This document shows, piece by piece, positions 1 to 64,000 of a DNA stretch of 64,000 nt. A program made the translations under genes and the position numbers. The DNA is taken from assembly GCA_022822665.1 (NCBI GenBank), contig JAJEAR010000039.1:62001-126000 (forward strand). Direction: 5' to 3'. How positions within the stretch are numbered: position 1 is the first letter of the stretch; every line of letters starts with the position of its first letter. Source of the stretch: Alphaproteobacteria bacterium. Its GTDB lineage: Bacteria > Pseudomonadota > Alphaproteobacteria > Thalassobaculales > Thalassobaculaceae. The notes under the pieces are model-generated. The model did not search any database and was not told where the DNA came from. It saw only the letters and a list, made by a program, of their open reading frames with translations.

Positions 1-1134
1 CCCCCGGTCCCGGACGCCTGGGCTGCCGGGGGAACCGGGTTGCTCGGAGCCCTGCTGGCGGCGGCCGCGGCGGTGGCGCTGACCGCGGGTCTTGCCCGCC
101 TTCTGCCGCGCAACCGCTGGCGCGCACCTCTCCTCGCGGTCTGCCTGGTCGCGTGCTACCTCGCCGTGCGTGCGCTGTTCGACCCGGCGGTCGACGCCAT
201 CGAGGCGGTGGAGCCGGCGAAGACCGGGTACCTGGGCGGGCTCGGGCTGCCGATCCTGTTCTCCTGGGCGGTCGGCGGGCTGTTCGCCGCGGCGGCGGCG
301 TGGGTGATCGGGCGGATCGCGTTGGGCCTGAGATCGGACTACTTCGCCATCGCCACGCTTGGCATCGCCGAGATCATCATCGCGGTCCTGAAGAACGAGG
401 ACTGGCTTGCCCGCGGGGTGAAGAACGTCACCGGGCTCGGCCGTCCGGTTCCCTACGAGGTCGACCTGCAGCGCGATCCCGACTTCATCGACCGGGTCGC
501 CTGGCTCTATGGCAGCACTCTGGAAGGGCTCGCGGACGACGCCCGGGTGGCAGCGCTGCGCGACCTGGTGGTTCAGTCGTCCGGCCTGTTCGTCAAGCTG
601 TGCTACGCCGGGCTGTTCGTGGCGGTGCTGGCGGTCATCTTCTGGCTGTCGGAACGGGCGCTGCGCTCGCCGTGGGGACGCATGATGCATGCGATCCGCG
701 ACAACGAGACCGCCGCCGGCGCCATGGGCAAGGACGTCACCCGCCTTCACCGCCAGGTCTTCATCCTCGGCTCCGCCGTCGCCGGCATCGCCGGGGCCAT
801 GCTGGTCACGCTCGACGGCCAGTTCACCCCGGCGAGCTACGTGCCGCTGCGGTTTTCGTTCCTGGTCTGGGTGATGGTGATCATCGGGGGCTCCGGCAAC
901 AACCAGGGGGCGGTGATCGGCGGGTTCCTGATCTGGCTCGTCTGGATCGAGGCCGAGCCGGTCGGCCTGTGGCTGATCGACGCCCTCACTGCAGGTCTCG
1001 GCGAGGGGCACGGGCTCAGGGAGCACCTGCTCGAGGCGGCGGCGCACACCCGCCCGCTGGTCATGGGGCTGACCCTGCTGGTGGTGATGAGATTCGCGCC
1101 GCGCGGGCTCGTCCCGGAACACCGGGGCCGCTGA
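1..1134 (+). CDS. livM: Branched-chain amino acid/aromatic acid ABC transporter permease LivM (5' end outside window)
   Basis: The frame is open back to base 1, so the gene is cut at its 5' side; the TTG at 40 is probably internal. About 377 codons are visible and read as a multi-spanning inner-membrane protein of the LivHM type. The family signature is a cytoplasmic loop with RDNETAAGAMGKD near codon 240, where the permease docks on its ATPases, followed by the conserved GS(G/N)NNQGAVIGG segment. LivM pairs with LivH, LivG, LivF and a periplasmic binding protein to import branched-chain amino acids or, in catabolic clusters, aromatic acids and amides. The other subunits must lie upstream. 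The nearby boxCB genes would fit uptake of benzoate-like substrates, but that link is inference. Confidence 0.9.
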   Translation, partial: PPVPDAWAAGGTGLLGALLAAAAAVALTAGLARLLPRNRWRAPLLAVCLVACYLAVRALFDPAVDAIEAVEPAKTGYLGGLGLPILFSWAVGGLFAAAAAWVIGRIALGLRSDYFAIATLGIAEIIIAVLKNEDWLARGVKNVTGLGRPVPYEVDLQRDPDFIDRVAWLYGSTLEGLADDARVAALRDLVVQSSGLFVKLCYAGLFVAVLAVIFWLSERALRSPWGRMMHAIRDNETAAGAMGKDVTRLHRQVFILGSAVAGIAGAMLVTLDGQFTPASYVPLRFSFLVWVMVIIGGSGNNQGAVIGGFLIWLVWIEAEPVGLWLIDALTAGLGEGHGLREHLLEAAAHTRPLVMGLTLLVVMRFAPRGLVPEHRGR

Positions 1135-1417
1135 CCCGCAGTTCCTGTTCGTGCAGATAACGGCGCGATCGGGCGGGGCGCCGCCAACCCGACCGTTCCC
1201 TTGCCGGTCAGGAGCGTCTTGCCCGTACCACGGTGCACCAGCAATGTCTCGCGGCCGGTTCACCCATCATCATATAGGGCCCACCAGTTCCACGTACACA
1301 CCATGTACGACAGTCTTGAAGTCAAGGTTCACAACCGTCTGCGCGACGGCCGGTACACTCGCTATACCGGCTGGCGGAATTGCAGGCCAGACCCATACCG
1401 TGCTATTAAAATTTTCA

Positions 1418-1435
1418 GTCAATTATTTAATTGAC
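1418..1435. promoter_or_regulatory. Perfect AT-rich palindrome upstream of the Fic gene (candidate operator)
   Basis: GTCAATTA-TT-TAATTGAC has two perfect 8-base arms around a 2-base centre. It lies about 40 bp before the likely ATG of the Fic gene, in an AT-rich patch of otherwise GC-rich DNA. The Fic protein carries a winged-helix domain, so autoregulation at this site is possible, but this is inference. Nothing else was recognised in the gap 1135-1475. Confidence 0.4.
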
Positions 1436-1475
1436 CGTCCCGCTATTGAAAAAACTTGAACACGGTGTTGGTGAC

Positions 1476-2639
1476 ATGCGTCGGTGCGAGACTGGCAGAT
1501 ACGAGACCACGAACGCGGGCGGCGAGCCCGTTCGCGCCTTTGTGCCGTCCCCTCTGCCACCGGACCCTCCCCTGGAACTCGAAGCTCGCCTGCAGCGGGT
1601 GCTCGAGGCGGCAACTCTTGCTCTCGGGCGCCTTGATGCCGTCTCCACGATTCTGCCCGACGAGACGATATTTCTCTATGCTTATGTGCGCAAGGAGGCG
1701 GTGCTTTCCTCCCAGATCGAGGGAACGCAATCCACCTTATCGGACCTCCTGCGTTTCGAACTGGAGGACGCACCCGGTGTTCCCTACGAGGACGTCATCG
1801 AGGTCTCGAACTACGTGGCCGCGCTTGATCACGGCCTGTTCCGCCTGAACGAGGGTTTTCCGCTGTGCAACCGACTGATCCGGGAGATCCACGAAGTGCT
1901 GTTGTCCCGGGGACGCGGAAGCGGCAAGGCTCCCGGTGAATTCCGCCGCTCCCAGAACTGGATCGGTGGCACCCTGCCCGGAACTGCCCACTTCGTACCG
2001 CCGCCTCCCTCCGCCGTGCCGGAATGCATGGCGAGCCTCGAGCGGTTCCTTCATCGTGATGACGGCATGCCCCACCTGGTACGTGCCGGTCTGGCTCATG
2101 TGCAGTTCGAGACCATCCACCCGTTTCTCGACGGAAACGGTAGGGTCGGACGACTCCTCATCACGCTCATGCTGTACAATGCGGGGGTACTGCACCACCC
2201 ACTCCTCTACCTGAGCCTCTACTTCAAGCAACGTCGAGACGAATACTACGACCTGCTCAACCACGTGAGGCACGCCGGCGACTGGGAGCACTGGCTAGCC
2301 TTCTTCCTTGAAGGCGTGCGCATGACCGCCGAGTCCGCCACCACCACGTCCGGCCGTCTCATCGGGGTCTTCGCCTCGGACCGCGCCGCCATAGAGCAAG
2401 GCGCCGGCCGGCGCGCCGGCTCGGCGCTACGTGTGCATGAAGTAATGAAGGCGAGGCCCATCCTTTCGCTATCTTGGGTGTGCGAACAGACTGGGCTCTC
2501 CTTCCCCACCGCTGCTTCCGCAATGCGTATCCTCGTCGAACGGGGTATCGCTCGCGAAGTGACCGGCAGGCCGCGCAACCGGGTGTTTGCCTACGACAAC
2601 TACCTGTCCATTCTGTCCGAGGGTACCGAAGCGCTGTAA
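1476..2639 (+). CDS. Fic family protein with N-terminal inhibitory helix and C-terminal winged helix
   Basis: The 387-codon protein carries the Fic core HPFLDGNGRVGR starting at about residue 215, whose His is the catalytic base of AMP (or other phosphate-containing group) transfer to a target hydroxyl. The N-terminal Fic_N region contains SSQIEG at residues 78-83, matching the (S/T)xxxE(G/N) inhibitory motif that blocks ATP binding in autoinhibited Fic enzymes. Residues from about 315 onward look like a winged helix-turn-helix. This is the common Fic/DOC_N-Fic-wHTH layout of stand-alone bacterial proteins rather than a Doc toxin. An ATG at 1476 is preferred; upstream TTG 1431 would sit inside a palindrome and GTG 1471 is also possible. 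No antitoxin gene lies beside it. The target is unknown. Confidence 0.9.
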   Translation: MRRCETGRYETTNAGGEPVRAFVPSPLPPDPPLELEARLQRVLEAATLALGRLDAVSTILPDETIFLYAYVRKEAVLSSQIEGTQSTLSDLLRFELEDAPGVPYEDVIEVSNYVAALDHGLFRLNEGFPLCNRLIREIHEVLLSRGRGSGKAPGEFRRSQNWIGGTLPGTAHFVPPPPSAVPECMASLERFLHRDDGMPHLVRAGLAHVQFETIHPFLDGNGRVGRLLITLMLYNAGVLHHPLLYLSLYFKQRRDEYYDLLNHVRHAGDWEHWLAFFLEGVRMTAESATTTSGRLIGVFASDRAAIEQGAGRRAGSALRVHEVMKARPILSLSWVCEQTGLSFPTAASAMRILVERGIAREVTGRPRNRVFAYDNYLSILSEGTEAL

Positions 2640-3034
2640 TGCGTCCATATACGGCCGGGAGATGGCCCGCCGCCTGCCCCAGACTCTGAAGCTTCTCCAC
2701 ACGCGGCCTGCCGGAACGGCCATCGTACTGGAACCCTGGCGTGAAGCCGTTTTCGTTTCCGACCTGGCCGTGGAACCGACTGATGGTGCCGGGATCGCAC
2801 CGGTTGCCGGTCCAGGCGATGCTGTCCCCATCCGGAAGGTCACAGCGGATGGCTACGCCGCACGACGGGGTCCGAGCCGTCGGCGTTGCAGCATCACTGC
2901 CCCGGGGCGCCGCCCCTGCCCCAGCGCGATCCGTGGCCGCGGCACCCGGCGGTTCGCTGGCCGGGCCTCGTTGTCTGAACGGCCCACTCTGTCTACGCAG
3001 GGAACGCTTCGAATCCCGGCACGGGACGCATTGC
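2640..3034. other. Gene-free stretch between the Fic gene and the boxC fragment
   Basis: Long open frames on both strands look like chance frames of GC-rich DNA. No recognisable protein or RNA was seen. The last roughly 25 bases weakly resemble the sequence just upstream of boxC at 5490-5514, so the duplication described next may begin here. Confidence 0.4.
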
Positions 3035-3328
3035 ATGCGCATCGACTTCGAAACCTGCCCGGCGCGCTACCGACACTGAACCCTCGCGACCGTGGGTCCG
3101 GTCGCCGAGCTGGTGCTCGCGGTCGACGAGACAGGGGGTCTGTTCGACGGTTACGAACTCAAGCTCAACTCCTACGATCTGGGCGTCGACATCGAACTGC
3201 GCGACGCGGTGCAGCAATAGCGTTTCAAGTATCCCGAGGTGCGCAGCGTCGTGATCCGCTCGGGCAGGGACCGGGTATTCTGCGCCGGAGCCAACATCAG
3301 GATGCTGGCGGGGTCCAGCCATGGCCAC
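3035..3328 (+). pseudogene. Truncated, stop-interrupted copy of the boxC 5' end
   Basis: These 294 bases align without gaps to 5515-5808, the first 98 codons of boxC. I count 17 mismatches by eye, about 94% identity. Codon 15 (Trp in boxC) is TGA at 3077 and codon 62 (Leu) is TAG at 3218. Similarity ends abruptly after GGCCAC at 3328, and 3329-3481 shows nothing recognisable. It cannot encode an enzyme. It is either a remnant of an older boxC copy or a partial duplication that has decayed. The divergently transcribed amidase gene lies between the fragment and the intact gene. Confidence 0.9.
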
Positions 3329-3481
3329 GCAGGCCCAGAGAGCCGGTCCGGAGCGCAGGACCCGGGCATCGGTCCATCGCGATATCCCTGGTGCGGGTCG
3401 CGCCACGCTGTCACATGCTTGAGGGCGCCCGATGCCGGCCCCGCCCGGTTCGCCAACTCACCGAGCGCTCCGGCGTCCCGA

Positions 3482-5074
3482 TCAGATCTCGTCGCTGTAT
3501 GAATAGTCCCGGTCGAGTCTGCGGGCCATGGCGCACGCGTGGGGAGCGCTTTCCGCGATCAGCGCAAGCACGTAGTCGTCGTCCGGCAGCCCGGCGGCCG
3601 CGGCAAGCATCCTTATCTCGTTCAGCCGGTCGCCCTCCGGAGGAAGAACCGGCACGGGCAACGCCACCTTTTCCCGTGCGGGCGGTGGGCCGGCGTGCAG
3701 CACGGGGCGCCTGTTCCGCCATTCCGTTGCGGCTTCGAATGCCTGACCAGCCGCCAGCACCGTCCGGTCCCGGAAAGGCGCCCCCGCTATCTGCACGCCG
3801 AGCGGCAAGCCGCTCCCGGAGAAACCGGCCGTTATCGTCAACGCCGGGCCGCCGGTTACGTCAAAGGGTGTGGTGATGCTTGGATATCGCCAGAAGTTCG
3901 CGGTGTCATGCGCGTCGAGCCGCGGTGCCGGACCTGTCGCCGACGGCGCTATCAGCACATCGAAACGTTCGTGGACCGGTTCCATCGCGCGCCGGAGTTG
4001 CCGCCAGCGGCGGTGCGCGGCGACATAGTCCTGCGCAGTGAAACAGACAGCACCGAGTACACGGGACAGGAAGTCCTGACCGAAATCGCGCGGGCGCGTC
4101 TGCAGGTCGCGCCGGTGGACGTTGAAGAGTTCGCTCTCGGCGATGGTGATCTTGACATCGTACCAGTCCTGCACCGGGGGCATTCGCGCCGTTTCGACGT
4201 TGGCGCCCAAGCGCCGGAATACCTCCGCCATGTGCTCACAGGCCGCAACCATTTCCGGTGCGACCTTCAGATCCTCCTCCCAGTAGTGACGCAGCAGGCC
4301 GACGCGCAGTCCGGCCATCGAGACCGGCGCCGGATGCTGCGGACAGTCGAGTGATCGCGGGTCTTCCGGATCATGGCCGGCGAGAGCGTCAAGCAGCAGG
4401 GCACAGTCCTCCGCTGTCCAGGCGAGCGGCCCGCAATGGTCGAATGTGAAGGAGTTGGGGATGACGCCCCGACGACTGACGAGCCCGTAACTCGGCATCA
4501 GTCCGGCTACGCCCGACAATGCGGCAGGGCCCCGAATGGATCCACCGGTATCGGTGCCGAGCGCACCAAGGCAGAGGCCGGCTGCCACGGCAACGCCGGA
4601 GCCGCTCGACGAACCGCCAGAGAAGTGATCCGTGTTCCAGGGGTTCCTGGCCGGCGGCCAGGGCAGGTCGAAGCTCGGACCACCATGCGCAAATTCATGC
4701 GTCGCGAGCTTGCCCGTGATCACCGCGCCGGCTGCCTTCAGCCGCCGTACGGTTTCGGCATCCCTGTCCGGAACGCGGTCCAGCCGGGTCCTGGATCCCC
4801 CCGCCGTCAGTACACCGGCCGTGTCGTAGATGTCCTTGAGCGCAACCGTGACACCGTGCAGGGGTCCTCGCCGCCGGCCGGCGGCGATCTCGGCGTCTGC
4901 CGCCCTGGCGTCCTCCAGCGCACTCTCGGCCATCACCGTCACGTGGCTGTTCAGGTACGGATCATGGGTCTCGATGCGCGCCAGCGTCGCCTCGACCAGT
5001 TCCACCGACGACAGCTGCCGCGCGGCAAGTGCCCGCGAAGCTTCGGCAAGCGTGAGAGTCGCGAGTTCGATCAT
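3482..5074 (-). CDS. Amidase signature family hydrolase
   Basis: The 530-residue protein shows the amidase signature: catalytic Lys near residue 80 in VALKDIYDTAG, and the Gly/Ser-rich block GGSSSGSGVAV followed by GTDTGGSIRGPAA, which supplies the cis-Ser and nucleophilic Ser of the Ser-cisSer-Lys triad. The length and the extended C-terminal tail suit a stand-alone amidase rather than GatA, since no gatB or gatC is adjacent. Such enzymes hydrolyse carboxamides to acid plus ammonia; the substrate cannot be read from sequence. It is transcribed away from boxC, leaving a 440-bp shared upstream region. A second amidase of the same superfamily begins at 63584. Confidence 0.9.
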   Translation of the reverse strand: MIELATLTLAEASRALAARQLSSVELVEATLARIETHDPYLNSHVTVMAESALEDARAADAEIAAGRRRGPLHGVTVALKDIYDTAGVLTAGGSRTRLDRVPDRDAETVRRLKAAGAVITGKLATHEFAHGGPSFDLPWPPARNPWNTDHFSGGSSSGSGVAVAAGLCLGALGTDTGGSIRGPAALSGVAGLMPSYGLVSRRGVIPNSFTFDHCGPLAWTAEDCALLLDALAGHDPEDPRSLDCPQHPAPVSMAGLRVGLLRHYWEEDLKVAPEMVAACEHMAEVFRRLGANVETARMPPVQDWYDVKITIAESELFNVHRRDLQTRPRDFGQDFLSRVLGAVCFTAQDYVAAHRRWRQLRRAMEPVHERFDVLIAPSATGPAPRLDAHDTANFWRYPSITTPFDVTGGPALTITAGFSGSGLPLGVQIAGAPFRDRTVLAAGQAFEAATEWRNRRPVLHAGPPPAREKVALPVPVLPPEGDRLNEIRMLAAAAGLPDDDYVLALIAESAPHACAMARRLDRDYSYSDEI

Positions 5075-5514
5075 GCGTGTGTGCCCTTTGCCGTTCGGGT
5101 ACCGAAGACGCCATTATGTCGTGAAGTCCGCGCAGGGAAACCGATAGCGCCGCGGCGCGGTCCGGCGCCAACCGACTGGCGGCATGTCCGGGGCAGGGCG
5201 GCAGGACGGTCCCGAACAGCGGTGGCGATCGATGCCGTCTTCTGAGTCGCGGGCGGCCGGTATTCCTGCCGTCCGGTCCGCGCCGGGTGTCCGGACGCAG
5301 CCGGAACCCGTTTCAACACAGCGACACACCACCCTCCCGTTCCGGGACAGGGCCAGAACGATCCCGACGTGTTCACGACTCGCCTGTTCAGTCACTGTGC
5401 GCTTCTGCCTCAGCCGGCCGAATGAGCCTGTTCGCCGCAGGTCCTTTTCATTGTCTCGCAGCATAACGCGCTCTATGAACGATCCATCCTGGATCCCCGT
5501 ACCGGACCCGGCCC
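5075..5514. other. Divergent intergenic region between amidase and boxC
   Basis: 440 bp with no supported gene. It must hold the promoters of both the amidase and the boxCB genes. One weak sigma70-like pair faces boxC (see the promoter entry). No clear operator was found. Confidence 0.5.
5451..5479 (+). promoter_or_regulatory. Weak candidate promoter for boxC
   Basis: TTGTCT at 5451-5456 and TATGAA at 5474-5479 are separated by 17 bases and lie 36 bases before the boxC ATG. The match to sigma70 consensus is only moderate, so this is a suggestion. Confidence 0.3.
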
Positions 5515-7167
5515 ATGCGCATCGACTTCGAAACCTGCCCGGCGCGCTACAGACACTGGACCCTCGCGACCGAGGGCACGGTCGCCGAGCTGGTGCTCGC
5601 GGTCGACGAGACCGGGGGTCTGTTCGACGGCTACGAGCTCAAGCTCAACTCCTACGATCTGGGCGTCGACATCGAACTGCACGACGCGGTGCAGCGACTG
5701 CGCTTCGAGCATCCCGAGGTGCGCAGCGTCGTGATCCGCTCGGGCAGGGACCGGGTATTCTGCGCCGGAGCCAACATCAGGATGCTGGCCGGGTCCAGCC
5801 ACGGCCACAAGGTCAATTTCTGCAAGTTCACCAATGAAACCCGCAATGCCATGGAGGATGCGAGCGCGCACTCGGGCCAGCGCTACATTGCCGCGATCAA
5901 CGGGGCCTGCGCCGGCGGCGGTTACGAGCTCGCGCTTGCCTGCGATCACATCATCCTGGTCGACGACGGAACATCGGCGGTCTCCCTGCCAGAGGTCTCC
6001 GTACTGGCGGTCCTGCCCGGCACCGGCGGCATCACCCGGGTGACCGACAAGCGCAAGGTCAGACGCGACCGCGCCGATATCCTGTGCACCACGGAGGAAG
6101 GTGTCCGCGGCCAGCGGGCCCGGGACTGGCGTCTGGTCGACGAGGTGGTCCCCGGTTCGCGCTTCGACGCGGCCGTGGCGGCGCGGGCCGAGGCCAGTAC
6201 CGCCGCCTCGGACCGACCCGCGCAGGATTCCGGCATGATGCTCGAGCCGCTCGAGCGGCACTTCGAACCCGACCGGGTCCGCTACGGCCTGGTCGATGTC
6301 ACCTTCGAGCGCGCGGCGCGGCGCGCCACGATCACTGTTTCCGGACCGGCATCGGGGCCCCCGGAGACTCCCGATGCGATACCACGACACTCGTCGCGGT
6401 TCTGGCCACTCGAACTCGCGCGCGAACTCGACGACGCGCTGCTGCACCTGCGCTTCAATGAACCCGACATCACCATCGTGCAGTTCCGCAGCGAGGGCGA
6501 CCCGGCCCTGGTGCTGGCCCATGACGGGTTCCTGTGCGCGCACGCGTCGCACTGGCTGGTGCGCGAGGTGAGCCTGTTCTGGACCCGGGTGATGAAACGG
6601 GTCGACCTGACGTCGCGCTCGCTGCTGGCCCTGGTCGAGCAGGGGAGCTGCTTTGCCGGGTTCCTGGCCGAGCTGGTGCTTGCCTGCGACCGCAGTTTCA
6701 TGGCCGAGGGGCGGTTCGAGGGGGACAACCGGCCCGACGCGGCACTCGCGCTGACCGCATCCAGCTTCGGCGTCCACCCGATGGCGAACGGACTGTCCCG
6801 GCTCGCCACCCGGTTCCTCGGCGAACCGGAACACCTCGAACGGCTGCGCGAGGAGACCGGGACCCTGCTTGACGCGGACAGCGCTGCGGAGCTCGGACTG
6901 GTGACCGCGGCGTGTGACGACATCGACTGGGAGGACGAGGTCCGGCTGTTCCTCGAGGAGCGCGCGAGCTTCTCGCCCGACGCGCTGACCGGGCTTGAGG
7001 CCAACACGCGGTTTGCCGGCCCCGAGACCATGGAAACCAAGATATTCGGTCGGCTGAGCGCCTGGCAGAACTGGATCTTCCAGCGTCCCAATGCAACCGG
7101 GCCGGACGGGGCGCTTCGGCTCTACGGTACCGGGCGGCGAGCGGGTTTCGACCGGGAACGGGTGTAG
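5515..7167 (+). CDS. boxC: 2,3-epoxybenzoyl-CoA dihydrolase BoxC
   Basis: The 550-residue protein has two crotonase-type halves, as in BoxC of the aerobic benzoyl-CoA (box) pathway. The first half carries FCAGANIRML (about 82-91) and GACAGGGYELALACDH (about 130-145), the oxyanion-hole regions. The second half repeats the fold in divergent form. BoxC opens the ring of 2,3-epoxybenzoyl-CoA, using two water molecules, to give 3,4-dehydroadipyl-CoA semialdehyde and formate. boxB follows after 11 bases, and the pair is probably one transcript. The ATG has only a weak ribosome binding site. The decayed copy at 3035 shares the same ATG. BoxA, BoxD and benzoate-CoA ligase are not adjacent. Confidence 0.93.
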   Translation: MRIDFETCPARYRHWTLATEGTVAELVLAVDETGGLFDGYELKLNSYDLGVDIELHDAVQRLRFEHPEVRSVVIRSGRDRVFCAGANIRMLAGSSHGHKVNFCKFTNETRNAMEDASAHSGQRYIAAINGACAGGGYELALACDHIILVDDGTSAVSLPEVSVLAVLPGTGGITRVTDKRKVRRDRADILCTTEEGVRGQRARDWRLVDEVVPGSRFDAAVAARAEASTAASDRPAQDSGMMLEPLERHFEPDRVRYGLVDVTFERAARRATITVSGPASGPPETPDAIPRHSSRFWPLELARELDDALLHLRFNEPDITIVQFRSEGDPALVLAHDGFLCAHASHWLVREVSLFWTRVMKRVDLTSRSLLALVEQGSCFAGFLAELVLACDRSFMAEGRFEGDNRPDAALALTASSFGVHPMANGLSRLATRFLGEPEHLERLREETGTLLDADSAAELGLVTAACDDIDWEDEVRLFLEERASFSPDALTGLEANTRFAGPETMETKIFGRLSAWQNWIFQRPNATGPDGALRLYGTGRRAGFDRERV

Positions 7168-7178
7168 GGAGCCGTGGC

Positions 7179-8624
<1,446 letters not shown>

Positions 8625-8653
8625 CGACGGTCACGAGGCGGAGGCAAGCAGTA

Positions 8654-10309
8654 ATGAACACGGTCGACCCGATCACGGTATCGGTAATCCAGCACAGGCT
8701 CACGGCCATTGTGGCGGAGATGGGCGAGGCGATGCTGCGCACCTCGTACTCGCAGATCCTCAATTCCAGCCGTGACTTCTCCACCGCGATCTGCGATCGC
8801 TACAGCCGCCTGGTCGCCCAGGCCGAGCACATTCCGATCCATGTCGGCGCGCTCACCTTTGCGGCGGAGTCGGTCAGCGAGAGCTTTGCCGATACGGTCC
8901 GGGCCGGCGATGTCTACCTCCTGAACGACCCGTATTTCGGTGGCAGCCACCTGCCCGACGTCACCGCCTTCGTTCCGGTGTTTGCCGGCGACGAGCTGCT
9001 GTTCTGGACCATCAACCGGGCTCACCACAGCGATATCGGCGGCGCCACCCACGGCGCCTACAACCCGACGGCAACCTCGATCTTCCAGGAAGGGCTGAGA
9101 ATCCCGCCGCTCAAGCTGTACGACCGCGGAACGCTGCGCGAGGACCTGCTCGAGATGATCGCGGTCAACACCCGTCACCCGCGCGACTTCAAGGGTGACC
9201 TCGCAGCCCAGATCGGATCGGTGCACGGCGGCGAGCGCCGGCTGCATGCACTCGTCGCCGAGTTCGGCGCCGAGACCGTCAAGACCAGTGTCGAGACCAT
9301 CCTCGAGAGCGCCGAGCAGCAGGCCCGCGCAGTGATCGCGTCATGGCCGGACGGGGTCTACCACGGCAGCGCGACGCTCGACGACGACGGCCACGGGCGG
9401 TCCGACGTGACGATCCGCGCCACGGTAACCAAATCGGGCAGCGATCTCGAAGTCGACCTGACCGGGTCGGATCCCCAGTCGGCCGGGTTCGTCAACTCGT
9501 CCTATGCCAACATGCGTTCCGCCGTGGCCATGTCGATCGCCTATCTCATCGATCCGGAAACCCCGAAGAACCACGGCTCGTTCCTTCCGATTACCGTGAA
9601 GGCGCAACAGGGTACGATCGTGTGGTCGCACGACGGTGCGCCGGTCACCATGTGCACCAGCCACTGTTCGAACGAGATCTGCGAGGCGATCACCGTCGCG
9701 TTGTCGCAGGCGTGCCCGGAGCGCGCCATGGGCGGCTGGGGCCGCAGGCTCCGGGTCGCAATCCAGGGCGAGAACCCGAAGACCGGCAGCGGGTTCATCT
9801 GGCACATGTTCCATGCCCGTCCCGGCGCCGGTGGTTCGTCAGGCGGCGACGGATGGCATAACAGCGGCGAATGGCATTCGGCCGGGGGTCTGAAGTTCGG
9901 CAGCGTGGAACTGGCCGAGGCCCGGTTCCCGCTGTACTTCAGAAGGCACGAGTTCCGCACCGACTCGGCCGGTGACGGGGAGTACCGTGGCGGGGCGGGC
10001 GTCGAGCTCGAACTGGTGCTCGAGACCGAGGCCCGGTCGCTTGCAAACACCGCGGGTGACGGCAGCAGGTACGGATCCCGCGGTATGGCGGGCGGCACCG
10101 ACAGCAAGCCGCACCACTACTGGATCGAGCGCGCCGACGGGACGGTTCGCGAACTCTTGACCAAGGAAATCCTGGTCCCGGTCGACCCGGGCGACACCCT
10201 GATCGCCCACTCCGCAGGCGGCGGCGGTTGGGGCGATCCGGCGCGCAGGTCAACCGAGGCACGGGCCCGCGACGAACTGAACGGCATCGTCTCCCCGGGT
10301 CAGCACTGA
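8654..10309 (+). CDS. Hydantoinase B/oxoprolinase family protein
   Basis: The 551-residue protein matches the HyuB half of ATP-dependent hydantoinase, oxoprolinase and acetone-carboxylase-type enzymes. Seen: an N-terminal VSVIQHRLTAIVAEMGEAML with SRDFSTAICD, then LNDPYFGGSHLPDVTAFVP, a GGGGWGDPARR tail and GDGSRYGSRGMAGG. HyuB normally acts with HyuA, usually encoded next to it. Here it follows boxB by 29 bases with a GGAGG site, while the only HyuA is at 31312-33402 on the far side of the island. The substrate is unknown; cyclic imides, hydantoins or 5-oxoproline are typical. Confidence 0.9.
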   Translation: MNTVDPITVSVIQHRLTAIVAEMGEAMLRTSYSQILNSSRDFSTAICDRYSRLVAQAEHIPIHVGALTFAAESVSESFADTVRAGDVYLLNDPYFGGSHLPDVTAFVPVFAGDELLFWTINRAHHSDIGGATHGAYNPTATSIFQEGLRIPPLKLYDRGTLREDLLEMIAVNTRHPRDFKGDLAAQIGSVHGGERRLHALVAEFGAETVKTSVETILESAEQQARAVIASWPDGVYHGSATLDDDGHGRSDVTIRATVTKSGSDLEVDLTGSDPQSAGFVNSSYANMRSAVAMSIAYLIDPETPKNHGSFLPITVKAQQGTIVWSHDGAPVTMCTSHCSNEICEAITVALSQACPERAMGGWGRRLRVAIQGENPKTGSGFIWHMFHARPGAGGSSGGDGWHNSGEWHSAGGLKFGSVELAEARFPLYFRRHEFRTDSAGDGEYRGGAGVELELVLETEARSLANTAGDGSRYGSRGMAGGTDSKPHHYWIERADGTVRELLTKEILVPVDPGDTLIAHSAGGGGWGDPARRSTEARARDELNGIVSPGQH

Positions 10310-10465
10310 GCCGGACGTTCGTCGAACAGGCCGGAAAGACCTCCGGCAAGGGTCCGGCCACTGCTCCCGTCGCGATGGCGGGACGGTAAACCGTGCCGAG
10401 AGTCCCGCCCACGGACCCGCTCGCCGCGTTACCGGATCGTGGGTGATTGTTCCCGTCCAGTGCCA

Positions 10466-11371
10466 TCAGGCCTCCGGTGCCCGCCGCAGCGGAAGGCACA
10501 GTTCCGTCACCAGCTCGGCGGGCGGGGTATCGAGCGGTGAGTTGAGGAAAACCTCCATGCACGGCCGGTCGTCGATTTCCTCGCCGCTTTGCGGCAGCCA
10601 CACCGAGAACAGGCGCCTGTACGCTTCCGCGATGCCGTCGTAGGGCCCACGGTGGGTGTGGATGGCGTAGCGCCCGGCAGCGAGCGTGTCGACAGTGATG
10701 TCGGGCGGCGGCGCGACGTCGGAGTGTAGCTCAAGGCAGGCATCCGAGCGCAGGCTTTCCGGCGCATTGGTGTCGGGGTCGTCATAGGACAGGCTGAAGA
10801 CACGGCCGGGTCGGCCGCCGACACTGGTCGCCCACTCGAACAGGCGCTCGAAGCATCGCCCCACCTCGTTGTAGGGGCCGACATGCCGGATGCGGGCCAC
10901 CTCGATTTCGTCGATGGTCTCGATGCGGACATCCATGTTGATTTCTCCCGATGGCAAGTCGACTTCCACGCGTTCTTCACCCGGGTAATACCTGACCCGG
11001 GACACCGGACTGCCAAACTCCGGAGGCGGCCAGGTGGTGCGGTACTGACCGGGGCTCATCCCGCAGCCGCGGCGAAACGCCCTCGAGAAGGCCTCGGCCG
11101 AGCCGTAACCGGCATCAAGGGCAACGTCGGTCACGTCGTCCACCGACTCGTGGCGAAGCCGCCAGGCGGCCCGCTCCAGGCGCAGCCGTCGCGCCAGGCC
11201 GGCAATCGACTCACCGGTCATGGCCCGGAACATGCGCCGGCAGTGAAAACGCGAGAACGCGGCCGCGGCCGCCACCTCCTCGACCGTGCAGGGACGATCA
11301 AGACGGCCCGCAACGAACTCGAGAGCCCGAACCAGCCGGCGGTAACACGATTCTACGGTAACGGAACGCAT
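10466..11371 (-). CDS. AraC-family regulator with C-terminal GyrI-like ligand domain
   Basis: About 301 residues from the ATG at 11371. The N-terminal 110 residues contain the two AraC helix-turn-helix motifs, with VEEVAAAAAFSRFHCRRMF and DVALDAGYGSAEAFSRAFRR, ending in the conserved GMSPGQYR. After a short linker the C-terminal half is a GyrI-like (SOUL/BmrR effector) domain with EVARIRHVGPY and GRYAIHTHRGPYDGIAEAY. This layout is typical of Rob/TetD-like regulators that sense small, often cationic or hydrophobic, molecules. It converges on the upstream hydantoinase gene, leaving 156 bp with no clear terminator. Target genes are unknown. Confidence 0.88.
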   Translation of the reverse strand: MRSVTVESCYRRLVRALEFVAGRLDRPCTVEEVAAAAAFSRFHCRRMFRAMTGESIAGLARRLRLERAAWRLRHESVDDVTDVALDAGYGSAEAFSRAFRRGCGMSPGQYRTTWPPPEFGSPVSRVRYYPGEERVEVDLPSGEINMDVRIETIDEIEVARIRHVGPYNEVGRCFERLFEWATSVGGRPGRVFSLSYDDPDTNAPESLRSDACLELHSDVAPPPDITVDTLAAGRYAIHTHRGPYDGIAEAYRRLFSVWLPQSGEEIDDRPCMEVFLNSPLDTPPAELVTELCLPLRRAPEA

Positions 11372-11879
11372 GGACGCACCATCGCACAATGCCCGGTACC
11401 CGGCCTGACAGAACGTGCGGTTTTCGCGGCCTGCGACGGGCTGCGGTGAGCAGCTTCATGTGCAACCGCGCGGGTTACGGACCTTCTGTCAGCATGAGCA
11501 TGCTTGACCGAGCCCACCTCCTTGCTGGCGATGCAGAGGCCCTGAGCTGCTCCCGGACTGCAAGGCGCAAGGACCTGCACTGACCAGTTGAACAAACACC
11601 CTCCGCCCTCACCCCGGCGCCGAACGGATACATCACGCATTCGGGTGGCCATGCGGCGCGCGCCGCAAAAGCGGGTGCGCGACAGTCCCCATCTGCCCAG
11701 GATCATGGCGCGCGTCAGGGCGGTGCTGCCGGCCATCGTAGTCGTCTGCGCCCTGTTCTCCGCGTTCTCACCGACCAACGGGGGCGTTGGGGTTGGTAGT
11801 ATCGTCCTGCTGGTCAATTACGAAACCGTCCGGGGCACGAACAGGATCCGCACCGTCGGCACTGTCTAGCGCTTCAACC
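11372..11879. other. Stretch without a supported gene at the left edge of the island
   Basis: Several open frames exist on both strands, but none has a recognisable domain, plausible start and consistent composition together. It marks the change from catabolic genes to mobile/defence DNA. Confidence 0.35.
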
Positions 11880-12225
11880 TGCTTCAAGCGCGCGGTTCCC
11901 CTGTCGCTGATGGCGAAAGAAATTCTAGCCAGACTACCCCAGAAGCCGAACAATCCGTGGGTGACTTCAGGTCGCAACCCCGGGCGCCCGCCTGTTCAGT
12001 TTGAACGCGGCGTGGAGGGCGGTTTGGAACAAGGCCGGGCTCGAGGGTGTACATATGCATGGCCTCCCCTGCCTCTTCATGTCCCGGAGTCTCTCGCTCG
12101 GCGAGAGCTTCTCGATGCTCGGCAAGCGCCTTGGCCACTCGAAAGTCCAGACCATCGCCCGTCACGACCACCTTGCACGGGGTTCTGCGAAGGCTGCGAT
12201 GGATCCGGGTTCCGACAGTCTTGCT
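11880..12225 (+). pseudogene. C-terminal remnant of a tyrosine recombinase (phage-type integrase)
   Basis: Two frames together read as the end of an integrase. Frame one gives VPLSLMAKEILARLP and NNPWVTSGRNPG up to about 11996. One base out of phase from 12001, NAAWRAVWNKAGLEGVHMHG continues, then LSLGESFSMLGKRLGHSKVQ and TIARHDHLARGSAKA. Intact relatives read roughly IHDLRHSFASRALALGESL and TTARYAHLA. Here the HxxR active-site region is HGLP and the nucleophilic Tyr position is His, so the remnant is frameshifted and catalytically dead. It probably marks the old integration module of this island. Confidence 0.75.
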
Positions 12226-12611
12226 CCTAACTTGGTCTCACGACCGCGCATTCCGCCAGTCAGTCGCAAACCCGCCCACCTTCTCCTCGAGGTCTTTCGC
12301 CTCGGGCCACTTCTTCTCCATGAAACAGCTATCCCTCCGCCGCTGGACGACCCGGAGGCCTTCTATCCGTCCCTACGGTATGCACGACTCCGTCTAAGCC
12401 GCCGGGAAACACGCCCTCCAACACAATTGCACCCAATGTGCGCACAACCTCCGTCCACGCATGCACTCCCTGGACTGCGAATCCGCACCTTCAGCAGGCT
12501 TTTCGCATTAGACCAACCCCCTCGCCCCTTTTCTCCGCATCTACATGCGCTATATTCTCCTCTCGATCGTGCTTCTAGGTCACTACATCACGTTCAGAGG
12601 AACATCATCCC
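12226..12611. other. Upstream region of the AIPR gene
   Basis: 386 bp with no supported gene. GC content falls towards the AIPR start. A TATATT at 12551-12556 could be a -10 box, but no matching -35 is obvious. AGAGGA about 12 bases before the ATG is a plausible ribosome binding site. Confidence 0.35.
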
Positions 12612-14273
12612 ATGGACTTCAACTACCCCAACGTACTTAACATGTTCCAACAGTACCTTGATCCAAAGAGAAACGAAAGCGCCTCATTCCTGATTTGGTA
12701 CCTCGAGAACTATTACCGCCTTGATCCCCAGGAGGCTGTGGATTCAGTTTGCGACCAGAGGGGAGACAAAGGTATTGATGGCATATACGTAAACGAAAGC
12801 ATGCAAACAATTGTCATATTCCAGTCTCGGCTATCACAAAAGAACACCGCTGTTGGCGATACAGGATTAAAGGAGTTTGCGGGTACATTACTTCAAGTAA
12901 AGGATGCACAAAGTGTCAACAAGTTAATTCAAAGCGCGGGCAACGCCGAAGTGGCACGGTTGCTAAAGCGGCTTGAAATAGCAGATAAGATTTCTGAGTA
13001 CGAGTTAAGAGGGGAATATCTCTCAAATATCGAGCTGGACGCTAATGGAGAGGCGTATGTAGATCAGTCTCCTCACATTGGATTCATTGGACGAGAGTTT
13101 CTGAAACAAACCTATATTTCCGACAAACGAGACAATCCAATTCATACTCCAATTACCTTTGATGTTTCCAGTTTTCAAACTACCGAGTACACAGTTGACG
13201 CTAACAGCAAAGCTTACATAGCACCAATTCGCGCACAAGATTTGATTAAACTGGATGGCATCGACAATCAATCTCTCTTTATTCACAATGTGCGAGGCCC
13301 ACTTGGACGCACAACCGTTAACAGAGGCATCACGAAGAGCGTCAGCGAACCTACACTTCATAAGAAGTTTCCATTATTTCATAATGGTATCACAGTGATC
13401 GCTGGAAGTATTGATGCCACCGAAGAAAGGATTACGATTTCTGACTACTTTGTCGTCAATGGTTGCCAAAGCATTACATCTTTGTACTTTAATCAGTCCA
13501 AACTAACCGACAATCTCTATGTGTTAGCTAAGTTTATTGAAGTCGACCCTACCTCATCTTTGGCCAAGCAAATTACTGAATTCTCTAACAATCAGAACGG
13601 GGTAAAGGCACGTGACTTCAAGGCAAATAGTTCCCCACAAATTCGATTGCAAAATGAGTTTCGCCGCGACTACATGGGAGTCTATGACTATGCAATCAAG
13701 CGTGGGGAAGAGGTGCATAGAGGCACGGTGATTTCTAATGAAGACGCTGGACTTTATCTGATGGCGTTCGATCTCATGGAACCGTGGGCCACACACAGAA
13801 AGTATCAGGTATTCGACGATAAACATTCCGAAATATTTGGACGACCCGCGGTTACGGCAGATAGAATCGTTATGTGCCAGGTTGTCCGGGAGTCCATTGA
13901 ATGCGTTCTGGGAGAAATAAACAATCAGTTACTGGCAAAGTACGTGTTGACGCGATATCTGTTAATGTATTTGGTGCGCCGCGTATTCGATTCCGAAGAA
14001 TTTGGCAAGAATATTGTTGCTAATCCCCGACATTTTGTTCGAGGTGTCGCTGAGAGAAGGAAGTTTAAAGCGTTGGTAGAAGGAACATTACGTGACATTG
14101 TCACTGACTTAAATTCCGAAGTTGATGAATACGGAGACGATTTTGATTATAGGGGGCGGTTGCGTGACGAACAGTGGGTCATTAAGCTTGGCAGGGAAGT
14201 CGTGGCTCTCCGGGAAAAGTTGGTAAGGAGGGGAAATATCCGAGCAATCAGCGCAGAGTGGCAATCTCTTTGA
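12612..14273 (+). CDS. AIPR-family (abortive infection phage resistance) protein
   Basis: The 553-residue protein has the conserved AIPR core: LFHNGITVIAGS (about 256-267), then SDYFVVNGCQSITSLYF (about 276-292) and ITEFSNNQNGVKARDF (about 318-333). The N-terminal region, with DQRGDKGIDGIYV and IVIFQSRLS, resembles a restriction-endonuclease-like D...(E/Q)xx fold. AIPR proteins are named from plasmid-borne abortive-infection genes and also occur as stand-alone defence or restriction-associated genes. The gene is clearly AT-richer than its surroundings and uses A/T-ending codons freely, so it was acquired from a different genome. It stands alone, with no methylase or partner gene. The reading frame is intact and it is the only apparently functional defence gene in this island. 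Confidence 0.85.
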   Translation: MDFNYPNVLNMFQQYLDPKRNESASFLIWYLENYYRLDPQEAVDSVCDQRGDKGIDGIYVNESMQTIVIFQSRLSQKNTAVGDTGLKEFAGTLLQVKDAQSVNKLIQSAGNAEVARLLKRLEIADKISEYELRGEYLSNIELDANGEAYVDQSPHIGFIGREFLKQTYISDKRDNPIHTPITFDVSSFQTTEYTVDANSKAYIAPIRAQDLIKLDGIDNQSLFIHNVRGPLGRTTVNRGITKSVSEPTLHKKFPLFHNGITVIAGSIDATEERITISDYFVVNGCQSITSLYFNQSKLTDNLYVLAKFIEVDPTSSLAKQITEFSNNQNGVKARDFKANSSPQIRLQNEFRRDYMGVYDYAIKRGEEVHRGTVISNEDAGLYLMAFDLMEPWATHRKYQVFDDKHSEIFGRPAVTADRIVMCQVVRESIECVLGEINNQLLAKYVLTRYLLMYLVRRVFDSEEFGKNIVANPRHFVRGVAERRKFKALVEGTLRDIVTDLNSEVDEYGDDFDYRGRLRDEQWVIKLGREVVALREKLVRRGNIRAISAEWQSL

Positions 14274-14405
14274 GGATACGTGTTAGGTGAACTAACGGCT
14301 TTGCCGGAAAGGCACCACTCTCCAACTAGTTTATGAGTTCGGTCTAATTCCCAGTCGTTTGACTGTTTCAGCGATGTGCCTGCTTGCCCTTTTTGTTTTG
14401 AAACA

Positions 14406-14689
14406 TCATGAGCATGCCCGAGTGGAGTCAATTGTACCAATCTGGTCGCTCATGGCGCGTCTGGCGGTTAGAACAGCGCGAGACTTGATCTGGTAGCGGA
14501 GCCCGGCGTCGTCAGTGGTATCATGGGCAGGGACGATGGTTAGACCGAAAAGTCGGGCCGATTCGTGTTCATAGACCTTGCTGGTGATTCCGAGGGTTTG
14601 CCCGTCAGGCGATGGTAGTCGGCTGCAGCTTGTTTTGCTCGGGCCAGAACTGCAGTCACGTCGTTCACGTGGCCTAAGTTATCGATCAT
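14406..14689 (-). pseudogene. Frameshifted 5' fragment of a conserved (DUF6998-like) protein
   Basis: From the ATG at 14689 the minus strand reads MIDNLGHVND, ARAKQAAADYHRLTGKP. After a one-base loss near 14597 the next frame continues LGITSKVYEHESARLFGLTI, then YQIKSRAVLTARRAMS and a TGA at 14406. The pattern tGKPLGvTgEvaEyEAarLLgL followed by QIKgR is what I recall from DUF6998 proteins, a family of unknown function; the match is from memory. The C-terminal half is missing. The remaining gap to 14891 shows nothing else. Confidence 0.5.
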
Positions 14690-14891
14690 GGGTGACCACC
14701 AGAGAGGAACTGCTGTTGTGCATGTTTCGTTTCTTAGTTCGGGCAGCGATGAGGCGCGTGACTCCCCATGCTACGCATCGTTGAGGGCGGTGTAACCACT
14801 CACCCGTCAGGGGGCGGGTCAGGTAGGGTATGACCTCGATGTGGGCAGGAACGCTCACTGAACGATGACGGGCGGCTCTTCACGTTCCTGT

Positions 14892-15280
14892 CTACTGGCG
14901 CGACGGTTCAACGGCGAATGTCCTGCTGATGTCGAAGACGTAGGTGTAAGCGCCGATTTTTTCCGGGCCAGCGGATACAAAGCCGGGAATAAGTCCGATT
15001 GCGGAGAGTGCGAGCCCGATCGGGTCGCCGGTCGAGAATGACCACGCACCGCCTGCGAGTCCAAGCGACCAGGCTGCTAGGTTCTTGCGGAGTTCGCGAC
15101 GGGAGGTCTGCTGGAGGTCGTGCGCGTGGTCGGAAATCTCCTGTCGTCGTTCAAGCAGCAGTGCTTCGCGGTCGGCGGGTACAGTAACTTCGGCAAGCTC
15201 GATCATGCATCGCCGGAGATTGCGCATGTAGGAACGGTACGAGTTGTGGTGCTCGTCGCGGAACTGCAACACCTCGTCGA
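14892..15280 (-). pseudogene. 3' part of the gene split by the transposon (C-terminal 128 codons)
   Basis: On the minus strand this reads (L)DEVLQFRDEHHNSYRSYMRN and ends with a Gly-rich hydrophobic stretch (GLALSAIGLIPGFVSAG) and AYTYVFDISRTF. The 5' part lies at 23138-23771. Deleting 15285-23137 plus one copy of the 4-bp repeat GCGG joins SPIP(L) to LDEVLQF in frame, giving a 340-codon gene. Without its 5' part the fragment is not expected to make a functional protein. The family is uncertain (see the 5' fragment). Confidence 0.85.
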
Positions 15281-15284
15281 GCGG
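15281..15284. repeat. Left copy of 4-bp target-site duplication (GCGG)
   Basis: GCGG directly precedes the left terminal repeat of the transposon, and GCGG at 23138-23141 directly follows the right one. Collapsing the two copies restores the interrupted gene in frame, which is better support than four bases alone would give. Confidence 0.8.
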
Positions 15285-15302
15285 TGAGCGTGGGCAGGCT
15301 TT
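15285..15302 (+). repeat. Left terminal inverted repeat of the transposon
   Basis: TGAGCGTGGGCAGGCTTT, matching the right end TGAGCGTGCTCAGGCTTT at 16 of 18 positions. A second motif, GGCTCGGATTGAGCGATGG at about 15325-15343, resembles one inside the right end. Confidence 0.85.
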
Positions 15303-15456
15303 GAGCGGGGATTTTGGGCTGATCGGCTCGGATTGAGCGATGGACTGTAGTGTGCGCCCCCCGGCGAGCTTGCAAAAGTTCGTCCGGGGGGCTTTGTCTC
15401 GGTGACGGCTAAACCACCGGACGAGTCCAATGTCGCACACGCTGTGCCGAAGCTCC

Positions 15457-16044
15457 ATGCTTTCGGATCCGCGCGTCTGGTCGTTCCTGACGCAGGTTGA
15501 CGCGGCCGAGGCGGAGACCTGCCGGAAGGCGGGCTGTCCGCGCTGCGGCGGCGTTCTTCACAGTGCCCGGTATCCGCGCAAACCGTACGGTCTTGCGGTC
15601 GCATTACGCGGCGATGTCTGGCGTTTCAGCTTCTGTTGCGCAGCGTGCCGGGGACGTGAGACGCCACCGTCGGTTCGCTTCTTCGGGCGGCGCTTCTATG
15701 TGGGCGCCCTGTTCCTTCTGGTGAGCGCGCTGGCCCTGGGTGGCGGTGTGCGCCTGCAGACGATCGCGCGGCGCTCGGGGATTCCGGTCCGGACGCTGAA
15801 GCGCTGGCGGCGGTGGTGGCAGGAGACGTTCCCGACGACGCCTGAGTGGCGGGTGAAGCGGGGTGCGCTGGCGCCGCCACCCGGGGAAGCGCCCCTGCGC
15901 TGGCTGTTGCGGACCATGCGTGGCCACACCCTGCGCGCCCGTCTGTTGCGCAGCCTGGTGTGGCTGATGCCCTGGACGGGATCGTGCGCTCTCGGCGATG
16001 GGCGGACGATGTCCGCAGAAAGCGTTTCTGTCATGACCGCATAG
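15457..16044 (+). CDS. Transposon-associated zinc-ribbon/helix-turn-helix protein
   Basis: The first gene inside the transposon encodes about 195 residues from the ATG at 15457 (15430 is a possible earlier start). A zinc-ribbon is visible as C-x2-C in GCPRCGG and a second pair in FCCAACRG, followed by a helix-turn-helix-like stretch IARRSGIPVRTLKRWRRWW. It lies 44 bases before the transposase gene on the same strand. Small zinc-binding HTH proteins often help transposases choose targets or bind ends (TniQ/TnsD-like roles), but a specific role here is inference. I do not recognise a named family. Confidence 0.6.
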   Translation: MLSDPRVWSFLTQVDAAEAETCRKAGCPRCGGVLHSARYPRKPYGLAVALRGDVWRFSFCCAACRGRETPPSVRFFGRRFYVGALFLLVSALALGGGVRLQTIARRSGIPVRTLKRWRRWWQETFPTTPEWRVKRGALAPPPGEAPLRWLLRTMRGHTLRARLLRSLVWLMPWTGSCALGDGRTMSAESVSVMTA

Positions 16045-16088
16045 GGCGTTCTACACCGGCCTCCCGGTGACGGAAGGGAGATGCCGGA

Positions 16089-16643
16089 ATGGACAGGGAC
16101 GACCCGGTCGCCAGGCGCGAGAAGTGGGCACGGCTCCGGTTTGCGGTGGTGGGACCGCTGCTGGCGTCGCCGCCGCCGTCAGGCCAGTTGCGGGCTGCGC
16201 TTGAGCGGTTGTCGCATCTGGAGTGGGAGCATCCGTCGGGCGCCGGGCGGGTGCGCTTCTCGGTGTCCACGATCGAGCGCTGGTACTACCAGGCGCGGGC
16301 GGAGGATCGCGATCCGGTCAAGGCGCTGCGTCAGAAGCCGCGGTCCGACATCGGCCGCGAACGGGCGATGTCGCCGGCGCTGATCGAGGCGCTGCGCGAG
16401 CAGTACCGGGCGCATCCGTCGTGGTCGGCGCAGCTGCATTACGACAACCTGCGGGTGCGGGCCGAGGGCGATCCAGCGCTCGGTCCGATGCCCTCCTACG
16501 CGACGCTCACCCGGGCGATGCGGGCGCGCGGCCTGGTGCGCAAGCGCCGCCGCAAGTGGTTCGAGGGCGAGGAGATGCCCGCGGCCGACACCCGCGAGGT
16601 CCTGAGCTACGAGGTCTCGCGCAGTCACGGGCTCTGGCACGCC
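16089..16643 (+). pseudogene. 5' half of the DDE transposase, split by the RIT element
   Basis: These 185 codons start MDRDDPVARREKWARL and carry the N-terminal DNA-binding region, with a HTH-like FSVSTIERWYYQAR. They run to the conserved block before the catalytic core, SYEVSRSHGLWHA. The next codon in the 3' half at 20092 is Asp, in DFHHGKRRVLTSSGEWVTP, which intact relatives have in direct continuation. The open frame runs 39 bases into the RIT end before a stop. Rejoined, the protein would have 489 residues, normal for this transposase type. Confidence 0.88.
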
Positions 16644-16674
16644 TTATGTGGCGGTCGTCGTTATGTGGCGGTGA
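16644..16674 (+). repeat. Left inverted repeat of the RIT element
   Basis: 31 bases identical in reverse complement to 20029-20059, extending to 37 with one mismatch. Each repeat contains two direct copies of TTATGTGGCGG, 17 bases apart. Another copy in reverse orientation (CCGCCACATAA) sits inside the left end at 16715-16725. These look like multiple recombinase arm or core sites. Confidence 0.92.
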
Positions 16675-16782
16675 TCCCGTAGACCCGCAGTAAGAATGGA
16701 ATCACGCCACCTGGCCGCCACATAACCTAGAACACGGATTCCCGTTCAGTGATCGTGCTTTCCCGCTCAAGGAGGCACGCTC

Positions 16783-18036
16783 ATGTTCGAGAAACTGTTC
16801 GAGCGCCCGCACACGATTGAGAAGTACCGGTCGGCAGCGCTCTACGAGGACCGGCTCAGGTATCTGGTCCATGTGGCCGACGGTGGCGCCACACCCGACA
16901 CGCTCTACAAGATTGCCTATCATCAGCTGAACCTGCTTCGTCTCCTCGACCTGCGGGAAGGCGAAACGGTGACGCTGCCCCAGCTCACCACCGTGATCGA
17001 CGCGCGGTTCGATCGCGCGGGGCGTACCGGTGACCAGCGGACCCGGTCGAGGTCGTCAAGCGAGTTCCTTGGATACGCTCTTCGATGGTTGCGTTTTCTG
17101 GGTCGCGTCGAGGAGCCCGCGGTCCCCCGCCACCCCTACGCCGCCGAGATCGAAGCGTTCACCGCCTGGATGCGCACCGAGCGAGGCCTGTCTGAAAAAA
17201 CGATCTACTTCTGTTGTCAGGCGGTTGCCGACTTCCTGAACAGGCTGGCGGGACGGAACGTCCCGCTGGCGGTGGTCGAAATGGCCGATGTCGACGAGTT
17301 CGTTGCCGCGAAGACGGCCAGCGGATCGTGCAAGCGGGCAACGATCAACAACTACGCTCGCTATGTTCGGGCCTTTCTCGCCTTTGGCGAAGATCGGGGC
17401 TTGTGCCGATCCGGCCTGGCCGGAGGCATCATTCCTTCGAGGATCTACAAGGATGAGCCGATCCCGGCAGGAGTGTCACGCGATGACGTCCGGCGCCTGC
17501 TGGCCGACACCGAGGGAGAGCGACCGGGTGACAAGCGGGATCGCGCGATCCTGATGCTCCTCGTCGGATACGGCTTGCGGGCCGGAGAGGTGTGCGACCT
17601 GCATCTGGACGACCTCGACTGGGAACAGGAGACGATACGCGTCCGCCGGAGCAAACCGGGGCGAACCGACGTCTATCCGCTGTCCCGTGGCGTCGGACAG
17701 GCGATCCTGCGCTACCTGGTCGATGTCCGCCCTCAGCGGCCTGAACGCTCCCTGTTCCTGACCCTTCGCGCTCCGAGACGACCGTTACGCACGAGTGCTG
17801 TCTCGGAGATCGTCCGACGGCGGCTGGGTCGTCTCGGTCTCAAGACGAAGCGGCGTGGGGCGCATGGGCTCAGGCACGCCGCCGCCCAGCGTCTCCTCGA
17901 CCATGGCCTGTCGATGAAGGCCGTCGGCGACTACCTCGGGCATCGCCGCATCGCATCCACTTCGGTGTACGCAAAGGTCCATCTCGAGGCCCTGCGAGAA
18001 GTCGTCGCCGACTTCGATCTGGAGGGTCTGGCATGA
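16783..18036 (+). CDS. RIT element tyrosine recombinase A
   Basis: The 417-residue protein has a SAM-like N-terminal DNA-binding domain (about 120-230) and a catalytic domain with GLRAGEV (Arg I), HGLRHAAAQRLL (HxxR), GHRRI and the nucleophilic Tyr in TSVYAKVH near the C-terminus. It would cut and rejoin DNA through a 3'-phosphotyrosine bond. It is the first of three recombinases read as one unit: its TGA overlaps the ATG of the next gene by four bases. A good AAGGAGG site precedes the ATG. All active-site residues are present. Confidence 0.93.
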   Translation: MFEKLFERPHTIEKYRSAALYEDRLRYLVHVADGGATPDTLYKIAYHQLNLLRLLDLREGETVTLPQLTTVIDARFDRAGRTGDQRTRSRSSSEFLGYALRWLRFLGRVEEPAVPRHPYAAEIEAFTAWMRTERGLSEKTIYFCCQAVADFLNRLAGRNVPLAVVEMADVDEFVAAKTASGSCKRATINNYARYVRAFLAFGEDRGLCRSGLAGGIIPSRIYKDEPIPAGVSRDDVRRLLADTEGERPGDKRDRAILMLLVGYGLRAGEVCDLHLDDLDWEQETIRVRRSKPGRTDVYPLSRGVGQAILRYLVDVRPQRPERSLFLTLRAPRRPLRTSAVSEIVRRRLGRLGLKTKRRGAHGLRHAAAQRLLDHGLSMKAVGDYLGHRRIASTSVYAKVHLEALREVVADFDLEGLA

Positions 18037-18980
18037 CAAGCCTGCGGGAAGCGATCGACGGCTACGTCGCATGGCAGCGCAGTCATGGCGCGACGTTCGT
18101 CTCCGGCGCCTACCTCCTGAACAGCTTCTGCAGGAGCTTCGACCAGGACACCGAGTGCGACGCGGTCACCGAGGCCCAGGTGAGGGTATTCCTCGCCGGC
18201 ACCGGACCGCTGACCCGTTCCCGTTCGACCCGCTACGGCGCCCTCGCGGGGTTCTACCGCTACGCGATCAGCCGACGATATGCGTCGCGCTCGCCGTTGC
18301 CGGACAACGAACCGCCGCGGCCCCGGTCGCCGCCGTCCTACATCTATTCCCGTGACGAGGTGAAGCGGATCTTCGGCGTCGTCGATGAATGCCGGCGCGA
18401 TGCGCGCAAGCTCGACGCCGATACCTTTCGCACGCTCATCCTGCTTCTGTACGGAACCGGACTGCGCCGCGGGGAGGCGTGCCGCCTGACTGTGGAGGAT
18501 GTCGACCTGGCCGAGGCCGTGCTGACGATCCGCGACACCAAGTTCTACAAGAGCCGGCTTGTGCCGGTCGGCCCGCGGCTTGCCGATGTGCTGCGAACCT
18601 ACGCGTCACGCCGTGCCGAACGCCCGATGAAGGCAGGCATCACCTCAACTTTCCTGGCAAATCGGGATGGATCGCCGGTCAACGGGTCGTCGGTGCATCG
18701 AGCCTTTAGCGAACTGCTTCGAGCGGCGGACATCCATGCCAGGAACGACGGACGCGGGGCGCCCTGCGTGCATTCGCTGCGCCATTCATTCGCCGTTCAC
18801 CGGCTGACCTCATGGTACCGGCTGGGTGCCGATGTGCAGCGGCTGCTGCCGGTCCTCGCCACCTTTCTCGGGCATCGCGACCTGAATGGCACCCAGGTCT
18901 ATCTGTCGATGACCCCCGAGCTGCTGCACGAAGCCTCGCTGCGCTTCGAACACTACGTCCATGGAGAAACCGATGAATGA
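18033..18980 (+). CDS. RIT element tyrosine recombinase B
   Basis: 315 residues, middle gene of the trio. Catalytic residues are visible in GTGLRRGEACRL (Arg), HSLRHSFAVHRL (HxxR), LGHRDLNGTQVYLSM (His and Tyr). The N-terminal region resembles a core-binding domain, with RSRSTRYGALAGFYRYAI. Translation is probably coupled at both ends: ATGA overlap with gene A, and a 20-base overlap with gene C. In RIT elements the three recombinases are distinct subfamilies that keep the same order, which implies that all three are needed. Confidence 0.92.
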   Translation: MTSLREAIDGYVAWQRSHGATFVSGAYLLNSFCRSFDQDTECDAVTEAQVRVFLAGTGPLTRSRSTRYGALAGFYRYAISRRYASRSPLPDNEPPRPRSPPSYIYSRDEVKRIFGVVDECRRDARKLDADTFRTLILLLYGTGLRRGEACRLTVEDVDLAEAVLTIRDTKFYKSRLVPVGPRLADVLRTYASRRAERPMKAGITSTFLANRDGSPVNGSSVHRAFSELLRAADIHARNDGRGAPCVHSLRHSFAVHRLTSWYRLGADVQRLLPVLATFLGHRDLNGTQVYLSMTPELLHEASLRFEHYVHGETDE

Positions 18981-19968
18981 TGTCGACACACTGGGCCCCT
19001 GGCTTCGCCGCTTCCTCACCGAACACATAGTCAGCGAGCGCAATCTGGCGATCAACACACGCAAGAGCTACCGCGACACCTTCTCGCTCCTGCTACCCTT
19101 CGTCAGCGCCGGGGTCCGCAAGCCGGCGGACCGGGTGGTCGTGTCCGATCTCACGTCCACGCGGATCCTGCAGTTCCTCGCCCATCTCGAGGAAAGCAGG
19201 GGATGCTCCGTGCAAACCCGAAACCAGCGCCTGGCGGCACTCCGCTCGTTCGCCAGCTTCGTGGGCAGCCGTGAGCCGACGCTGGTGGAATGGTGCGGCA
19301 CCCTTCGTGCCATCCCGTTGAAGAAGGCGGCGACGAAACCGATCGGTTGGCTGACCAAACCCGAAATCCATGAGATCCTCGCGGTCCCCGATCGCGCGAC
19401 ACTGCAAGGCCGGACCGAATACGCCCTGTTACTATTCTTGTACAACTCGGGCGCGCGAGTGTCGGAAGCCACGCAGTTGCGGATGGCAGACATGCAGATC
19501 GGCCGCACGGACGGCGGCCATGCGCTCGTTACCCTGAACGGCAAGGGCGGAAAGATCCGTCAGTGCCCGCTGTGGCCACGCACCGAACGCGTCCTCGCCG
19601 AACTGGCAAGGGGGCGGACAGGCGGCGATGCGGTGTTCCTCAGCCGGTACCGCAAACCCTACACCCGGTTCGGCGTGTACCATCTGGTGGCGCGCAGCGC
19701 GGCCGGCGTGCCGTCTCTGGAAGGCCGCAAGATCACGCCCCACGTGATTCGGCATTCCACGGCCTGTCATCTGCTTCAGGCCGGTGTCGACATCAACACC
19801 ATTCGCGCCTGGCTCGGCCATGTCAGCCTCGAAACCACAAACATCTACGCCGAAATCGATCTGGAAATGAAAGCCAGGGCGCTGGCGATCTGCGACGCGG
19901 CGGAGGCTGGCCCGCACCGCCCGTGGAAGGAGGACAACGGACTCATGGCCTTCCTCAAGGCACTGTGA
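18961..19968 (+). CDS. RIT element tyrosine recombinase C
   Basis: 335 residues, third gene of the trio. It is XerC/D-like in style, with an N-terminal SAM-like region (TRNQRLAALRSFASFV) and catalytic motifs NSGARVSEATQL, HVIRHSTACHLL, GHVSLETTNIYAEID. All expected residues (R, HxxR, H, Y) are intact. It overlaps gene B by 20 bases, and about 60 bases remain between its stop and the right inverted repeat. Confidence 0.93.
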   Translation: MEKPMNDVDTLGPWLRRFLTEHIVSERNLAINTRKSYRDTFSLLLPFVSAGVRKPADRVVVSDLTSTRILQFLAHLEESRGCSVQTRNQRLAALRSFASFVGSREPTLVEWCGTLRAIPLKKAATKPIGWLTKPEIHEILAVPDRATLQGRTEYALLLFLYNSGARVSEATQLRMADMQIGRTDGGHALVTLNGKGGKIRQCPLWPRTERVLAELARGRTGGDAVFLSRYRKPYTRFGVYHLVARSAAGVPSLEGRKITPHVIRHSTACHLLQAGVDINTIRAWLGHVSLETTNIYAEIDLEMKARALAICDAAEAGPHRPWKEDNGLMAFLKAL

Positions 19969-20028
19969 CGTTCCAGATTATGTTGTGGTCATGTGGTGGG
20001 ATCCCTTGTTAACAACGGGATCACGGGT

Positions 20029-20059
20029 TCACCGCCACATAACGACGACCGCCACATAA
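20029..20059 (-). repeat. Right inverted repeat of the RIT element
   Basis: Reverse complement of 16644-16674 over 31 bases. A degenerate TTATGTTGTGG-like copy lies just inside at about 19978-19988, so both ends seem to carry an array of related sites. Confidence 0.92.
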
Positions 20060-20091
20060 GGCGTGAGATGTTATGTAGAACATCTCACGCC
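20060..20091. repeat. Perfect 13-bp-arm hairpin at the right RIT junction
   Basis: GGCGTGAGATGTT, a 6-base loop ATGTAG, then AACATCTCACGCC. The inner 26 bases are absent from the reconstructed transposase. The first six bases GGCGTG are the reverse complement of the CACGCC found on the left flank and at the hairpin end. It may be an attachment-site relic or sequence brought from a previous site. Confidence 0.8.
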
Positions 20092-21006
20092 GATTTTCAT
20101 CATGGCAAGCGCCGGGTGCTGACATCGTCGGGCGAATGGGTGACGCCGATCCTTCTGGGGTTCCTCGACGATACCACCCGGCTCGGCTGTCACCTGCAGT
20201 GGTATCTCGCCGAGACCGCGGAGGTCTTCGTCCACGGGCTGTCCCAGGCCTTCATGAAGCGCGGCCTGCCGCGCGCCCTGATGAGCGACAACGGCTCGGC
20301 GATGACGGCGGGCGAGGTGGAGGAGGGACTGCACCGGCTCGGCATCGTCCACTCCCGGACCCGGCCGGCTCATCCCCATCAGAACGGCAAGATGGAGGTC
20401 TTGTGGGCCTCGGTCGAGGGTCGGCTGATGGCGATGCTCGACGGCGTCGAGCCGCTGACCCTCAAGATGCTCAACGACACCACCATCGCCTGGCTCGAAC
20501 AGGACTATCACCGCCGGGTGCACCGGGAACTCGGCACCACGCCGCACGCACGACTGGCCGAGAGCGCCGACGCATCCAGGCCGTGTCCCGGCTCCGACGA
20601 GCTCAAGGCGGCGTTCCGGATCACCAGAAAGCGGACGCTGAGGCGCTCGGACGGAACCGTCTCGGTCGAGGGCATCCGCTACCAGGTGCCGCGGCCATGG
20701 CGCCACCTCGCCACGCCCCGGGTCCGGTACGCGCGCTGGGACCCGGCCAGCATCGATCTCGTCGACGGGCAGACCGGCGAGCGGCTGTGCGCCCTCTACC
20801 CCGTCGACAAGCGCGGCAACGCCGATAGCGCGCGCCGTCCCACGGCTGTCGACACCGCAGATGGCAGCGGCGACGGCAGTGGTGAAGACGGCCTGCCGCC
20901 GCTGCTGCGGACCATGCTCGACGCCCAGGCCGCGACCGGCCTGCCGCCGGCCTGGCTGCCACACACATCCACTCCCGACACCGACGATCAGGACGAGAAC
21001 TCATGA
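20092..21006 (+). pseudogene. 3' half of the DDE transposase (catalytic domain)
   Basis: 304 codons begin with the first catalytic Asp (DFHHGKRRVLT). They include the second Asp in MSDNGSAMT and the Glu in HPHQNGKMEVLWASVEG, so a full DDE triad of the rve/integrase fold is present, followed by a C-terminal beta-rich domain (GTVSVEGIRYQVPRPW). Upstream open frame from 19993 belongs to the RIT end and is not the true start. The stop overlaps the ATG of the ATPase gene (ATGA). Without its 5' half the protein lacks the end-binding domain. Confidence 0.88.
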
Positions 21007-21836
21007 ACCGAGAGCTGCTCACCTTCTACGGGCTAAAGTGGAACCCGTTCGCCCCCGACCTGCCGGTCGACAGCCTGATGGCGACCGCCGCCGTCGACAG
21101 CTTCTGCCTCAGGATCGAACGCCATCTCGTGCGCCACGGCGGCTTCGCGCTGATCGCCGGCGAGCCCGGAACCGGAAAGAGCGTCGCACTGCGTCTGCTC
21201 GCCCACCGGCTCGGACGCTGCGACGGGCTCAGGGTCGCCGCCATCACCCACCCGTCCTCGAGACTGTCCGACTTCTACCGCGAGATCGGCGAGTTGTTCG
21301 GCGTCGACCTGATGTACAACAACCGCTGGGCCAGCTTCAAAAACCTGCGCCGGCGCTGGCTCGCCCACCTCGACGACACCCGCATGCGCCCGGTGCTGCT
21401 CATCGACGAGGCCCAGGAACTGCTGCCCTCGGTGTTCTCCGAGATCCGCCTGCTGGCGTCGACCGACTTCGACTCGCGCGCCATCCTCTCGGTGATCTTC
21501 GCCGGTGACAACCGCCTGCTCGACCGCCTCCGCCAGCCCGACCTGCAGCCCATCGCCTCGCGCATCCGACAGCGCCTGCTGATGACCCGGGCCGAGGACG
21601 GTGAACTGACCGGCCTGCTCGACCATCTGCTCGAAGAGGCCGGCAATCCGGCGCTGATGACCGCCGGGCTCAGGGACACCCTCGTCGCCCATGCCGCGGG
21701 CAATCCCAGGGCGCTTACCGTCATGGCCGATGCCGTGCTCGCAGCCGGCGCCGAGAAGGACCGCGAGGTGCTCGACGAGAAGCTCTTCATCGAGACCCTC
21801 GGCGAGGCACCATCATCCAGGCGGGCCCGGCGATGA
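21003..21836 (+). CDS. Transposition ATPase (ExeA/TniB-like AAA protein)
   Basis: The 277-residue protein starts MNRELLTFYGLKWNPFAPDL, the N-terminus typical of ExeA-like transposon ATPases. It has Walker A GEPGTGKSVALRLLA (about 54-68), Walker B VLLIDEAQELLP (about 131-142) and a C-terminal arginine-rich lid region. MuB, TnsC and TniB are functional analogues: they bind DNA in an ATP-dependent way, choose targets and activate the DDE transposase. The gene overlaps the transposase by four bases and the next gene by four bases, so the three are co-translated. Confidence 0.88.
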   Translation: MNRELLTFYGLKWNPFAPDLPVDSLMATAAVDSFCLRIERHLVRHGGFALIAGEPGTGKSVALRLLAHRLGRCDGLRVAAITHPSSRLSDFYREIGELFGVDLMYNNRWASFKNLRRRWLAHLDDTRMRPVLLIDEAQELLPSVFSEIRLLASTDFDSRAILSVIFAGDNRLLDRLRQPDLQPIASRIRQRLLMTRAEDGELTGLLDHLLEEAGNPALMTAGLRDTLVAHAAGNPRALTVMADAVLAAGAEKDREVLDEKLFIETLGEAPSSRRARR

Positions 21837-22855
21837 CCGGCTTCCCGACACGGGCTCCGGCCGAGCTCGAGGACCGACCGAGGGAGCGACAGTGGATGGT
21901 CGAGGCGCTGTGGAGCGAGCAGGGCGTGGGCATCATCGGCGGCGAGCCCAAGTGTGGCAAATCCTTCCTCGCGCTCGACCTCGCCGTCTCGGTGGCCGCA
22001 GGGGTGCCGTGCCTGCGCCACTTCCCCACCGCCACAAGCGGCACCGTGCTGCTGTTCGCCGCCGTGGACGCCGGCCACATCGTGCGCGACCGCCTCCAGG
22101 GCATCGCACGTGCCGCCGGGGCCGCGTTCGAGGCCCTCGACATCGCCGTCATCGATATCCCGGTTTTGCGCCTCGACCACCGCACCGATCGCCAGCGCCT
22201 CGGCGAGACCGTGCAGCGCATCGCGCCTCGCCTCGTCGTCCTCGACCCCCTGGTGCGCCTGCACAGCGTCGACGAGAACGCCGTCGCCGAAGTTGCCCCC
22301 ATCCTCGGCTTCCTGCGAGACCTGCAGCGCCGCTTCGAGACCGCCGTGATACTCGTCCACCATGCCAGAAAGAGCGGCGCCACGCGACCGGGCCAGGCGC
22401 TCAGAGGATCGTCCGAACTGCACGCCTGGGGGGACAGCAATCTGTACCTGCGTCGCCGCGAGCGCCAGATCCTCATGACCGTCGAGCATCGCGCCGCTCC
22501 CGGCCTCAACGATATACAGATCGAACTCGCCGACGACGCAGACGGCCCGGCGCTGCGTCTCCGCCACGCGGAAGCCGCCCAGGATGCGCCCCGGCCCGAC
22601 ACACCGGAACAGCGCATCCTCCAGGCCCTCGCCAAGGCCAATGCCCCGCTCTCCCAGCGCCAGATCCGCGAGCGCGCCGCGACCCGGCCGAAGACCGTCG
22701 CCGAGGCGCTGGGCACGCTCGTGCGCGAAAACCGCGTCGAGCGTGCCTCTGAAGGCGGATACCGCCTCGCCGCCGGCCCGACAGAGACCGACGACGTCAA
22801 CGACAGAAGCCCCGGGTACCCGTTACCGAAAACCGTTACCGCCCCCAACCCCTAG
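21833..22855 (+). CDS. RecA-fold AAA_25/RepA-like ATPase carried by the transposon
   Basis: 340 residues. Walker A is GGEPKCGKSFLALDLA (about 35-50), Walker B is LVVLDPLVRLHSVDE, and a sensor-like VILVHHARK is followed by ALRGSSELHAWGDSNLYLRR. This resembles RepA-type hexameric helicases and the AAA_25 family used in plasmid and phage replication. A winged-helix-like C-terminus (LSQRQIRERAATRPKTVAEAL) follows. Its place as last gene of a transposon operon suggests a replication or target-handling role, which is inference; classic Tn7 or Tn5053 sets do not include such a protein. Confidence 0.8.
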   Translation: MTGFPTRAPAELEDRPRERQWMVEALWSEQGVGIIGGEPKCGKSFLALDLAVSVAAGVPCLRHFPTATSGTVLLFAAVDAGHIVRDRLQGIARAAGAAFEALDIAVIDIPVLRLDHRTDRQRLGETVQRIAPRLVVLDPLVRLHSVDENAVAEVAPILGFLRDLQRRFETAVILVHHARKSGATRPGQALRGSSELHAWGDSNLYLRRRERQILMTVEHRAAPGLNDIQIELADDADGPALRLRHAEAAQDAPRPDTPEQRILQALAKANAPLSQRQIRERAATRPKTVAEALGTLVRENRVERASEGGYRLAAGPTETDDVNDRSPGYPLPKTVTAPNP

Positions 22856-22883
22856 ACAGACAGGGTAACGGTAACGGGTAACA
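22817..22883. repeat. GTTACC/GGTAAC iterated inverted repeats at the end of the transposon operon
   Basis: CCCGTTACCG and CCGTTACCG near the gene end face GGTAACGGTAACGGGTAAC just after it. The two sides can pair as a long imperfect hairpin across the stop codon. It could be a terminator or a replication-like iteron site. No T-run follows. Confidence 0.5.
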
Positions 22884-23119
22884 CCCACCGCCAGACGTCA
22901 TCGCCACATTGTGTCGAGCGATCGGCACATGGCCGAAAGCTCTGCTTACGGCCATGGCGGCTCTTCGTCGGATGGACGGCGACGGGTCACCCGAAGGGCC
23001 GGAGCGAAGCGGAGGAGCGGCGAAGCCGCTTGACGCGTCGACGACCGTCCGGCACCCCGGCACCATCAGTCTGAGCCGACAATCGAAACCCTCAAATAAT
23101 CCGAGCACCCTGCCATCAG

Positions 23120-23137
23120 AAAGCCTGAGCACGCTCA
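23120..23137 (-). repeat. Right terminal inverted repeat of the transposon
   Basis: Reads TGAGCGTGCTCAGGCTTT inwards on the minus strand. Inside it, motifs such as CATCAGTCTGAGCCGAC (about 23065-23081 on +) resemble inner motifs of the left end. The region 22884-23119 has no gene. Confidence 0.85.
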
Positions 23138-23771
23138 GCGGGATCGGTGAAAGATCAAAGGCCACCGGCTCGAGATCCAGTTGGATGACATGCTGCTTGG
23201 AAGGCATGGCCTGCATCGACAGGGTTTGAATGAGGTCGGACACGGCGGGGCCATGGTTGGTCGTGGGATGGATCGTCATTCCGCGGTGTTGTCCGATGGT
23301 GCGGGAGAGCTGTCCAAGAATGACAAGTATTGTGGTGCGAACCGTGGGATGCAGGGGAACGGAGACGCCGTCTTCGCTCTGCTTCGCGAGTCCTTTCGCC
23401 TGCAGCTCTTCGACGAGAAAGGTCGCGAGGTCCACATCGGCGCCGTAACCTATTCGCGATTGTGAGAGCTCGGCGAAATATTTCGTTTCCGGGAGGTCGT
23501 CGAAGGAGCCGTTCGTGAGCATGTCGACAATGATGTCGCCGAGGCGCGTGGTGGTTTCCTGATCAATCCAGTTCTTGGGTTCGAGGACGTGGAGTAGACC
23601 GCGTTCTTCGAGGGGTGCGGCGAGGCTAGGATCGGCGGCGACGTGACGCCCATACATGTAGTCGGGGAGTAGGGTCGCTACGTCGTCGAAGAACAGCAAC
23701 AGGGATTTGATCCATCCGCTTTCTCGCAAACTCCAATATGGCGCTGGATAAAGGTAGGCTGTGTCGCTCAC
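23138..23771 (-). pseudogene. 5' part of the gene split by the transposon (N-terminal 211 codons)
   Basis: GTG at 23771 with GGAGG seven bases upstream starts VSDTAYLYPAPYWSLRESGW. The frame is intact to SPIP and then runs into the transposon end. The N-terminus (a tyrosine-rich YLYPAPYWSLRESGWIKSL and FDDVATLLPDYM) recalls DUF6236-type proteins of unknown function, but this is a weak resemblance from memory. Joined to 14892-15280 it makes a 340-residue protein. Its neighbours are mobile and defence remnants, so a defence role is possible but unproven. Confidence 0.85.
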
Positions 23772-24120
23772 TTGCTGGCCTCCGCCTGGAGATTGGAGAG
23801 AGTAGCGCAGAGTTCGATCTCGCATCATACCTGAACGAAGCATCCGGCGGCACACCATCCCCTGGCAATCCTTGTCGCTAGCGGACCGTGGCTATACCTT
23901 TGCCTGCGAGGCGTAAGTTTGTCGTGCCCTCTTTCCGAGGCCCGCGTTTCGGCGTGGGCCTGCGTACGTCTTGAAGCCGTCGGTTACGAAGCGCTCGCTG
24001 AAGTGATGCAGGAAACCCAAGACGGATAGTGAGAGACCAAGCACCCATCGGCCCGTCCTCGAGACCGATTGCCGCCTCGCGGATTCTCCAGACGCCCCCT
24101 TGAAGGCTACCGACCCAGCC

Positions 24121-24507
24121 CTACGATGTCCCGATAGCCCGAGGGTAGTTCGCTGGAGGAGACCCCCGAGCCATTCGCGTGTGGATGTAACGGCTGCCGT
24201 CGCCCTTCAGATCGACCCGGCCGTTGTTGCCAGTGATCCACAGCCCGTGCGGCGTGAGCCCGAACACCCGGCCTGCTAGGCCGCGCAGCTCCAGTGTCAG
24301 CAACTATTTCGCCTCGACGTCAAACCTCCGCATAATCCTCTCGTACTTGACCACAGAGACGCCCCGGCGGGCCTCCCAACCGTCCGGCAACCCTTCTCCG
24401 ATCATTGCGTAGAGTCCGTTCAGACGTGCTCTTCAGTCCTAGACGCTCCGCCTTACGTGCTCCGCGTCGATGGCATCGCTGGTTGCCTCTTCCAGGACCG
24501 TCTTCAT
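24121..24507 (-). pseudogene. Conserved hypothetical gene with three in-frame stops
   Basis: From ATG 24507 a single frame gives MKTVLEEATSDAIDAEHVRR, then SV-stop-D-stop-RARLNGLYAMIGEGLPDGWE, then VVKYERIMRRFDVEAK-stop, then LLTLELRGLAGRVFGLTPHG and LWITGNNGRVDLKGDGSRYI. No frameshift is needed, only three stop codons (about 24438, 24432 and 24306). The sequence clearly continues across the stops, so it is a decayed gene for a small conserved protein of unknown function that I recall from other alphaproteobacterial islands. The gap 23772-24120 shows nothing else. Confidence 0.75.
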
Positions 24508-25113
24508 CGTACCGCTCCACCCGGTCGGCCGGCACATTTGTTGGCCACGCCGCAGGATGAGGATTCCTACGCGTCGTGCGTCATGCGCTCTTCAGATAGC
24601 AAGGGCCCTTCCCCGGGGGAACGACCCTTGAGCAGACAGCATGTAGCCAGCGGGCAATTGCCGCCTCCTTACATCGTTGGCTTTGGCGGAGCAAGCGATG
24701 CACTCACTGGCCTGACATGCAGAACGAGCCGAGGCACAACGCGCTTGCAACTCAGCAGATTCGGAGCGCCCGTCGGCAGGCCGGTGATACGGATGTGACG
24801 AGCGCGGGCTGTCTTCCATTCATGCCCTAAGGGCATTGAAGTTGGGTCCAGCCTGCATTTTTATTTCCAGAACCTGGGTGCTTTAGTGGGTTCGCGTCGC
24901 GAGGAGTCGGAAATGGTTCCTAGGGACAGCCGAGTCATGGGGAGAAACGCATGGACATCATCGCTGACGGGAGCCGTCGGTGCTTCCAAGCGTTGCCGGT
25001 CGGCACCGGGTAGCCGAAAAGCCCCGAGATTGCACGTCCTTCGCTTCCTCGTCGCAGTCGGATCCCCTGCCGGTCGTGGACGGACGACAGTCGCATCCAA
25101 GGGTGTACCCGCA
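24508..25113. other. Stretch without a supported gene
   Basis: About 600 bp between two remnants. Short frames on both strands lack domain signals. No tRNA, repeat or terminator was recognised. Confidence 0.35.
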
Positions 25114-25365
25114 GTGAAGAAGAGGACCCGCGCCGCTACAGGGGTCGAGCCCCCGGGCGACAACGCCCTGCTCGATTTGATGAGGTCTCGCGAAGCGGCG
25201 GCCATGCTGCTATTGAGCGTCAGGACCCTCGATGAATACCAGTTCACGGGCAATGGTCCTGCCTACTATCGCTTCGCCAATCTCACGTTCTACGCCAGAG
25301 GCGACCTCGCCCGGTGGGCCGCCGCTCGGAAATATCGAACCACTGCCGAAGCGGGCGCGAACTGA
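25114..25365 (+). CDS. Small helix-turn-helix (AlpA/excisionase-like) DNA-binding protein
   Basis: 83 codons from GTG 25114 (the frame is open further upstream, but that part looks non-coding). The C-terminal 60 residues read LMRSREAAAMLLLSVRTLDE, YQFTGNGPAYYRF, FYARGDLARWAAARK, the pattern of HTH_17/MerR-like excisionase proteins: a helix-turn-helix, a wing with GxGP, and a closing YxxxDLxxW helix. Such genes sit at the control end of integrative elements. Its TGA overlaps the ATG of the next gene by one base, so the two were probably co-translated. Confidence 0.65.
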   Translation: MKKRTRAATGVEPPGDNALLDLMRSREAAAMLLLSVRTLDEYQFTGNGPAYYRFANLTFYARGDLARWAAARKYRTTAEAGAN

Positions 25366-25830
25366 TGGAGCCGATCCAGTACCGGGAGTGGAGCCTACTT
25401 CACCCGCGACGGCGGAGCGGACCCGAGACAATGCTCGACAGCGAGTTCAAGCGCGTCATCGCAGCCCCTCTCAAAGTATCGGGCATGACCGGCAAGCAGC
25501 TCGGCAAGCTCGAATTGGGCGCCCCCGGCTTCGTTGCGGACCTGAACGGGGCACTCGCTGCGGCTTGATGCGGCCGACCGGGTGCTTCAAATCTTGGGCG
25601 TCGCCCCCATCGGTCCGAGGTTCCGCCACGAGGTCAAGGCCGTTCTCACAATTGGCCGATAGAAGCCTGCCGCTCTGGGGATCAAGGTCGCCGGGGCGTC
25701 CTCGTTCGTGCGGAAGCTCAGACACAGGGCAGCGCCGACGCTCGCCAGCGTCGATGGGGTGAGGTCGTGGATTCACAGCTTCGCCGCCGAATCGGATCGC
25801 ATCGCCCTCTCATGGCCGCCCGCACACGAC
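25365..25830 (+). pseudogene. Broken two-repeat hypothetical protein
   Basis: Starts MEPIQYREWSLLHPRRRSG and reads VSGMTGKQLGKLELGAPGF, VADLN. A frameshift near 25560 moves the frame to LDAADRVLQILGVAPIGPRF, a TAG stops it near 25662, and a second copy of the motif follows: AALGIKVAGASSFVRKLRHR, SVDGVRSWIHSF. The two halves share the pattern (G)xKLxxGAxxFVxxLxxG..LxxxDxVxxx(M/I), so the ancestral protein had an internal repeat, probably DNA-binding. The family is not known to me. It overlaps the HTH gene by one base. Confidence 0.55.
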
Positions 25831-26081
25831 GACACGGCTCTAACGCGAAGCTTCGGGTGGCGCTTGCGGAGAGTGCTGGCGCCACTGTCCCCGAGGAGGT
25901 GCGCCCACATTTCCAAGACCTTGCGAAGGGTACAGGCCGGGCATACTTCGGCCCGAGAATCCCAAAGTCCGGCGCAATTGGCTATCACGCGGGTTGGCAG
26001 CTCACCGTCAACATCGCCAGCCACGAATTGAGTGACAGCGCCGGCATCGCGCGGCCGCGAGCCTTCCACCGGGAGCGCTGA
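25830..26081 (+). other. Open frame before the AbiEii remnant, status uncertain
   Basis: A frame in phase with 26079-26081 (TGA) reads RVALAESAGATVPEEVRPHF and GRAYFGPRIPKSGAIGYHAG. It lies where an AbiEi-type antitoxin would be expected, directly before the toxin remnant, but I see no AbiEi or DUF6088 motif. It may be a degraded gene. Confidence 0.25.
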
Positions 26082-26084
26082 ACC

Positions 26085-26243
26085 ATTCTCACTCGTCCCC
26101 AGGTCCAGCGCTACTCCGTCGAAGCCGGACTGCGCGATATCATGATCGCTGAGAACGAGATCGGGCTCACCTTCCTGCTCCAGCTGATGGCGGAGCGTGG
26201 CACCCTGGACAAGCTCGCCTTCAAGGGCGAGTGGGCCTGCCAC
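26085..26243 (+). pseudogene. N-terminal remnant of an AbiEii/AbiGii nucleotidyltransferase toxin
   Basis: The frame reads TILTRPQVQRYSVEAGLRDI, MIAENEIGLTFLLQLMAERG, TLDKLAFKG and then diverges. In AbiEii-type toxins the order is an N-terminal helix pair with (A/E)E..(L)T..LQ.L.E.G.L..LAFKG followed directly by GTxLRK of the nucleotidyltransferase core. That core is absent here, so the toxin is truncated and inactive. The preceding frame stops four bases before the first codon. No normal start codon is present upstream of ATG 26142. It marks the right edge of the island. Confidence 0.65.
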
Positions 26244-26285
26244 CCCCTGCTGCCCTTCGCGTCCCGTCCGCAACCGCTGCTGCCA

Positions 26286-26319
26286 GAAACAAAAGGCGGG
26301 ACCCGACTGGGATCCCGCC
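26286..26319 (-). terminator. Rho-independent terminator
   Basis: On the minus strand GGCGGGA and TCCCGCC (26313-26319 and 26295-26301) form a stem with an inner CCC/GGG extension and a short loop, followed by TTTTGTTT. It lies about 120 bp after the stop of the dehydrogenase gene and should end that transcript. Confidence 0.8.
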
Positions 26320-26437
26320 CAACCGCCGGGAAGGTTCCAGCCGTTTTCGGTTGCGGTCGTTCCTGCCGATAACGGATGAACGTCAGGTTTGCCCAAGCCT
26401 CGTTCCCGGCACCGCCGGGTCCGATGTCCGGAACGGA

Positions 26438-27334
26438 TCAGTCATCTCGTGCTCCCGGAACGGCAAGGCCGGCGTTCTGCGCGTAGATCTTGGCGACCGC
26501 GGTGTCGTTCTCTCCGCCCAGGCCCTGTGCGGCGGCCACGAGGAACTGTTGCAGCGCTGCTGCCGTCACCGGTGCGGCGAACCGGGCCGAGCGGGCTATG
26601 TCAAGCACGATTCCGAGGTCTTTCGGCCAGATGTCGATCCGGCTGCGCGGGGTGTAGTCCCCCGCCACCATCGACGGCCCGCGGTTCTCGATCATCCAGC
26701 TGGTGCCCGCACACCGCGGGATGATCTCGAAGAACCTGGCCGGACTGACTCCCTGGGTCATCCCGAAGGTCAGCGCCTCGGCCATGGCGGCAACGTGGAC
26801 GCCCGCCAGCATCTGGTTAACCGCCTTCATCGCGGATCCGGCACCGGCGGACTCGCCGAGGTCAAACACCGTCTCGGCCACGGCATCCAGCACCGGGCCG
26901 GCAGCCGCACGCGCCACCGGACTGCCCGACGCCATGACCGACAGCTCGCCGGACGCAGCCTTCGCGGATCCGCCGGAAATCGGGGCGTCGAGATAGAGGA
27001 CGCCAGCCTCTTCGCAGCGCGCCTCCATCTCCCGCGCGAAATCGGGAGCCACTGTCGCGCAGCCGAGCACAACCGCGCCCTGCCGCAATCGACCGGCAAG
27101 GCCGTCCGGGCCAAACAGAACGTCACGGGTCTGGGCGGCATCGAGAACCACGACCACCACCGCATCAAGCCGGGCTTCGCCAAGAGGATCCGTCTCGCCG
27201 CCCGAGGCTTGAAACCGGGCTTCCACCTCCCGGTTGATATCCCGGCCCCAGACCCGGTGACCGGCTCGCAGGATCACCTGCGCCATGCCATATCCCATTG
27301 ATCCAAGCCCGATCACCGCAACATTCAGTCCCAT
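26438..27334 (-). CDS. 3-hydroxyisobutyrate/L-threonate dehydrogenase-like NAD(P) oxidoreductase
   Basis: About 298 residues from ATG 27334. It has the Rossmann motif VAVIGLGSMGYGMA at the N-terminus, the substrate-binding DAPISGGSAKAASGELSVMA (about 118-137) and the catalytic Lys region GSAMKAVNQMLAGVHVAAMAEAL (about 164-186). These are the beta-hydroxyacid dehydrogenase signatures. IIPRCAGTSWMIENRGP and the helix arrangement recall L-threonate dehydrogenase (LtnD) rather than valine-pathway MmsB, but the substrate is not certain. A terminator follows. It is separated by 417 bp from the deacetylase-like genes upstream. Confidence 0.88.
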   Translation of the reverse strand: MGLNVAVIGLGSMGYGMAQVILRAGHRVWGRDINREVEARFQASGGETDPLGEARLDAVVVVVLDAAQTRDVLFGPDGLAGRLRQGAVVLGCATVAPDFAREMEARCEEAGVLYLDAPISGGSAKAASGELSVMASGSPVARAAAGPVLDAVAETVFDLGESAGAGSAMKAVNQMLAGVHVAAMAEALTFGMTQGVSPARFFEIIPRCAGTSWMIENRGPSMVAGDYTPRSRIDIWPKDLGIVLDIARSARFAAPVTAAALQQFLVAAAQGLGGENDTAVAKIYAQNAGLAVPGARDD

Positions 27335-27750
27335 CACGTCCTCCACGAAAGGGGTGTGGGACCACCATAGCGGACGGAAGCGGGCCGCACAGGCACAGCC
27401 AACGGCAACCGCGGGCAGGTCCGGTTGACCGTCCCGCGGCACGATGTGAAGCGAGCCTCCGGTTTCCGCCGGCGTTCAGGGATGGCAGCATCATTGTCGA
27501 ACCTGTTCGCAGGGCGACAGGTGGACCTGCGATCGTCGCGAATGTCCTTCAGGTAGCCCATCCTGGCGGGCACCGTCCCGCCCGGCATCACCGAGAGCCC
27601 TCGACAGCCGGGGAGCCCTTGACCATGAGCTGGCACCCGCCCGGGCGTCGGGTCAGCCTGCTCTCCAGGATGACATCGGGCTCCCTGAAGCGGGGTTCAG
27701 GACTTGACGGTACACCCGTAAGGGCCCGCCAGCACCGAAAGAAGCAGGTG
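27335..27750. other. Gene-free stretch
   Basis: 416 bp between the dehydrogenase start and the end of the second deacetylase gene. It should contain the dehydrogenase promoter. Only GC-rich chance frames are seen. Confidence 0.4.
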
Positions 27751-28665
27751 TCAGTCGCCTGTCGACGAATTTCCGAATGCGTGGTCGGCGATCTCGTCGG
27801 ACGTCGCGTTCCAGATACCGTCGAGTTCCACCAGACGGCCAAGCGCCGCGTCGAGATGGCGGCTGCGGTGCGGCTGGCCGAAGATCCAGGCGTGGATGCC
27901 GAGGGTCATCATGCGCCCGCCCTCGCCATGCAGGTGCTCGGCGGCATCGGCGATGAGGTCCGGGTAGCGCCAGGCGTCGACCTTGCGTACGGCGAAGAGC
28001 TCCCCGTCGTCCCACTCCGTGTGGGCCGGGATCGAGATGATGGGCGGCTCCGTGTGCATCTGCACGGGGCGCTCGTCGTTCGGCCAGTCGATGACGTGAT
28101 CAAAGCCCGCCTGTGCCAGCAGGCCCGGTGTGCGCGAGCTTTCGCCGTGGTCCTGCCCGACCCAGCCGCGTGCGCGGCGCCCGAGGCAGGCTTCGAGCCG
28201 CGAGGCCGACTCCGCGATGAAGGCGCGCTCCTCCTCCTCGCTCATGCGCTCGGAGATCATGCGGTTGGAGACCGTTCCATGCGCGGCGATACCGTGGCCA
28301 TCCCGAAGCGCGCGCTCGATGATTTGCGGGCACTCTTCCGCTGCAGCCGCACCGAGCGCGACGGTCGCCCGCAGGCCATGCGCCTTCAGGATGTCAAACA
28401 GGCGCCAGACGCCGACACGCAGCCCGTAGAGCCGGCGGGTGAAATTGTTGTAGTCGGGCCGGTAGCTGCCAAGCGCACCCGCAAACCGCGGGTCGGCAAA
28501 CGCATCCGGATCGGGGTCGAGCTCGAAATGCTCGACGTGAACGAGCGGCATCACCGCAAGCCGGGCGCCGCCGGGCCAGACGGTCGGGTCCTGCGGAGGC
28601 GGCCAGTCGAACCAGGGATGGTCGTAGCCGGCGCCATCCCGGTAGCGGCGTGTCTGCTCGCTCAT
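27751..28665 (-). CDS. Polysaccharide deacetylase-family hydrolase (second of a pair)
   Basis: About 304 residues from ATG 28665. It belongs to the NodB/PuuE-like (carbohydrate esterase 4 fold) group, with YGLRVGVWRLFDILKAHGLRATVALGAA, a GIAAHG metal-site-like stretch and TLGIHAWIFGQPHRSRHLDAAL near the C-terminus. Members of this branch include allantoinase PuuE and other cyclic amidases, so amide or imide hydrolysis is as likely as sugar deacetylation. The start overlaps the stop of the preceding gene (ATGA), so the two related proteins are probably made together in similar amounts. Confidence 0.85.
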   Translation of the reverse strand: MSEQTRRYRDGAGYDHPWFDWPPPQDPTVWPGGARLAVMPLVHVEHFELDPDPDAFADPRFAGALGSYRPDYNNFTRRLYGLRVGVWRLFDILKAHGLRATVALGAAAAEECPQIIERALRDGHGIAAHGTVSNRMISERMSEEEERAFIAESASRLEACLGRRARGWVGQDHGESSRTPGLLAQAGFDHVIDWPNDERPVQMHTEPPIISIPAHTEWDDGELFAVRKVDAWRYPDLIADAAEHLHGEGGRMMTLGIHAWIFGQPHRSRHLDAALGRLVELDGIWNATSDEIADHAFGNSSTGD

Positions 28666-29558
28666 GCCTCCGCCTCCGGCATGGCCCAGGAAGGCAGCCA
28701 TTCCCGCATCGCCCAGTCCGCGATCTCGGAGCCGGTCGCCTGCCATACACCCTCGTGGCTCATCACGTAGCCGAGCGCCTCGTCGAGGTATTTCAGGCGG
28801 TGCGGCTGGCCGTAAATGTAGGGGTGAAGACAGATCGCGAGTACGCGCCCGGTCTCCGCACTCTCCTCGTAGAGCGTGTCGAAGGCGTCGCGGATCATGC
28901 GCCCGAACTCCTCACCCTCGATGTGCCAGCGGTAGCCGTGCGCGTCATTGATGTCCATGGAATAGGGCACGCAGGGAAGTGCCCCATGCTTCGTGCGAAC
29001 CAGGGTCGGCTGGTCATCGTGGTAGTAGTCGGCCGTATAGAGGATGCCGAGTTCCTTCACGATATCGGCCGTGTTGAAGGTGCCCGAGACTGCGGGCCCG
29101 AACCAGCCCGGCAGCCTCTCGCCGCCGGTGGCGCGGGCATATGTCTCGACGCAGTCGCGGATGACGGCGCGCTCGTCTTCCTCCTCGAGCCCCCACAGAT
29201 ACCGGGTGTTGTAGAAGCCGTGGCAGAGTATGTCGTCGCCGCGGTCGCGGAGCGCCTGCCATACCTCCGGGTAGTGCTCGATCACGCCGAAATTCAGCGA
29301 GACCGTCGCCTTGATGCCGTGGCGGGCGAAACAGTCGAGCATCCGCCAGACGCCGACGCGGTTGCCGTAGTCCCGCACGCCGTAGCCAATCACGTCCGGG
29401 GCGGGCATGCGCGGCCAGGCATTGCGCTGGCTCACGAATTCCGGCCGGTACTCGTAGTGCTCGATGTTGGGCAGCACCCAGACAGCGAGCCGCTTGCCCC
29501 CGGGCCAGACCAGTTTCGGCCGCTCGGGTAGCGGTACATAGGGAAATCGGTCCATCAT
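28662..29558 (-). CDS. Polysaccharide deacetylase-family hydrolase (first of a pair)
   Basis: 298 residues from ATG 29558; the frame is open far upstream but that part is not protein-like. The sequence NRVGVWRMLDCFARHGIKAT, then DILCHGFYNTRYLWGLEEEDE and CLHPYIYGQPHRLKYLDEAL parallels the next gene residue by residue, so the two are tandem paralogues. The substrate-binding face differs, which suggests either a heteromer or two related substrates. The NodB-type His and Asp metal ligands are only partly recognisable by eye. A PuuE-like ureide/amide hydrolase is one possibility. Confidence 0.85.
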   Translation of the reverse strand: MMDRFPYVPLPERPKLVWPGGKRLAVWVLPNIEHYEYRPEFVSQRNAWPRMPAPDVIGYGVRDYGNRVGVWRMLDCFARHGIKATVSLNFGVIEHYPEVWQALRDRGDDILCHGFYNTRYLWGLEEEDERAVIRDCVETYARATGGERLPGWFGPAVSGTFNTADIVKELGILYTADYYHDDQPTLVRTKHGALPCVPYSMDINDAHGYRWHIEGEEFGRMIRDAFDTLYEESAETGRVLAICLHPYIYGQPHRLKYLDEALGYVMSHEGVWQATGSEIADWAMREWLPSWAMPEAEA

Positions 29559-30067
29559 GATGGCTGCAGCCTGCCCCGGCGCCCCGGCATGTGCAAGGGT
29601 GTTTCGGGTCATCACAACGGCAGCGGCCGTACCGGTCTCACCGAGCGCCGCGCCTGCGTCAGATCCCCGGATACGGAAACAGCTCCCCGCGAAGGACAGG
29701 TCGGCGGGAGGCTCCATGCCAGTGTCCGGTACTGAAAGCTGAAAGTCCCGGACAGGATCCGAACCGGTGACCCGGATCGGACCTTCCGCCCGCGCACTGT
29801 TTGCCTTCATAGTGACAGGTGGACGACCGACGTCGACTGACCTCACGCGACAGCCCGCTGGGATCCGGCAGCGCATGTGCGGATCGACGCCTTGTGGAAG
29901 TGCATGACCGAAGAGTTCCGGTTCGATATTTGGGTGACGCCCGCTCGGGCAGCGAGGCCAGCAGCGGCATGCTGGCAAAATTCGAGCATCGGACGTCGGC
30001 CGGCCCGTTCCTTTCGGCAAGGCGGGGAGTATCGGTCTCGGCGACGACGAAAAAGGCAGGGCGCCTG
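29559..30067. other. Divergent intergenic region
   Basis: 509 bp between the deacetylase pair (minus) and a secreted protein gene (plus). No gene, RNA or clear palindrome was recognised. Confidence 0.4.
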
Positions 30068-30901
30068 ATGACAAATGAACGACGCGGCATCCGGGCATCG
30101 AGTCCCTTTCGGAACGTGGCGCTTTCCGCCTGCTGCGCACTGGGCCTCGGCCTCCTCTGGAACCTGCCGGTCCCGGCCGGTGCGGCGGTGTTCGCACGGC
30201 CCGAAGTTCGGGATTCCGCCTCCACGGACACCGCGGTCTCGCAGGATGCGGTCGTACTCGCCAGGCGGATCCTCCAGTGGCAGAGCCAGGAACTGTTCGT
30301 GGACGAGCACCGTCTCGATCGGCTCGCACGCGAGACCGGGACGGTGCTCGGGCTGATCCGGAAACACTACCCGTCGATGGCGGAGGTCGCCGCGCGGAAA
30401 CCGCCCGCGGCGTTGCTTCTCAAGGTCGAAGGCGCATTGCTCGATGACATTGCCGGGCGCTGGACCGGTCTCAACGCCGGCACCGTCCTGAATGCCGGCG
30501 CCGCGCTCCCGACCGGGCACGCGGCGTTCGACGCACTTGGAGCCAGGCTGGGAGTGCAGACGCTCGAGTTCTGGCCGGCCTCCGGTACCGTGTTCCTGCG
30601 TCTCGCGGACCTGGTCAACCCGCGCGCCGCCGTCAAGGCGTTCTCGGCCATTGCCGGCATTGTCGATGCGCAGCTCGACCGGCACTTCATCGACGGATCC
30701 GACATCGCCATGCGCAAGGTCAACGAATCCTGGCATGTCGTCATACGCAAGGCATGGGGCGACTGTCCGTCCGGGTGCATACACAGGGAAACCCATTTTT
30801 TCACCGTCAACCGCCGGCGCGTCGAACGGATAGACGAGAAAACGGCAGGAGAGATGCCGGTATTCCGGATGGTCGGGAGGTTCGCAAGGCTTGGACTGTG
30901 A
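30068..30901 (+). CDS. Secreted/periplasmic protein of unknown function
   Basis: 277 residues from ATG 30068. The N-terminus has a basic segment and a hydrophobic core (NVALSACCALGLGLLWNLPV) ending PAGAAVFA, a signal peptide with a likely cleavage after AxA. The mature part has AALPTGHAAFDALGARLGVQ and VFLRLADLVNPRAAVKAFSA, and a late Cys pair in WGDCPSGCIHRETHFF that could form a disulfide. I do not recognise the family. It stands alone between gene-poor stretches. Confidence 0.65.
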   Translation: MTNERRGIRASSPFRNVALSACCALGLGLLWNLPVPAGAAVFARPEVRDSASTDTAVSQDAVVLARRILQWQSQELFVDEHRLDRLARETGTVLGLIRKHYPSMAEVAARKPPAALLLKVEGALLDDIAGRWTGLNAGTVLNAGAALPTGHAAFDALGARLGVQTLEFWPASGTVFLRLADLVNPRAAVKAFSAIAGIVDAQLDRHFIDGSDIAMRKVNESWHVVIRKAWGDCPSGCIHRETHFFTVNRRRVERIDEKTAGEMPVFRMVGRFARLGL

Positions 30902-31311
30902 CGGCGCCGCCCTACGAGAGCTCGCCGAACGAACGGCAGTGCAGCTGCGGGTCCCGGCCGCCGGGCCGGGGAAGAACCGCTGTCCCGGAACCGAACCCTG
31001 CCGGCGGATCGGGTGAATATGGCGCGATCGCAGTGCGGCGTGCTGCATCCCCGACGAAACGCCTCCGCGGAGTCCCTGTTCCGTATCCCCGTCGAAACCC
31101 GCCGCCGCAACCGGTGACGGCCGCCTGACGCGCTGCTAGAGTGCCGCCGGGTATCGTGGCCGGTCGCAACGGCAGCGCGGTGCAGTTCGTCCCCGGGCAT
31201 CCGGCAGTCGGCCATCAGGAGCCGGCAGGCGCCGGCCGCCTCCCGAACGAACCCGCTTGCGTCATGCGTGCGTCCGCCCGGGACCCTGTCTTCTCTCGAC
31301 CGGTCGGACCC
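30902..31311. other. Gene-free stretch upstream of hyuA
   Basis: 410 bp. The open frame preceding hyuA extends to 31141 but lacks protein-like character. No clear regulatory site. Confidence 0.4.
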
Positions 31312-33402
31312 ATGGCGCACTCTACCGAACACACGAACAACGAACCGATCCCCGATGGCGGGTGGCGCATTGGCGTCGACGTCGGCGGCACCTTCACCGA
31401 CGTCGTCGCGGTCGCCGATGACGGAACGCTGACCTTCACCAAGGCGCCGAGTACGCCCGAGGACCCGTCGATCGGCGTCATCGACGCCATTGACCGGCTT
31501 GCCGCGGAACTCGACACCACTACGGCCGCTCTGCTCGCCCGGACCGGGCGGATCGTACACGGCACCACCGTCGCCACCAACGCGCTGCTCGAACGCACCG
31601 GCGCGCGTGTCGGGCTGTTGACCACGGCCGGGCACCGCGACGTGCTCGAGATGCGCGAGGGACTGAAGGACGAGCGCTACAACCTGCGCCTTGCCGCGCC
31701 GGACCCGTTGGTCCCCCGTCACCTGCGGACCGGCGTGACCGAGCGGCTGCGCCCCGACGGCAGCGTGCGCACCCCCCTTGATCCGGCGTCACTGGCCACG
31801 GCCCTGGAGACGCTGAAGGATGGCGGCGTGACATCGATCGCGGTGTGCTTCCTGCATTCCTACCGCAACGCCGTTCACGAGCAGCAGGCCCGCGAGGCGA
31901 TTGAGGCCGCCATGCCCGGCGTACCGGTCTCGCTGTCCAGCGACGTGTTCCCGGAGATCAAGGAGTACGAACGGGTCTCCACAACGGTGGTCAATGCCTA
32001 CGTGCGCCCGATTGTCGAGAGCTACCTCGAACGGCTCGGAGCCCGGCTGACGCGAGCCGGTTACCACGGGCCGGTCCTGGTCATCCTCTCCCACGGCGGG
32101 GTTGCCCCGATCGAGGAGACGATCCGCCTTGCGGCCGCCTCGGTACTGTCAGGTCCGGCCGGCGGGGTGGCGGGCAGCCGACACGGCGCGTCGCTGATCG
32201 GTGCGGGCAACCTCATTCCATTCGACATGGGCGGAACCAGTACCGACATCTCGATGATTGTCGACGGCGAACCCGCGCTGTCCGCCACCCGCGGCATCGC
32301 CGGGTTCAGGATCGCGCTGCAGTCGCTCGATATCGTGAGCATCGCCTCGGGCGGGGGCTCGATCGCCCGGGTCGACAGCGGCGGCATCCTGAGTGTCGGC
32401 CCGGAAAGCGCCGGCGCCATGCCCGGCCCCGCGTGCTACGGCCAGGGCGGAACCGAGGTCACGGTAACCGATGCCAGCGTGGTGCTCGGGTTCCTCGACC
32501 CGGCCAACTTCCTGGGCGGGCGCGCCCGGCTCGACAGGGCCGCCGCCGAAACCGTGCTCGACCAGCTTGCGCAGCGGCTCGCGGTGTCCCGGGCCGAGGC
32601 CGCGGAAGGCGTACACCGGGTGATCAACACCCAGATGGCGGAAGGCATCCGCCTGGTCTCGGTGCGCCGCGGCGTTGACCCTCGCCGCTTCGCCCTGCTG
32701 TCATTCGGCGGTGCAGCCGGCATTCACATCACCGACATCGCCCGCCAGATCGACGTCCCCCGCGTGGTGGTCCCGCGGGCGGCCGCCGTGCTCTCGGCCT
32801 GGGGAATGCTGGCAACCGACCTGCGATTCGAGATCAGCCGCACCCATGTGGGCGACACCCGCATGCTGGAGGCTGACGCCATCCGCGACCTGTACGCCTC
32901 CATGGAGCAGGAGGGGCGCTCCCGGCTCGCGCGGGTGTTCGACGGCGAGGTCGCAGTCCGCCGGTCGGCGGACATGCGCTACGGCGAGCAGATCTTCGAG
33001 ATCGATGTCCCGCTCGACGGGGTGGACTTCGCGGGCGCGGGGCTGATCGAGGACATCACGCAGCGCTTTCACCGGCGTCACGAGGACCTATTCACCTACA
33101 GCCTGCCCGACCAGGAATCGGTTTTGGTCAACGCGCGGCTGGCGGCAATCGGCCGGCTCCCGATGCTGCCGCAGGAACCGGAGGTCCGCGACCGGGAGGC
33201 GGCCGAGCCGCGGACCATGCGGCGAGCCTACCTCGGCGGCTGGCAGCACCTCCCCGTCTTCGACCTCGAGACCCTCTGTCCCGGCCAGGTGATCACGGGT
33301 CCGGCGATCATCGAATCCGCCACCACCACCGTGGTGCTGCGTGCCGGCGACAGCGCGGTCCCGAGTGGCGCGCTCTGGCTCGACATCGCGATCGGGAAGT
33401 GA
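31312..33402 (+). CDS. Hydantoinase A/oxoprolinase family protein
   Basis: About 696 residues from ATG 31312. ASKHA-fold signatures are present: GVDVGGTFTDVVAV at the start (phosphate 1), GTTVATNALLERTGARVGLL, then SGPAGGVAGS and PFDMGGTSTDISMI (phosphate 2) and RFALLSFGGAAGIHI. HyuA is the ATP-using half of hydantoinase/oxoprolinase and acetone-carboxylase-like enzymes and normally works with HyuB. No HyuB follows here; the only one in the window is at 8654-10309. Its length suits a stand-alone HyuA subunit rather than the fused eukaryotic-type oxoprolinase. Confidence 0.92.
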   Translation: MAHSTEHTNNEPIPDGGWRIGVDVGGTFTDVVAVADDGTLTFTKAPSTPEDPSIGVIDAIDRLAAELDTTTAALLARTGRIVHGTTVATNALLERTGARVGLLTTAGHRDVLEMREGLKDERYNLRLAAPDPLVPRHLRTGVTERLRPDGSVRTPLDPASLATALETLKDGGVTSIAVCFLHSYRNAVHEQQAREAIEAAMPGVPVSLSSDVFPEIKEYERVSTTVVNAYVRPIVESYLERLGARLTRAGYHGPVLVILSHGGVAPIEETIRLAAASVLSGPAGGVAGSRHGASLIGAGNLIPFDMGGTSTDISMIVDGEPALSATRGIAGFRIALQSLDIVSIASGGGSIARVDSGGILSVGPESAGAMPGPACYGQGGTEVTVTDASVVLGFLDPANFLGGRARLDRAAAETVLDQLAQRLAVSRAEAAEGVHRVINTQMAEGIRLVSVRRGVDPRRFALLSFGGAAGIHITDIARQIDVPRVVVPRAAAVLSAWGMLATDLRFEISRTHVGDTRMLEADAIRDLYASMEQEGRSRLARVFDGEVAVRRSADMRYGEQIFEIDVPLDGVDFAGAGLIEDITQRFHRRHEDLFTYSLPDQESVLVNARLAAIGRLPMLPQEPEVRDREAAEPRTMRRAYLGGWQHLPVFDLETLCPGQVITGPAIIESATTTVVLRAGDSAVPSGALWLDIAIGK

Positions 33403-33411
33403 ACCGGCCCG

Positions 33412-34410
33412 CTACGGCGCGCAGTCGAGCATGATCTTGCCGATGTGACGGCTTGATTCCATCAGCCGGTGCGCGTCGGCTGCCTGCGCCAGCGGGAAGG
33501 TGCGGTCGATTACCGGTTTCACCGCGCCGCTCTCGAGCAGCGGCCAGACCTCGCTTCGCAGCGCGTCGGCGATCCGCCCCTTTTCCTCGATGCTGCGCGG
33601 CCGCAGGGTCGAACCCGTCAGCGTGAGCCGCAGTGTCAGCATCTTCAGGAAGTTGAACTTCTCCACCACCGGAGGCTGCAGGAAGGCGATCTGGCACAAC
33701 CGGCCCTCGATCTTCAGACAATCGAGATTGCGCTGGATGTACGGCCCGCCGACCATGTCGAGGATCACGTCGGCACGGCCCTGTTCCTTCATCACCGCGA
33801 CGAAATCCTCTTCGCGGTAGTTGATGGCCCGCTCCGCGCCGAGCTCGGTGCAGACCTGGCACTTCTCGGCCGAGCCTGCGGTCGCGAACACCCGCGCACC
33901 CCGGGCCCGGGCGAGCTGGATCGCCATGGTCCCGATGCCGCTGCTCCCGCCGTGCACCAGCAAGGTCTCGCCGGCGGCAAGATGTCCGCGCATGAACACG
34001 TTGGCCCAGACGGTATACGCCGTCTCGACCACGCTCGCCGCCTGTTCCAGGGAGTATCCGGCAGGCAGCGGCAGACACTGGGGCGCCGGGGCCGTGCAGT
34101 AGCGGGCATAGCCGCCGCCGGCGACCAGGGCGCACACCTTCTCGCCCACCCGCCAGTTCCCGGCATCCTGCCCCGCGGCCACCACGGTACCGGCGACCTC
34201 GAGACCCGGAATGTCCGACGCTCCCGGAGGCGGCGGGTACCCGCCTTCGCGCTGCATCACGTCGGGACGGTTCACGCCCGCGCTCGCCACCTCGATCAGC
34301 ACCTCGCCCGGACCCGGTTGCGGTGTCGGGCGGGTGCACGGCTTCAGCCCCTCGGGCGGACCGAACGCGGCGATCTCGACGGCCGTCATGGTTCCCGGAA
34401 TGTCGCTCAT
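33412..34410 (-). CDS. Quinone oxidoreductase (zeta-crystallin/PIG3-like MDR family)
   Basis: 332 residues with the MDR layout: N-terminal GroES-like domain with VASAGVNRPDVMQREGGYPP, then the NADPH-binding Rossmann motif LLVHGGSSGIGTMAIQLA (about 145-162). There are no structural-zinc Cys clusters. PIG3/QOR enzymes reduce quinones with NADPH by one-electron transfer and often accompany fatty-acid or aromatic catabolism. It converges on hyuA with a 10-base gap, so the two transcripts run into each other. Confidence 0.9.
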   Translation of the reverse strand: MSDIPGTMTAVEIAAFGPPEGLKPCTRPTPQPGPGEVLIEVASAGVNRPDVMQREGGYPPPPGASDIPGLEVAGTVVAAGQDAGNWRVGEKVCALVAGGGYARYCTAPAPQCLPLPAGYSLEQAASVVETAYTVWANVFMRGHLAAGETLLVHGGSSGIGTMAIQLARARGARVFATAGSAEKCQVCTELGAERAINYREEDFVAVMKEQGRADVILDMVGGPYIQRNLDCLKIEGRLCQIAFLQPPVVEKFNFLKMLTLRLTLTGSTLRPRSIEEKGRIADALRSEVWPLLESGAVKPVIDRTFPLAQAADAHRLMESSRHIGKIMLDCAP

Positions 34411-34468
34411 GGCGCAGGCTCCCCGTAGGCGCGGCGCGCGCCCGCTTCCCCGTTCCGGCAGGATCAGA

Positions 34469-35479
34469 TCAGCCGCGGCCGTGGGCGGCGCGGCGGCGCT
34501 TCTTCATCAGTTCGTGCGATTGCGGCGTGCCGTCGTGCCACGAGCCGAACCACTTGTCCAACGGCACCGACCCGTCACCCCCGTAATTGCACTCGAAGTA
34601 CTTGTGGTGAAGGTGATGGAAGTACCTCTGGCCAAGGGTGAACTTGTAGCGTCCGCCGAGCAGGAACTTGTCGAACCCGCAGTGGCCAAGCGCCGGCGTC
34701 AGGGCGGTAGCCTGGACATGCAGGATGGCATGCAGCGGGTGCGAGAGCACCACCCAGTGCATCAGGATGCCGCTGAAATACAGCAGGTGCTCGACCGGGT
34801 GCATGGCCAGCCCCGACCACGGGCCGATGTTCACGTTCTTGTGATGGAGGTAGTGCACGGTCCGGTACAGGAAGCGGACGTGCAGCAGGCGGTGCACCAG
34901 GTAGAAATGCGCGTCACGGATCAGAGGGATGATCAGGAACAGCACGATGAACCACACCGGGTTGGTCTCGATCGTCATCCACGGAATGAGCTCGTTGGCA
35001 AACGCCCACAGCGTAACCACCTCGTACGCCGTCCAGATGCCGCAGCCGCTGACCGCGCTCCAGAACACGTTGTCCCAGACCTGGTCGCCAAACAGGAACC
35101 GGCGATGCTTGCGTTCCGGCCAGTGCCGGTTGTGCTTGTAGGCGGTACCCTGCGATCGCAGGATGTAGAACCTGAAGTGCCAGCCGCCGAAGACCAGGAA
35201 CAGCATCCCGAGGTTGCGGGCATAGATCCAGGCGATCCAGTCGACCTGGAAGGTCTTCATGGTTGCCATCTCCGGCGTCAGGTAGAGCCAGGTAACGACG
35301 GCGAGCGCCATGTAGAGCAGGTTGCGCGGCAGGAAGTAGCCCGGATAGCCGAACAGGTAGCGGACCAGGGCGACAGGCTGCGGCGGCCACACGAACAGCG
35401 GCGGCGGTGTGATCGGTACCTCCGGGGCCCAGTCTTCTTCCAGTTCCCTGATGTCGGAATCTGCCGTCACCTGAGCCAT
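34469..35479 (-). CDS. Sterol desaturase/fatty acid hydroxylase-family membrane protein
   Basis: About 336 residues from ATG 35479 (an in-frame ATG at 35512 is also possible). Histidine boxes are visible in HFYLVHRLLH, VHYLHHKN, HPVEHLLYF and YFHHLHHKYFECNYG, the eight-His di-iron pattern of the sterol desaturase superfamily. Several hydrophobic segments place the protein in the membrane. Members hydroxylate or desaturate lipids, carotenoids or sterol-like substrates, or cleave ether lipids; the substrate here cannot be told. Confidence 0.9.
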   Translation of the reverse strand: MAQVTADSDIRELEEDWAPEVPITPPPLFVWPPQPVALVRYLFGYPGYFLPRNLLYMALAVVTWLYLTPEMATMKTFQVDWIAWIYARNLGMLFLVFGGWHFRFYILRSQGTAYKHNRHWPERKHRRFLFGDQVWDNVFWSAVSGCGIWTAYEVVTLWAFANELIPWMTIETNPVWFIVLFLIIPLIRDAHFYLVHRLLHVRFLYRTVHYLHHKNVNIGPWSGLAMHPVEHLLYFSGILMHWVVLSHPLHAILHVQATALTPALGHCGFDKFLLGGRYKFTLGQRYFHHLHHKYFECNYGGDGSVPLDKWFGSWHDGTPQSHELMKKRRRAAHGRG

Positions 35480-35631
35480 CTGTCCGCCCCCTGCCCGTTC
35501 CAGTGCTCCCATTCTACCGGACGGCCGTCACCGCACAAGAACCCGGCGGGCGGATTGCCGCCGGTTGCGCATCACGCCGGGTAACGTAGGATCACCGGCA
35601 GGCGACACACCGGCGAGGGAGGACCCCGATC

Positions 35632-36531
35632 ATGGCCAGTCATGCGACCGGAGACGGCGGGATACCGCCACGGGACGCCGCCCGACGCGGCCTGACCCGG
35701 ATCATGACCCTCGGCGGGGCCTACGGCACCCGCAACTACACCGTGAAGGGCCTGCGCGACTGCAAGGGCAGGAAGGTGCTGGTGGAAACCCTTCCGTTCT
35801 CGCCCGAGGAAGCCGCTGCGGCCGAAGAGGCCGGGATCGACACGATGAAGGTGAGGTTCGACCCGGGTCGCCCGGAACTTGCCGCCGAAATCCGCCGCGC
35901 CGCGCCCCACACCTTCATGGCGTTCTCGGTGCCCCTTGTCGCCGCGGCCAGCGAGACCGAGGCGGTTCGCCTCGGCTACCAGGCCATGAGCATCGGCGCC
36001 GACGCCATCATGTGCCAGTGGAGCCCCCGTTTCGTTGCCGCCGCGACCGAGGCCGGGATCCCGATACAGGGCCACGCCGGGCTGGTCCCGCGTCGCAGCA
36101 CCTGGACCGGCGGCCTGCGGGCCGTCGGCAAGACCCTCGACGAGGCGCTGTGGGTCTGGCAGGAGATTCGCAGGCTCGAGGAGGCCGGCGCCTACGCGGT
36201 CGAGGTGGAAGTGATCCCCGAGCCGCTGCTCGCCGAGATCACCAGGCGCACGTCACTGCTGACATCGTCGATCGGCGGTGGCAGCGGCGGCGATATCCAG
36301 TTCCTGTTCGCCGACGACATCCTGGGCAATACCGGGGCTCCCTACCCGCGCCACTCGAAGCAGTACCGAGACATGTACGCGATGAAGCAGCGGATGCAGG
36401 AGGAGCGGGTGGCAGGGTTCCGCGAGTTCATCGAGGACGTGCAGACCGGCGCATTCCCCGCACCGGAGCACGTGATCCAGGCACCGCCGGGACTGATCGA
36501 GGACTTTCTCGGCGCGCTCGACGAGGACTGA
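35632..36531 (+). CDS. Ketopantoate hydroxymethyltransferase-like (PanB family) protein
   Basis: 299 residues in the PanB/PEP mutase-like TIM-barrel style. Seen: GADAIMCQWSPRFVAAATEAGIPIQGHAGLVPRRSTWTGG, matching the PanB lid and active-site region, and VEVEVIPEPLLAEITRRTSL, matching the conserved catalytic Glu strand (quoted in two parts because of length: GHAGLVPRR and VEVEVIPEPLLAEIT). PanB moves a hydroxymethyl group from methylene-THF to 2-oxoisovalerate for pantothenate. There is no panC beside it and the sequence is divergent, so it may be a paralogue acting on another 2-oxo acid. Confidence 0.75.
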   Translation: MASHATGDGGIPPRDAARRGLTRIMTLGGAYGTRNYTVKGLRDCKGRKVLVETLPFSPEEAAAAEEAGIDTMKVRFDPGRPELAAEIRRAAPHTFMAFSVPLVAAASETEAVRLGYQAMSIGADAIMCQWSPRFVAAATEAGIPIQGHAGLVPRRSTWTGGLRAVGKTLDEALWVWQEIRRLEEAGAYAVEVEVIPEPLLAEITRRTSLLTSSIGGGSGGDIQFLFADDILGNTGAPYPRHSKQYRDMYAMKQRMQEERVAGFREFIEDVQTGAFPAPEHVIQAPPGLIEDFLGALDED

Positions 36532-36537
36532 CGGGCG

Positions 36538-36843
36538 TCAGCCGCCGTTCAGGCGGGTGTGCAGCAGCTTGCTGGTCTTGAAGAACGGCACCGCCTTTGC
36601 AGCGACCGAGACCGGCTCGCCGGTGCGCGGATTGCGCCCGGTTCGCGCCGTGCGATGCTTGACGGCCATCGCGCCGAACCCGCGCAGCTCCACGCGCCGA
36701 CCCTGTTCCAGTGCCCGCGCGATTTCCTCGAAGACGGTCGTGACCGCCAGTTCCATCTCGTTGTAGCGCAATTCACGCTCGAGGCCCGGGTTTTCCGCTG
36801 CCCAACGTTCGACCAGCCTGGCAATCAGTTGCGATTTCGTCAT
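36538..36843 (-). CDS. ihfB: Integration host factor beta subunit (HU family)
   Basis: 101 residues from ATG 36843, start [20 protein letters not shown]. The DNA-binding arm is present with [20 protein letters not shown] and [20 protein letters not shown]; the Pro at the tip of the arm intercalates and bends DNA. The MTKSxLI N-terminus fits IHF beta better than HU. IHF beta pairs with IHF alpha, which is not in the window. It converges on the PanB-like gene. Confidence 0.88.
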
Positions 36844-37037
36844 TCCGGGACCCTGTACTCGCAAACACGGCCGGCGGCGACCGTCTCCAGAACCCCGGAA
36901 TCATGTCAGCACCCGGCTGGCCGGTCAAGAATGCGTCGTTGCAGAAATGTGACCGGCCCCGAATCCGGCCGCCGGTCTTCTGCCGGCGAGCGCGACCGGC
37001 TACCCTTGTCCGGCGACCCGAGGGACGGAGAGAGACG

Positions 37038-37853
37038 ATGACAGAAATCGCGATCGGTGTGACCGGGGTCACCGGCCACATGGGCAGGATGCTGGTGCGA
37101 CAGGTCCTCGAAACCCCTGGCACGCGGCTTGCCGGCGGCACCGTGCGCGCCGGGTCCGATGCGGCAGGCCGGGACATCGGCACCCTGTGCCAGGCCGAAC
37201 CCCTCGGCCAACCGGCTGGAACCGACCCGCATGAGCTGTTCGCCGCGTGCGATGCCGTGATCGACTTCACGCTTCCCGAGGCGGTTGCCGGGCACGCAGA
37301 GGCCGCCGCGGCAACGGGAACCGCATGGATTGTGGGGACGACCGGGCTGGAGTCCGGTCAGGAAGCCGCACTCGATGCCGCGGCCGGGCACGCGCCGGTG
37401 GTCTTCGCCCCCAACATGAGCCTCGGCGTCAACCTGTTGTTCGTGCTCGCCGAGCAGGTCGCCGGCGCACTTGACGACAGCTTCGACATCGAGATCGTGG
37501 AGATGCACCACAACCGCAAGGTCGACGCCCCGTCGGGCACTGCGCTCGGACTCGGCCAGGCAGCGGCCCGGGGACGCGGGATTGGATTCGAGAGCGCCGC
37601 CGTGCTCTCCCGCGAGGGCCGCGGCGACCCTCGGCGTCGCGGTGACATCGGATTTGCGGCGCTGCGCGGCGGCGATGTGGTGGGAGAGCACACCGTCATC
37701 TTCGCCGGCGCCGGCGAACGGGTGGAAATCGCGCACAGGGCGGCGGGGCGGCACATCTACGCCGCCGGTGCCGTCACGGCGGCCCGGTGGGCGTTCGGCC
37801 GGCCCGCCGGGCGTTACAGCATGATCGACGTGCTCGGCCTCAGCGGGCGGTAG
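37038..37853 (+). CDS. dapB: 4-hydroxy-tetrahydrodipicolinate reductase
   Basis: 271 residues from ATG 37038, preceded by GGAG. N-terminal nucleotide motif IGVTGVTGHMGRMLVR; then DAVIDFTLPEA, WIVGTTGL, FAPNMSLGVNLLF and the catalytic EMHHNRKVDAPSGTAL with the His-His pair and Lys of DapB. The enzyme reduces 4-hydroxy-tetrahydrodipicolinate with NAD(P)H in lysine and diaminopimelate synthesis. The 3' end overlaps the convergent DUF2244 gene by 14 bases. Confidence 0.95.
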   Translation: MTEIAIGVTGVTGHMGRMLVRQVLETPGTRLAGGTVRAGSDAAGRDIGTLCQAEPLGQPAGTDPHELFAACDAVIDFTLPEAVAGHAEAAAATGTAWIVGTTGLESGQEAALDAAAGHAPVVFAPNMSLGVNLLFVLAEQVAGALDDSFDIEIVEMHHNRKVDAPSGTALGLGQAAARGRGIGFESAAVLSREGRGDPRRRGDIGFAALRGGDVVGEHTVIFAGAGERVEIAHRAAGRHIYAAGAVTAARWAFGRPAGRYSMIDVLGLSGR

Positions 37854-38346
37854 CGGATGGAACCATGCGAACCTGGCGCAGCGCCCCGGCGAGCGCGCGG
37901 GCGACTTCCTCCTTGTCGGCGGAGGCGAGGAAACTCCCGAGTTCGAGCGAGCGTCCGTGCGAGCGCAGCAGCAGCCGGGCGCGGCGCCGGGCGATGAACT
38001 CGACCCGGGTCCAGTACGGGTGCATGACGGTGTGCCGCGCAGGGCCGCGTCCGTCGCTCGCACGGATCTCGAGCGAGCGTTGCGTCAGCCTGATATGTTC
38101 CGACCGCCGTGCCGAGAGCACGCTCCATCTGAGAGCCAGGCAGATAACGAGGATGTCGAGACCGCAGAACCCGATCACCGGCCATGCGCCCATCAGCGCA
38201 AACCCGGTCCCGATGGCCGCACTGGCCCCGACCAGGACCGCGATCAGGACCGTCATGCCGATCCGCGACAGGCTGCGGTGCGGCAGCAGCACCCGGTCGA
38301 ACAGCACCGGTTCGTACGCCGCCTCGCTGTCGGACTGCCCGTTCAT
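37840..38346 (-). CDS. DUF2244 membrane protein
   Basis: 168 residues from ATG 38346. Two adjacent hydrophobic helices (about 27-65) are followed by a cytoplasmic part with WTRVEFIARRRARLLLRSHG and LELGSFLASADKEEVARAL, the pattern of DUF2244 proteins common in alphaproteobacteria, often beside nth as here. Function is unknown. It is divergent from nth with only 14 bases between the starts, so the promoters must overlap each other's coding regions. Confidence 0.85.
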   Translation of the reverse strand: MNGQSDSEAAYEPVLFDRVLLPHRSLSRIGMTVLIAVLVGASAAIGTGFALMGAWPVIGFCGLDILVICLALRWSVLSARRSEHIRLTQRSLEIRASDGRGPARHTVMHPYWTRVEFIARRRARLLLRSHGRSLELGSFLASADKEEVARALAGALRQVRMVPSATAR

Positions 38347-38360
38347 CGGGGAACGATAGT

Positions 38361-39047
38361 ATGGCCCCTGCAAGCGGTAAAGCGCGCCGGCGCAGGAAGC
38401 GGGCGATGAAACTCGCTGAAATCGACAGCTTCTTCGCGCGACTGGCCGAACAGCGGCCCGAGCCCCGGGGCGAGCTCGACTCGGTCAACACCTACACATT
38501 GCTGGTCGCGGTAGTGCTGTCCGCCCAGGCCACGGATGTCGGGGTCAACCGGGCCACCCGGGAACTGTTCCGCGAGGTCACGACACCGGAAGCGATGGTA
38601 GCGCTCGGCGAGGAGAGACTGAAGGATCACATCCGCACCATCGGGCTCTTCAACGCCAAGGCCAAGAACGTGATCGCGCTGTCCGAAGCGCTGATCGAAC
38701 ACCATTCCGGCCAGGTTCCCAACAACCGCGAGGCGCTGGAAGCCCTCCCCGGGGTCGGACGCAAGACCGCCAACGTGGTCATGAACATCGCCTTCGGCGA
38801 GCCGGTCATCGCCGTGGATACCCACATCTTCCGGGTTGCCAACCGCACCGGGCTTGCCGCCGGCACCACTCCGCTTGCGGTGGAACGCGGACTGGACAAG
38901 CGCGTGCCGGACCGATGGAAGCTCCATGCGCATCACTGGCTGATCCTGCACGGGCGGTACCTGTGCAAGGCGCGGAAGCCCTCGTGCCCGTCCTGCCCCG
39001 TGCACGACCTGTGTCAGTTTACCGACAAGTCGCCGGCGGTGGACTGA
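38361..39047 (+). CDS. nth: Endonuclease III (DNA glycosylase/AP lyase)
   Basis: 228 residues from ATG 38361; a basic N-terminal stretch precedes MKLAEIDSFF, so an internal start at 38406 is also possible. Helix-hairpin-helix LEALPGVGRKTANVV with the catalytic Lys, AVDTHIFRVANR with the catalytic Asp, and the iron-sulfur ligands C-x6-C-x2-C-x5-C in CKARKPSCPSCPVHDLC. It excises oxidised pyrimidines and nicks abasic sites. The 3' end overlaps the convergent lipoprotein gene by 34 bases. Confidence 0.96.
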   Translation: MAPASGKARRRRKRAMKLAEIDSFFARLAEQRPEPRGELDSVNTYTLLVAVVLSAQATDVGVNRATRELFREVTTPEAMVALGEERLKDHIRTIGLFNAKAKNVIALSEALIEHHSGQVPNNREALEALPGVGRKTANVVMNIAFGEPVIAVDTHIFRVANRTGLAAGTTPLAVERGLDKRVPDRWKLHAHHWLILHGRYLCKARKPSCPSCPVHDLCQFTDKSPAVD

Positions 39048-39541
39048 TCCGGCGGGGTCCCGGCAGCGGCCTGGCGCACCAGATCCGACAGGCACCGGTT
39101 CCTGGCGCCGCGGTTCGGGAGCGGCTCGAGCGATGGCTGCAAGTACATGGCATGGGTCGCACGGACCTGTTCCTGTTCCCGGATGTGGAACAGGAACAGG
39201 TTCAGGATGCAGTACTCTGTGCGGTATCGCCACAGTTGCGCCAGAGCGTCATTGCGCACGAACTGCGGATTGCCGAGGACCTGCCTGATCTCCTCCCCGG
39301 TCCGCTCCAGCGGCCAGCGCGGGCCGAGCGTCAGGGTCACGACGGGAGAGGGCGCGGCTGTCGGGGAAACCGGTGCCAGTTCGTCCGAACCCGCGTTGAG
39401 CGCCGCCTGCTGCTGTTCGACCGCCGGCTCCGCGAGGGTCACGAAGCCGAGTTCCGGATCGAACCGGCATGCCGAGAGGCCCCCGACCATCAGGGCGATG
39501 GCCACCGCCCGGAACAGGTTTCCGGCCGGCGCCGTTTCCAT
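39014..39541 (-). CDS. Small lipoprotein of unknown function
   Basis: 175 residues. The N-terminus has a hydrophobic stretch ending in the lipobox VGGLSAC, so Cys 25 is probably lipidated. The mature part has WPLERTGEEIRQVLGNPQFV and LAQLWRYRTEYCILNLFLF, reminiscent of the BamE/SmpA-like fold (a helix pair followed by strands, with G(N)P as the turn). It may be an outer-membrane assembly factor relative, but this is uncertain. It converges on and overlaps nth. Confidence 0.65.
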   Translation of the reverse strand: METAPAGNLFRAVAIALMVGGLSACRFDPELGFVTLAEPAVEQQQAALNAGSDELAPVSPTAAPSPVVTLTLGPRWPLERTGEEIRQVLGNPQFVRNDALAQLWRYRTEYCILNLFLFHIREQEQVRATHAMYLQPSLEPLPNRGARNRCLSDLVRQAAAGTPPDQSTAGDLSVN

Positions 39542-39572
39542 CGCGTTCGCGGCGCCGATCGTGCCGGGTCGC

Positions 39573-40172
39573 CTATCCCGCCTGACCGTCCCGCAACACC
39601 TGGATCTGGCCTTCGATCTCGCCGCCGAACTCGACCTCGAGCTTGCTGCACTTCACGGTTCCCCTGATCCGCCCGGTCGGCCGGACCTTCAGCCTTTCGC
39701 GAACCGTGATCTCGCCCTCCATCACGCCGGCGATGGTCGCCTCGTCAATGGTAATGGTGCCCCGGAACACACCGCTCTCGGTCACCTCGAGGCTCTTGCT
39801 GTTCTCCAGCGTGGCCTCGGCCGTTCCCTCGACGACCAGCACGTCGCAGTCGGTAATGGTACCCTGCATGGTGATCTGGCTGCCGATCGTCAGCGCCCGG
39901 CTCTGGACATTCCCGCGGGCTGCAGGCTCCAGCGGGTGCCGCGGGGCGATGTCGGATCCCCGTCGCGCGGTGTCGCCCGCACCCGCACTCTGGCGCAGGC
40001 CTGTTCCCTCACGCGCCTCAGCAGGCGCAATGAACCCCGGAACAGGGGGAGTGGAGGACCGTCCTTCCGGAGTGCGTCCCGCATTGCGCGGCTGCGACAG
40101 GGCGTCCGTGCGGTCCCTGTCGTCACCCCCGGTGCTGTCCTGAGTCTGGGGCCTGCGAAGAAACGAAGCCAT
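39573..40172 (-). CDS. Bactofilin (polymer-forming cytoskeletal protein)
   Basis: 199 residues from ATG 40172. The N-terminal 90 residues are Pro/Ser/Arg-rich and probably disordered. The rest is a right-handed beta-helix domain with repeating hydrophobic strands: ITMQGTITDCDVLVVEGTAE, then VFRGTITIDEATIAGVMEGE and LKVRPTGRIRGTVKC. Bactofilins self-assemble into filaments that position enzymes in morphogenesis, stalk growth or chromosome segregation. No peptidoglycan hydrolase partner lies beside it. It is followed by the lipoprotein gene on the same strand. Confidence 0.9.
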   Translation of the reverse strand: MASFLRRPQTQDSTGGDDRDRTDALSQPRNAGRTPEGRSSTPPVPGFIAPAEAREGTGLRQSAGAGDTARRGSDIAPRHPLEPAARGNVQSRALTIGSQITMQGTITDCDVLVVEGTAEATLENSKSLEVTESGVFRGTITIDEATIAGVMEGEITVRERLKVRPTGRIRGTVKCSKLEVEFGGEIEGQIQVLRDGQAG

Positions 40173-40239
40173 CCCGGTCACCTTCTCGTCAAAGTGAAGC
40201 TCACCGCCGGAAAGTCCGGGTACTGGAAGCACCCGCAAT

Positions 40240-40923
40240 CTACTCCGTCCGTGCAGAGATATCCATACCCCGAAACAGGTTGGTCATGAACGCGGTCGCG
40301 AGGATCGGTGCGGCGAGGTTGAGAATCGGAACGGTGGTGAGCACGGTGATGATCACTCCGGCAAGCAGGATCCGGCCCCGGTAACGCCGTCGCACGGCGC
40401 GCGCGTCAGCCGGTTCGAGGCTGCGGGTTGCGACCACATCGAAGAACTCGCGCCCGAACAGGTACCCATTCAGGCAATAGAACAGCACCAGGCCCAGGCC
40501 CGGAATGAACAGGGCAAACGCATAGACCGGCAGGAGGATCAGGTTCATCGTCAGCGAAATGGCCAGCAGCGACGCTCCGGCAACCATGACCTCGCGCAGT
40601 CCGCGCTGGCGCGGGGGTGCGGCATTCGGCCAGTACCGGGCATCGACGGCGTCGGCAACCGAATCAAGGAAAAACCCGGCCACGATCATGACGGTCGAGG
40701 GAAAGAAGATCAGCGCTCCGATCAGCACCAGGACCGCCCCGCCCGCGGCCACGACGGTATCGGCGATCCCGTTTCCGAACATCCCGAAGCTTGCAACCAG
40801 CCACCAGCTGAGAACGACCGCGAGCACTGTTGCAAGACACGCACCGAGGACACTCCCGACCAGGGCCCGGCGCAACACCGGGTCCGGCAGTTGCGCGAAC
40901 GCCCGTCGCAGGGATTCGATCAT
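40240..40923 (-). CDS. EI24/CysZ-like integral membrane protein
   Basis: 227 residues from ATG 40923. About four long hydrophobic segments, with the typical ALFIPGLGLVLFYCLNGYLF and GREFFDVVATRSLEPADARA followed by a cytoplasmic basic stretch RRRYRGRILLAGVI. This is the EI24 domain, which in CysZ forms a sulfate channel. In alphaproteobacteria many members have no proven role. It is read towards the bactofilin gene and may share its transcript; the PfkB gene lies divergently, 145 bases away. Confidence 0.85.
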   Translation of the reverse strand: MIESLRRAFAQLPDPVLRRALVGSVLGACLATVLAVVLSWWLVASFGMFGNGIADTVVAAGGAVLVLIGALIFFPSTVMIVAGFFLDSVADAVDARYWPNAAPPRQRGLREVMVAGASLLAISLTMNLILLPVYAFALFIPGLGLVLFYCLNGYLFGREFFDVVATRSLEPADARAVRRRYRGRILLAGVIITVLTTVPILNLAAPILATAFMTNLFRGMDISARTE

Positions 40924-41068
40924 GTCACCACTCCATCGCGAGAGCACGCACTCCTGTTGTCGGGCCTTGCGCGCAACAAGGCAAGCCCCGGCGCCCACAC
41001 GCCGCCAGGTTGGTCTATAACGCCGCTGGAGCGGCCGCCTGTCGCGGCCGCGGCAACCGGGGAGACCC

Positions 41069-42079
41069 ATGCGGACACGCACAATCGATGTCACCGCCAT
41101 CGGCAACGCGATCGTCGACGTGGTTTCCCAGGTCGACGATGCGTTCCTGCAGGAGCACTCGATCACCAAGGGAGCCATGCAGCTCATCGATGCCGACCGC
41201 TCTCGGGAACTTTACCGGCTGCTGGGACCGGGGCTCGAGGTGTCCGGGGGGTCCGCGGCCAATACCGCCACCGGCCTCGCCGCCATGGGTGGACGCGCGG
41301 CGTTCGTCGGCAAGGTCCGTGACGATCACCTGGGCAGCGTGTTCCGTGCCGACATCGCCCGGTTCGGGGTCCGCTACGAGACGCCGTCGTCGACAGCCGG
41401 ACTGGATTCGGCCTGCTGCCTGGTCCTGGTGACACCCGACGCCCAGCGATCCATGAACACCTATCTCGGTGCCTGCACCGAACTTGATGCCGCCGACATC
41501 GACCCGGAGCTGATCGCCGACAGCGCCATCATCTACCTCGAGGGCTACCTCTGGGACCCGCCGGGCGGACGCCGGGCCCTGCAGGCCGCCGCCGCTGCCG
41601 CGCGGCGCACCGGGACCCGTGTCGCGCTGACGCTGTCGGACCCGTACTGCGTCGAGCGGCACCGCGACGACATTCTCCGGCTGCTTTCGGACCACGTCGA
41701 CATCCTGTTCTGCAACGAGGATGAACTTCGCGCGCTTTGCCGGACTGATGACCTTGAAACCGCGATCACGGCCGTGGTCGGCGACTGCGACCTCCTGGCG
41801 GTGACCAGGGGCGCACACGGTTCCATCGTGATCGGACCGGGTGAACGCCACCAGGTCCCGGCGCTGCCCGCCGGCCCCGTGGTCGATACCACCGGAGCCG
41901 GGGACATCTATGCCGCCGGTTTCCTGTTCGGACTGGCCAGCGGTAAACCGCTCGACCGCTGCGGAGAGATCGCCAGTGCCGCGGCAGGAGAGATCATCAC
42001 CCGGTTCGGCGCCCGGTTTCCCGGCCGCGGAGATGACGGATCCGCAGGGCGTCCGGGAGTTTCCGACACGGCCGCCTGA
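41069..42079 (+). CDS. PfkB-family carbohydrate/adenosine kinase
   Basis: 336 residues with both PfkB signatures: GGSAANTATGLAAMGGRAAFVGKV near residue 50 and DTTGAGDIYAAGFLFG near 275, where the Asp is the catalytic base and the Gly-rich run forms the anion hole. The pattern around SMNTYLGACTELDAADID is that of the adenosine kinase-like branch common in alphaproteobacteria. Substrate is a nucleoside or sugar; not decidable. The last 20 residues look unstructured. Confidence 0.88.
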   Translation: MRTRTIDVTAIGNAIVDVVSQVDDAFLQEHSITKGAMQLIDADRSRELYRLLGPGLEVSGGSAANTATGLAAMGGRAAFVGKVRDDHLGSVFRADIARFGVRYETPSSTAGLDSACCLVLVTPDAQRSMNTYLGACTELDAADIDPELIADSAIIYLEGYLWDPPGGRRALQAAAAAARRTGTRVALTLSDPYCVERHRDDILRLLSDHVDILFCNEDELRALCRTDDLETAITAVVGDCDLLAVTRGAHGSIVIGPGERHQVPALPAGPVVDTTGAGDIYAAGFLFGLASGKPLDRCGEIASAAAGEIITRFGARFPGRGDDGSAGRPGVSDTAA

Positions 42080-42799
42080 CCTGGCGAACGGGTACCGGCT
42101 TGCGGTGTTCCGGCCGGGTTGTGCGGCTGATGGACCGTCCGTCGGCCGGCGCAGGCCCCGTACCCGGCCACGGGCAATTTGTTCCGGACGCCGATGCCTC
42201 GCGGCGCTCGGGAACGGCCCGGACACGGCGGCGTCCCGGGGCCGCGAAAGCGTCGCTTCGGACCAACCACAGCAGCTCTTCCGACGATGCGGCTTCGGCA
42301 TCAACCGGGGCGACGGAACAGGCCTGATGGCGGATGGTGCCTGCGCCACGCCGCAGGGCGCCGGCCCGTTGTGATTCATGTATTAGCAGCAAACCGGTTT
42401 GTTGATCACTTTTGGCATTATGTGAGCGTCAAGCGCTGTTGTGTCGTACAGGCAGCGCGCGGTCTGGTCCCGCTGGACTGCGTGGAAGCACTTGGGGACC
42501 TGTCCGCGCTGCCGAGAGATCGGCCAAGAGATCTCCCGAATGACCGCGCCGGTCCGCAGTACCTGCTCACCCGGTCATCAGTGTGCCGTTCGAGGCAGTC
42601 CGCACCGTGTCCGTTCAGGGCAATGGTCCGGAGGTATCCGGAGATCCGGCACCGGACGGGCACGAACGTGGGCTGGGCGACTGCCGTTTGTGAACGGACC
42701 CGGCAACGCTGACGGCGAACCCCGCGCTGGTACGATCCGGGATGCGCATGGCCGGCCTGTCCGGCGAATTCAGCCTTCCTCCAGGCCCGCGCTATCGAA
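42080..42799. other. Long gene-free stretch
   Basis: About 720 bp. The frames present are GC-rich chance frames. The one notable element is a near-perfect palindrome at 42387-42404 (next entry). Confidence 0.4.
42387..42404. promoter_or_regulatory. 18-bp near-perfect palindrome
   Basis: CAGCAAACCGGTTTGTTG differs from a perfect palindrome at one position. It lies in an AT-richer patch about 400 bp from the nearest gene on either side. It may be an operator for an unrecognised transcript; no more can be said. Confidence 0.3.
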
Positions 42800-42994
42800 T
42801 CAATCCCTGGGCGGGAACGGACCGTTTCCGTACGAATCACGCTCCCTGATGCGACCTTCATGTCCGTGCACGAATAGTTCGGTCCCCTGCTTGCGCGCGA
42901 TCCGGCGACCGCTGTCAATGGCCTCCCGCTGGGTCCGATGAACAGACGTCGCGCGCTGACTACCGGCTCGGAGCCAGCGTGGGAGTTTCCGCAT
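42800..42994 (-). CDS. DUF2188 protein, possibly frameshifted at its 5' end
   Basis: The frame reads QRATSVHRTQREAIDSGRRI, ARKQGTELFVHGHEGRIRER and DSYGNGPFPPRD, a clear DUF2188 pattern (about 65-80 residues, function unknown). ATG 42994 has no ribosome binding site. A much better start, GGAGG then ATGGCGAACCCAAGTCAC, lies at 43035 but in another frame, so a one-base change near 43015 may have separated the true start from the domain. Either the gene is broken or there is a sequence error. Confidence 0.65.
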   Translation of the reverse strand: MRKLPRWLRAGSQRATSVHRTQREAIDSGRRIARKQGTELFVHGHEGRIRERDSYGNGPFPPRD

Positions 42995-43063
42995 GGCGGT
43001 GACCGGGCTGTTGACCCGTGACTTGGGTTCGCCATATGTTCCGCCTCCTCATGTAGCGACTGG

Positions 43064-44047
43064 ATGACAGTGATGCCGATGCAAGACAGCCCCGCCTGGC
43101 ACGCCTACCGCGCGATGTTCGAACACCCGGTCATCTTCACGCACCTGGTGACCGGCTATGCCACGGGCCTTGAGGCCGACGATGGAATCGACCTGCGCAA
43201 ACGGCTGGACTGGCAGCGCCTGCGCCCGGTGGCCGCGGAAGACATGCCAGGGCCGGCCTACCCGCATTCGGCGTTCTGGAGCGTTGGGCTGCAGGGCAAT
43301 GGTCGCGATGGAACGGTCCTGTTCCTGGTCGAGATCCACACGGAGATCGATACCGGGGCCGATGACCGGCTCACCGCCTGCCACGAAGCACTTGCGGATG
43401 CGGGCGGGCCGGTTCCGAGACTGGTACAGCTGGTGATCCACGACGGCGACAAGCCGTGGCCCCCGGCGACCGTGAAGCACGGCGCCGCGGAGCGGATCGT
43501 CCTCGATATCCGCGCCCTCGAGACCGGGGACATCGACCCGGATTCGGTGATTTCCCACATCATCGCGATACAGACTTCCGTACTGCCGGACCGGATCGGC
43601 CTCAACCTGCCGGCCGGCTGTGTGTCGCTGCTCCCGGAACCGGAGCACGCAGGAGCGGTGGAGGCGATCCTCGAATGGGGAAACCTGCTCGGCCGCGAGC
43701 ACGGTCTCGAGTTCAACATGTCACGCAGCCTTGGCGAGAGGGAACCCACGCTGGAGGACATCCGGCGCGCCGACGAACTGATGCGGCCATTCCACCGGCA
43801 AGGCAGGGATCAGGGACAGCGCAAGGGCTATGCCAAGGCGCTGATGGAGGAAGCGGCCGCCGAGCGGGTGATGCTGTGGCGGATGGCCCAGGTCAAGTTC
43901 GGCGAGAAAGCGGTCGCCGGCATGCCGCGGCTGTTCGACACGCACTACCCGCTGGAAGACCAGGGCAAGGTCGGACTGGTCGGCGAGTTCATCATGTCAA
44001 GCACTTCCGCCAGTCAGCTCTCCAAGCGCATGCGGCGCAGGCGATAG
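43064..44047 (+). CDS. Rpn/YhgA-like putative nuclease (PD-(D/E)XK superfamily)
   Basis: About 327 residues. The N-terminus, AWHAYRAMFEHPVIFTHLVT, then PHSAFWSVGLQGNGRDGTVLFLVEIHTEID, follows the Rpn plan: a short helix, a divergent DxxW-type stretch, then a buried strand with (V/L)EIHTEID acting as the ExK-like catalytic strand. The C-terminal third is helical and basic, ending KRMRRRR. Rpn proteins promote RecA-independent recombination and belong to the transposase_31 family. The match is by pattern only. The next gene starts 17 bases after. Confidence 0.55.
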   Translation: MTVMPMQDSPAWHAYRAMFEHPVIFTHLVTGYATGLEADDGIDLRKRLDWQRLRPVAAEDMPGPAYPHSAFWSVGLQGNGRDGTVLFLVEIHTEIDTGADDRLTACHEALADAGGPVPRLVQLVIHDGDKPWPPATVKHGAAERIVLDIRALETGDIDPDSVISHIIAIQTSVLPDRIGLNLPAGCVSLLPEPEHAGAVEAILEWGNLLGREHGLEFNMSRSLGEREPTLEDIRRADELMRPFHRQGRDQGQRKGYAKALMEEAAAERVMLWRMAQVKFGEKAVAGMPRLFDTHYPLEDQGKVGLVGEFIMSSTSASQLSKRMRRRR

Positions 44048-44063
44048 GGCGGAGGAACGGTCG

Positions 44064-44975
44064 ATGATCCCCGGACTGGAAGGTTGCGACAGCTTCGAGG
44101 TCACCACGCCGGACCGCGGGTACGGGTCGGCGACGCTGGTCGGCAGGACCTGCGGCTCGGGACCGCCGCTGCTGCTCCTGCACGGCAATCCGCTTACCCA
44201 TGTCTCCTGGCACAAGGTCGCACCGCTGCTCGCATCCCGGCACCGGCTGATCATGGCCGACCTGCGGGGCTACGGCGACTCGCGGGGTCCCGAAGACGGC
44301 GGTCCCGGGAGCGTGAATTACTCGTTTCGCGCCATGGCAGCGGACCTTGTCGACCTGATGACCCATTTCGGCTACCGGGAGTTCGACGTTGCCGGGCACG
44401 ACCGGGGCGCCAGGGTCGCCCACCGGATGACGCTCGACCACCCCGACCGGGTCCGGCGGGCAGCGGTGATCGACATCCTGCCCAGCCACCACATCTGGAC
44501 CCACGGGTCGGCGGAGTGGGCACGCTCGTCCTGGCACTGGCTGTTCATGATCCAGCCGCGCGACATGCCGGAGCGGATGATGGCGGGCGTTCCCGCCCGC
44601 TACTTCATCGAGCAGAAGATATCAAAGCCGGGCAAGGGCCTCACGCCGTTCGCGCCCGAGGCATTCGAGGAATACGTCCGCTGCTTCACGTGGAAGACCA
44701 TACGCGGCTCGTGCGAGGACTATCGCGCCTGCGCCGACTCGGACCTTGCCATGGACACCGGGGACTTCGAGGCGGACAGGCGCGTGGCCTGCCCGCTGCT
44801 GGTCCTGTGGGGCCGCGAGAGCCACACCGGCACCGTGTTCGGGGACGTGCTGTCGGTGTGGCGGCGCTACGCCGCAGGCGAGGTGACCGGTGGACCGATC
44901 GATGCCGGCCATTACGTCAACGAGGAAAGGCCGGAGGAAACCGCCGCCCGGCTGCAGCGCCACTTCGCGGCCTGA
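44064..44975 (+). CDS. Alpha/beta hydrolase, haloacetate dehalogenase-like
   Basis: 303 residues with an alpha/beta hydrolase fold: HGNPLTHVSWHKVAPLL (oxyanion loop), nucleophile Asp in VAGHDRGARVAHRM (about 113), and catalytic His in IDAGHYVNEE. The pattern D-R-x-x-R after the nucleophile, and a His-Trp pair in SSWHWLFMIQP, match the residues that bind carboxylate and fluoride in fluoroacetate dehalogenase. So it probably hydrolyses a 2-haloacid or a related small substrate, with epoxide hydrolase as the alternative. It may be co-transcribed with the Rpn-like gene upstream. Confidence 0.8.
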   Translation: MIPGLEGCDSFEVTTPDRGYGSATLVGRTCGSGPPLLLLHGNPLTHVSWHKVAPLLASRHRLIMADLRGYGDSRGPEDGGPGSVNYSFRAMAADLVDLMTHFGYREFDVAGHDRGARVAHRMTLDHPDRVRRAAVIDILPSHHIWTHGSAEWARSSWHWLFMIQPRDMPERMMAGVPARYFIEQKISKPGKGLTPFAPEAFEEYVRCFTWKTIRGSCEDYRACADSDLAMDTGDFEADRRVACPLLVLWGRESHTGTVFGDVLSVWRRYAAGEVTGGPIDAGHYVNEERPEETAARLQRHFAA

Positions 44976-44980
44976 TCGCG

Positions 44981-45760
44981 TCAGCGAATGGTGAACCCGC
45001 CATCGACCGTCACCACCGTGCCGGTCATGAACCCCGATGCGCCCGAGGCCAGCAGCAGCAGGGCGCCGTCGAGGTCCGACACCTGACCGAGCCGGCGCTG
45101 CGGCACCGAGCGGACCAGGGCCTGGCCGGGCGGTGAATGGAAGAAGTCGCTGTTCATCGGGGTCTCGACATAGCCCGGAGCGATGGCATTGACCCGGACA
45201 CCGTGACGCGCCAGCTCGAGCGCCATCGCCGCTGTCAGCTGGTTCAGCCCTCCCTTCGATGCACAGTAGGTCGACAGCGTCCCGATCGGCCGCGCGCCCA
45301 GCACCGAGGAGATGTTGATGATCGAGCCCTCGCCGCGCCCGGCCATGCCGCGGGCCACTTCCTGGGCGCAGAAGAAGCACCCCTTCAGGTTGGTCCCGAG
45401 CACCGTGTCGTACTCCTGCTCGGTCACGTCCAGGAAGGCGCTGTTGATCGCGAGGCCGGCATTGTTGACCAGGATGTCGACCGGGCCCAGCACGCCTTCC
45501 ACCTCGCTCACCCCGGCCTCGATGCTGGAGCGGTCCATCACGTCCATGGTCACCGCGTGGGCACAACCGCCCCCGGCTTCGATTTCTTCCTGCAGGGCCG
45601 CGATGCGGTCGGTCTGGCGCGCCGCCAGTCCGACACGGGCGCCATGGCGGGCCAGGACACGGGCAAATCTCTCTCCCAGCCCCTGCGAGGCGCCGGTCAC
45701 CAGCGCGGTCCTGCCGGCAAGATCGTACAGGTCGGTCACGGTTGTCTCCGTTCGAGCCAT
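44981..45760 (-). CDS. Short-chain dehydrogenase/reductase
   Basis: 259 residues. NAD(P)-binding TGASQGLGERFA (about 22-33), NNAG (about 99), catalytic Ser in NISSVLGARP, and YCASKGG with the Tyr-Lys pair, plus PGYVETPMNSD. This is a classical SDR of FabG type. It overlaps the acyl-CoA ligase gene by 25 bases on the same strand, so the pair probably works on one acyl-CoA or alcohol substrate. Confidence 0.92.
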   Translation of the reverse strand: MARTETTVTDLYDLAGRTALVTGASQGLGERFARVLARHGARVGLAARQTDRIAALQEEIEAGGGCAHAVTMDVMDRSSIEAGVSEVEGVLGPVDILVNNAGLAINSAFLDVTEQEYDTVLGTNLKGCFFCAQEVARGMAGRGEGSIINISSVLGARPIGTLSTYCASKGGLNQLTAAMALELARHGVRVNAIAPGYVETPMNSDFFHSPPGQALVRSVPQRRLGQVSDLDGALLLLASGASGFMTGTVVTVDGGFTIR

Positions 45761-47358
45761 TCCTTCAGGACCAGCTTCATCACCTTGCCGTTGGCGTTGC
45801 GCGGCAGCGGTTCGACAAGGAACGTGAAGCTGTCCGGGACCTTGTAGTCGGCAAGACGGCTCCTGCAGAAGTCCCGCAGGTCCCCGGGGTCAGGCTGCGC
45901 ACCGGCTGGCACCACGAAACAGTGGATCCGTTCGCCCAGCACCGGGTCCGGCCGGGCGATGGCAGCGACTTCACCGACCGCGGGATGATGCGCCAGCATG
46001 TTCTCGAGCTCGGCACTGTAGATCTTGTAGCCGCCCCGGTTGATCATGTCCTTCCTGCGATCGAACACCGCGAGAAACCCGTCGCCGTCGAGCGCACCGA
46101 TATCGCCGGAACACCACCAGCCCTCGCGGAAGTTGGCATCGGTCTCTCCGGGGCGGTTCCAGTAGCCGGGGACTACCATCGGCCCCTTGATCAGCACCTC
46201 CCCGGCCTCTCCGGCAGCCACCTCGGCCCCGGTCTCGTCCACGATCCTCAGTTCGGCGCAGGCCACCGCCAGGCCCACGCTGTCCGGCCTCTCCCGCGTG
46301 CGGCCCGGCGGCATCACGGTCGCCGGCGAAGTGGTCTCGGTCGCACCGTAGGCGTTCGCAAGCTGCAGTCCGGGAAGGGCGCGGGAAAGCGCCGCAATGG
46401 TCGCCTCCGGCATCGGCGCGCCGCCGTAGGCGCCGATGCGCCACGCCGAGAGGTCATGCTCGCCGAGATCGGCCCTGAGCAGGCACAGGTTGTACATCGC
46501 CGGCACCATCACCGTGTGGGTGATCCTTTCGCTCGCGGCACGCGCGAGGAACCCGTGCACCTCGAAGTCGCGCATCATGACGCTGCAGCCGCCGCACCGG
46601 ACCATGGCAAGAAGGATGGCCACCACTCCGGTGACATGGCTCGCGGGCACGACCAGCATCGACCGGTCACCCGATCCGAGGCCGAACACCTGCTGGTAGT
46701 GCATGACCGAGTGCACCAGGTTCAGGTGGGTCAGCATGGCACCCTTCGGCCTGCCTGTGGTGCCCGAGGTGTAGAGCAGGATTGCGGTCTCCTCCTCGCC
46801 GAAGTCGCGCGGGACCGGCACATGATCCGTCTCGCCGGCCGGTTCGAGCCCTCCCGTGTCCGCTATCCGGTAGAAGCGGCGTACCCACGGGACCGCAGCC
46901 GGATCCGGGATCCGGTCCGCGAGCCCGGCCTCGCTGACCAGCGCCGCCGCCCGGCAGTCGGTAAGGATGAAGGCGAGCCCGTCCCTCTGTTCGCGCGGGT
47001 TCACCGGAACGGCGATGGCGCCGATGCGCAGGATCGCCAGCAGGAGCACGAGGAAGTCCGGGCGGTTGCCGAGCAGCAGGCACACCCGGTCCTCCGCGCC
47101 CAGTCCGTCCGCGAGCAATCTCCCGGCCGCCCGCTCGACCAGCCGGTCGAGATCCCGGTAGCTGATCCGGCATTTCCCGGCGACCAGTGCTTCGTGGTCA
47201 GGCAGGCTGCGGACCGTCTCGTCAAACATCGCCACAACATCGTTCGGGCGGTCGGGAAAGCACAGCACCCGCCGGTTGCCGAAATGGGTCTCCCGCACCG
47301 GCGGGTCCATCGCCCGGGATTTCGCGTTCACTGCGTCCGCCCCGTCCTTCGTCTGCAT
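45736..47358 (-). CDS. AMP-binding acyl-CoA ligase (ANL superfamily)
   Basis: 540 residues. ATP-binding P-loop LLYTSGTTGRPKGAML (about 200-215), then ANAYGATETTSPA (motif A5), WCSGDIGALDGDGFL, DRRKDMINRGGYKIYSAELE and the C-terminal catalytic Lys in PRNANGKVMKLVL. It activates a carboxylic acid to acyl-AMP and acyl-CoA. The substrate could be aromatic, medium-chain or a terpenoid acid. It lies first in a two-gene unit with the SDR and faces the MetF gene across a 192-bp divergent region. Confidence 0.9.
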   Translation of the reverse strand: MQTKDGADAVNAKSRAMDPPVRETHFGNRRVLCFPDRPNDVVAMFDETVRSLPDHEALVAGKCRISYRDLDRLVERAAGRLLADGLGAEDRVCLLLGNRPDFLVLLLAILRIGAIAVPVNPREQRDGLAFILTDCRAAALVSEAGLADRIPDPAAVPWVRRFYRIADTGGLEPAGETDHVPVPRDFGEEETAILLYTSGTTGRPKGAMLTHLNLVHSVMHYQQVFGLGSGDRSMLVVPASHVTGVVAILLAMVRCGGCSVMMRDFEVHGFLARAASERITHTVMVPAMYNLCLLRADLGEHDLSAWRIGAYGGAPMPEATIAALSRALPGLQLANAYGATETTSPATVMPPGRTRERPDSVGLAVACAELRIVDETGAEVAAGEAGEVLIKGPMVVPGYWNRPGETDANFREGWWCSGDIGALDGDGFLAVFDRRKDMINRGGYKIYSAELENMLAHHPAVGEVAAIARPDPVLGERIHCFVVPAGAQPDPGDLRDFCRSRLADYKVPDSFTFLVEPLPRNANGKVMKLVLKEWLERRQP

Positions 47359-47550
47359 GGCGTGCGAACGCTACCCCGTGTCCCGGCACGCTGCAAACCG
47401 CCGGGCGTGCCCCGGGTGCCGCTCGGGCACGGACTGTTCCGATTATGTCGGATTTTGAACTGCTTGTGACGACACTGCGAAACTGGTTTTCCCGGATAAT
47501 ACCTAGATGAGCAAAGGAGATGGGAATCGGGACTGGCTGGAGCGGCGGCG

Positions 47551-48468
47551 ATGACCTTCAACAGCCCACAGATCCGCAGCCTGGTTGACGGGTACTCGGT
47601 GGAGATCACGCCCGCCGGAGCCGCCCGCATCGACGCCTTCGCCAGCCATCTTCCGGCCGGCACCACCGTCAATGTCACCTTCCTGCCCGGTTCGGAAATC
47701 GCCGGGACCGTGGCCGTATGCCGGCGCCTGCGGGCAGAGGGGTTCAATCCGGTACCGCATCTTGCCGCCCGCAGCCTGACCGGCCGAAGCCAGCTCGAGC
47801 GCACGCTCGACGAACTGGTGACCCACGCCGCGGTGACCGAGGTGCTGGTCATCGCGGGTGGCGTCGACCGGCCGCTGGGTCCGTTCGCAAGTTCGATGGA
47901 CCTGCTCGAGACCGGACTGCTCGAGCGCCGGGGCATCCGGACCGTCGGGGTTGCCGGACACCCGGAAGGGTCGCCCGACATCCCCGCGCCGGAACTTGCC
48001 AGTGCTCTCGCCCGGAAGAACGCCTGGGCCCGCGATACCGGTCTCGACGTCTATATCGAGACCCAGTTCTGTTTTGACGCCGACACGGTCGCGGCCTGGG
48101 AACGGCGCCTGCGCGCCGATGGCAACCGGCTGCCGATCCGTGTCGGGGTTCCGGGCCCGGCCACCGTGAAGACGCTGCTCAGGTTCGCGCAGGTCTCCGG
48201 CGTCGGCCCCTCGATGCTGTTCCTGACCCGCCAGGCCCGCTCGGTGACCCGCCTGCTGTCGCAACAGCAGCCCGACCGGTTCGTGGCCCGGCTCGCGGAA
48301 CTGGTTGCGGCCGATCCCGGCTCGCTCGTGCGCGGCCTCCACTTCTATCCCTTCGGCGGCCTTGCGAAGACCGCCGAGTGGGTCAACGCGGTCAGCGCCG
48401 GCGCCTTCCGGCCCGACGGCAAAAACGGCTTCACCGTTCTCGGGCAGGCCCTGCCTGCCGCTTCCTGA
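47551..48468 (+). CDS. Methylenetetrahydrofolate reductase-like protein
   Basis: 305 residues of the MetF TIM-barrel type: EITPAGAARIDAFASHLPAG at the start, VLVIAGGVDRPLGPFASSMDLLETG (flavin and folate region), TVGVAGHPEGSPDI, ETQFCFDADTV and a C-terminal RGLHFYPFGGLAKT. It interconverts 5-methyl- and 5,10-methylene-THF. It stands first in a three-gene unit with a methyl-THF:corrinoid methyltransferase and a corrinoid activator, so it probably oxidises methyl groups released by demethylation rather than making methionine. Divergent from standard metF. Confidence 0.85.
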   Translation: MTFNSPQIRSLVDGYSVEITPAGAARIDAFASHLPAGTTVNVTFLPGSEIAGTVAVCRRLRAEGFNPVPHLAARSLTGRSQLERTLDELVTHAAVTEVLVIAGGVDRPLGPFASSMDLLETGLLERRGIRTVGVAGHPEGSPDIPAPELASALARKNAWARDTGLDVYIETQFCFDADTVAAWERRLRADGNRLPIRVGVPGPATVKTLLRFAQVSGVGPSMLFLTRQARSVTRLLSQQQPDRFVARLAELVAADPGSLVRGLHFYPFGGLAKTAEWVNAVSAGAFRPDGKNGFTVLGQALPAAS

Positions 48469-48497
48469 CCAGGTCACGTCCCGGGGAGATTTCCGCC

Positions 48498-49403
48498 ATG
48501 ACCCTCACAGTCCTCAGCTCCGCAACCCGGGAAGTGGTGATCGGTTTCGATCAGCCATTCTGCGTGATCGGCGAACGGATCAATCCGACGGGACGCCGGC
48601 TGCTGGCCGCGGAGATGGCGACCGGCAACTACAGCCGGGTTACGGCCGATGCCCTGGCCCAGGTCCAGGCCGGGGCCTTGATGCTGGACGTCAACGCCGG
48701 GATACCGCTCGCCGACGAGCCGCGCATCCTTGCCGAGTGTGTCCGGCTGGTCCAGTCTGTCACCGACGTGCCGTTGTCCATCGACAGTTCCATCATCGAC
48801 GCGCTGGAGGCCGGACTTGAGGTCTACGAGGGCAAGCCGCTGGTCAACTCGGTCACCGGCGAGGAGGAACGGCTGGAGTCCGTCCTGCCGCTGGTCCGCC
48901 GCTACGGGGCTGCCGTGGTCGCGATCTCCAATGACGAGACCGGGATCTCGGAAGACCCGGATGTCCGCTTCGAGGTTGCCCGCAAGATCGTCGAGCGGGC
49001 CCGGGATCACGGAATCCCCCCGGCCGACGTGGTGGTGGATCCCCTCATCATGCCGGTCGGCGCCATCAACCTCGCCGGTTCGTCCGCGTTCCGGCTCATT
49101 CGCCGCCTGCGCGACGAGCTTGGCGTCAACACCACCTGCGGTGCCTCGAACATCTCGTTCGGCCTGCCGAACCGGCACGGGCTCAATGCCGCCTTCCTGT
49201 CCATGGCCATCGGTGCCGGCATGACATCCGCCATCATGAACCCGCTGCACGGGGAGGAAATGACGGCCGTCTTCGGCGCCAACGTCATGATGGGCAATGA
49301 CAGGGAGTGCCGCCGCTGGATCGCGAAGTACCGCGAACCGGTGCCGGAAGGGGTTCTGGTCGGAGCGCGGGCACGGCCGCGACGGCGCCGACGGGCCGCC
49401 TGA
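48498..49403 (+). CDS. Methyltetrahydrofolate:corrinoid/cobalamin methyltransferase
   Basis: 301 residues from ATG 48498 with GGGGAG upstream. Pterin-binding TIM barrel: FCVIGERINPTGRRLL, ALMLDVNAGIPLADE, PLSIDSSIIDALEAGL, VAISNDETGISED, DPLIMPVGA and CGASNISFGLPNRH. These are the signatures of MtgA/AcsE/MetH-like enzymes that move the methyl group between a cobalamin protein and THF. The C-terminal RARPRRRRRAA is basic. The next gene starts seven bases after its stop. Confidence 0.9.
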   Translation: MTLTVLSSATREVVIGFDQPFCVIGERINPTGRRLLAAEMATGNYSRVTADALAQVQAGALMLDVNAGIPLADEPRILAECVRLVQSVTDVPLSIDSSIIDALEAGLEVYEGKPLVNSVTGEEERLESVLPLVRRYGAAVVAISNDETGISEDPDVRFEVARKIVERARDHGIPPADVVVDPLIMPVGAINLAGSSAFRLIRRLRDELGVNTTCGASNISFGLPNRHGLNAAFLSMAIGAGMTSAIMNPLHGEEMTAVFGANVMMGNDRECRRWIAKYREPVPEGVLVGARARPRRRRRAA

Positions 49404-49410
49404 GCGGCGA

Positions 49411-51426
49411 ATGACGGAACCGCGCGCGCTCGAAGGGAGCGGAACCGACCAGGTCTTCGTGGTTTTTTCCCCGAGCGGCAGGCGCGGACTGGTACCGGCC
49501 GGAACCAGCGTGCTCGAGGCCGCCCGTCACCTCGGGGTCGATCTCGACTCGGTGTGTGGCGGCCGGGCGCTGTGCGGACGCTGCCAGGTGGTCTTCACCC
49601 CGGGCGATTTCCCGAAGTTCCAGGTCTCCGCCGGGCCCGGGGCACTCACCACCCCGGGAGCCGCGGAGACGCGGTACGCCGGGCGCCGGCGCCTGGCGCC
49701 GGACCGCCGGCTTGGCTGCAGCGCGCAGCTTCTGACCGACGCCGTCATCGATGTTCCACCGGAAAGCCAGGTCCACCGCCAGGTCATCCGAAAGCGGGCC
49801 GAGGCACGCGAGATCGAGGTGCGCCCGGTCACGCGGCTTCACTATGTCGAGGTTGAGCGACCCGACCTCGAGGTGCCGGCGAGCGATCTGCGCCGCCTGT
49901 GCGCCAGCCTGGCCGACCAGTGGCCGGGCCTCGGCGACGACATGACCTGCGATGCGCATGTCCTCGGCACCCTGCAGAAGACCCTGCGCGACGGTGATTG
50001 GAAGGTCACCGTGGCGCTGCGCGGTGGCGACCGCATCGTTGCCGTGTGGCCCGGCCTGCGCGAACGGGTGCTCGGGCTGGCCCTCGACATCGGTTCCACC
50101 ACCATGTCGGCCCACCTGTGTGACCTCGCGACCGGCGAGGTCCTGGCCTCGTCCGGAGCCATGAACCCGCAGATCCGGTTCGGGGAGGACCTGATGAGCC
50201 GGGTCTCCTGGGCGATGATGAACCCGGGCGGTGCTGCGGACATGACCCGGGTGGTTCGCGAGGCCGCGACCGGACTGGCCGGGGAGACTGCGCGCGAGGC
50301 CGGGGCCGAACCGGACGAGATCCTCGAGGTGGTCATGGTCGGCAACCCGGTCATGCACCACCTGATGCTGGGCATCGACCCGTCGGAACTCGGTTTCGCG
50401 CCCTTTGCGCTCGCGGTCGACCGGGCGGTCGAGACGAGGGCGGCCGAGCTCGACATCGCCCTGCACCCGGGTAGCCGCGTCTACGCCCCGGCCTGCATCG
50501 CCGGTCACGTCGGGGCCGACGCCGCGGCGGTGATCCTGTCCGAGGGACCATACCGGCGTGACGACATGACGCTGATCATCGATGTCGGGACCAATGCCGA
50601 AATCGTGCTGGGCAACCGGCATCGCCTGCTTGCCTGTTCGAGCCCGACCGGACCGGCCTTCGAAGGGGCGCAGATCTCGTCGGGCCAGCGCGCGGCCCCC
50701 GGCGCCATCGAGCGGGTGCGCATCGACAGAACGACGCTCGAGCCGCGGTTTCGCATCATCGGTGTCGACGCCTGGTCAGACGAACCGGACTTCCCGGCCG
50801 ATGCCCGGGTCACCGGTATCTGCGGCTCGGGCATCATCGAGGCGCTGGCCGAGCTCTATCTCGCCGGCCTCATGACCGCGGACGGCACCATCGACGGGAC
50901 CTGCCGGGAGCGCACGGAGAGAGTGTTCGCGGACGGGCGGACCTTCTCGTGGCGCCTCGCAGGCGACATCTGCGTCACCCAGGCCGATGTCCGCGCCATC
51001 CAGCTTGCCAAGGCGGCGCTGTACGCCGGATCCCGGTTGCTGATGGACAGGCTCGCAATCGACACCGTCGACCGCGTCGTGCTGGCCGGCGCCTTCGGCA
51101 GCCACATCGACACCACCCATGCCATGGTTCTCGGCATGATCCCGGACTGCCGGCCCGACCGCGTGTACTCCGCCGGCAACGCCGCCGGAACCGGTGCACG
51201 GATTGCCCTGCTCGACCACGAGGCGCGGCGCGAGATCGAACAGGTGGTGCGCCGGGTCGAGAAGATCGAGACCGCCACCGAGCCGAGGTTCCAGGAGCAC
51301 TTCGTTGACGCGATGGCGTTTCCGCACCGGACCGATCCCTATCGCCGGCTGCGCCGGCTGGTCGACCTGCCCGAGCACCGGGCACCGGCGGCCCAGGCGG
51401 GCACGCGTCGCCGGCGTCGCCGGTAG
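49411..51426 (+). CDS. RamA-type corrinoid protein reductive activator ([2Fe-2S] + DUF4445)
   Basis: 671 residues from ATG 49411. The N-terminal 120 residues are a ferredoxin domain with CGGRALCGRCQVVF and, further on, LGCSA, giving the four Cys ligands of a [2Fe-2S] cluster. The rest is an ASKHA-like DUF4445 domain: LALDIGSTTMSAHLCDLATG, MVGNPVMHHLMLGIDP, IIDVGTNAEIVLG, GICGSGIIEALAELY, VVLAGAFGSHID. Such proteins reduce inactive Co(II) corrinoid proteins to Co(I) with ATP. It implies a corrinoid demethylation pathway; the corrinoid protein is not in the window. Confidence 0.9.
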   Translation: MTEPRALEGSGTDQVFVVFSPSGRRGLVPAGTSVLEAARHLGVDLDSVCGGRALCGRCQVVFTPGDFPKFQVSAGPGALTTPGAAETRYAGRRRLAPDRRLGCSAQLLTDAVIDVPPESQVHRQVIRKRAEAREIEVRPVTRLHYVEVERPDLEVPASDLRRLCASLADQWPGLGDDMTCDAHVLGTLQKTLRDGDWKVTVALRGGDRIVAVWPGLRERVLGLALDIGSTTMSAHLCDLATGEVLASSGAMNPQIRFGEDLMSRVSWAMMNPGGAADMTRVVREAATGLAGETAREAGAEPDEILEVVMVGNPVMHHLMLGIDPSELGFAPFALAVDRAVETRAAELDIALHPGSRVYAPACIAGHVGADAAAVILSEGPYRRDDMTLIIDVGTNAEIVLGNRHRLLACSSPTGPAFEGAQISSGQRAAPGAIERVRIDRTTLEPRFRIIGVDAWSDEPDFPADARVTGICGSGIIEALAELYLAGLMTADGTIDGTCRERTERVFADGRTFSWRLAGDICVTQADVRAIQLAKAALYAGSRLLMDRLAIDTVDRVVLAGAFGSHIDTTHAMVLGMIPDCRPDRVYSAGNAAGTGARIALLDHEARREIEQVVRRVEKIETATEPRFQEHFVDAMAFPHRTDPYRRLRRLVDLPEHRAPAAQAGTRRRRRR

Positions 51427-51437
51427 CACCGCGGGCT

Positions 51438-51893
51438 TCAACCGGCTTCGCCCGCCTCCGGACGCAGGGCGCGAAAGAACCCGCTGAGCAGGTCCGCTGC
51501 AGCACGTTCATCCACGCCGCCCACCACCTCGGGAGCATGCAGGCAGGTCTGCTGGCGGAAGATCCGTGCGCCATGTTCGACCGCCCCGCCCTTCGGGTCG
51601 TAGGCCGCGAACACCAGTCGGCGAATCCGCGCGAGCGCGATGGCCTGGGCGCACATGGCGCAGGGCTCGAGCGTGACGGTGAGATCACAGTCGTCGAGCC
51701 GCGGCCGGCCCAGCCTCGCCGCCGCCTCCCGGATCGCCAGCATCTCGGCATGGGCCGTCGGATCGGCGAGTTCACGGACCCGGTTGCCGGCGGCGGCCAG
51801 TACCTCTCCGGTTGCCGCCACCGTGACCACGGCCCCGACCGGTACCTCGTGGCGCGCCGCCGCGCGCCGCGCCTCGGCGAGCGCCAGTTCCAT
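51438..51893 (-). CDS. tRNA adenosine deaminase-like (TadA/CDA family) deaminase
   Basis: 151 residues from ATG 51893. Zinc-site motifs HAEMLAIREAAARLG and TLEPCAMCAQAIALARI are intact, as are ADPTAHAE and DPKGGAVEHG, so it is TadA-like. TadA converts A34 to inosine in tRNA-Arg(ACG); other close relatives deaminate guanine or free nucleosides. The FxxxxR-type C-terminal tail fits TadA. It is the last gene after the DUF4340 gene on the same strand with a 20-bp gap. Confidence 0.85.
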   Translation of the reverse strand: MELALAEARRAAARHEVPVGAVVTVAATGEVLAAAGNRVRELADPTAHAEMLAIREAAARLGRPRLDDCDLTVTLEPCAMCAQAIALARIRRLVFAAYDPKGGAVEHGARIFRQQTCLHAPEVVGGVDERAAADLLSGFFRALRPEAGEAG

Positions 51894-51913
51894 GGGTGGC
51901 GGGCCGGCGCCCG

Positions 51914-52903
51914 TCACCCGCCGGCCGCCTTCTGCGCGGCACCGAACAGCTTTTCGTACTGCCAGTCGGCAAGCCGGTACCTCCACGGCGCCAGACGATC
52001 GTTGAGCGCATCGGCACGCTGGCGCGCATCGGGACCGGTCGCTGTCGCCTGGAAGGTGAGCCAGCCGTCCCGCCGCTCGGTAACCTCGATCACCAGTCCG
52101 TTCGCGGTGGTGTAGGCCAGGCTGGCACCGGCAGCGACCGCCTCCTCCCCGCGCGGCGCCACGTCGGCCAGCGAGAGGCGCGCAAGCCCCGAGGCGAGCC
52201 GGCGCAGCAGGTCCGGATCGACCTCATGTCCGTCGGCTGCCAGCGACCCGTCGGGCGCGCGTGACACCACGAAGCCGTCCGCGGCTTCGGGACGCACGGT
52301 GATCGCGGTAATCCCGTCGGCGCCAACATCGATGATGGCCCGGTCGAGCCAGTCCTGAATGTCATAGGACAGGTCGGTGCCGCCGCTTGCCAGCCAGGCC
52401 CGGTCAGCTCCGGGTTCGCGCAGGAAGATGCCGTGGCGCGCATCTCCGGTCCGGTGCCAGACCCTGACCCCGAACAGCGCATGGGCAAGCACCCCTCCCG
52501 CGGCATCCTCAAGGCGCAGCTCGACCGAATTGGCGTCGGTCGCATCCACCGGTTCCACTCCGATCAGCGGGTAGCGCTCCGCCATCCCGGTTTTCGGTTC
52601 GACCAGGCGCATGTCGGCAAGTTCCGTGAGGACTTCCCGGATGCGTCGCGACGACACCGGGTAGCGGTGCTTCTCCGGCGTGACCCAGTCTCCGGTTTCG
52701 GTGCGCTCGAAGGACATCGCGCCCTCTGTCGTTCGCAGCTCGATACGACGCACCGTATCCGGACTGGCGGCCAGCAGCGGAAACGCCACCTCGCCGGTGC
52801 CCACCGCCGTCGCCGTGACCGGCCCGTGCAAGACCGACCATGCCGCTGCGGCCACCGCGACGACAGTCGCGGCAAGCAGCGCCGTGAAGAACCGCGGGCT
52901 CAT
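51914..52903 (-). CDS. DUF4340 protein of a GldG-type ABC complex
   Basis: 329 residues with an N-terminal membrane anchor or signal (ALLAATVVAVAAAAWSVL) and a beta-rich extracytoplasmic part: FERTETGDWVTPEKHRYPVS, YPLIGVEPVDATDANSVEL, DIQDWLDRAIIDV. DUF4340 proteins accompany GldG-like ABC permease complexes and are thought to sit on the periplasmic side. ATGA overlap joins it to the GldG-like gene upstream. Function is unknown. Confidence 0.85.
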   Translation of the reverse strand: MSPRFFTALLAATVVAVAAAAWSVLHGPVTATAVGTGEVAFPLLAASPDTVRRIELRTTEGAMSFERTETGDWVTPEKHRYPVSSRRIREVLTELADMRLVEPKTGMAERYPLIGVEPVDATDANSVELRLEDAAGGVLAHALFGVRVWHRTGDARHGIFLREPGADRAWLASGGTDLSYDIQDWLDRAIIDVGADGITAITVRPEAADGFVVSRAPDGSLAADGHEVDPDLLRRLASGLARLSLADVAPRGEEAVAAGASLAYTTANGLVIEVTERRDGWLTFQATATGPDARQRADALNDRLAPWRYRLADWQYEKLFGAAQKAAGG

Positions 52904-54765
52904 GATCTCACCCGGCGGTAGAGCCGGGCGCGACGCGCCTGCAGCAGGGCGAAGGCGACGGCGAACACCCCGATCAATGCCGGCACCGCCCAGATGTTGA
53001 GCACGGTGAGCAGCGCCTTCAGGTCACGGACATCCTTCTCCAGCGCATACCGGACCTCGCGCAGTTCACCGCGAACCTCGAACATCCTGTCGCGTGTCCG
53101 GCGGATCTCGTCCTGCTGTTCGGGGGTCAGCACCAGGTCCTCGCCATCGCGGTAGCCGCGCGTGCTGCTGATCTGGTTCTCGAGCTCCGTCACCGTGCGA
53201 AGCAGCGTGCGCTCCTTCGAGCGGTAGCGGGCCTCCGCCTGCCTCGTCATGGTCTCGAGAACCTCGAACGGACGGTTCGAGATCCCGCGCCCGCGCAACC
53301 CGATCATGGCATCGGAGCCGACGAGCTGCTCGAGCGCATTGATCACGAGGTCGCCGTTGTGGGCGAACGGCACGCTGATGCCGCCCGACGCCGCCGAGCC
53401 CTGGGTCCAGACATCATCGCGCAACATGTCGGAGTCGGCGACCAACAGCAGGGTGAGCGGGTGCCCGGCCTCGGAACGATGCCGCGCTCGCACTGCCTCG
53501 TCGGTAACCGCATCGGGTGGACCGTCCGGAAAGGCGGACCGCACCGGGCCCGAGACGCGGGCGATCAGCGCATGCCCGCTGCCACCCGGCTCGAAGGTTG
53601 CGAGGATCTCGACCGGGTCTGGTGCGTACTCGATACGGGCGAGATCGATCACCTGGGAGTCGGCACTGCTGCTGACCAGCGGCTCGATCCGGGTCGCAGC
53701 GTCCTCGCGGGGAAGGATGTGCCCGCTCGAGCGGAAATGCACCAGCGACAGGTTGGCGGTTACCGGGTCGCCGACGGCCATGCCTTCCGGCCCGGCGGCA
53801 AACCAGACCGGATAGTCGGTCACCGTGGTCCGCCCGCCGCGATCGACCTGGACCTTGACCGCCCCCTTGCGGTCGCCAACCACCTGGCGTGCCGGGATCT
53901 CGACACCCCAGGCGGCCAGCAGCGGGGCCAGGGTTTCGAGGCTGCCGGTTCTCGGCGCCTGTGTCCGGGGCCGGACCAGCGATTCGGCGAACGGATCGAG
54001 GAACGCCAGCACGCGCCCGCCGCGCATCACGAACTGGTCGATGGCGTAGACCGTCGCCTGGTCGAGTTCGCCCGGCTCGGCCAGCCAGACGACGTCGACA
54101 TCATCGTCGATCGCGGAGACCGACCCGAACAGGGTCCGGATCTCGAAGAACCGTTGGGCCGCCTCGAGCACCGCCCAGGGGACCGCCTGTGCGGCCGGGT
54201 TCCCGTTGAGCGGCAGGTCGCCGAGAAGGGCGACGGTGACCTTTCGCGGCCGGGCAAGGTCGTGGACCATGCGGGTGAGGTCGTATTCCAGCAGCTCAGC
54301 GCGTTCCGGCGTGAGGAAGGGAAGATGGTACCGGCCGTTGGTGCTGTTGCTGCCCGCCAAGCCGAGAAAGAACCGGTCCTGGCCCAGCACGTCGGCAAAA
54401 CCCTCGATCCCGTCGGCCAGGGCCATGTCCTCCTCGCGCGAGAACGGCTGCGGGTCGAACCGTTCGACCCTGAGCAGCCCGCCGGACAGGCGCTGGTAAC
54501 GTTCCAGCAGCTCGTCGGCCCGACGCGCCAGCGCCACGTAGTCCGGACCGAGGGCCTCGAGGCCCGAACTCGCGTAGACGCGCACCGTGATCGGCTCGCG
54601 GATCGATGCCAGCACGCTGCGGGTTCCCTCCGAGATCGTGAATAGACCGTCCTCGGTCAGGTCGAGCCGGGTCGATCGCAGCTCGCGGTCCGCCCAGATG
54701 TTGAGTGCAACGAAGAGCACCACGGCGAGTCCGCATCCGAGCAGTGCGCGCAGCCGACGGTTCAT
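52900..54765 (-). CDS. GldG-like ABC transport auxiliary component
   Basis: 621 residues from ATG 54765. N-terminal helix (ALLGCGLAVVLFVALNIWAD) followed by LDLTEDGLFTISEGTRSVLA, the start of the GldG/ABC_transp_aux domain; middle DVVWLAEPGELDQATVYAID and GGRVLAFLDPFAES; a coiled-coil-like stretch near 530-590 and a C-terminal membrane helix. In Bacteroidetes GldA-GldF-GldG is linked to gliding; in proteobacteria similar complexes exist with no motility role known. The gene is in one operon with the permease and ATPase. Confidence 0.9.
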   Translation of the reverse strand: MNRRLRALLGCGLAVVLFVALNIWADRELRSTRLDLTEDGLFTISEGTRSVLASIREPITVRVYASSGLEALGPDYVALARRADELLERYQRLSGGLLRVERFDPQPFSREEDMALADGIEGFADVLGQDRFFLGLAGSNSTNGRYHLPFLTPERAELLEYDLTRMVHDLARPRKVTVALLGDLPLNGNPAAQAVPWAVLEAAQRFFEIRTLFGSVSAIDDDVDVVWLAEPGELDQATVYAIDQFVMRGGRVLAFLDPFAESLVRPRTQAPRTGSLETLAPLLAAWGVEIPARQVVGDRKGAVKVQVDRGGRTTVTDYPVWFAAGPEGMAVGDPVTANLSLVHFRSSGHILPREDAATRIEPLVSSSADSQVIDLARIEYAPDPVEILATFEPGGSGHALIARVSGPVRSAFPDGPPDAVTDEAVRARHRSEAGHPLTLLLVADSDMLRDDVWTQGSAASGGISVPFAHNGDLVINALEQLVGSDAMIGLRGRGISNRPFEVLETMTRQAEARYRSKERTLLRTVTELENQISSTRGYRDGEDLVLTPEQQDEIRRTRDRMFEVRGELREVRYALEKDVRDLKALLTVLNIWAVPALIGVFAVAFALLQARRARLYRRVRS

Positions 54766-54785
54766 GGGTATCACCGGCCGGTCCC

Positions 54786-55517
54786 CTATGGCTTGCGGAA
54801 CTCGAGGATCGCGCAATTCGCCACCAGGCCCAGCACGATCAGCGACACGAAGTAGACCAGGGTCCGCGCATCGATCACGCCCTGGCTGATGGTCTCGAAG
54901 TTGTTGAGCGCGCTCAGCGAGACCACGGTGTCGATCATCCAGCCGGGGGCCCACCCCTCGAAGGCGGTGCGTACGATATCGACCCCGCTCATCATGGCCA
55001 GGAAACACAGGGTCGCCCCGACCACGAAGGCGATCACCTGGTTGCCTGTCATTGCCGAGGCACAGGCGCTGAGCGACAGGAACCCGCCCGCGAGCAGCCA
55101 GCTCGCAAGGTAGGACGCAACGATCACGCCGTTGTCCGGGTTGCCGAGCCAGTTGACCGTGATCCAGACCGGCGCGGTCAGCACCAGTGCCACCCCGGCG
55201 AAGATCCAGGCGGCGAGGAACTTGCCGACCACCGCCTCGGCCGGGGTCACCGGCAGGGTCATCAGGAATTCAATCGTGCCGGTCTTGCGTTCTTCCGCCC
55301 ACAGCCGCATGCCTATCGCCGGCATCAGGAACAGGTACAGCCACGGGTGGAAACGGAAGAAGGCCCCGAGTTCGGCCACGCCGGTCTCGAGCAGGTAGCC
55401 GACCTTGAAGGTCAGCGCACCGGACATCGCCAGGAACACGACGATGAACACGTAGGCGAGCGGTGCGCCGAAGTATGCCGCCAGCTCGCGCCGGGCGATC
55501 ATGGCCACGGTTCTCAC
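54786..55517 (-). CDS. ABC transporter permease (GldF/ABC-2 type)
   Basis: 243 residues, six hydrophobic segments, typical ABC-2 pattern: RRELAAYFGAPLAYVFIVVF, then LPVTPAEAVVGKFLAAW and FMTLP. It overlaps the ATPase gene by four bases (ATGA) and precedes the GldG-like gene by 20 bases. The set transports or extrudes an unknown substrate, perhaps lipid or polysaccharide. Confidence 0.9.
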   Translation of the reverse strand: MRTVAMIARRELAAYFGAPLAYVFIVVFLAMSGALTFKVGYLLETGVAELGAFFRFHPWLYLFLMPAIGMRLWAEERKTGTIEFLMTLPVTPAEAVVGKFLAAWIFAGVALVLTAPVWITVNWLGNPDNGVIVASYLASWLLAGGFLSLSACASAMTGNQVIAFVVGATLCFLAMMSGVDIVRTAFEGWAPGWMIDTVVSLSALNNFETISQGVIDARTLVYFVSLIVLGLVANCAILEFRKP

Positions 55518-56470
55518 GCCACCTCTCCCGCCTGGCGCGTCAGCTGGCGGAACACGTCCTCCATGCGGCCGGGTTCGCGCCAGAACTCGAGAACCGCCAC
55601 TTCCCGGTCGACCAGCGCCCGGTGCAACGGCGCCCTGAGGTCGGCATCATCTCCGCCCATGACCCTGATTTCGGTGTCGTCGCCGGACGGTGCGGGACGG
55701 TCGACGGCAACCAGTCCGGTTACCGTGCCGATTGCGTCCATGGCTCTCGCCGCGTGCTCGCGTGAAACCCTGATGCACATCACGTTGTGCCGGGCGGAAC
55801 GTGCCGCCAGCGCGGCGGGCGCTGCGTCGGCGACGACCCTGCCAGCGGCGATCACCACCGCGCGCGAACACACCGCCTCGACCTCGTCGAGGTTGTGGGT
55901 CGAGACGATCACCGCCTTGCGGCCCGCCATCTCGCGCAGCAGCGCGCGCACCTCGTGTTTCTGGTTCGGGTCGAGGCCGTCTGTGGGTTCATCGAGCACC
56001 AGGACCTCTGGATCGAGCAGGATGGCCTGGGCGAGGCCAACCCGGCGCCTGAACCCCTTCGACAGTGTGCCGATCGGCTGGTGCAGCACGCCGTCGAGCT
56101 GCAGGCGCCGCGCGGCGGCCGCGACCGCATCACGCCGCGCCCGGCCGTCGAGCCGGCGGACCCGCGCCACGAAGTCGAGGAAACCCGACGGCGTCATCTC
56201 GTCGTAGAGCGGTGCTCCCTCGGGCAGGTATCCGAGGCTCCGGCGCGCCGCGAGCGGACTGGCGACGACATCGTGGCCGCACACGCTGGCCGACCCCGAG
56301 GTGGGCACGAGGTAGCCAGCCAGCAGCTTCAGCGTCGTCGACTTGCCGGCCCCGTTGGGCCCGAGAAGCCCGACAACCTCGCCCCGTTCGACCGAGAAAC
56401 TGACGTCGCGCACCGCCTCGATCGGCCCGAACAGCTTGGTCAGCCGGACAATCCGGATCAGTGGCTCCAT
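55514..56470 (-). CDS. ABC transporter ATP-binding protein (GldA-like)
   Basis: 318 residues: Walker A GLLGPNGAGKSTTLKLLAGY (about 35-54), signature LSKGFRRRVGLAQA, Walker B EVLVLDEPTDGLDPNQ and the H-loop STHNLDEVE. The C-terminal part is an accessory domain. First gene of the minus-strand operon ABC ATPase - permease - GldG - DUF4340 - TadA-like. The promoter should lie in 56471-56595. Confidence 0.93.
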   Translation of the reverse strand: MEPLIRIVRLTKLFGPIEAVRDVSFSVERGEVVGLLGPNGAGKSTTLKLLAGYLVPTSGSASVCGHDVVASPLAARRSLGYLPEGAPLYDEMTPSGFLDFVARVRRLDGRARRDAVAAAARRLQLDGVLHQPIGTLSKGFRRRVGLAQAILLDPEVLVLDEPTDGLDPNQKHEVRALLREMAGRKAVIVSTHNLDEVEAVCSRAVVIAAGRVVADAAPAALAARSARHNVMCIRVSREHAARAMDAIGTVTGLVAVDRPAPSGDDTEIRVMGGDDADLRAPLHRALVDREVAVLEFWREPGRMEDVFRQLTRQAGEVA

Positions 56471-56601
56471 TGACTTCCAGGGTACCAGGGGTTTCAGATG
56501 CAGGTGGGATGTAGGCGAGGAACGCGAATTCTACAAGGGCAGACCCGGACTGAATTCCCGCCTCCCGGACCGCAACGCAACCCGATGCCGGGGCCGTGTA
56601 C

Positions 56602-57354
56602 ATGTCATTCGGTTTCGTTGCCCGCTCGATCGCCCGGACATTCAATGCGCATCCGGTCCTCCGCTCGATCGATCTGGAGGTTCCTTCCGGCACCACCACG
56701 GCACTGATCGGCCCGTCGGCGGCCGGCAAGTCGGTGCTGGTGCGCTGCCTGCTCGGGCTGTCGCCTGCCGATGCCGGGCATGTCGAGATCGCGGGCCGCA
56801 GCGAGCCGAGCCTCGCCGGCCACCGCGACCGCATCGGCGTCCTGTTCCAGCGCAACGCGCTGTTCGACAGCATGACGGTGTGCGACAACGTCGCGTTCCG
56901 CCTGGTCGAGTGCGAGGGCTGGCCGCGGCGCCGCGCCCGCGAGCTGGCGCGCGACCTGCTGGCAAGGGTGGGCCTGCCCGGCGCCGTGGCGACGCAGTTC
57001 CCCTCGGAACTTTCCGGCGGCATGCAGAAGCGGGCGGCACTGGCCCGCGCGCTGGTCGGCGACCCCGATCTGCTGATCCTCGATGATCCCACCGCCGGGC
57101 TGGACCCGGTCCGGACCACCGCCATCCTGGACCTGATCGACGCGCACCGCGCGCGCACCGGCGCCACGGTGCTGGCCGTCACCGGGGACATGAAGGTCGC
57201 GCGGCACCGGTTCGACCGCATCGCCCTGCTGCACGACGGTATCATCCGGTGGGCCGGAACCGCCGCGGCGGCGGCTGACAGCACCAACCCGTGGCTCGAG
57301 CAGATGCTGGCGGGGCGCCCCGAGGGCCCGATCCGTTCCCGGGTCAGGGCGTAG
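56602..57354 (+). CDS. ABC transporter ATP-binding protein (MlaF-like), orphan
   Basis: About 250 residues; ATG 56602 or GTG 56596. Walker A GPSAAGKSVLVRCLLG, Q-loop VLFQRNALFDSMTV, signature LSGGMQKRAALARAL, Walker B DLLILDDPTAGLDP. The wording of the Q-loop and the SGGMQKR signature is that of MlaF, which powers phospholipid transfer between membranes. No MlaE permease or MlaD lipid-binding gene follows, unlike normal mla operons, so its partners are elsewhere or lost. Confidence 0.85.
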   Translation: MSFGFVARSIARTFNAHPVLRSIDLEVPSGTTTALIGPSAAGKSVLVRCLLGLSPADAGHVEIAGRSEPSLAGHRDRIGVLFQRNALFDSMTVCDNVAFRLVECEGWPRRRARELARDLLARVGLPGAVATQFPSELSGGMQKRAALARALVGDPDLLILDDPTAGLDPVRTTAILDLIDAHRARTGATVLAVTGDMKVARHRFDRIALLHDGIIRWAGTAAAAADSTNPWLEQMLAGRPEGPIRSRVRA

Positions 57355-57374
57355 CCGATGACGGCGCCGTGATC

Positions 57375-58139
57375 CTAGGCTGCGCGGTCGTTGCGGCCCT
57401 CGGCATACCTGTGAACGGCGCCTGCAAGCGACTCGACCAGGAATTCGCGCCCGGAGACGAGCCGCGGAACCGGCGCGCCGATTCCCAGCGCTATCGGCCG
57501 GGCCGACGACCCGCCGTTCAGTACGGCAGCGACCACACCGGCACCCGGCGTCGCCAGGTTCGAGGTGACGAGCACGCCCTTCTCCCGGTATTCCCGGACA
57601 TGCGCCATCACCTCGCCCGGGTGCACCATGTCTTCCGGGCGATCCGTTTCGGTGTTGACGCGGCGCACCATGAGACCGATGTCGTCATCGGACCGCAGGC
57701 TGGCCAGCACCAGGCCGATCGCGGTGCGGAAGGTCGGTCGCATCATGCCGGGCCGCAGGTGGAACCTGAGACGCTGCGCGGAATTGACCACGTGGATGTA
57801 CTGGGTCTGCACACCGAGCAGCGTGCCCAGCATGACGGTGTCACCGGTGGCAGCATTCAGGTCCCGCATGATGGCAAGCAGCGTGTGCGGCGTCCCGACC
57901 CCGTCCATCATCCAGTTGCCCAGCAGCGCGATGCGGATGCTGGGCAGGTAGGTGCGCGCTTCGGCGTCGTAGTCGACGAATCCCTGGACATGCAGGGTCT
58001 TCATCAGCGTTGACATGCTCGACTGGGGAATTCCCACCAGGCGCACCAGTTCCGATATCCGGAGCGGCCGCTTGACGTCCTCGAAACACTCCAGAATTGC
58101 CATTACCCGCGTTGCCGACTTTACCTGACCTTCGATCAT
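57375..58139 (-). CDS. IclR-family transcriptional regulator
   Basis: 254 residues from ATG 58139 (58187 possible). Winged helix: KRPLRISELVRLVGIPQSSM, STLMKTLHVQGFVDYD; C-terminal IclR effector domain with HLRPGMMRPTFRTAIGLVLA and VREYREKGVLVTSNLATPGA. IclR regulators control catabolic operons in response to aromatic acids or glyoxylate. It is separated by 96 bases from the upstream end of aroE on the same strand and may regulate this cluster. Confidence 0.9.
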   Translation of the reverse strand: MIEGQVKSATRVMAILECFEDVKRPLRISELVRLVGIPQSSMSTLMKTLHVQGFVDYDAEARTYLPSIRIALLGNWMMDGVGTPHTLLAIMRDLNAATGDTVMLGTLLGVQTQYIHVVNSAQRLRFHLRPGMMRPTFRTAIGLVLASLRSDDDIGLMVRRVNTETDRPEDMVHPGEVMAHVREYREKGVLVTSNLATPGAGVVAAVLNGGSSARPIALGIGAPVPRLVSGREFLVESLAGAVHRYAEGRNDRAA

Positions 58140-58235
58140 GACTGTTTCCCGCGCCCGATCCGTACCGGCCGCGATGCTATCCGCCAACAGATATATCAGT
58201 CCATCCCCTATATGATCCGGCCTGCCCGGCGGATC

Positions 58236-59051
58236 CTACGGCAGGGGAAAGTCGTAGCCGAACAGGCGCGCGATGGCAGTGACCTGATGCTGGAACATGG
58301 GGCGGCCATAGTGAACGGCGCAGCCCCTGGCCCTCGCGGCGGCGAGGATCGGTGTCTCGACCGGGTTCATGATGATCTCGGCCACCAGCTGCTCCGGTTC
58401 GAGCAGGTCGGGATCGACCGGCAGTGCGTCACCCGCATCCAGCCCGAGAGAGGTCGTGTTGATCACCAGGTCGAACCCGCGGGGATCGGCGGTCCCGACC
58501 GTGACGGGCCGCCCGGGAATCGCCGCGGTGATCGCCTCGGCGAGTTCCTCCGCCTTCGAGCGGGTCCGGTTCGCGATCACCAGCCGTCCGGCCCCGGCAT
58601 CGACAAGGGTGAACCCGATGGCGCGGGCCGCGCCGCCGGCACCGACCATCAGTATGTCCCGGTCGCGCACCTCGTGGCCGGCGGCGCGCAGCCCGTCGAG
58701 GAACCCCAGCCCGTCGCAGTTGTCACCGATCAGGCGGCGGTCCTCGTCGAAGGCCGCGAAGTTGACGGCCCCGATCAGCCGGCCGAGCCGGCCGATCTCC
58801 TGGCACTGCTCCATCATGGTGACCTTGTGCGGCAGGGTGATCGCCATGCCGCCGAAGTTCGGCAGCGCGCGCAGCCCGGCAATCGTCGTCTCGAGATCGT
58901 CCGGGCGCACGTGCAACGGCACCATGACCGCGTCGACGCCGTGTTTCTCGAACAGCGGATTGAACACCGAGGGTGCGTGGACGTGGCCGATGGGATCGGC
59001 GATGACCCCGAAGACCCGGGTCCTGCCGGTAATGGTCAGACATGCCCGCAC
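58236..59051 (-). CDS. aroE: Shikimate dehydrogenase family protein
   Basis: 271 residues: GVIADPIGHVHAPSVFNPLF at the start, catalytic Lys in MAITLPHKVTMM, GDNCDGLGFLDGL, NADP motif VGAGGAARAIGFTLVDAG and the NRT loop VIANRTRSKAEEL. NCDG in place of the usual NTDG and the NxxxG pattern place it among the shikimate/quinate dehydrogenase-like paralogues. With IclR beside it, a catabolic (quinate/shikimate) role is as likely as biosynthesis. Confidence 0.85.
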   Translation of the reverse strand: MRACLTITGRTRVFGVIADPIGHVHAPSVFNPLFEKHGVDAVMVPLHVRPDDLETTIAGLRALPNFGGMAITLPHKVTMMEQCQEIGRLGRLIGAVNFAAFDEDRRLIGDNCDGLGFLDGLRAAGHEVRDRDILMVGAGGAARAIGFTLVDAGAGRLVIANRTRSKAEELAEAITAAIPGRPVTVGTADPRGFDLVINTTSLGLDAGDALPVDPDLLEPEQLVAEIIMNPVETPILAAARARGCAVHYGRPMFQHQVTAIARLFGYDFPLP

Positions 59052-59380
59052 GTGCCACTCCCCGGTCGCATGCTCGCGCCAAACTGGCGGAGGGATAGCC
59101 GGTGTCCCGTTTGTGGGAATCTACCACGAACCCGGCGGACAGGCAGTTGAAATTTGGACATTACCGTCGCGTGCCTCGCTCGATATCTTGTACCACTTTT
59201 GGCAGAGACAACCTCGCTTCGGAGAAAGCGGAATTCGTGGCATCAAGACACCCTGCACGCCCAAGCTACGGAAAGACCGCAATCTCCGGCACAAGCGGCC
59301 TCTGCCGTTACGGCTTGGCGTCTAAGTGCATGGCATTCTCTTCTCCGTGAACATGTCAAATATGGAAATCGTCCATTTGC
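59052..59380. other. Transition from core to AT-rich DNA
   Basis: About 330 bp. GC content falls across it and no gene is recognisable. It may contain the left end of a small insertion next to tRNA-Ser. Confidence 0.35.
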
Positions 59381-59737
59381 CTATTCTTGGCGTGGCGGTC
59401 CAAGTTGTTCGAGGCCCAAAATCGACGCGAGACCCAAGGATGTATTTGGACCAGATTGACTACCACATGAATTTATAAACTCCCAAAAATTTAGTGGAAG
59501 CCACCCGTCTACAGCATTTGGTTTAATTTCACTGATTATTAACCATTGTTCACGAAAATGTGTCCTTAAAGCAGCTGCTACTTCCTGCGTATTGAGAGAC
59601 GATGAAAAAATTACTGTATACGGAAACGGAGAAATCCAATTATGGATTGCACCAGTACTATTTAACACAGACTGAACATAAATCGGGCTGCATGCCGGTC
59701 CGTAAGACAATATATATGGCCGCATTGGTGTTTTCAT
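59381..59737 (-). CDS. Small AT-rich protein, possibly SinR/Cas2-like fold
   Basis: 118 residues. The order of elements resembles small ferredoxin-like SinR-family (Cas2-like) proteins: a first strand YILSYGPA, helix, then AIHNWISPFPYTVIFSSSLN, a helix EVAAALRTHFREQWLIISE, and a closing GWLPLNFWEFI. Such proteins usually end with GWL followed by W(x)(F/L)(I/L). This is pattern reading only. It starts with overlapping ATGA to the membrane protein upstream. The gene is AT-rich and rare-codon-rich compared with the genome. Confidence 0.45.
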   Translation of the reverse strand: MKTPMRPYILSYGPACSPIYVQSVLNSTGAIHNWISPFPYTVIFSSSLNTQEVAAALRTHFREQWLIISEIKPNAVDGWLPLNFWEFINSCGSQSGPNTSLGLASILGLEQLGPPRQE

Positions 59738-60174
59738 GACCCAATTTCCTTATTCAATTCACCAACAAGTTCTGGATCCCTGTCTTCTTTGCTGTTATTA
59801 ATAAAGTTTGAACTGAGAACCTCATTAGGAAACAAATCTGCCGGTATAGGCCCTGACAATTCCTTTCCTGCAATTACATGCAGTTTAGCAAAGTCATATC
59901 TATACCGTTCAGACTGCAAGCGATCTGGTTCTCTTATTGCAAAATAACAATAGACAAAACAGTACAATAATATCAAAAAAATTCCCAAAACGCCACACGC
60001 AACTCCAAAAATTGGAAACCCATGATATGTTGTTTCATTCCAAAAAAGTGCAGATAGCAGTATAAGTAAAACAGATACATATAGAACGGCAATAAGAGAT
60101 CCCATAACAGTGCCGCGTTTAGCAGTAGTGTTGCCAATACTTTGAAGCATTGTTAGCATATTCTTATGAAGCAT
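59734..60174 (-). CDS. AT-rich two-helix membrane protein of unknown function
   Basis: About 146 residues from ATG 60174 (the frame is open to 60447, but that part is GC-rich and not protein-like). Two hydrophobic helices, MGSLIAVLYVSVLLILLSAL and FGVACGVLGIFLILLYCFVY, are followed by a soluble tail with YRYDFAKLHVIAGKELSGPI and PADLFPNEVLSSNF. It forms a two-gene operon with the small protein that follows. I do not recognise the family. Two-TM proteins paired with a small cytoplasmic partner are common in defence modules, but no link is shown here. Confidence 0.55.
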   Translation of the reverse strand: MLHKNMLTMLQSIGNTTAKRGTVMGSLIAVLYVSVLLILLSALFWNETTYHGFPIFGVACGVLGIFLILLYCFVYCYFAIREPDRLQSERYRYDFAKLHVIAGKELSGPIPADLFPNEVLSSNFINNSKEDRDPELVGELNKEIGS

Positions 60175-60355
60175 CACGCGGCTCGATTTGCCCACGGAGT
60201 TGGAGGGAGTCGCGAACGCCAATAAGAGTGAACTACCAAATCCCAATCTCTGGATGCAACTGGGCAGAGAACAGAAACAGCACCTTCTAATGTCCCACAA
60301 GTGACTGTTGCCCTTTGATGGAGCCTCATGAAACGCAGCCCTTCGAGAAAAAACC

Positions 60356-61744
60356 TCATCGCGCGTTTCCGCTTTCTTCCGTTTCCATGCCAACACCCGT
60401 TTCGTCGACAGTGAGTTCTCTTTCTTGGGCGTTCGTCGCCCGAGCAACCGGCTGGGGCGGCGGCGGCTGCCAAGCCTTCAAGGTCACGGCGACAAGATCG
60501 TAGAACTCCGGAACGATACGCTCCAGGTCCTCAATGAATGCCTTCGGGCCGGAGAACCTCTTCCTGGAGGGCTCCTCGGTCAGCAGGACATCGAAGGAAT
60601 GCGGCAGCAGCGACGGGTTGGACGACTGCAAACGGGTCGGTTCCTCGCGTAACACCGTCACGCTTTCCGAGGTCGGCGCCGCGCGTCCAGGCCAGTAAGC
60701 CTGGATGCGCAGACGGGAATCGTCGGCCTTCAGCATACCAAGCAGCCAGTTGACACGGGCCCTCGTGGACTTCCGGTCCGTACGAGCCTTCAGAGCCATA
60801 GAGACGGCGATCGTCCGCCGGGCGAGGTCCGCCCGGATCGTGATGTCGGACGCGCAGTCCGGCACGCGAAGGACCGACGTCAGCGCCTGGCTCTCGGCGA
60901 ACGTGGCAATGCCGGCCTCAAGACGCAACTTCTGGTCCCCAGCATGCTTGCGCTCGATTTGGACAGTAACCGGCCGGTTGAGGTGGGACGTCATGTGGAG
61001 GCAGAGGTCACGCTCTTCGGCGAACCAACTGGCGACGACATCTTCCATGCCCGGCGTGCTCCTGGTAAGCGTCGCTCCCGTCGAGACGAGATGGACGATG
61101 TTCCGCCATTCGGGGCCCATCTGCGTGAAACGCTCGACGCCGGTGGTTGGGTGGGCGAGATAGTCGTTCAACTGCTTGACCAGAAAGTCCTGCTCGGGAC
61201 TTTCTTCGACGCCTTGGTAGGCCAGGACTTCGCAGCATGTCGCGAGATAAGCCCAGGACCAGTGGTAGAGCCCCACCTTGCCGTTGCCGGTCAACTGCCG
61301 CAGGCGCGGGATCGCTCCTGCGACTGGCGAATGGGTGGGCCGCGCCGCAAAATCGTTCGATATGGTGATGACCGCATCGATCCTCTTTTCGCGGGCGAGC
61401 TTCAGGTAGCGTTCCACCTGGTCCGGGTCGAGCACCGACCGCCCGACCTTGGCCTCGACGAGAGCACTCCAGGTGCTTCGCCCCGTCTCCACAAGGAGAA
61501 GGCCGTCCGGCCGGTCGGAATTTCCCGTCTCCGCGGCGAGCCCGACTTCCGTGTACGCCGAAATCCGCGTGCGCGCGCCCGTCCTCACGCCAACACTCCC
61601 CAGTATCTCGCGGTAGAATCCGGGAACCCGGGCCAAAACAGCGAGCAAGATGGACAGGGTCCTCTCCTCCCGTCTCGTATCAGCCACGACAGGAAAAAGC
61701 CTTGCGGGCGAGCCGCTGGACAGGAAATCGGGAAGGCTGGTCAT
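60356..61744 (-). CDS. PD-(D/E)XK-like nuclease-domain protein of unknown function
   Basis: About 462 residues from ATG 61744. The N-terminal part has SDRPDGLLLVETGRSTWSAL, then VEAKVGRSVLDPDQVERYL: D...(E)xK with a following Q and Y, the core of the restriction-endonuclease fold (D about 98, E-A-K about 117-119). Then IDAVITISNDFAARPTHSPV. The C-terminal half is beta-rich with KARTDRKSTRARVNWLLGML. Looks like the uncharacterised proteins that often lie in defence islands or near phage genes. It is GC-rich, unlike the AT-rich genes beside it. Confidence 0.6.
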   Translation of the reverse strand: MTSLPDFLSSGSPARLFPVVADTRREERTLSILLAVLARVPGFYREILGSVGVRTGARTRISAYTEVGLAAETGNSDRPDGLLLVETGRSTWSALVEAKVGRSVLDPDQVERYLKLAREKRIDAVITISNDFAARPTHSPVAGAIPRLRQLTGNGKVGLYHWSWAYLATCCEVLAYQGVEESPEQDFLVKQLNDYLAHPTTGVERFTQMGPEWRNIVHLVSTGATLTRSTPGMEDVVASWFAEERDLCLHMTSHLNRPVTVQIERKHAGDQKLRLEAGIATFAESQALTSVLRVPDCASDITIRADLARRTIAVSMALKARTDRKSTRARVNWLLGMLKADDSRLRIQAYWPGRAAPTSESVTVLREEPTRLQSSNPSLLPHSFDVLLTEEPSRKRFSGPKAFIEDLERIVPEFYDLVAVTLKAWQPPPPQPVARATNAQERELTVDETGVGMETEESGNAR

Positions 61745-62063
61745 GGGCTTTGCTTTCAGTACACACAATGAGAGGAACTGCAGGGCATCGAGTCCAATGT
61801 ATCCGTGACGCAGACACCTTCGTCCGTCAAGCCGCCCGCGTTCAGCGGGAGGACGGATGAAACGGCAGATTGGCGCCTTGGACAAACGTCCCCCTGAGTC
61901 TCGCCCGGCTCTGGGGAGAGATATTCGCCTATCAGGACGGTTGGGGTGACCTCATCCAATCCGGGTCACTGCAAAACACCGGGAATTGGTATCCGGGAAA
62001 TGAGAATCACGGAATATCGGAGGTCTGTAGAGTACGAGTTTCCCCACAAACGAGCACCGGCTA
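61745..62063. other. Gap between the nuclease-like gene and tRNA-Ser
   Basis: 319 bp, moderately GC-rich, with no gene recognised. This is where a tRNA-integrated element would have its left or right junction. I looked for a repeat of the tRNA 3' end here and in 59.0-61.7 kb and did not find one. Confidence 0.4.
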
Positions 62064-62155
62064 TGGCGGAGGGGATGGGATTCGAACCCACGATACCGGT
62101 TTCCCAGTATAACGGTTTAGCAAACCGCCGCCTTCAGCCGCTCGGCCACCCCTCC
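62064..62155 (-). tRNA. tRNA-Ser (anticodon GCU)
   Basis: The minus strand folds as a class II tRNA with acceptor stem GGAGGGG/CCCCTCC, D-arm GGCCGAGCGGCTGAAGGC, anticodon loop TTTGCTAAA (GCU, reads AGC/AGU codons), a long variable arm, T-arm GTGGGTTCGAATCCCAT and encoded GCCA 3' end. 92 nt with the CCA, as usual for tRNA-Ser. Its 3' end faces the small island at 59.3-61.7 kb. Confidence 0.95.
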
Positions 62156-62299
62156 GCTGCTCCGCACCACAGGCGGAAACTCCGGCGGCATCATGTACGG
62201 GCGGGGCCGTGGCCTGTCAATCTCGGCCCGCGACGTCCTGCTGGCCGTTGCCCTCCCTGGTCCCTAGGATCGTGCGCCTTCCTTGAGACCGGAACTCCC

Positions 62300-63547
62300 A
62301 TGACCAGCCATTCAGCCGCCAGGATCGCTGCGATCGCCGTGGGCATCCTGGCCCTCTGTGTCCTGATGTCGGCCATCGGGCGTGGCATGGGAGATGCCTA
62401 CGCGGTGTTCCTGCTGCCCATGTCGAGCGACCTGGGTCTCGAACGCGCCGGTGTGGCATCGATCTATGCGGTCTACATTGCCGCGATGGGTGTGTTCTCG
62501 CCGCTCACCGGCCACCTGTTCGACCGGTTCGGCGCCCGGGCGGTCTATCTCGCCGGCCTCGCCTGCATCGGCAGCGGATACATCATTGCCGGCATGGTCG
62601 ACGGGCTGTGGCAGTTCTACCTCTGTCTCGGTGTGCTCGGCGGCCTCGGCGCGGCGCTCATCTGGCAGGTCCCGGCCCAGAGCCTGATCAGCCGCTGGTT
62701 CGACCGGCACCTCGCGACTGCGCTGGCCCTGACCTATGCCGGCTACGGATTCGGACTGCTCGTGTTCGCCCCGCTCGCCCAGTGGCTGATCGAGGCCCAG
62801 GGCTGGCGCCTCACCTACCGGGACTTCGGCATCGCGTTTCTCTGCCTGATGCCGCTGATCGCGCTGTTGCCCTGGCGAATGCTGGAGCGCGGCGCGCCCG
62901 GCAATCCGCGCCGGACCAGGTCCGGACGCGCCGAAGGCGGATACAGCCTTGTCGAGGCCCTTCGCACCCGCGTGTTCCACGCCATGTTCGCCATCTTTTT
63001 CCTCACTTCGCTCGCGATGTTCTCGGTCACCGTGCACTCGGTGGCCTACCTGGTCGAACAGGGGTACTCCGGGGCCGAGGCCGCCGGCGCGTTCGGGACC
63101 GCCGGCGTGCTGTCGTTTGTCGGGATGTTCCTGACCGGGGTGGCTGCCGACCGGTTCGGGCGCAGCCTGGTTGCCACGGTGAGCTACCTTCTGACCATCG
63201 CCGGGGTCTGCGCGCTCGCGCTGATGCCCGTTGTCGACAGCGCCCTGCTGGTCTTCGCCTGGATGATCCCCTACGGCCTCAGCATGGGCGCGCGCGGTCC
63301 GATTATCACCACGCTCATGGCAACGCTGTTTGCGGGCCGCGGCCTTGGCGCGATCTACGGGACGACCATCATGGGCCAGGGCGTGGGAGCCGGGCTCAGT
63401 GCCTGGGGTGCGGGACTGGTGCACGACCTGACCGGCAGCTACGGGCCGGCCTTCGCGGTCTCGATCGTCGCCACCCTGATCTGCATCGCGCTGTTCTGGC
63501 TGGTGCCGGAGATCCGCCACGGGCGCTTGATCAGACCGGCCGGTTGA
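62300..63547 (+). CDS. Major facilitator superfamily transporter
   Basis: 415 residues with 12 predicted hydrophobic helices. The MFS motif A is visible after helix 2 (GHLFDRFGARAVYL) and again after helix 8 (GVAADRFGRSLVATV). Oxalate/formate antiporter- or monocarboxylate-like branch: GDAYAVFLLPMSSDLGLERA and WQVPAQSLISRWFDRHLATAL. Substrate is probably an organic acid. The amidase gene starts 36 bases after and may share its transcript, so the carrier may import the amide or export the acid. Confidence 0.9.
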   Translation: MTSHSAARIAAIAVGILALCVLMSAIGRGMGDAYAVFLLPMSSDLGLERAGVASIYAVYIAAMGVFSPLTGHLFDRFGARAVYLAGLACIGSGYIIAGMVDGLWQFYLCLGVLGGLGAALIWQVPAQSLISRWFDRHLATALALTYAGYGFGLLVFAPLAQWLIEAQGWRLTYRDFGIAFLCLMPLIALLPWRMLERGAPGNPRRTRSGRAEGGYSLVEALRTRVFHAMFAIFFLTSLAMFSVTVHSVAYLVEQGYSGAEAAGAFGTAGVLSFVGMFLTGVAADRFGRSLVATVSYLLTIAGVCALALMPVVDSALLVFAWMIPYGLSMGARGPIITTLMATLFAGRGLGAIYGTTIMGQGVGAGLSAWGAGLVHDLTGSYGPAFAVSIVATLICIALFWLVPEIRHGRLIRPAG

Positions 63548-63583
63548 CGCAGGCTTCCGCTTCCTTGCCCCGGGAGAAACCAG

Positions 63584-64000
63584 ATGACCAACGACGGCAC
63601 CGACCTGCACTACCTCTCCGCAACCGCGCTCGCCGAGCTTGTGCGCTCACGCAAGGTGGGATGTCTCGAACTGCTCGACCACTTCCTTGACCGGGTCCAG
63701 CGCCACAACCCGACGCTCAACGCGATCATCGTGCTAATGGCCGAGCAGGCGCGCGAATGCGCCCGCGAGGCGGATGCCGAACTCGCCCGCGGCGACGTCC
63801 GGGGACCTCTGCACGGCGTACCCATGACCATCAAGGAGAGTTTCGATGTCGCCGGAACCCCATCGACCTGGGGCGTGCCGGAACTGCGCGACAACGTCGC
63901 CACGGAGGACTCACTGGCGGTCAGGCGGCTGAAGCAGGCTGGTGTCACCCTGTTCGGAAAGACCAACGTGCCGCTGATGCTGTCGGACTGGCAGAGCTTC
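63584..64000 (+). CDS. Amidase signature family protein (3' end outside window)
   Basis: 139 codons visible: SATALAELVRSRKVGCLELL, then VRGPLHGVPMTIKESFDVAG with the catalytic Lys of the Ser-cisSer-Lys triad, and SLAVRRLKQAGVTLFGKTNV. The Gly/Ser-rich nucleophile region lies beyond the window. ATG 63584 is preceded by GGGAG. It differs from the amidase at 3482-5074. Confidence 0.9.
   Translation, partial: MTNDGTDLHYLSATALAELVRSRKVGCLELLDHFLDRVQRHNPTLNAIIVLMAEQARECAREADAELARGDVRGPLHGVPMTIKESFDVAGTPSTWGVPELRDNVATEDSLAVRRLKQAGVTLFGKTNVPLMLSDWQSF

Follow-up and report, generated by a model that had tools for sequence, protein, structure and literature searches.

Here we describe the interval 15285-23137 of the window, the whole 64,000-nt stretch of DNA that was analysed, together with the two gene fragments that adjoin it. 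The interval is bounded by TGAGCGTGnnCAGGCTTT inverted ends (16/18 identical) with GCGG on either side. The features of the locus, in order of position, are as follows.

14892..15284, minus strand: C-terminal part of the host gene; the alignment to the Rhodococcus homologue continues gap-free past the junction
15281..15284, no strand: left copy of the target-site duplication GCGG, read from the sequence
15285..15302, plus strand: left terminal inverted repeat TGAGCGTGGGCAGGCTTT; same terminus in relatives
15430..16044, plus strand: orf1, encoding a small protein; its two CxxC pairs are invariant (zinc-binding-like), and it has a helix-turn-helix (Pfam HTH_23)
16089..16643, plus strand: N-terminal part of the DDE transposase, residues 1-185; IS481-like
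16638..16733, plus strand: left inverted-repeat arm of the RIT, its first 6 bp (CACGCC) being the target
16644..20091, plus strand: RIT (recombinase-in-trio) element, 3448 bp, in the transposase gene; recombinase trio, inverted repeats, CACGCC at both junctions
16783..18036, plus strand: ritA, tyrosine recombinase, 417 aa; catalytic R/HxxRH/Y present
18033..18980, plus strand: ritB, tyrosine recombinase, 315 aa; catalytic R/HxxRH/Y present
18961..19968, plus strand: ritC, tyrosine recombinase, 335 aa; catalytic R/HxxRH/Y present
19970..20065, minus strand: right inverted-repeat arm of the RIT
20060..20091, no strand: perfect 13-6-13 palindrome GGCGTGAGATGTT-ATGTAG-AACATCTCACGCC that closes the RIT on the right and finishes with a 6-bp repeat of the target CACGCC
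20092..21006, plus strand: catalytic part of the DDE transposase, residues 186-489 (D186, D251, E287); Pfam rve, NCBIfam IS481
21003..21836, plus strand: MuB/TnsC-like AAA+ ATPase (Tn6049 'gspA'), 277 aa; Pfam AAA_22
21833..22855, plus strand: RepA-helicase-like AAA_25 ATPase with a C-terminal winged helix, 340 aa; Pfam AAA_25
23120..23137, minus strand: right terminal inverted repeat, reverse complement TGAGCGTGCTCAGGCTTT; same terminus in relatives
23138..23141, no strand: right copy of the target-site duplication GCGG, read from the sequence
23142..23771, minus strand: N-terminal part of the host gene, GTG start at 23771, function unassigned; aligns with R. koreensis WP_206017510.1 from residue 16 on

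Joining position 23141 to 15284 with one GCGG yields a single reading frame from the GTG at 23771 to the stop at 14892 (630 + 393 nt, 340 codons), which reads ...DLSPIPLDEVLQF... across the junction. A search of a plasmid collection recovered an intact homologue of the joined protein on a plasmid of Rhodococcus koreensis (NZ_CP070612.1; 45% identity over 329 residues), and the alignment is gap-free through the insertion junction (DLSSVPLDEVLDFR). The first-pass annotation had proposed that removal of the insert restores a 340-codon gene and that this gene should exist intact elsewhere; the frame and the R. koreensis homologue bear out both statements. This is the only such homologue; it is distant (45%) and comes from a different phylum, and an empty site was not seen in a near relative. 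No uninterrupted homologue turned up in 98 relatives or among 385 genomes belonging to the same class. PADLOC returned no match for the host gene.

The whole GC-rich 64,000-nt window contains 240 pairs of 18-bp inverted sequences with at least 16/18 identity and a spacing of 0.5-15 kb, of which two have matching 4-bp flanks, about the chance expectation; the ends and flanks at this locus are therefore not significant alone. One could thus read 15285-23137 as no insertion, with ends, duplication and frame arising by chance in GC-rich DNA, since the window should by chance hold roughly one pair of ends with a 4-bp flank. Against this stand the gap-free passage of the intact host homologue through the junction and the shared termini of dozens of homologous elements, which refute a chance origin and make it virtually impossible. 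Decisive for an insertion, at the level of sequence comparison, is thus homology, in the form of the intact joined homologue and the termini shared among relatives.

These termini share the sequence TGAGCG..., and contigs L031, L034, L035 and L073 begin or end exactly at the transposon terminus. A 5-bp duplication, AGCGG, which would assign the final A of the right end to the target, was rejected; the TG...CA ends of relatives favour 4 bp. Target duplications measure 4-6 bp across the Tn6049-like family, and within the branch that carries AAA_25 a clear duplication was seen in the window copy only, because many of the relatives' contigs are cut at the ends. Re-reading of the coordinates upheld the inverted ends (16/18) and GCGG flanks reported in the first-pass annotation, and the comparison that it had suggested agrees with it: homologous elements end in the same place. 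Scanning viral contigs for the 18-bp end pattern produced 34 matches, all of them single.

Without the RIT insert, the outer transposon has a length of about 4.4 kb. Its zinc-finger/HTH protein, IS481-like DDE transposase and MuB/TnsC-like ATPase are 43-52% identical to those of Tn6049 from Cupriavidus metallidurans. The transposase, rejoined across the RIT, comprises 489 aa (50% identity to the Tn6049 protein) with invariant catalytic D, D and E; orf1 (43% identity) retains C36, C39, C70 and C73 as invariant residues and has a structure model of poor quality (pLDDT 66); the MuB/TnsC-like ATPase (52% identity) has significant profile matches to MuB (8xvb, 4e-5) and ShTnsC (7m99, 5e-3). The order orf1, DDE transposase, GspA-like ATPase, all pointing the same way and with the transposase rejoined, and the short imperfect TG...CA inverted repeats with a 4-bp target duplication are those of the Tn6049 family, and the same gene order is present in most of the 80 relatives found. 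By its gene set and ends, the outer element is classified as a Tn6049-family transposon. The fourth ORF of the family (~70 aa) is replaced by AAA_25, so the element represents a sister branch and not Tn6049 itself.

Members of the IS481 family possess one transposase gene and lack a partner ATPase. The catalytic half of the transposase matches the IS481 model (NCBIfam NF033577, 6e-22), a hit short of the curated 224-bit cut-off, and a partner ATPase is encoded by a gene that overlaps that of the transposase. A diverged Tn7-like or Tn5053-like transposon with unrecognised targeting and resolution genes would also pair a DDE transposase with a TnsC/MuB-like ATPase and have TG...CA ends. Yet TniQ, TnsA and resolvase are absent among the genes of the element in Pfam and NCBIfam searches, the duplications vary from 4 to 6 bp instead of being fixed at 5 bp, this branch ends in TGAGC and not TGT, and IS481 is the best curated model for the transposase; such an origin is highly improbable. 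The earlier statement that the gene set is unlike that of Tn7 or Tn5053 therefore stands. So does its description of a DDE transposase with two different ATPases (MuB/TnsC-like and RepA-helicase-like), which had missed that the genes are the Tn6049 set plus one extra gene and that the transposase is split. The Tn6049-family element is a single copy, as a second copy of the ATPase gene, and hence of the element, was not found in the genome; its transposase has few relatives in a phylum-wide sample and none in the viral contigs scanned.

The RIT accounts for 44% of the transposon 15285-23137 and had been omitted from the first-pass account; that account holds for the insertion and its ends, for the duplication and for the gene that was interrupted. 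The rit genes overlap by 4 and 20 bp, and all three products contain the catalytic R, HxxRH and Y. The terminal repeat is perfect over 37 bp (the first 6 bp being CACGCC) and 80% identical over 96 bp; repeat, 13-6-13 palindrome and length (3448 bp) agree with the terminal repeat of ~28-34 bp, palindrome and ~3.5 kb of RIT elements. The ritC product is 66-68% identical to RIT recombinases of alphaproteobacterial plasmids; no other RitA of the same kind was found in the phylum-wide sample, and no RitC relatives in the viral contigs scanned. The sequence TGG CACGCC GA is uninterrupted in relatives L030, L031, L033 and L034, and from these intact targets we infer the insertion of the RIT. It lies between codons A185 and D186, directly before the first catalytic Asp codon, and the copy is therefore probably inactive; it is probably immobile unless transposase is supplied from elsewhere or the RIT excises precisely.

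The interval is thus very probably a composite of two elements, a Tn6049-family transposon in a host gene and a later RIT in its transposase gene, with AAA_25 as a core gene of the branch. As the anatomy and the homologues show, the DDE transposase inserted the outer transposon into the host gene with a 4-bp stagger, producing the GCGG duplication and destroying the gene. By family resemblance, the MuB/TnsC-like ATPase may pick or activate target DNA for the transposase, and the zinc-finger/HTH protein probably aids the binding of ends or DNA. The RIT, driven by its three tyrosine recombinases, would later have inserted at TGG-CACGCC|GAT, leaving CACGCC at each junction and separating a DNA-binding half of the transposase from a catalytic half. 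Parsimony places the transposon first and the RIT second. In the reverse order, the RIT would already have resided in the transposase gene and the composite would have been mobilised in trans by another copy. Such composites are known in Acidithiobacillus ferrooxidans at one shared location, but this order needs trans-activation, and the genome yielded no further copy of the ATPase gene and so none of the element; we regard it as improbable.

The AAA_25 protein has the RecA-like fold of RepA with Walker motifs (profile match to RSF1010 RepA 9e-15; fold Z 21, 3.7 A over 225 residues). Its gene is present in 26 of 84 members of the transposase tree, and all 26 fall to the same side of a branch supported at 95/94; ten elements on that side lack it, some of them cut by a contig end and others with a different small gene. 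The branch spans at least Pseudomonadota, Acidobacteriota, Gemmatimonadota, Myxococcota, Verrucomicrobiota and Planctomycetota, and appears to be an old branch of the family that has so far been undescribed. The fourth-gene slot varies in the family (~70-aa ORF, AAA_25 or ~118-aa ORF); together with the winged helix, which could indicate a regulator, this would suit passenger cargo, e.g. a regulator or defence protein riding in these transposons. Several observations argue against cargo, which we consider unlikely though worth keeping in mind: AAA_25 is one-sided on the transposase tree, its distances track those of the transposase (Mantel r 0.785, 0/2000 permutations), and it is under purifying selection (dN/dS ~0.2-0.4). 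Its start overlaps the preceding ATPase gene by 4 bp (ATGA), as in most copies, PADLOC gave no defence-family match for it, and it never occurs together with the 70-aa ORF (0/26 AAA_25 elements vs 38/61, counted with a small-ORF HMM that also misses the 71-aa ORF of Tn6049 itself). On these sequence comparisons, AAA_25 is best described as a core gene stably kept in one of the family's major branches, in the slot of the ~70-aa ORF. From fold and gene order we infer its role, most likely regulatory or at a step that follows strand transfer; it might, for instance, load or run a helicase at the transposition fork. More speculative, and rather unlikely in this full form, is that it is a self-encoded, replicative-helicase-like core transposition gene, coupled to the Mu-like transposase/ATPase pair, that would replace the host restart machinery in replicative transposition.

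The Tn6049 family and the nesting of RITs in it are already known; what appears to be new is the branch with its own replication-helicase-like gene. The analysis verifies an insertion that had been read by hand and provides base-exact ends and duplication lengths for a family that is common in environmental bacteria and biochemically little studied. It also locates, to the base, the insertion of a RIT at a recognisable 6-bp target core, directly before the catalytic Asp codon of a disabled transposase. The deep split of the family by its fourth gene (RepA-like ATPase vs ~70-aa protein) makes the role of the second ATPase in DDE transposition directly testable.

Tn6049 (C. metallidurans CH34; also Pseudomonas aeruginosa pHS87a) shares with the window element the order zinc/HTH orf, IS481-like transposase and 'gspA', and its ends (TGTGCATAAGCAGCTTT) are similar to TGAGCGTGGGCAGGCTTT; its target duplication is 4 bp, GCAG (PMC4739549). 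It differs in being uninterrupted, in its length of 3.5 kb and in having a 71-aa fourth ORF where the window element has the 340-aa RepA-like ATPase. In A. ferrooxidans, a RIT trio is nested in the transposase gene of a Tn6049-like transposon (Van Houdt 2012, PMC3414803), as in the window element. Other RIT elements (ritABC of Cupriavidus CH34; alphaproteobacterial plasmids L149-L153) resemble the RIT of the window in their overlapping recombinase trio, terminal inverted repeats with palindrome and size of ~3.5 kb, whereas the nearest plasmid RITs adjoin toprim genes instead of lying within a transposase gene and have different end sequences. Bacteriophage Mu (MuA/MuB), Tn7/CAST (TnsB/TnsC) and IS21 (IstA/IstB) likewise combine a DDE transposase with an AAA+ ATPase partner; unlike these, the window element has an IS481-like transposase, 4-6-bp duplications and an added RepA-like ATPase, and lacks TniQ/TnsA. 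The hexameric helicase RepA of RSF1010 shares the fold of its ATPase domain with the AAA_25 protein, as judged here by sequence and fold, and the latter is distinguished by its C-terminal winged helix, its Walker A motif GGEPKCGKS and its location in a transposon operon.

The first-pass annotation had described an insertion in a host gene, with 18-bp ends flanked by GCGG and a host frame that closes again on rejoining, and we recovered all three exactly as described. The ends of the outer element (window 15285-23137) are:

15285-15302, left terminal inverted repeat, identical to the right end at 16 of 18 positions
23120-23137, right terminal inverted repeat, identical to the left end at 16 of 18 positions

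Both ends are bordered on the outside by GCGG, and deletion of 15285-23137 and one GCGG leaves a single host frame of 340 codons (GTG at 23771 to the stop at 14892). Because the GC-rich window contains 240 inverted 18-bp pairs with at least 16/18 matches at a spacing of 0.5-15 kb, two of them with matching 4-bp flanks, the ends and the duplication carry little statistical weight by themselves; the case for the insertion is borne by the reading frame and by homology. No homologue of the joined host protein turned up in 98 relatives or in 385 genomes of the same class. The plasmid collection yielded one, annotated as a hypothetical protein, on Rhodococcus koreensis plasmid NZ_CP070612.1 (45% identity over 329 residues), and this is the intact joined gene that the annotation had proposed to look for. 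Since the alignment is gapless through the junction (DLSPIPLDEVLQFR vs DLSSVPLDEVLDFR), the host gene is present uninterrupted elsewhere and the excision is right to the codon. The host-gene halves at 22836-23858 (-) and 14892-15458 (-) each remain open into a transposon end, so automatic annotation would give two separate false genes of 340 and 188 aa.

An AIPR/AbiU-like protein gene (12612-14273, +; PADLOC AbiU 5e-33, Pfam AIPR 6e-31), possibly an abortive-infection defence gene, lies beside the interrupted gene. Hydantoinase A and B genes are usually neighbours; here hydantoinase B (8654-10309, +) and hydantoinase A (31141-33402, +) flank the transposon region, about 21 kb apart.

The transposase gene contains a nested recombinase-in-trio (RIT) element:

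between 16643 and 20092, RIT element of 3448 bp with three overlapping tyrosine recombinase genes and terminal repeats
20060-20091, perfect 13-6-13 palindrome at the RIT right end, GGCGTGAGATGTT-ATGTAG-AACATCTCACGCC

The recombinases (417, 315 and 335 aa) have R, HxxRH and Y all in place. The terminal inverted repeat is perfect over 37 bp (80% over 96 bp), and its outer 6 bp are CACGCC, which is found at both junctions. TGG-CACGCC-GA is uninterrupted in the closest relatives of the transposon (L030, L031, L033, L034), and CACGCC is therefore target sequence. It is repeated by the outer 6 bp of the palindrome, which is shaped like the core site of a tyrosine recombinase. Without the RIT and one CACGCC, the transposase reads through 489 aa with no stop; the insertion point lies exactly between A185 and D186, the first of the invariant catalytic residues (D186, D251, E287). 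The same kind of repeat with an overlapping palindrome is known from published RITs (PMC3414803). The nesting is likewise already known, since Van Houdt et al. described a Tn6049-related transposon of A. ferrooxidans whose transposase gene contains RITs (PMC3414803); the base-exact site in the window element may be new. The closest RIT elements, on plasmids of Aminobacter, Mesorhizobium, Sagittula, Rhodobacter and Haematobacter, adjoin genes with a toprim domain, and in many cases another toprim copy is found nearby; this neighbourhood is possibly a preferred plasmid site for RITs.

The element carries two different ATPases, as had been noted from the sequence. The first matches the profiles of MuB (4e-5) and ShTnsC (5e-3), as expected of the partner ATPase of a transposase. 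The second, AAA_25, matches the RepA helicase of RSF1010 both by profile (9e-15) and by its predicted model (pLDDT 80; Z 21 over 225 residues), and has a winged helix in its C-terminal part. Its gene overlaps that of the first ATPase by 4 bp in the window element and most relatives. Of the 84 tree members, 26 carry AAA_25, and a branch supported at 95/94 has all of these on one side; none of the 48 members on its other side carries the gene, and there the fourth-gene slot typically holds an ORF of ~60-80 aa (profile matches in 38/61 elements without AAA_25 and 0/26 with it). AAA_25 distances track transposase distances (Mantel r 0.785, reached by 0 of 2000 permutations), and against the closest relatives its dN/dS of ~0.2-0.4 is like that of the other genes. 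We read AAA_25 as belonging to the core genes of an old branch; the protein might serve replication or the processing of forks once strand transfer is complete, or have a regulatory role. An AAA_25-bearing member may already be listed by protein cluster number in a supplementary table of Tn6049-related transposons (PMC3414803). Three elements (L048:3640-4000, L056:4009-4366, L065:3119-3440) have a third kind of fourth gene, an ORF of ~107-118 aa (VQRVLxLYRDTPGTSGRVRPADRRLA...) that replaces the 70-aa ORF or AAA_25.

The analysis shows the insertion with its ends and duplication, its set of genes and the nested RIT; the protein families, against general knowledge of Mu, Tn7, IS21 and IS481, suggest how the element would have worked. 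The DDE transposase would carry out strand transfer with a short stagger, the MuB-like ATPase would activate the target, and the orf1 protein would be an accessory DNA binder. The RIT would have been inserted at CACGCC by its own recombinases, and the window copy has presumably lost its mobility. The ATPase gene occurs only once in the source genome.

A genome-collection scan yielded 80 relatives with transposase matches unbroken over nearly the whole query, most with orf1 upstream of the transposase and the ATPase downstream. The comparison of other copies suggested by the first-pass annotation revealed TGAGC-type termini (TGAGCRTGnnCACG-like) with duplications of 4 bp (L057, L106, L155), 5 bp (L028, L074, L082, L109) or 6 bp (e.g. 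L060, L062, L081). The closest clade (70-76% identity) comprises metagenome-assembled Alphaproteobacteria, Gammaproteobacteria, Gemmatimonadota and Acidobacteriota; three of its contigs (L031, L034, L035) start or stop exactly at TGAGCG. Minus the RIT, the window element measures 4405 bp (7853 - 3448), in agreement with the L030 and L031 elements (4358-4359 bp). The catalytic half of the transposase matched some 20 plasmid copies at ~50% identity, mostly from Cupriavidus and Paraburkholderia. The Cupriavidus copies correspond to Tn6049, whose published ends were recovered here. Tn6049, originally reported from C. metallidurans CH34 (PMC2864759), is published with a repeat of 12 bp and a duplication of 4 bp (PMC4739549), and its identity to the window element is 43% for orf1, 50% for the rejoined transposase and 52% for the first ATPase.

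Follow-up and report, generated by a model that had tools for sequence, protein, structure and literature searches.

The window, a 64,000-bp stretch of alphaproteobacterial DNA, carries a RIT (recombinase-in-trio) element of 3,448 bp within the transposase gene of another transposon. The element consists of three overlapping tyrosine recombinase genes, ritA, ritB and ritC, flanked by inverted repeats. Its ends have the layout inverted repeat, hexamer, 20-bp palindromic core and hexamer on one side, and hexamer and inverted repeat on the other. From the comparison of these ends and the adjoining target DNA with about 100 relatives, it is probable that the RIT entered this Tn6049-like transposon by site-specific recombination, and that arms around a largely free hexamer choose the target. 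The recognised feature appears to be these DNA arms rather than a protein motif.

The RIT element and its ends

The features of the nested locus are given below in window coordinates.

14892–15284, minus strand: C-terminal part of the older gene that the host transposon interrupts
15285–23137, plus strand: Tn6049-like host transposon, 4.4 kb when the RIT is discounted, with matching ends and homology to Tn6049
15430–16044, plus strand: ORF 1 of the host transposon, coding for a helix-turn-helix protein (a 'transposase' ORF occupies this place in Tn6049)
16089–16643, plus strand: host transposase, first 185 codons, ending in GLWHA; IS481/IS630-like N-terminal part
16638–16643, plus strand: left-junction hexamer CACGCC, encoding H-A, from the hexamer analysis
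16644–16674, plus strand: left inverted repeat, perfect over 31 bp, in which the 11-bp unit TTATGTGGCGG occurs twice in direct orientation with a spacing of 6 bp
16783–18036, plus strand: ritA, tyrosine recombinase, 417 aa
18033–18980, plus strand: ritB, tyrosine recombinase, 315 aa
18961–19968, plus strand: ritC, tyrosine recombinase, 335 aa
20029–20059, minus strand: right inverted repeat, 31 bp, perfect
20060–20065, minus strand: inner hexamer GGCGTG (CACGCC inverted), from the hexamer analysis
20066–20085, no strand: 20-bp palindromic core AGATGTTATGTAGAACATCT
20086–20091, plus strand: outer hexamer CACGCC, in the reading frame of the host gene
20092–21006, plus strand: host transposase, remaining 304 codons with the rve domain, from the first catalytic Asp in DFHHG
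21003–21836, plus strand: host transposon AAA ATPase (ExeA/TniB type)
21833–22855, plus strand: host transposon third ORF, AAA_25 ATPase
23138–23858, minus strand: older split gene, N-terminal part

The recombinase genes follow each other on one strand in the order A-B-C with overlaps of 4 and 20 bp. PF00589 is found in all three, and the matches of the relatives are co-linear with ritA-ritB-ritC. The catalytic R-H-x-x-R-Y set, as read from the translations, is present in each recombinase (LRAGE, HGLRH and VYAK in RitA; LRRGE, HSLRH and VYLS in RitB; ARVSE, HVIRH and IYAE in RitC). The size of approximately 3.5 kb, the terminal inverted repeats in the range of approximately 28–34 bp and the adjoining palindrome are likewise those of a RIT; two core-binding domains in RitA and an extra C-terminal helix in RitC have also been described as RIT traits (PMC8138268). 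Between the ends there are three RIT-type recombinases only, and neither the TnpA/TnpB/TnpC nor the IntA/IntB/Tfp/Srap set that would indicate a Tn554 or SE element. Judged by its gene content and ends, the element is an intact RIT; we infer its mobility from relatives residing at different sites.

A sequence-only reading of the window had described three tandem tyrosine recombinases between perfect 31-bp inverted repeats, as both the genes and the repeats confirm; its right boundary, 20097, overshoots by 6 bp. Together with the adjoining hexamer CACGCC the inverted repeats match perfectly over 37 bp, and an imperfect version spans 96 nt at 80%. Two features had escaped that reading: the 32-bp palindrome at 20060–20091 is a part of the element, and CACGCC is present three times at the ends (direct, inverted, direct). 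Both sides of the RIT carry the target hexamer, and with this end layout it can occur up to three times.

These ends suggest how the element may move. The RIT would exit as a circle whose joint is a single long palindrome containing two mirror-image 6-bp crossover sites and a shared core; for the window element the predicted joint is ...CCGCCACATAA-GGCGTG-AGATGTTATGTAGAACATCT-CACGCC-TTATGTGGCGG... Crossover could take place at either hexamer, so that the RIT genes could face either way, whereas the side of the target on which the palindrome lies would not vary. Both junctions would then carry the hexamer that was used, and the other hexamer would be a trace of an earlier site. In this strain neither a circle nor an excision event or an empty site was seen. 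Among the relatives, the palindrome is found on the ritA or the ritC side, even within one target type (L018 vs L020 and L085).

The host transposon

The ends of the host transposon, TGAGCGTGGGCAGGCTTT and its inverted copy, match at 16 of 18 positions (2 mismatches). They are flanked by GCGG at 15281–15284 and 23138–23141, a likely 4-bp target duplication that could also be read as 5 bp, and with GCGG flanking the transposon the frame of the split older gene is restored. The transposon has an IS481-type DDE transposase homologous over its length and followed by an AAA ATPase gene, as well as terminal repeats and the duplication, and is therefore classified as Tn6049-like. The older minus-strand gene, for which a Pfam search returned no family, is split by the host transposon itself, so the previously proposed order of events (gene, then transposon, then RIT) holds.

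The frame of the host transposase stops after ...GLW-CAC-GCC at 16643 and is picked up by GAT-TTT-CAT-CAT at 20092. The rejoined protein of 489 codons (185 + 304) aligns with intact homologues, including that of Tn6049, and the alignment runs uninterrupted across the junction. Hence the frame and the alignment support the initial description of an insertion exactly between ...GLWHA and DFHHG. The insertion had also been placed in one of the most conserved motifs of the family; among 15 close homologues the site indeed ranks 6th of 483 six-residue blocks in conservation.

The genome contains a single copy of the host transposase, which bears on the earlier suggestion that transposons serve RITs as vehicles. 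It would then be the composite that moves as a unit, with transposase supplied in trans. Both transposon ends and the likely target duplications are kept in the composite, and similar transposon-RIT composites are known elsewhere (PMC3414803). We nevertheless regard this explanation as highly improbable, given that the only transposase copy is inactivated by the RIT, the published composites occupy one genomic location, and a second location was not seen.

Hexamers, arms and target genes

A genome scan reported 352 RIT loci. The hexamers were compared at 23 loci where all three were readable. Loci with large 'inverted repeats' (L009, L035 and others) were excluded, since these candidate RIT termini are really the convergent ends of toprim genes; the automatically called ends of L007 were wrong and were not used. 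At least two hexamers are identical at 20 of the 23 loci, and all three at six. The inner hexamer equals the outer one at 14 loci (shuffled mean 0.8, maximum 5), and the opposite hexamer equals the outer one at nine (shuffled mean 0.57, maximum 3). At a control position six bases further out, repeats are found at 0 loci. Among close relatives, shared hexamers could partly be due to plain inheritance.

Such identity could arise if RITs read the hexamer itself through overlap homology, so that a new target must have the same hexamer and conserved motifs fix it. The six loci with three identical hexamers agree with this, as does L016 (RitA/B/C 78–87%), which starts with CACGCCTTATG and shares CACGCC with the window element. 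On the other hand, the opposite and outer hexamers differ by 1–3 bases at 14 of the 23 loci, and two pairs of sites described below combine the same arms with different hexamers. Recognition of the hexamer itself is thus unlikely.

One of these pairs comes from a single element whose copies, 99.8% identical, occupy hsdM at L027 and a tyrosine recombinase gene at L028. The common arms are TGTG-N6-GAATGCTTG: 13 of 14 near-arm bases are the same, and none of 1,716,658 background positions match these arms as well. The second pair includes the window element and its nearest relative with both ends readable (L015 and L145; RitC 89%, RitA 82%), which resides in a glutathione S-transferase (GST) gene. 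The sites are GGGCTCTGG[CACGCC]GATTTT in the window and GCGCTCAGG[CGGTAC]..[CACTGC]GACTTC in the relative. They agree at 10 of 15 near-arm bases, a level also attained by 115 of 172,600 background positions; this match is modest, and the arm lengths were chosen after seeing the data. Canonical Tn6049 has GCTCTGG[CACCTG]GACTTC. The target arms bear no clear likeness to the element's own core arms.

We therefore favour target choice by arms, with about 7–9 bp of DNA being read to the left and to the right of a hexamer that is largely free. In the window lineage the arms would be GCTCWGG-N6-GAYTTY, the DNA that encodes the catalytic block LWHxDF in Tn6049-like transposases.

Most of the identified targets lie in conserved blocks, whether of a transposase, a recombinase or a group II intron. 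The CW-x-H block was entered in four IS66 transposases and one IS256 transposase (L018, L020, L085, L021, L037), and three IS66 transposases were entered at the LYR-Q block (L007, L023, L077). A test of conserved residues in IS66 gave a mixed result: two of three sites are strongly conserved (the CW site in the top 5%, the LYRQ site in the top 0.8%), but the second Asp site is at the 33rd percentile. Target type tracks lineage on the RitC tree, with 17 changes vs 28.5 after shuffling (0 of 200 shuffles as low). Targets other than transposases include GST, hsdM, DUF6573, phage genes and a toprim clade.

The alternative that RITs have little target specificity, the catalytic-Asp position being coincidental and multi-copy transposons being entered often only through their abundance, would fit the great diversity of targets across the family and the GST gene occupied by the closest sibling. 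Moreover, a second RIT at the GLWH(A/L)D block, predicted earlier as a check, was not found in about 15 intact Tn6049-like homologues from searches of genomes (up to 400 per search), plasmids, viral contigs and the genomes of six RIT relatives, which yielded no other interrupted copy either. Yet the independent entries at identical codon blocks and the clustering of targets on the RitC tree argue against this alternative, and the same arms in unrelated genes largely refute it, making it distinctly unlikely. Of the original proposal that RITs target conserved sequences, the part that stands is the reuse of the same codon blocks of other transposases, which also supports other transposons as landing sites; the sibling in the GST gene does not conform. 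Because blocks of this kind are found again in many transposons, target choice by arms would bring RIT lineages into the conserved codon blocks of transposases, recombinases and group II introns.

Comparison with known systems

RIT elements (ritABC) are known from Cupriavidus metallidurans CH34 (Van Houdt 2012, PMC3414803; Janssen 2010, PMC2864759), where they reside in transposase genes (IS66 tnpA) and radC. Like the window element, they have overlapping tyrosine recombinase genes in the order A-B-C, a length of about 3.4–3.5 kb and inverted repeats of approximately 28–34 bp overlapping a palindrome. These papers do not divide the palindrome into a core and two target hexamers and give no target rule; according to Nonaka 2023 (PMC10214605), the target specificity of RITs has not been tested.

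Nesting of this kind was already known: for Acidithiobacillus ferrooxidans, a transposon related to Tn6049 with a RIT in its transposase gene has been published (Van Houdt 2012, PMC3414803); the likeness to the window is at the gene level, as the text gives no exact codon. Tn6049 of C. metallidurans shares with the window host the order of a small first ORF, an IS481-type transposase (49% identity over 94%) and an AAA ATPase, as well as the LWHxDFHHG block. It differs in the last ORF (90 aa, vs the 340-aa AAA_25 ATPase of the window host) and in its transposase, which is split in the window host only.

The literature consulted treats RIT mobility and targeting as untested, and the end anatomy described here provides an exact testable joint, crossover hexamers and target arms. 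The arm rule would account for RITs in transposase genes without protein recognition, and offers a model in which site-specific elements can use the conserved catalytic codons in other transposons as landing sites that are both widespread and dispensable. On balance we lean slightly towards seeing RITs as two-address site-specific transposons, with a palindromic joint, two mirrored 6-bp crossovers and arm-read targets, which would repeatedly settle on the catalytic-block DNA of other mobile elements as parasites of transposases and keep an earlier home in the unused hexamer.

Tn554, SE and GInt elements (PMC10214605, PMC5385486) resemble RITs in three respects: more than one recombinase is present, targets are specific, and the 6 bp at a junction may originate from the donor or the target site. 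We infer a circular joint in which two crossover sites have a core in common, in the manner of Tn554-like transposition. In SEs and Tn554 the joint contains a single hexamer site and the accessory genes are different, whereas RITs combine three catalytic recombinases with a joint that would be palindromic and carry two hexamers.

A RIT element within a transposase gene

The recombinase-in-trio (RIT) element of the window is 3,448 bp long (16644–20091). Its three reading frames overlap one another and are flanked by inverted repeats (IRs):

16783–18036, + strand: ritA, tyrosine recombinase with a Phage_integrase domain
18033–18980, + strand: ritB, tyrosine recombinase with a Phage_integrase domain
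18961–19968, + strand: ritC, tyrosine recombinase with a Phage_integrase domain
16644–16674 and 20029–20059: inverted repeats, perfect over 31 bp

Each IR consists of two direct 11-bp units TTATGTGGCGG with a 6-bp spacing, and additional ATGTTG/ATGTGG units are found inside. Such repeated units suggest several recombinase-binding sites per RIT end.

The sequence-only reading had placed the element inside a DDE transposase, and this was confirmed: the gene is split between codons 185 and 186 (...GLWHA and DFHHG...), and the flanks joined across the RIT form an open frame of 489 codons. The rejoined protein aligns without a break to intact homologues, the best known being the Cupriavidus metallidurans Tn6049 transposase (49% identity over 94%). 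In a set of 15 close homologues, the six residues at the junction form the 6th most conserved of 483 such blocks, and the Asp directly after the junction is invariant. Like Tn6049, the host transposon contains a small first ORF, an IS481-type transposase and an AAA ATPase, in this order, whereas its last ORF is a different, larger ATPase. The left transposon end TGAGCGTGGGCAGGCTTT is at 15285, its inverted copy with two mismatches ends at 23137, and GCGG flanks both sides. These ends interrupt a minus-strand gene, for which no Pfam family was found. Therefore the order of events (gene, then transposon, then the RIT splitting the transposase) is readable, as had been proposed. The suggestion that RITs use transposons as vehicles gained no support, given that the host transposase is single-copy in the genome and inactivated by the insertion.

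Hexamers at the RIT ends

A 32-bp palindrome, GGCGTG-AGATGTTATGTAGAACATCT-CACGCC (20060–20091), lies beyond the right IR. The target hexamer CACGCC, corresponding to the host codons His-Ala, is present in three copies: one at the left junction, one in inverted orientation immediately beyond the right IR, and one before the continuation of the host gene. We compared 80 RIT loci from bacterial genomes (L-numbers below denote individual compared loci) and others from plasmids, four viral contigs and a genome of the same genus. RITs of very diverse kinds, those of Cupriavidus pHG1 and a Bacteroides plasmid among them, carry a 20-bp palindromic core of the type nnATGTTGnnnnCAACATnn with a hexamer on each side, at a fixed distance of approximately 107 bp after ritC or 150 bp before ritA.

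All three hexamers, namely the outer (palindrome-side junction), the inner (between the IR and the core) and the opposite (other junction), were readable in 23 loci. Of these loci, 20 have at least two identical hexamers, and in six all three are the same. The inner hexamer equals the outer one in 14 of 23 loci (shuffled mean 0.8, maximum 5 in 1,000) and the opposite equals the outer one in nine (shuffled mean 0.57, maximum 3). No repeated sequence was seen six bases further out in these loci.

Recombination between the two outermost hexamer copies would yield a circular form joined as IR – hexamer – core – hexamer – IR. This joint would be a long palindrome bearing two mirror-image 6-bp crossover sites. 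Such a joint, proposed together with the order of strand exchange from sequence comparison, would explain why some copies have the palindrome on their ritA side and others on their ritC side. It would also explain why RITs of one target type may have their genes facing either direction while the palindrome keeps a constant side of the target (L018 vs L020 and L085; also the window vs L015/L145), and why the inner hexamer can differ from the target: L027 carries as its inner hexamer the one used by L028, and vice versa.

Target choice

L027 and L028 are 99.8% identical copies of a single element, inserted in an hsdM and a tyrosine recombinase gene, respectively. Their sites have different hexamers and share TGTG-N6-GAATGCTTG, 13 of 14 near-arm bases, a match equalled by none of 1,716,658 background positions. 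The closest relative of the window RIT with readable flanks (L015 right end and L145 left end; RitC 89%, RitA 82%) is inserted within a glutathione S-transferase (GST) gene. Here, too, the hexamer is different, and the site GCGCTCAGG-N6-GACTTC agrees with the window site GGGCTCTGG-N6-GATTTT at 10 of 15 near-arm bases; this match is modest, as 115 of 172,600 background positions reach it and the arm length was picked after viewing the data. The C. metallidurans Tn6049 reads GCTCTGG-CACCTG-GACTTC at the same block, and L016, a further relative, starts with the same CACGCCTTATG. From these arms, the target read by the window clade appears to be GCTCWGG-N6-GAYTTY, which corresponds to the LWHxDF block at the DNA level and is occasionally met elsewhere.

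Targets identified among the compared RIT loci
IS66 transposase, CW-x-H block: L018, L020, L085, L021
IS256 transposase, same CW codons: L037
IS66, LYR-Q block: L007, L023, L077
IS66, second Asp: L109
IS66 TnpB: L014 (the window's own genome)
IS21: L108 (ENG-VE block), L089
IS110: L090 (after GLDVHK), L030 (KNDAADAEAI)
ISKra4: L094
IS481-like transposase, TniB-type ATPase gene nearby: L049–L051 (three copies, one codon block)
Group II intron domain V: L024, L025
Other tyrosine recombinases: L110 (H-x-x-R motif), L028, L029
Non-mobile or other: GST, L015; hsdM, L027; DUF6573, L039; phage genes, L100, L102
Adjoining toprim genes: a large RIT clade

The target type tracks the RitC lineage (17 changes vs 28.5 shuffled; 0 of 200 as low). 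Of three IS66 sites, two are in blocks of strong conservation (top 5% and top 0.8%) and the third is not (33%); random triples were equally conserved in 116 of 20,000 draws. Some of the targeted blocks presumably contain catalytic residues. The earlier idea that RITs target conserved sequences gained partial support and can be made more precise: the apparent targets are DNA arms around a free hexamer, often inside conserved transposase codons. Leaving aside the published Acidithiobacillus composite, no second RIT at GLWHxD was found in the genomes searched.

L014 is a truncated second RIT (contig C75, RitC fragment 3585–4082) whose right end adjoins an IS66 tnpB gene; an IS66 transposase is also close by. 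L024 and L025 are two copies of one RIT at the same position of domain V, with the hexamer in the context GAGCCGGATG-CGGGAA-ATCCGCACGTCCGG; the D1–D4 region of the intron is recognised by Rfam. Approximately 17 tRNA genes lie within 2 kb (13367–15433) near L024, in a Longimicrobiales genome. L110 (Cupriavidus pHG1) interrupts the catalytic motif PHSLRHT. The toprim clade (L008–L011, L035, L036, L038, L040, L043 and about 20 more loci) is well supported (100). In these loci, the 3' end of a toprim-domain gene is present in convergent copies that enclose the RIT at nearly constant distances. These inverted arms are real, since L009 and L010 are closed plasmids. The usual ATGTTG palindrome is absent from RITs of this clade.

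Relation to published elements

RITs are already described in the literature, together with their IRs, the palindrome overlapping these, and insertions into radC, IS66 tnpA and a Tn6049-like transposase (PMC3414803, PMC2864759), the last as an Acidithiobacillus composite (PMC3414803). Nonaka 2023 described the 6-bp junction behaviour of SE and Tn554 and, for RITs, listed target specificity and the formation of empty sites as untested (PMC10214605). Neither the division of the palindrome into core and hexamers nor a target rule was found in any accessible paper, Ricker 2013 being outside this scope. The window RIT is a further representative of an already known element type, and the general targeting rule may be the new part.

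Follow-up and report, generated by a model that had tools for sequence, protein, structure and literature searches.

The 64,000-nucleotide stretch of alphaproteobacterial DNA analysed here (the window) contains a recombinase-in-trio (RIT) element of 3416 bp at positions 16644-20059. RIT elements consist of three overlapping tyrosine-recombinase genes in approximately 3.4 kb bounded by terminal inverted repeats, and they are often found in transposase genes, including those of Tn6049 relatives (PMC3414803, PMC2864759); the RITs of Acidithiobacillus occupy the transposase gene of one such relative (PMC3414803). The window element has the gene trio, length, terminal repeats and transposase-gene target in common with these published elements (Table 1). 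Its ritA, ritB and ritC genes are adjacent and overlapping, terminal repeats are present, and all three products carry the catalytic residues of tyrosine recombinases. In RitC, R166, H261, R264, H287 and Y296 are unchanged in an alignment across eight homologues, and the R-H-R-H-Y motifs of RitA and RitB were found by direct reading of the translations. In addition to the exact terminal repeats, a longer pair of 96-bp arms at the element ends is 80% complementary. The RIT interrupts the gene of a Tn6049-like transposase of IS481 type, with the split falling after ...GLWHA and before DFHHG..., and the joined halves are 57% identical (tblastn) to Tn6049-type IS481 transposases of Cupriavidus. 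A Tn6049-like module comprising an HTH gene, the transposase, a TniB-like AAA ATPase and an AAA_25 ATPase surrounds the RIT at 15430-22855. The same genome also contains a second, truncated RIT remnant (contig C75, approximately 3588-4200; L014), with a RitC whose second half is 77% identical and a right end reading CCGCAACATAC, with no hairpin on that side.

Table 1. Features of the RIT element and its insertion site, in window coordinates.
Feature	Position	Strand	Basis or remark
Transposase gene, 5' part, to ...GLWHA	16089..16643	+	ORF; joined-protein tblastn
6-bp spacer CACGCC at the hairpin-free end	16638..16643	+	Probably the target's own, by the spacer rule
Left terminal inverted repeat: two TTATGTGGCGG units separated by 6 bp	16644..16671	+	28/28 match to right end
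ritA, tyrosine recombinase, 417 aa	16783..18036	+	PF00589
ritB, tyrosine recombinase, 315 aa	18033..18980	+	PF00589; ATGA overlap with ritA
ritC, tyrosine recombinase, 335 aa	18961..19968	+	PF00589; overlaps ritB
Right terminal inverted repeat	20032..20059	+	28/28 match to left end
Hairpin, probable twin attachment module S1-core-N6-core'-S2	20060..20091	.	
Spacer S1 GGCGTG, inner, probably unused in the present insertion	20060..20065	+	
Conserved centre AGATGTT ATGTAG AACATCT, putatively two inverted overlapping half-sites	20066..20085	.	Core recurs in L033, L035, L054
Spacer S2 CACGCC, outer; inferred site of the present insertion	20086..20091	+	
Transposase gene, 3' part, DFHHGKRRVL...	20092..21006	+	

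The right inverted repeat is directly abutted by a perfect hairpin, GGCGTGAGATGTT-ATGTAG-AACATCTCACGCC, with fully complementary 13-bp arms and a 6-nt loop; no hairpin lies beside the left repeat. CACGCC stands immediately left of the RIT and recurs as the last six bases of the hairpin; GGCGTG, the reverse complement of this six-mer, adjoins the right repeat. The original prediction had described this hairpin, its restriction to the right side and the mirror-image placement of CACGCC at both repeats, and all of these were reproduced at the same positions. The hairpin pattern occurs once in its own genome. When the window was simulated with an order-1 model (n=60) and searched for perfect hairpins with arms of at least 13 bp and loops of 3-10, an equally strong hairpin arose in 1 of the 60 simulated windows, and the real window contains one stronger perfect hairpin elsewhere. 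Chance was ruled out for the RIT hairpin because it is conserved and recurs at other RIT ends. The stronger hairpin, ACCTGTTCCTGTTCC-CGGATGT-GGAACAGGAACAGGT (15-bp arms and a 7-base loop, 39165-39201), lies within a predicted coding region, the minus-strand ORF 39014-39541.

The comparison suggested in the original prediction, of junctions of related RITs for a one-sided hairpin, was carried out on RIT copies identified through their RitC in genomes, plasmids and viral contigs. A hairpin module was present on exactly one side in 39 copies (23 left, 16 right), with hosts in the alpha- and gammaproteobacteria, Acidobacteriota and Gemmatimonadota as well as in viral contigs. The module follows a fixed plan, S1(6)-core(7)-N6-inverted core'(7)-S2(6), placed against a terminal repeat. 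Our first scan demanded ATGT in the core, and later scans without that demand gave the same picture. In the sole same-genus genome, an RIT whose RitC is 73% identical carries the hairpin GCCCAG-AGATGTT-GCGTGC-AACATCT-CTGGGC on its left, with GCCCAG repeated at the far end. This hairpin and that of the window have the core AGATGTT-N6-AACATCT in common and differ in the outer six bases. The same core was found at other targets in L033, L035 and L054, and the module of the distant RITs L135 and L139 is similar and diverged. Besides the 39, three copies are hairpin-free (L017, L034 and L075) and one is two-sided (L107). L107 is flanked by one target half in inverted arrangement and L075 likewise by the other half; these two look like opposite insertions merged in assembly, a reading that covers L075 and L107 and not L017 and L034.

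A strong stem-loop downstream of ritC, as in the window, might be taken for a transcription terminator or expression element of the rit operon. Across the copies, however, it is found equally often upstream of ritA, it has no T-run, and its arms track the target spacers, and we consider a role of this kind extremely improbable.

The direct six-base repeat CACGCC flanking the RIT and hairpin together would also be seen if the hairpin had already been present in the target gene, or had entered as a separate small insertion beside the RIT. Four uninterrupted transposase homologues, found on plasmids and in two distant genomes, have a single six-mer and no hairpin; they read CTCTGG-CACCTG-GACTTC in two cases and CATCTC or CATCTT at the six-mer in the others, compared with CTCTGG-CACGCC-GATTTT at the window junction. 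In 60 relatives, the sole match to an intact window-type transposase was the split window copy itself. The intact yhdJ gene of Escherichia coli, a RIT target in other strains discussed below, reads CTC-GACCCG-TTTGCCGG (GTTCTC-GACCCG-TTTGCC) without a hairpin, and the hairpin is likewise absent from uninterrupted plasmid methyltransferase genes. Searches with joined patterns in the genomes of L066, L042 and L039 returned no uninterrupted target copies. Hairpins in empty sites had been named in the original prediction as the observation that would speak against it, and none was seen in yhdJ, the plasmid methyltransferases or the Tn6049 transposases. Because empty sites lack the hairpin and the same core is found at RITs in unrelated genes, the hairpin is, as judged from these junctions, element DNA and not target DNA; an origin in the target or in a separate insertion is scarcely credible.

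The orientation of the module was most informative in E. coli WP4-S18-ESBL-07, which carries four RITs with no differences over 3904 bp, each at GACCCG in a DNA-methyltransferase gene: yhdJ on the chromosome and three genes on plasmids. The presence of the same RIT at four separate sites of a single strain suggests that this element moved recently. The hairpin precedes ritA in two of them and follows the right end in the other two. In 4/4 copies it lies on the same target side, and in 4/4 its asymmetric core, TTATGTG-AAACTC-AACATAA, has one orientation relative to the rit genes. The same pattern was found in E. coli strain 550 (L027/L028), in L039/L040, and in L042 compared with L043/L044. Insertion in one direction followed by inversion of the body between the terminal repeats would leave the hairpin at one target side, as is constantly observed, and the terminal repeats are long and inverted. 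Such an in-place inversion would nevertheless reverse the core relative to the genes, and the core is unreversed between left and right copies in L022/L024 versus L025/L026, L027 versus L028, L039/L040 and L042/L043. In-place inversion is therefore excluded for E. coli, L039/L040 and L042/L043; we rejected it as a candidate and regard it as very unlikely in general. The one exception is the pair L069 (479-4258) and L070 (3404-7183), which are 99% identical and in which the 20-bp centre is turned around with respect to the rit genes, a flip seen in no other copy. This flipped core could fit body inversion.

Our preferred interpretation, which we hold to be likely, is that the RIT itself carries the hairpin as a twin attachment module. 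Excision as a circle would connect the ends in the order IRR-S1-core-N6-core'-S2-IRL. On either side, a core site for tyrosine recombinases (inverted core, 6-bp spacer, core) would then be made up of one terminal repeat, six spacer bases and the half-site of the hairpin that faces the repeat, with one or more Rit proteins predicted to bind the ATGT-containing cores. The two sites would be inverted and share the 20-bp hairpin centre, and hence be alternatives: exchange between S1 and the target would place the hairpin on the ritA side (left), and exchange between S2 and the target on the ritC side (right). The hairpin half-sites are six bases apart and probably compete, such that one event would use one spacer and leave the whole module on that side. 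Use of either S1 or S2 would thus yield a hairpin on one side only. The six bases of the target would come to lie beside the terminal repeat, and those of the circle beyond the hairpin, on its outer side. S1 and S2 would then serve as records of former targets, complementary when both last exchanged at the same conserved motif. The model takes the conserved module, its one-sidedness, the use of both sides, its orientation, the empty sites and the spacer changes directly from the sequences. The circle, recombinase binding, strand order and spacer pick-up are deduced.

A circle joint of the form IRR-S1-hairpin-S2-IRL, usable at either spacer, predicts all of the E. coli observations. The L069/L070 flip counts against the model, which does not predict it without an extra inversion, as do the three hairpin-free copies and the two-sided L107, and one pattern scan of viral contigs revealed no circle, tandem or IR-hairpin-IR junction. 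Among the explanations offered in the original prediction, a second recombination site is the best fit, with the hairpin apparently made up of inverted half-sites that would each complete a core-6bp-core arrangement with a terminal repeat. We somewhat favour the broader view that two inverted, overlapping tyrosine-recombinase sites with one palindromic centre, which would allow a circle to enter an asymmetric target either way and give each site its own 6-bp record of its last target, represent an undescribed kind of attachment site.

Each copy has three six-mers, one outer (beyond the hairpin), one inner (between hairpin and repeat) and one at the flank of the hairpin-free end, which are often equal, though not always. 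L028 is the most decisive case for the probable direction of exchange: its identical sister L027 has CAGGTC as S2, and L028, apparently inserted into yhdJ through S2, carries this CAGGTC beyond its hairpin, with the native CGGGTC of yhdJ at the flank. Codon reading likewise places the motif-compatible six-mer at the flank in L063 (IS66-type CWAH motif) and L020 (toprim-type FTD motif). L023 could go either way and was excluded because its host gene is a mosaic of two alleles. These few decisive cases suggest that the target's 6 bp go to the terminal repeat and the circle's to the outer side of the hairpin.

The arms themselves are usually complementary, with 130/150 S1-S2 matches across 25 families compared with 53 +/- 7 after shuffling. 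Complementarity at this level, and the perfect pairing of the window arms, would be expected of a folded single-stranded hairpin (cruciform or integron-type), in which the recombinases recognise paired 13-bp arms including the spacers and fold-back repair generates S2 as a copy of S1. In integrons, attC consists of inverted recombinase-binding sites that form a stem-loop, and the folded single-stranded substrate has extrahelical bases. The RIT hairpin resembles attC in its inverted sites arranged as a stem-loop. Unlike in attC, arm pairing appears dispensable: L042, L043, L044, L066, L108 and L131 have intact cores with arm matches at only 2-4 of 6 positions, and neither extrahelical bases nor attC-type boxes are present. 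Copying of S2 from S1 was downgraded as well, as S1 alone differs between L066 (CACCAT) and L067 (CACCGC), in which the elements are identical and the targets near-identical, and S2 did not change along with it. The folded integron-like site raised in the original prediction is accordingly unlikely.

The L066/L067 difference, together with L043/L044, where GGAGGG and GGGAGG are swapped between outer and flank positions, would follow from spacers being acquired at one target and taken along to the next, and the 6-bp arms behave as exchangeable spacers that would record earlier targets. Since several intact-core copies are unpaired and S1 can change alone, pairing seems not to be required; it apparently arises when one conserved coding motif is targeted repeatedly and in either orientation. 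Conservation of the six-base spacer follows from the targets being codons of conserved motifs. In the window, the outer, inner and flank six-mers all correspond to CACGCC, which makes it probable that S1 and S2 were each last used at one and the same motif. The idea of a coupling sequence brought from a former site, also part of the original prediction, holds for these exchangeable arms and fails for the 20-bp centre, as this is conserved and belongs to the element.

In Tn916-type conjugative transposons, 6-bp non-homologous spacers (coupling sequences) move from site to site. RITs resemble them in the carried 6-bp spacers, but Tn916-type elements use a single recombinase with Xis, are conjugative and have no hairpin module. 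A possible parallel in spacer behaviour is provided by the strand-biased circularizing integrative elements (SE) and Tn554, in which the circle's 6-bp spacer goes to one end and the target's to the other (PMC10214605). The direction matches the one suggested by L028, L063 and L020, with L023 ambiguous. SE movement requires IntA, Tfp, IntB and Srap and uses one attachment site of defined polarity, with no twin hairpin described (PMC10214605). The window element does not have the SE/Tn554 recombinase set (IntA-Tfp-IntB-Srap or TnpA-B-C); its only genes are those of three tyrosine recombinases, each with a complete catalytic motif.

RIT ends have been described as a 28-9 bp inverted repeat plus an 'overlapping palindromic sequence flanking ritA and ritC', features that fit the usual recombinase sites poorly (PMC3414803). 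RIT elements and these vaguely defined overlapping palindromes were thus already known, and no account of a twin attachment site turned up in the literature searched. The one-sided hairpin, two spacers, two-way insertion and exact exchange are unreported in the RIT literature searched, although Ricker et al. 2013 (Plasmid) may say more. RITs are widespread, their mobility is called undemonstrated and their movement untested in the literature searched, and target specificity and movement are both listed as untested in PMC10214605. A twin site would give exact RIT ends, exact target positions and a predicted circle joint, and thereby a testable route of movement. It would also correct end annotation, with the hairpin and one six-mer belonging to the RIT, and turn the apparent six-base duplication into a spacer of the target plus an imported one. 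The sequence of hops in a genome may become readable from the spacers, and the twin site may help to explain the need for three recombinases.

In mobile-element genes, the codons targeted by RITs (L021-L029, L033, L063, L066, L102 and others) repeatedly belonged to conserved motifs, with IS66 CWAH, IS481-type transposases, methyltransferase DPF and toprim motifs recurring. L018/L019, L061, L016 and L020 are RITs of 5.6-8.8 kb that contain additional DNA or have greatly extended terminal inverted repeats, the repeat arms of L018/L019 reaching 1133 bp. These larger elements lie in toprim-domain genes at the conserved GK(F/W)TD motif and are mostly plasmid-borne.
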